From Oscillospiraceae bacterium (GTDB taxonomy: Bacteria > Bacillota_A > Clostridia > Oscillospirales > Oscillospiraceae): a DNA stretch of 6,110 nucleotides. Shown here in pieces: positions 1 through 6,110 of this stretch. The first letter of the stretch is position 1; every line of letters starts with the position of its first letter. Below the pieces are notes generated by a model that saw only the letters and a program-made list of their open reading frames with translations, did no database searches and was not told where the DNA came from. The DNA is taken from NCBI GenBank assembly GCA_902786615.1, contig CADADE010000055.1, positions 1 to 6,110 of the forward strand, written 5' to 3'. A program made the position numbers and the translations under genes.

Positions 1-1
1 G

Positions 2-964
2 CTGATCTCCGGCTTCGGTATCGGCCCCTTCCCCAACTGCATGTCCATGGAGGACTTCCAGTATTACGTGGTGGGCGACCAGCTGCACAAGGAGCAGCTT
101 GCACTCAAGGCCGCCCGGGCCGTGCCGGAGGAGAAGGTGCTCATCGTCTACGACCGCGCCATCTTCGACGACAAGGCCTACGTATCGGACGAGTTCTTCA
201 CGAAGCTCCTGGCCCACTTCGGCAAGACCGAGGCCGAGATCATGTCCCACTATGACGCGGTGCTGCATCTGGTGACCTGCGCCAAGGGGGCTGAGTACGC
301 CTACAACTACGGCAACGCCGCCCGTTACGAGAGCATCGAGGACGCCCGCAAGGCCGACGACAACACCCTGCGCGCCTGGAGCGCCCATCACGCCCTGTAT
401 GTGATCGACAACTCCGTGGACTTTGAGGACAAAATAAACCGCGCGGTCGCCCAGATCTACCGCATCCTGGGCCAGAGCGCGCCGGAGCCCGGCAAGCACA
501 AGTATCTGATCCGCATGCCCGATCGTGGCGGGCTGAGCCGCAAGTACGGCGCGGTGCCCATCGAGATGATGCAGACCTACCTGCTCTCCTCCGATCCGGA
601 GATCGAGCGGCGCATCCGCCAGCAGTCGACCCTGGGCGACCAGATGTTCTTCTACACCACCAAGCGCGTGGGCGAGGACGGCACCCGCTGGGTCACGGAG
701 CGGCCCATCTCCGAGAAGGACTACGTGACCTACCTGATGGAAGCCGACCTGAGCCTCAGAAGCGTGCGCAAGCTCAAATACCGCTTTGAGTACAAGGGGC
801 GGCGCATGGAACTGGACGTGTACCCCTTCGCGACCGACAAAGCCATTTTCTTTGCCTACGGTTCGGACCCCGCGGAGCTGCCGCCGGAGATCGAGGTCAT
901 CCGCGATGTCACGGGCGACCCCTACTACAAAAACCGCGCCTTTGCCGACAGGCAAAGTTTGTGA
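2..964 (+). CDS. AAA/P-loop NTPase with C-terminal CYTH-like domain (NadR/Ttd14-like), 5' partial
   Basis: The reading frame is open from the left edge (frame of base 2) to the TGA at 962-964, giving 320 visible residues. The ATG codons at 41 and 47 lie inside a continuing frame and have no convincing ribosome binding site, so the true start and the Walker A loop are upstream of the window. The visible N-terminal part looks like the second half of an AAA_28/NadR-like nucleotide-binding domain: a hydrophobic strand running into an acidic Walker B-like motif (VLIVYDRAIFDDKAYV), then HALYVIDNSVDFEDKI, which resembles the end of this fold. The last ~110 residues (ERPISEKDYVTYL, KYRFEYKGRRMELDVYPF, PPEIEVIRDVTGDPYYKNRAFA) resemble the CYTH-like domain of Ttd14-type proteins. 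That family binds nucleotide, and the CYTH fold commonly handles triphosphates or phosphorylated ligands; the bacterial substrate is unknown. The protein is probably cytoplasmic, with no membrane segment. The family call is good, the biochemical role is not known. Confidence 0.75.
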   Translation: MISGFGIGPFPNCMSMEDFQYYVVGDQLHKEQLALKAARAVPEEKVLIVYDRAIFDDKAYVSDEFFTKLLAHFGKTEAEIMSHYDAVLHLVTCAKGAEYAYNYGNAARYESIEDARKADDNTLRAWSAHHALYVIDNSVDFEDKINRAVAQIYRILGQSAPEPGKHKYLIRMPDRGGLSRKYGAVPIEMMQTYLLSSDPEIERRIRQQSTLGDQMFFYTTKRVGEDGTRWVTERPISEKDYVTYLMEADLSLRSVRKLKYRFEYKGRRMELDVYPFATDKAIFFAYGSDPAELPPEIEVIRDVTGDPYYKNRAFADRQSL

Positions 965-969
965 TCGAC

Positions 970-1006
970 AAAACAAGGAGCTGCCCCAGGCAGCCCCTTG
1001 CTTTTT
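970..1006. terminator. Bidirectional rho-independent terminator between convergent genes
   Basis: A 12-bp stem (974-985 with 989-1000, one A-C mismatch) closes a 3-base CCA loop. On the + strand it is followed by CTTTTT (1001-1006) and starts 9 bases after the stop of the NTPase gene. On the - strand the same hairpin is followed by TTTT (complement of 970-973), about 120 bases beyond the stop of the sensor kinase gene. It can therefore end both convergent transcripts. Bases 1007-1119 between it and the kinase stop show no gene. Confidence 0.85.
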
Positions 1007-1119
1007 CTGTATGGATTCATCCGACGCTGATAAAGGTGAAGCTGTCTCCGGTGACATTCTGTGCCGCCGTGCCGGGATGTTGAACTGATCATGCGTCTTG
1101 ATCCAACCGCCTTCGCCCC

Positions 1120-2931
1120 TCACCGGGAGGCCGGGTTTTCCGCCTCGTAGATCAGCTCGCCCAGGGTCTGGAACAGATGCTCCGTTTCCACCGGCTTTGT
1201 CAGGTGCGCGTTCATGCCTGCCTGCAGGGAACGCTGCACATCCTCGTCAAAGGCGTTGGCGGTCCCGTCCATCACCGGCATGCGCACATCCATCAGGATC
1301 GCGCTGTACAAACCGGGCTGACTGTTTTGAAACAGCTCCAGGGCAATCCGGCCGTTTTCCGCGTGATCTGCCTCCACATCCTCCAGGGACAGGATGTCCA
1401 TCATGATTTCGGCGTTTGCCTCCATGTCCTCTGCCAGCAGGATGCGGCGCCCTTTCAGATCCGCGCGCTTTTTCTCCTTGAACAGGCTCATATTATTCCT
1501 GCGGGCGACGCGCTCAAACTCCTCCAGGACGTTGGAGGCAAAGAGGGGCTTGGGCAGGAAGCTGTCCACAACGGTCTCGCCTGCGATCTCATCCCAGTTG
1601 TAAGCGGTCAGGATGATGATGGTCGTCTCGCTGTCAAAGTGCTCCCGGATCCGTTTTGAAGTCTCCAGCCCATCCATCCCCGGCATCTTCCAATCCACCA
1701 GCACGAGATTGTACGGCTCCTGCTTGGCATGCTGAAGCTCGAGCATCTTCAGCGCTGTCTCCCCGTCATGGCACACATCGGTGCGGATGCCGATTTCGTC
1801 CAGCACGGTCCGGGCATGTTCTGTCGCGATCCGATCGTCGTCCACGACGAGGACCTTCAGCGTGCCCGGATCGATCTCCCGATCTACGTTCATCTGCTCA
1901 CAGTTGCGCAGACTGACAATGACCGTGAACTTTGTTCCGACGCCCTTTTGGGATTCGACCTCGATCGTCCCGTTCATCATCTCCACGATGTTTTTCGTGA
2001 TCGCCATGCCCAGGCCCGTGCTGCCGTATTTGCTTTTGCGGCTGCCGTCCTCCTGGGAGAAGGGGTCGAAGATCCTGGGGATGAATTCCTTGTCCATGCC
2101 GATGCCGGTGTCCTCGATGCAGAACTTCATCGTGGACTGGTCGCCAAAGATGGCTGTCCGCTCCACCGTCATGGTGATGTGCCCGGGGGCGTCGGTAAAC
2201 TTCACGGCATTGCTGAGGATGTTGATGAGCACCTCCTTGAGCTTCATGTCATCCCCGATGTAATGGTCGTCCACCCGGCTCAGGATCCGGCATTCGTATT
2301 TCAGTCCCTTGTCGCCGCACTGGGACATGACCATGGTATTGATTTGCTCCATGATGGCGCTGAAGGAGAAGGTCTCGTTGCGCAGCACCATCCTGCCCGA
2401 CTCGATGCGGCTCATGTCCAGGATGTCGTTGATGAGGCCCAGCAGATGCTTGGCGCTCTCGCCGGTCTTGTACAGGTATTCGCGCGTCTTGGGGCACAGG
2501 GTCTCATCCTTCAGGGCAAGGCTGTTGAGACCGATGACGGCGTTCATGGGTGTGCGGATCTCATGGCTCATTCTGGACAGGAACGACGTTTTGGCGGCGT
2601 TTGCCTGTCTGGCCGCGTCCAGGGCCTCCACCAGCACCCGGCGCTGCTCCAGCGATTCGCGCATTTCCGCGTCGATCACCGTAAAGCCGATGCCCACGGC
2701 GTGGACGATGTGGTCGTCCCGGTCCGCCGGGTGGCGCACGCCCGCCATGCGGAGCATTTCGTAGTAGTCCTCGCCCTTTCGGTGAGCAAGGTAGCGGTAA
2801 GCGATGATAGACTCGGTCAGAAGGGCCTCACGGATATGATCCGGGTCGATAAACTGACGATACCCCTCCCGGTACTGCTCGTCCACGTATTTCTCCCCAT
2901 ATTCGGCAAAGCGCTCATAGAAGGGAAATTC
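1120..2931 (-). CDS. C-terminal kinase half of the hybrid kinase (HisKA, HATPase_c, two receivers), shifted frame
   Basis: Residue numbers are for the repaired protein. Homology resumes at EFPFYERFAEYGEKYV (base 2931) and completes the third sensory module. HisKA follows, with the phospho-acceptor His477 in FLSRMSHEIRTPMNAVIGL. The ATPase domain has an N box with Asn595 (NILSNAVKFTD), a G1 box with Asp628 (EDTGIGMD), an F-box region (DPFSQEDG) and a G2 box (GSTGLGMAI). Receiver 1 (~712-830) has VLVVDDD, phospho-acceptor Asp767 (VLVDWKMPGMDG), a switch Thr (ILTAY) and Lys815 (PKPL). Receiver 2 (~846-950) has LLAEDME and Asp902 (ILMDVRMPVMDG), but runs straight into TANAFDEDVQ, missing helix 3 and strand 4. 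This frame has no credible start of its own; the ATG at 3186 lies in a stretch that is unlike the family. The kinase core looks complete and catalytically competent if translated. Confidence 0.82.
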   Translation of the reverse strand, partial: EFPFYERFAEYGEKYVDEQYREGYRQFIDPDHIREALLTESIIAYRYLAHRKGEDYYEMLRMAGVRHPADRDDHIVHAVGIGFTVIDAEMRESLEQRRVLVEALDAARQANAAKTSFLSRMSHEIRTPMNAVIGLNSLALKDETLCPKTREYLYKTGESAKHLLGLINDILDMSRIESGRMVLRNETFSFSAIMEQINTMVMSQCGDKGLKYECRILSRVDDHYIGDDMKLKEVLINILSNAVKFTDAPGHITMTVERTAIFGDQSTMKFCIEDTGIGMDKEFIPRIFDPFSQEDGSRKSKYGSTGLGMAITKNIVEMMNGTIEVESQKGVGTKFTVIVSLRNCEQMNVDREIDPGTLKVLVVDDDRIATEHARTVLDEIGIRTDVCHDGETALKMLELQHAKQEPYNLVLVDWKMPGMDGLETSKRIREHFDSETTIIILTAYNWDEIAGETVVDSFLPKPLFASNVLEEFERVARRNNMSLFKEKKRADLKGRRILLAEDMEANAEIMMDILSLEDVEADHAENGRIALELFQNSQPGLYSAILMDVRMPVMDGTANAFDEDVQRSLQAGMNAHLTKPVETEHLFQTLGELIYEAENPASR

Positions 2932-3992
2932 ATGCCCTCCACATAGTGATCCGGGTCGTTCGGGTCCGACCGGTAGCAGATGGCCTCGTTGTTGTCCAGA
3001 TCGACATGGTATACGCTCCGGTAATCCGAGGCCATTGCCGTGATCATGTTGTCCAACTGCGCCCGGTGCTTTTCCTGCTCGAGCAGTTGCTCCTGCAGGG
3101 CAAGTCTCTGCTCCAGTTCCCGCTGCTGCTTGCGCTGGAGAGCCAGCTCGCGGCGCACATCCCCGTCCACGTCCTTGAAGCCGCACACGACGCCCATCTT
3201 TCCGTCGGGCATGTCCATCCGGGCAAGCTCTATGCGGAAATACTTCTCCGTCCCGTCGGGCATGACGCGCAGATAGTTTATATTGTAATGCGGGCTGTGG
3301 ATCAGCCGTTTGTTGATGTATTCCAGCGACAGCTCCCGTTCAAGCCGCGACTGATCGATTTCGGCCACCATGGTACGGATATAGTAATCCTTTGCCTCGG
3401 AATACTTCATGTCTCTGATCCTGTCGAGGCTGGAGAAACTGTACCCCGGCTCTTCGACGGCGCTGTTGCGAAAGAGAGAAAAGCTTTCCTCCTCCATATC
3501 GGTGATGAGCCACACGGAGAAATAGGACTTGCTCAGCGCTTCGATGACAGCCTGGCGCATGGCCTTGTCTGTCTCCATGCGCTCGTGCTTTTCCGTGATG
3601 TCGGAAATGAAGACGTAATAGATCCCGCCGTAGGCGTCGGTACGGGTATAGTGGCCGTAATCGTCCACCCAGCGCACAGCCCCGTCCCTGCGGATGATGC
3701 GGTACTCTGTATAGTCCATCTGCGCCTCGTCCCCGCTGACCTGCTCCTCGATGGATTTCGACACCGTCTCATAATCATCCGGGTGCAGCATGCCCTTGAA
3801 GGTGCTGCCGGTGAGCGCCCGGAACTCGTCTTCGTCTTTGCAGCCGAAGATCCCGTATACCGCGTGGTTGGCATACAGCAGCTCCCCCGGCTTTTCCGCC
3901 TTGTAAATAAAAAAGCCGCCGGGCATGTGCCTGCCGATCTCCTCGATGACGTGGAAGTTCTCACTGTTGAGCTGAAACTTTTTTCCAAACAT
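2817..3992 (-). CDS. N-terminal sensory half of the hybrid kinase (PAS domain, second sensory module, coiled coil)
   Basis: The start chosen is ATG 3990-3992 (MFGKKFQLNSENF), because AGGAG at 4001-4005 sits 8 bases before it. An upstream in-frame ATG at 4136 would add 48 low-quality residues lying over the promoter. Residues ~20-132 form a PAS domain of the PAS_3 type (MPGGFFIYKAEKPGELLYAN, GMLHPDDYETV, YRIIRRDGAVRWVDDYG, ending YYVFISDITEKHE). Residues ~140-275 are a second PAS-like sensory module (SYFSVWLITDMEEESFSLFR, ending KMGVVCGFKDVDGDV). Residues ~279-316 are a Q/E/L-rich coiled coil (LQRKQQRELEQRLALQEQLL). A third module begins with ITAMASDYRSVYHVDLDNNEAICYR. After about residue 354 the frame leaves the family and runs as unrelated residues to a stop at 2817. 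The ligand is unknown. Confidence 0.8.
   Translation of the reverse strand: MFGKKFQLNSENFHVIEEIGRHMPGGFFIYKAEKPGELLYANHAVYGIFGCKDEDEFRALTGSTFKGMLHPDDYETVSKSIEEQVSGDEAQMDYTEYRIIRRDGAVRWVDDYGHYTRTDAYGGIYYVFISDITEKHERMETDKAMRQAVIEALSKSYFSVWLITDMEEESFSLFRNSAVEEPGYSFSSLDRIRDMKYSEAKDYYIRTMVAEIDQSRLERELSLEYINKRLIHSPHYNINYLRVMPDGTEKYFRIELARMDMPDGKMGVVCGFKDVDGDVRRELALQRKQQRELEQRLALQEQLLEQEKHRAQLDNMITAMASDYRSVYHVDLDNNEAICYRSDPNDPDHYVEGMNFPSMSALPNMGRNTWTSSTGRGIVSLSTRIISVRPF
2925..2940 (-). other. Frameshift site in the sensor kinase gene
   Basis: On the coding strand the sequence GGCATGAATTTCCC reads GMNFP in the upstream frame and (H)EFPF in the downstream frame. The family-like continuation is EFPFYERFAEYG. 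One missing base, for example ATGGAA becoming ATGAA, explains the switch. No X-XXY-YYZ slippery heptamer is present in the upstream frame here, so programmed -1 frameshifting is unlikely. The exact base cannot be fixed without reads. Confidence 0.75.
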
Positions 3993-3999
3993 GTCCCGT

Positions 4000-4005
4000 T
4001 CTCCT
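4000..4005 (-). promoter_or_regulatory. Ribosome binding site of the sensor kinase gene
   Basis: The coding strand reads AGGAGA, with 8 bases from AGGAG to the ATG at 3992. This fixes the start at MFGKKF rather than at the longer upstream ATG. Confidence 0.75.
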
Positions 4006-4076
4006 CTTCTCCGTCGGCGCTGCGCACCCGTCTCGGTCCCGCCGTCATACGGGGGATCCCGCTCGCTGTCTGTTTC

Positions 4077-4096
4077 AATTGCCATTATATGCAATT
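4077..4096. repeat. Inverted repeat flanking the kinase -10 box (candidate operator)
   Basis: AATTGC at 4077-4082 and GCAATT at 4091-4096 are perfect 6-base inverted repeats separated by 8 bases. The spacer contains the complement of the TATAAT box of the kinase promoter. A protein bound here would cover the -10 box and the start point. It does not match any regulator consensus I recognise, and AT-rich chance pairing is possible. Confidence 0.4.
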
Positions 4097-4112
4097 TTTG
4101 CCGGGAAGACAA
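4084..4112 (-). promoter_or_regulatory. Sigma-70 promoter of the sensor kinase gene
   Basis: On the minus strand a -35 box TTGTCT (4107-4112, 4 of 6 to consensus) is followed by a 17-base spacer and a perfect TATAAT (4084-4089). Transcription would start near 4077, giving a leader of about 85 bases before the ATG at 3992. The promoter diverges from that of glnN. Confidence 0.7.
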
Positions 4113-4174
4113 GAGGAAAAGTCCTGCCCGATGCACAGTACCCGCGCAGCATGACGCACTGCCGCATATTGGTG

Positions 4175-4195
4175 AAAATACAATCCTTGCATTTT
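4175..4195. repeat. Inverted repeat just upstream of the glnN -35 box (candidate regulator site)
   Basis: AAAATACAA (4175-4183) and TTGCATTTT (4187-4195) pair at 8 of 9 positions around a TCC spacer. The repeat ends two bases before the TTGACA box, covering about -58 to -38 relative to the predicted start, a usual place for an activator or repressor. It does not fit the GlnR/TnrA pattern TGTNA-N7-TNACA. Function is inferred from position only. Confidence 0.45.
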
Positions 4196-4197
4196 GA

Positions 4198-4226
4198 TTG
4201 ACAAATCGGGATTCACACCATATAAT
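4198..4226 (+). promoter_or_regulatory. Consensus sigma-70 promoter of glnN
   Basis: TTGACA (4198-4203) and TATAAT (4221-4226) are both perfect, with an optimal 17-base spacer. The predicted start is near 4233, giving a leader of about 66 bases. A promoter this strong suggests high basal initiation, with control applied afterwards or by a repressor. Confidence 0.88.
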
Positions 4227-4238
4227 TTACCATCGGCG

Positions 4239-4273
4239 ACCGGCGGAAGCTCGACGCTTCCGCCGGTTTTTTT
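4239..4273 (+). terminator. Promoter-proximal intrinsic terminator / attenuator in the glnN leader
   Basis: A perfect 12-bp GC-rich stem (4239-4250 with 4256-4267) closes a TCGAC loop, and its last base begins a run of seven T's (4267-4273). It starts about 6 bases after the predicted glnN start point and ends 25 bases before the glnN ATG. No other + strand gene lies upstream that it could terminate, because the neighbour is divergent. It therefore looks like an attenuator of glnN. A weak alternative pairing exists: CGGCG at 4234-4238 can pair with CGCCG at 4261-4265. The loop does not match the hexaloop expected for ANTAR-protein binding. It could instead be a 5' stabilising hairpin. Confidence 0.75.
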
Positions 4274-4286
4274 CGATTAATTATTC

Positions 4287-4292
4287 AAGGAG
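4287..4292 (+). promoter_or_regulatory. Ribosome binding site of glnN
   Basis: AAGGAG lies 6 bases before the ATG at 4299 and 12 bases before the second in-frame ATG at 4305. The spacing favours 4299, so the protein would begin [15 protein letters not shown]. Confidence 0.8.
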
Positions 4293-4298
4293 CGTGGA

Positions 4299-6110
4299 AT
4301 GTTTATGAACACAGTTACCGACAGCTTTGGCAGCATGGTCTTCAATGACTCGGTCATGCGCGCGCGTCTACCCAAGGATGTGTTCCGACAGGTCCAGCGC
4401 TCCATGAACGAGGGCAAGCGCCTCGACAGCAGCGCCGCCACCGTGGTCGCCAACGCCATGAAGGACTGGGCCATCGAAAAGGGCGCGACCCACTTCACCC
4501 ACTGGTTCCAGCCCATGACCGGCATCACCGCCGAAAAGCACGACAGCTTCATCGCCCCCGTCGACGGCGGCAAGGTCATCATGGAGTTTTCCGGCAAGGA
4601 GCTCATCCAGGGCGAGCCGGACGCAAGCTCTTTCCCCTCCGGTGGCCTGCGCGCCACCTTTGAGGCCAGGGGCTACACCACCTGGGACCCCACTTCCTAC
4701 GCCTTCATTAAGGACGGGGTACTGTGCATCCCGACAGCCTTCTGCTCCTTCGGCGGCGAAGCACTGGACAAAAAGACCCCGCTGCTGCGCTCGATGGAGG
4801 CCATCGGCCGAGAGGGCCTGCGCGTATTGAAGCTCTTTGGAAACGAGGATGTCAGCTCTGTCCGCACCACCGTCGGCCCCGAGCAGGAATACTTTCTCAT
4901 CGACAAAAGCGTCTATGAAAAGCGCAAGGACCTGATCTACACGGGCCGCACCCTCTACGGCGCCCGCCCGCCCAAGGGCCAGGAGCTGGACGATCACTAC
5001 TTCGGCTCCATCAAGCCGCGCGTGCATGCCTTCATGAAAGAGCTGGACGAGGAGCTGTGGAAGCTCGGCGTCATGGCCAAGACCGAACACAACGAGGCCG
5101 CCCCCGCCCAGCACGAGCTTGCCCCCATCTACACCACCACCAACATTGCCGCCGACCACAACCAGCTCACCATGGAGCTCATGCAGCGCATCGCCAAGAA
5201 GTACGACATGGTGTGCCTGCTGCACGAAAAGCCCTTCGCGGGTGTCAACGGCTCCGGCAAGCACAACAACTGGTCCATCACCACCAACACCGGCGTCAAC
5301 GTCTTCGAGCCCGGCGAAACCCCGGCCGAGAACGCGCAGTTCCTGCTGTTTCTGTGCGCGGTGATCCAGGCGGTGGACGACTACCAGGACCTCATGCGCA
5401 TCTGTGTGGCCTCCGCGGGCAACGACCACCGCCTCGGCGCCGCCGAGGCGCCCCCGGCCATCGTGTCCATCTTCCTCGGCGACGAACTCAGCTCCATCCT
5501 CGACGCCATTGAAAAGGGTGCTCCCTACGGCGCAAGAGAAAAGGAGCTTTTCAAGGTGGGCGTTCACGTGCTGCCGAAGTTCCCCAAGGACACCACCGAC
5601 CGCAACCGCACCAGCCCCTTTGCCTTCACGGGCAACAAGTTCGAGTTCCGCATGCTGGGCTCGTCCCAGTCCATCTCCGGGCCGAACGTGGTACTCAACA
5701 CCGCCGTGGCCGAGTCCCTGCGCCAGTACGCCGACCGCCTCGAGAAAGCGGAGGATTTTGACGGAGAGCTCCACGACCTCATCCGTGAGGTCATCCGCAA
5801 GCACCGCCGCATCATCTTCAACGGCAACGGCTACGGTGAGGAGTGGACCGTGGAGGCCGCCCACCGCGGTCTGTGCAACTATCCCTCCACCCCCGACTGC
5901 ACGCCGGAATACCTGGCCCCTTTTTTTTTTAATGATACGGCGACCACCGAGATCTACACCGAGACCGAGCTTCGCGCAAGGTGCGAAATGAAGCTGGACG
6001 CCTACTGCAAGGTCATCCGCATCGAGGCGCTGACCATGCTGGATATGCTGTGGAAGGATATCCTGCCGGCGGTCTCCGCCTGCACAGGGGACCTTGCCAG
6101 GGCCGCCAAC
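4299..6110 (+). CDS. glnN: Type III glutamine synthetase, 3' partial, carrying an adapter artefact
   Basis: This enzyme makes glutamine from glutamate, ammonia and ATP in the cytoplasm. The frame is open from ATG 4299 to the window edge (604 codons). GSIII proteins are about 700 residues, so roughly 100 are missing. The N-terminal part ([41 protein letters not shown]) is typical of type III enzymes. Visible active-site elements are Glu195/Glu197 in VGPEQEYF, the NEAAPAQHE loop (Glu266, Glu273), NGSGKHNNW with His322, NDHRLG (375-380) and FEFRM (Glu449, Arg451). The end shows [10 protein letters not shown] and DILPAVSA. Residues ~541-554 ([14 protein letters not shown]) are not enzyme: they are translated from T10 plus the Illumina P5 sequence. 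They stand where relatives have a short segment before ETELRAR, of about the same length, so the frame survives. The gene is probably monocistronic up to its start, with its own promoter and attenuator, and diverges from the sensor kinase. Confidence 0.95.
5921..5959 (+). other. Illumina P5 adapter plus poly-T embedded in glnN (assembly contamination)
   Basis: Bases 5931-5959 match the full 29-base Illumina P5 flow-cell oligonucleotide exactly (it begins AATGATACGGCGACCACC and ends GATCTACAC). They are preceded by T10 (5921-5930). Read on the minus strand this is P5 read-through followed by poly-A, the usual pattern when a read runs off a short insert. The flanks are glnN on both sides, joined through short shared bases (CCC at the left, CACC at the right). 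No index or inner adapter sequence follows. It must not be annotated as protein or as a mobile element. Confidence 0.97.

Follow-up and report, generated by a model that had tools for sequence, protein, structure and literature searches.

A complete Illumina P5 surface primer, probably overprinted base for base on a type III glutamine synthetase gene

Positions 5921-5959 of the window (the whole 6,110-nucleotide stretch of DNA analysed here) are a sequencing artefact and are non-biological: they hold an exact Illumina P5 sequence preceded by ten T's, standing within the glutamine synthetase gene glnN in place of an equal number of native bases. The 39 nucleotides have the appearance of an entire P5 primer as grafted on the surface, and no library adapter adjoins them. 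Very probably they arose when a P5 primer on the flow-cell surface mis-primed within a cluster, such that the primer sequence was printed over the read and the native sequence then resumed in register. The features concerned are collected in Table 1.

Table 1. Features of the window in and around the P5 oligo.
Feature	Position	Strand	Basis
glnN (type III glutamine synthetase); frame still open where the window ends	4299..6110	+	ORF, domain profiles, protein relatives
T10, presumably the 5' spacer on the oligo grafted to the flow cell, probably overprinted on genome	5921..5930	+	Exact count of ten T's; spacer of the Illumina surface oligo
Illumina P5	5931..5959	+	0 mismatches; 0/200 shuffles
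ATCTACAC, the 3' end of P5, possibly also native; proposed mis-priming site	5952..5959	+	L231 8/8; IYT in relatives

The P5 match is exact over all 29 bases and stands directly after a run of exactly ten T's, as the initial annotation had claimed. No match with up to three mismatches occurs in any of 200 dinucleotide shuffles of the window. The base ahead of the T run is C, and genome adjoins the oligo on both sides: P5 is followed by CGAGACCGAG... (with no R1 primer site, index or Nextera/TruSeq sequence), and the oligo ends 151 nt before the window end. The Illumina surface oligo carries a 10-T spacer, and library molecules are not known to have one. The presence of the ten T's would therefore place the event on the flow cell.

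The gene in which the oligo lies is conserved and readily recognized. Its frame matches the profiles GSIII_N (268.1 bits), Gln-synt_C (72.1 bits) and Gln-synt_C-ter (107.2 bits), all above cut-off, which bears out the location within glnN given by the initial annotation; the claim of frame-neutral, adapter-derived sequence in the middle of that gene is likewise supported, as a replacement of equal length. The two tell-tale 13-residue peptides were found where they had been described, one in the glnN frame and the other in a different frame, within ORF 5404-5991. Alignment of the protein to type III glutamine synthetases, which had been proposed as a check, was made with the best 120 of 7,999 hits: in 119 of the 120, as in the window, 11 residues separate the anchors (the remaining protein, with anchors at least 60 residues apart, was dropped by the distance filter of our script), and the adapter peptide occurs in none of the 120. 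Past P5, the window protein continues in frame as its relatives do. At the position of the P5 3' end, the 119 relatives carry VYS (58), IYT (23), IYS (22), VYT (14) or VYL (2); P0002, which is 98% identical to the window GlnN across the whole query, has IYT. Two GlnN-like database proteins are unusual in themselves and are possibly assembly chimeras: P0001 (917 aa) contains a long stretch of itself repeated, and P0005 (803 aa) looks joined from two different GlnN proteins.

To measure what the oligo displaced, the left and right flanks were aligned separately to DNA relatives and the distance between them was taken. Of the 15 distinct relatives that gave both flanks, 13 have a gap of exactly 39 nt, and the remaining two have 42 and 46 nt; two of the 15 are anchored to within 15 nt on each flank, and each of these has a gap of 39. 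Thirty-nine bases were therefore replaced, not inserted, and the figure of about 40 replaced bases given earlier can be refined to 39, in agreement with the 11-residue spacing of the proteins. Because the replacement is length for length, as it also is in the 34-nt P7 cases described below, the neutrality of the reading frame is not luck, although replacement of this kind can still introduce stop codons. An insertion, a mobile element or any other gain of DNA was considered and rejected, since a gap near 0 is expected from it; a chimeric contig join was likewise rejected on the 39-nt gap in relatives. On the minus strand elsewhere in the window, the ORFs 2817-4136 (PAS) and 1120-3186 (HisKA, HATPase_c and receiver domains) overlap at 2817-3186, and they appear to be parts of a single hybrid sensor kinase that a frameshift has split, whether by genuine mutation or through a further error of assembly.

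The same 39-mer is found in at least 120 stretches of genome_contigs and in 69 stretches of viral_contigs. We classified 195 occurrences, which lie in 189 loci from the matches listed and in the window. Genome follows P5 directly in 20 occurrences, the window included (among the matches listed), and ten of these direct-junction sites were subjected to the gap test: the window, L193 (= L058), L195 (= L087), L197 (= L054), L199 (= L090), L201 (= L081), L190 (= L097), L202 (= L079), L192 (= L120) and L198 (= L069). The other ten lie outside the test (L089, L127, L129, L131, L134, L137, L146, L164, L169 and L187); relatives of L134 match on one side of the oligo, among the matches listed. Another direct-junction T10-P5 site, L191 (G003), is the second in the Marmoricola MAG that holds L079/L202. 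A megablast search of the 39-mer against E. coli complete-genome records gave no match, to which we give no weight, the sequencing method of those records not being established.

At eight of the ten tested sites, at least one relative has a gap of exactly 39. Counted over distinct relatives, the gap is 39 in 13/15 at the window, 4/4 at L193, 2/7 at L197, 6/7 at L199, 7/7 at L195, 1/4 at L201, 3/6 at L190 and 2/2 at L202; where both flanks are anchored to within 15 nt, it is 39 in all 14 relatives, which come from five sites. Besides the two values already given for the window, the gaps that differ from 39, all of them counted, are 25, 60, 76, 109 and 183 at L197, 45 (three times) at L201, 33, 33 and 36 at L190, and 38 at L199, and several non-39 gaps are accompanied by long unaligned stretches. 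At L198, four relatives have gaps of 11-20 with more than 100 nt unaligned on each side; no 39-nt replacement is shown there, and these gaps either tell against the overprinting reading or tell nothing. For L192, the relatives sought for the gap test included none that was usable.

Mis-priming by the 3' end of a primer predicts that native sequence should match that end, and such a match is found at most tested sites. We scored it at the eight sites with a 39-nt gap, using at each the relative of that gap length whose flank identities gave the largest sum. Agreement with the last eight bases of P5 is 7 at the window, 7 at L193, 8 at L197, 8 at L199, 7 at L195, 5 at L201, 3 at L190 and 7 at L202, so that six of the eight sites match 7-8 bases. 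When the majority string of the gap-39 relatives is used instead, the values become 6, 7, 8, 7, 7, 5, 4 and 7 in the same order of sites, and five sites, not six, reach 7. As background, 7 or more of the 8 bases are matched by 0.032% of 25,137 8-mers from the same loci. Averaged over the eight sites, agreement rises along the oligo from 0.15 in the ten T's to 0.41 in the next 21 bases and 0.81 in the last 8; in L237, a relative of L197, the native run extends to 14 nt.

At the window the native bases themselves are masked, and the scores of 7/8 (highest-identity gap-39 relative) and 6/8 (majority of relatives) stand within a range of 1-8. The relative L231 has the same last eight P5 bases, ATCTACAC, at the corresponding place, and the other DNA relatives agree at 1-7 of the 8. 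Since P0002 keeps IYT there and L231 matches at all eight bases, ATCTACAC may well be the native sequence at 5952-5959, in which case about 31 of the 39 bases may be foreign. The octamer occurs three times in the window (P5's own copy included), against 0.07 expected in shuffles. Its two further exact copies, at 4935-4942 and 5127-5134, also lie in glnN, both encode I-Y-T, and neither is overprinted, which indicates that an 8-nt match is insufficient and that match length alone is not decisive.

A flow-cell primer as the cause predicts like behaviour of the partner oligo, the 34-nt T10-P7. It is present in at least 120 stretches of viral_contigs, and among 136 occurrences in the loci examined, four are internal and join genome directly (L260, L265, L286 and L302, among the matches listed). 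For L260, L265 and L302, the search for relatives matched the oligo itself only, among the matches listed. L286 is Klebsiella phage Marfa (MN044033, L402), whose record is in both GenBank and RefSeq (NC_048798). Phage EI (MN106245, L403) has the 34-nt oligo at the same place, over the portal gene, and in the three fetched relatives without the oligo (L404-L406) the gap measures exactly 34 nt, with 12-13 consecutive native bases identical to the 3' end of P7. Over the oligo stretch, the GenBank record of Marfa annotates no portal gene, EI has the gene split in two, and L404-L406 each have a single one. Marfa and EI, both with CPT locus tags, may share one centre. Megablast with the 34-nt oligo gave no match in phages, where such sites do exist, and it is uninformative, because masking of the T run leaves 24 bases, fewer than the 28-base word (P5 alone has 29). 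For the P7 site of Proteus phage Saba (L411), the relatives found besides itself were one-sided only. A different arrangement is seen in Paenibacillus phage Pd_22F (MZ092003, L408), where a complete record has, in its middle, P5 and P7 with Nextera sequence, facing apart around poly-C/G runs.

Sister records of a Vibrio phage allow the oligo to be compared with nearly identical sequence. A search with phage D173 (L415) returned 52 records, of which the 20 listed comprise 16 of 52,228 bp, two of 52,283 bp and two of 49,854 bp. We compared ten stretches of 1,051 bases (from the L415 and L417-L426 records), taking 219E44-1 as the reference. D68, 219E44-1, 252P2 and 219E41.2 are identical over the 1,051 bases and lack the oligo; the other six (D173, D57 g1, D198, D59, D65 and D194) carry it. 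These six differ from the reference at 13-15 positions within the 34-nt footprint and, outside it, at one position in all six together (in D173, 3 nt ahead of the footprint). Of the 15 bases at the 3' end of P7, 14 are shared by the native sequence, and long native 3' matches are found at each of the two P7 sites tested, in the Klebsiella and the Vibrio phages. The full T10-P7 is present in D173, D57 g1 and D198, and in the remaining carriers (D59, D65 and D194) either or both of the two leading T positions carry the native base; a graded return of this kind, in register at the T end, at which the truncated strand would run out, is what a fading mixed signal predicts. The oligo-bearing records may stem from one sequencing effort.

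From what is observed (the identity of the oligo, the equal-length replacement, the 3' match at most tested sites, the likeness of P7 and the partial native return at the T end), we infer what happened within the cluster, which read was affected and how the strand types were proportioned, as follows. A surface-bound 5'-T10-P5-3' oligo would anneal through its 3' end to a chance match, ATCTACAC, in a library insert and be extended, giving truncated T10-P5-genomic strands beside the full-length strands of one cluster. In Read 2, the two types of strand would agree up to the match; the truncated strands would then give the complement of P5 and ten A's, and end. Beyond their end, the signal would come from the full-length strands alone, and hence the native sequence would return exactly in register. 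The resulting read would carry the oligo over an equal length of genome, and the assembler would take it as a continuous path. By strand geometry, the overprint would be expected in Read 2 for P5 and in Read 1 for P7.

The best-surviving alternative, which we nevertheless regard as unlikely, keeps the same mis-priming and assigns the equal-length replacement to assembly or polishing: truncated reads with the complement of P5 and ten A's at their end, placed gap-free along the native path, would win the consensus. The equal length, the 3' match and the frame neutrality are explained equally well in this way, and the partial native return in three of the Vibrio phage stretches could be a mixed read consensus. 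What may speak against it is that some of the tested P5 loci have contig names of de Bruijn type (k87_, NODE_), and de Bruijn assemblers need reads that span both junctions.

Overprinting of the read itself by the surface primer has also to be set against the usual read-through of library adapters, or a chimera of two contigs joined through poly-T/adapter, which is very improbable for the window even though ordinary read-through is the source of most of the fetched T10-P5 cases. Among the matches listed, the 195 occurrences were classed as 127 with the R1 primer site, 40 with index plus Nextera, one TruSeq-like and 27 other, so that an R1 site or an index with Nextera/TruSeq sequence adjoins P5 in 168; by eye, seven of the 27 are also R1 primer sites with an error (L001, L047, L056, L123, L151, L152 and L185). 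These cases resemble the contig-end contamination described in the available part of PMC11536531. The occurrence lies within 250 nt of the end of the stored sequence in 182 of the 195, one of which is the window; as the loci are cut, such an end need not be that of a contig. However, no library adapter follows P5 in the window, whose direct-junction kind is a minority, and a chance join would not leave the relatives of several unrelated sites with gaps of exactly 39 nt. Roughly 100 of the 120 genome_contigs loci (L001-L120, judged by eye among the matches listed) come from MAGs of DRR093003, DRR093004, DRR093005 and ERR712384, which points to heavy adapter read-through in a few studies. That the organism, or a strain, truly has the 39 bases in its DNA is hardly credible at all: the ORF does stay open, but the sequence is an exact synthetic oligo, the same 39-mer recurs in unrelated bacterial, viral and phage records, and none of the 120 relative proteins (best 120 of 7,999) has its peptide.

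Taking overprinting by a flow-cell primer as the preferred reading, we lean towards regarding it as a distinct, sequence-directed class of Illumina error, in which the surface primer would be written, length for length, over 39 (P5) or 34 (P7) genomic bases at sites of 3' match. Strong matches would be hit repeatedly across separate depositions, as in the Klebsiella and Vibrio phage records, and the error would be open to screening, its sites being predictable from a reference.

Contamination of microbial genome databases by Illumina adapters is already known; the in-register form seen here is possibly new. Moeller et al. 2024 (PMC11536531), in the part of the paper available, describe such contamination as concentrated at contig ends, screen for the 12-base AGATCGGAAGAG and its reverse complement, and trim contig ends. 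As in the cases described there, the window has an Illumina-derived oligo left in an assembled contig, present despite trimming; unlike them, as far as that part of the paper goes, its 39 bases lack AGATCGGAAGAG, abut genome directly at either end and stand in for the same length of sequence. In one case, submission screening has also taken adapters out of the middle of contigs, which were then split (PMC10749331, from the available part, which gives no mechanism). Adapters within contigs are thus a recognized occurrence, and the adapter is mid-contig in both situations, but splitting treats it as a join, whereas the flanks in the window are contiguous genome with 39 bases masked. The 10-T design of P5/P7 surface primers is in print (PMC11123353): the immobilized bridge-amplification primers there, a laboratory design, begin in the available text with the same 5' T10 ahead of P5 or P7 sequence, and their 3' ends are shorter than those of the oligos here. 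A limited search of the open-access literature (titles and the starts of abstracts) gave no description of in-register overprinting among the matches listed, and the adapter peptide strings and the full 39-mer were absent from the open-access literature searched.

As the replacement is neutral in length, the frame is unshifted and contig-end trimming is no remedy, so the artefact can stay unseen. An overprint of this kind can pass checks of frame and contiguity and sit unnoticed in reference genomes, and where stops arise it may spoil annotation. If the sites do follow 3' matches to P5 and P7, databases could be screened with two short patterns, and overprints could then be told apart from contig-end adapters; the appropriate treatment would be to mask them in place rather than to split or trim the contig. 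For the source organism, the consequence is that 39 bases of glnN are masked (of which about 31 would be foreign, should the last eight be native), and that a conserved enzyme is given a false peptide.
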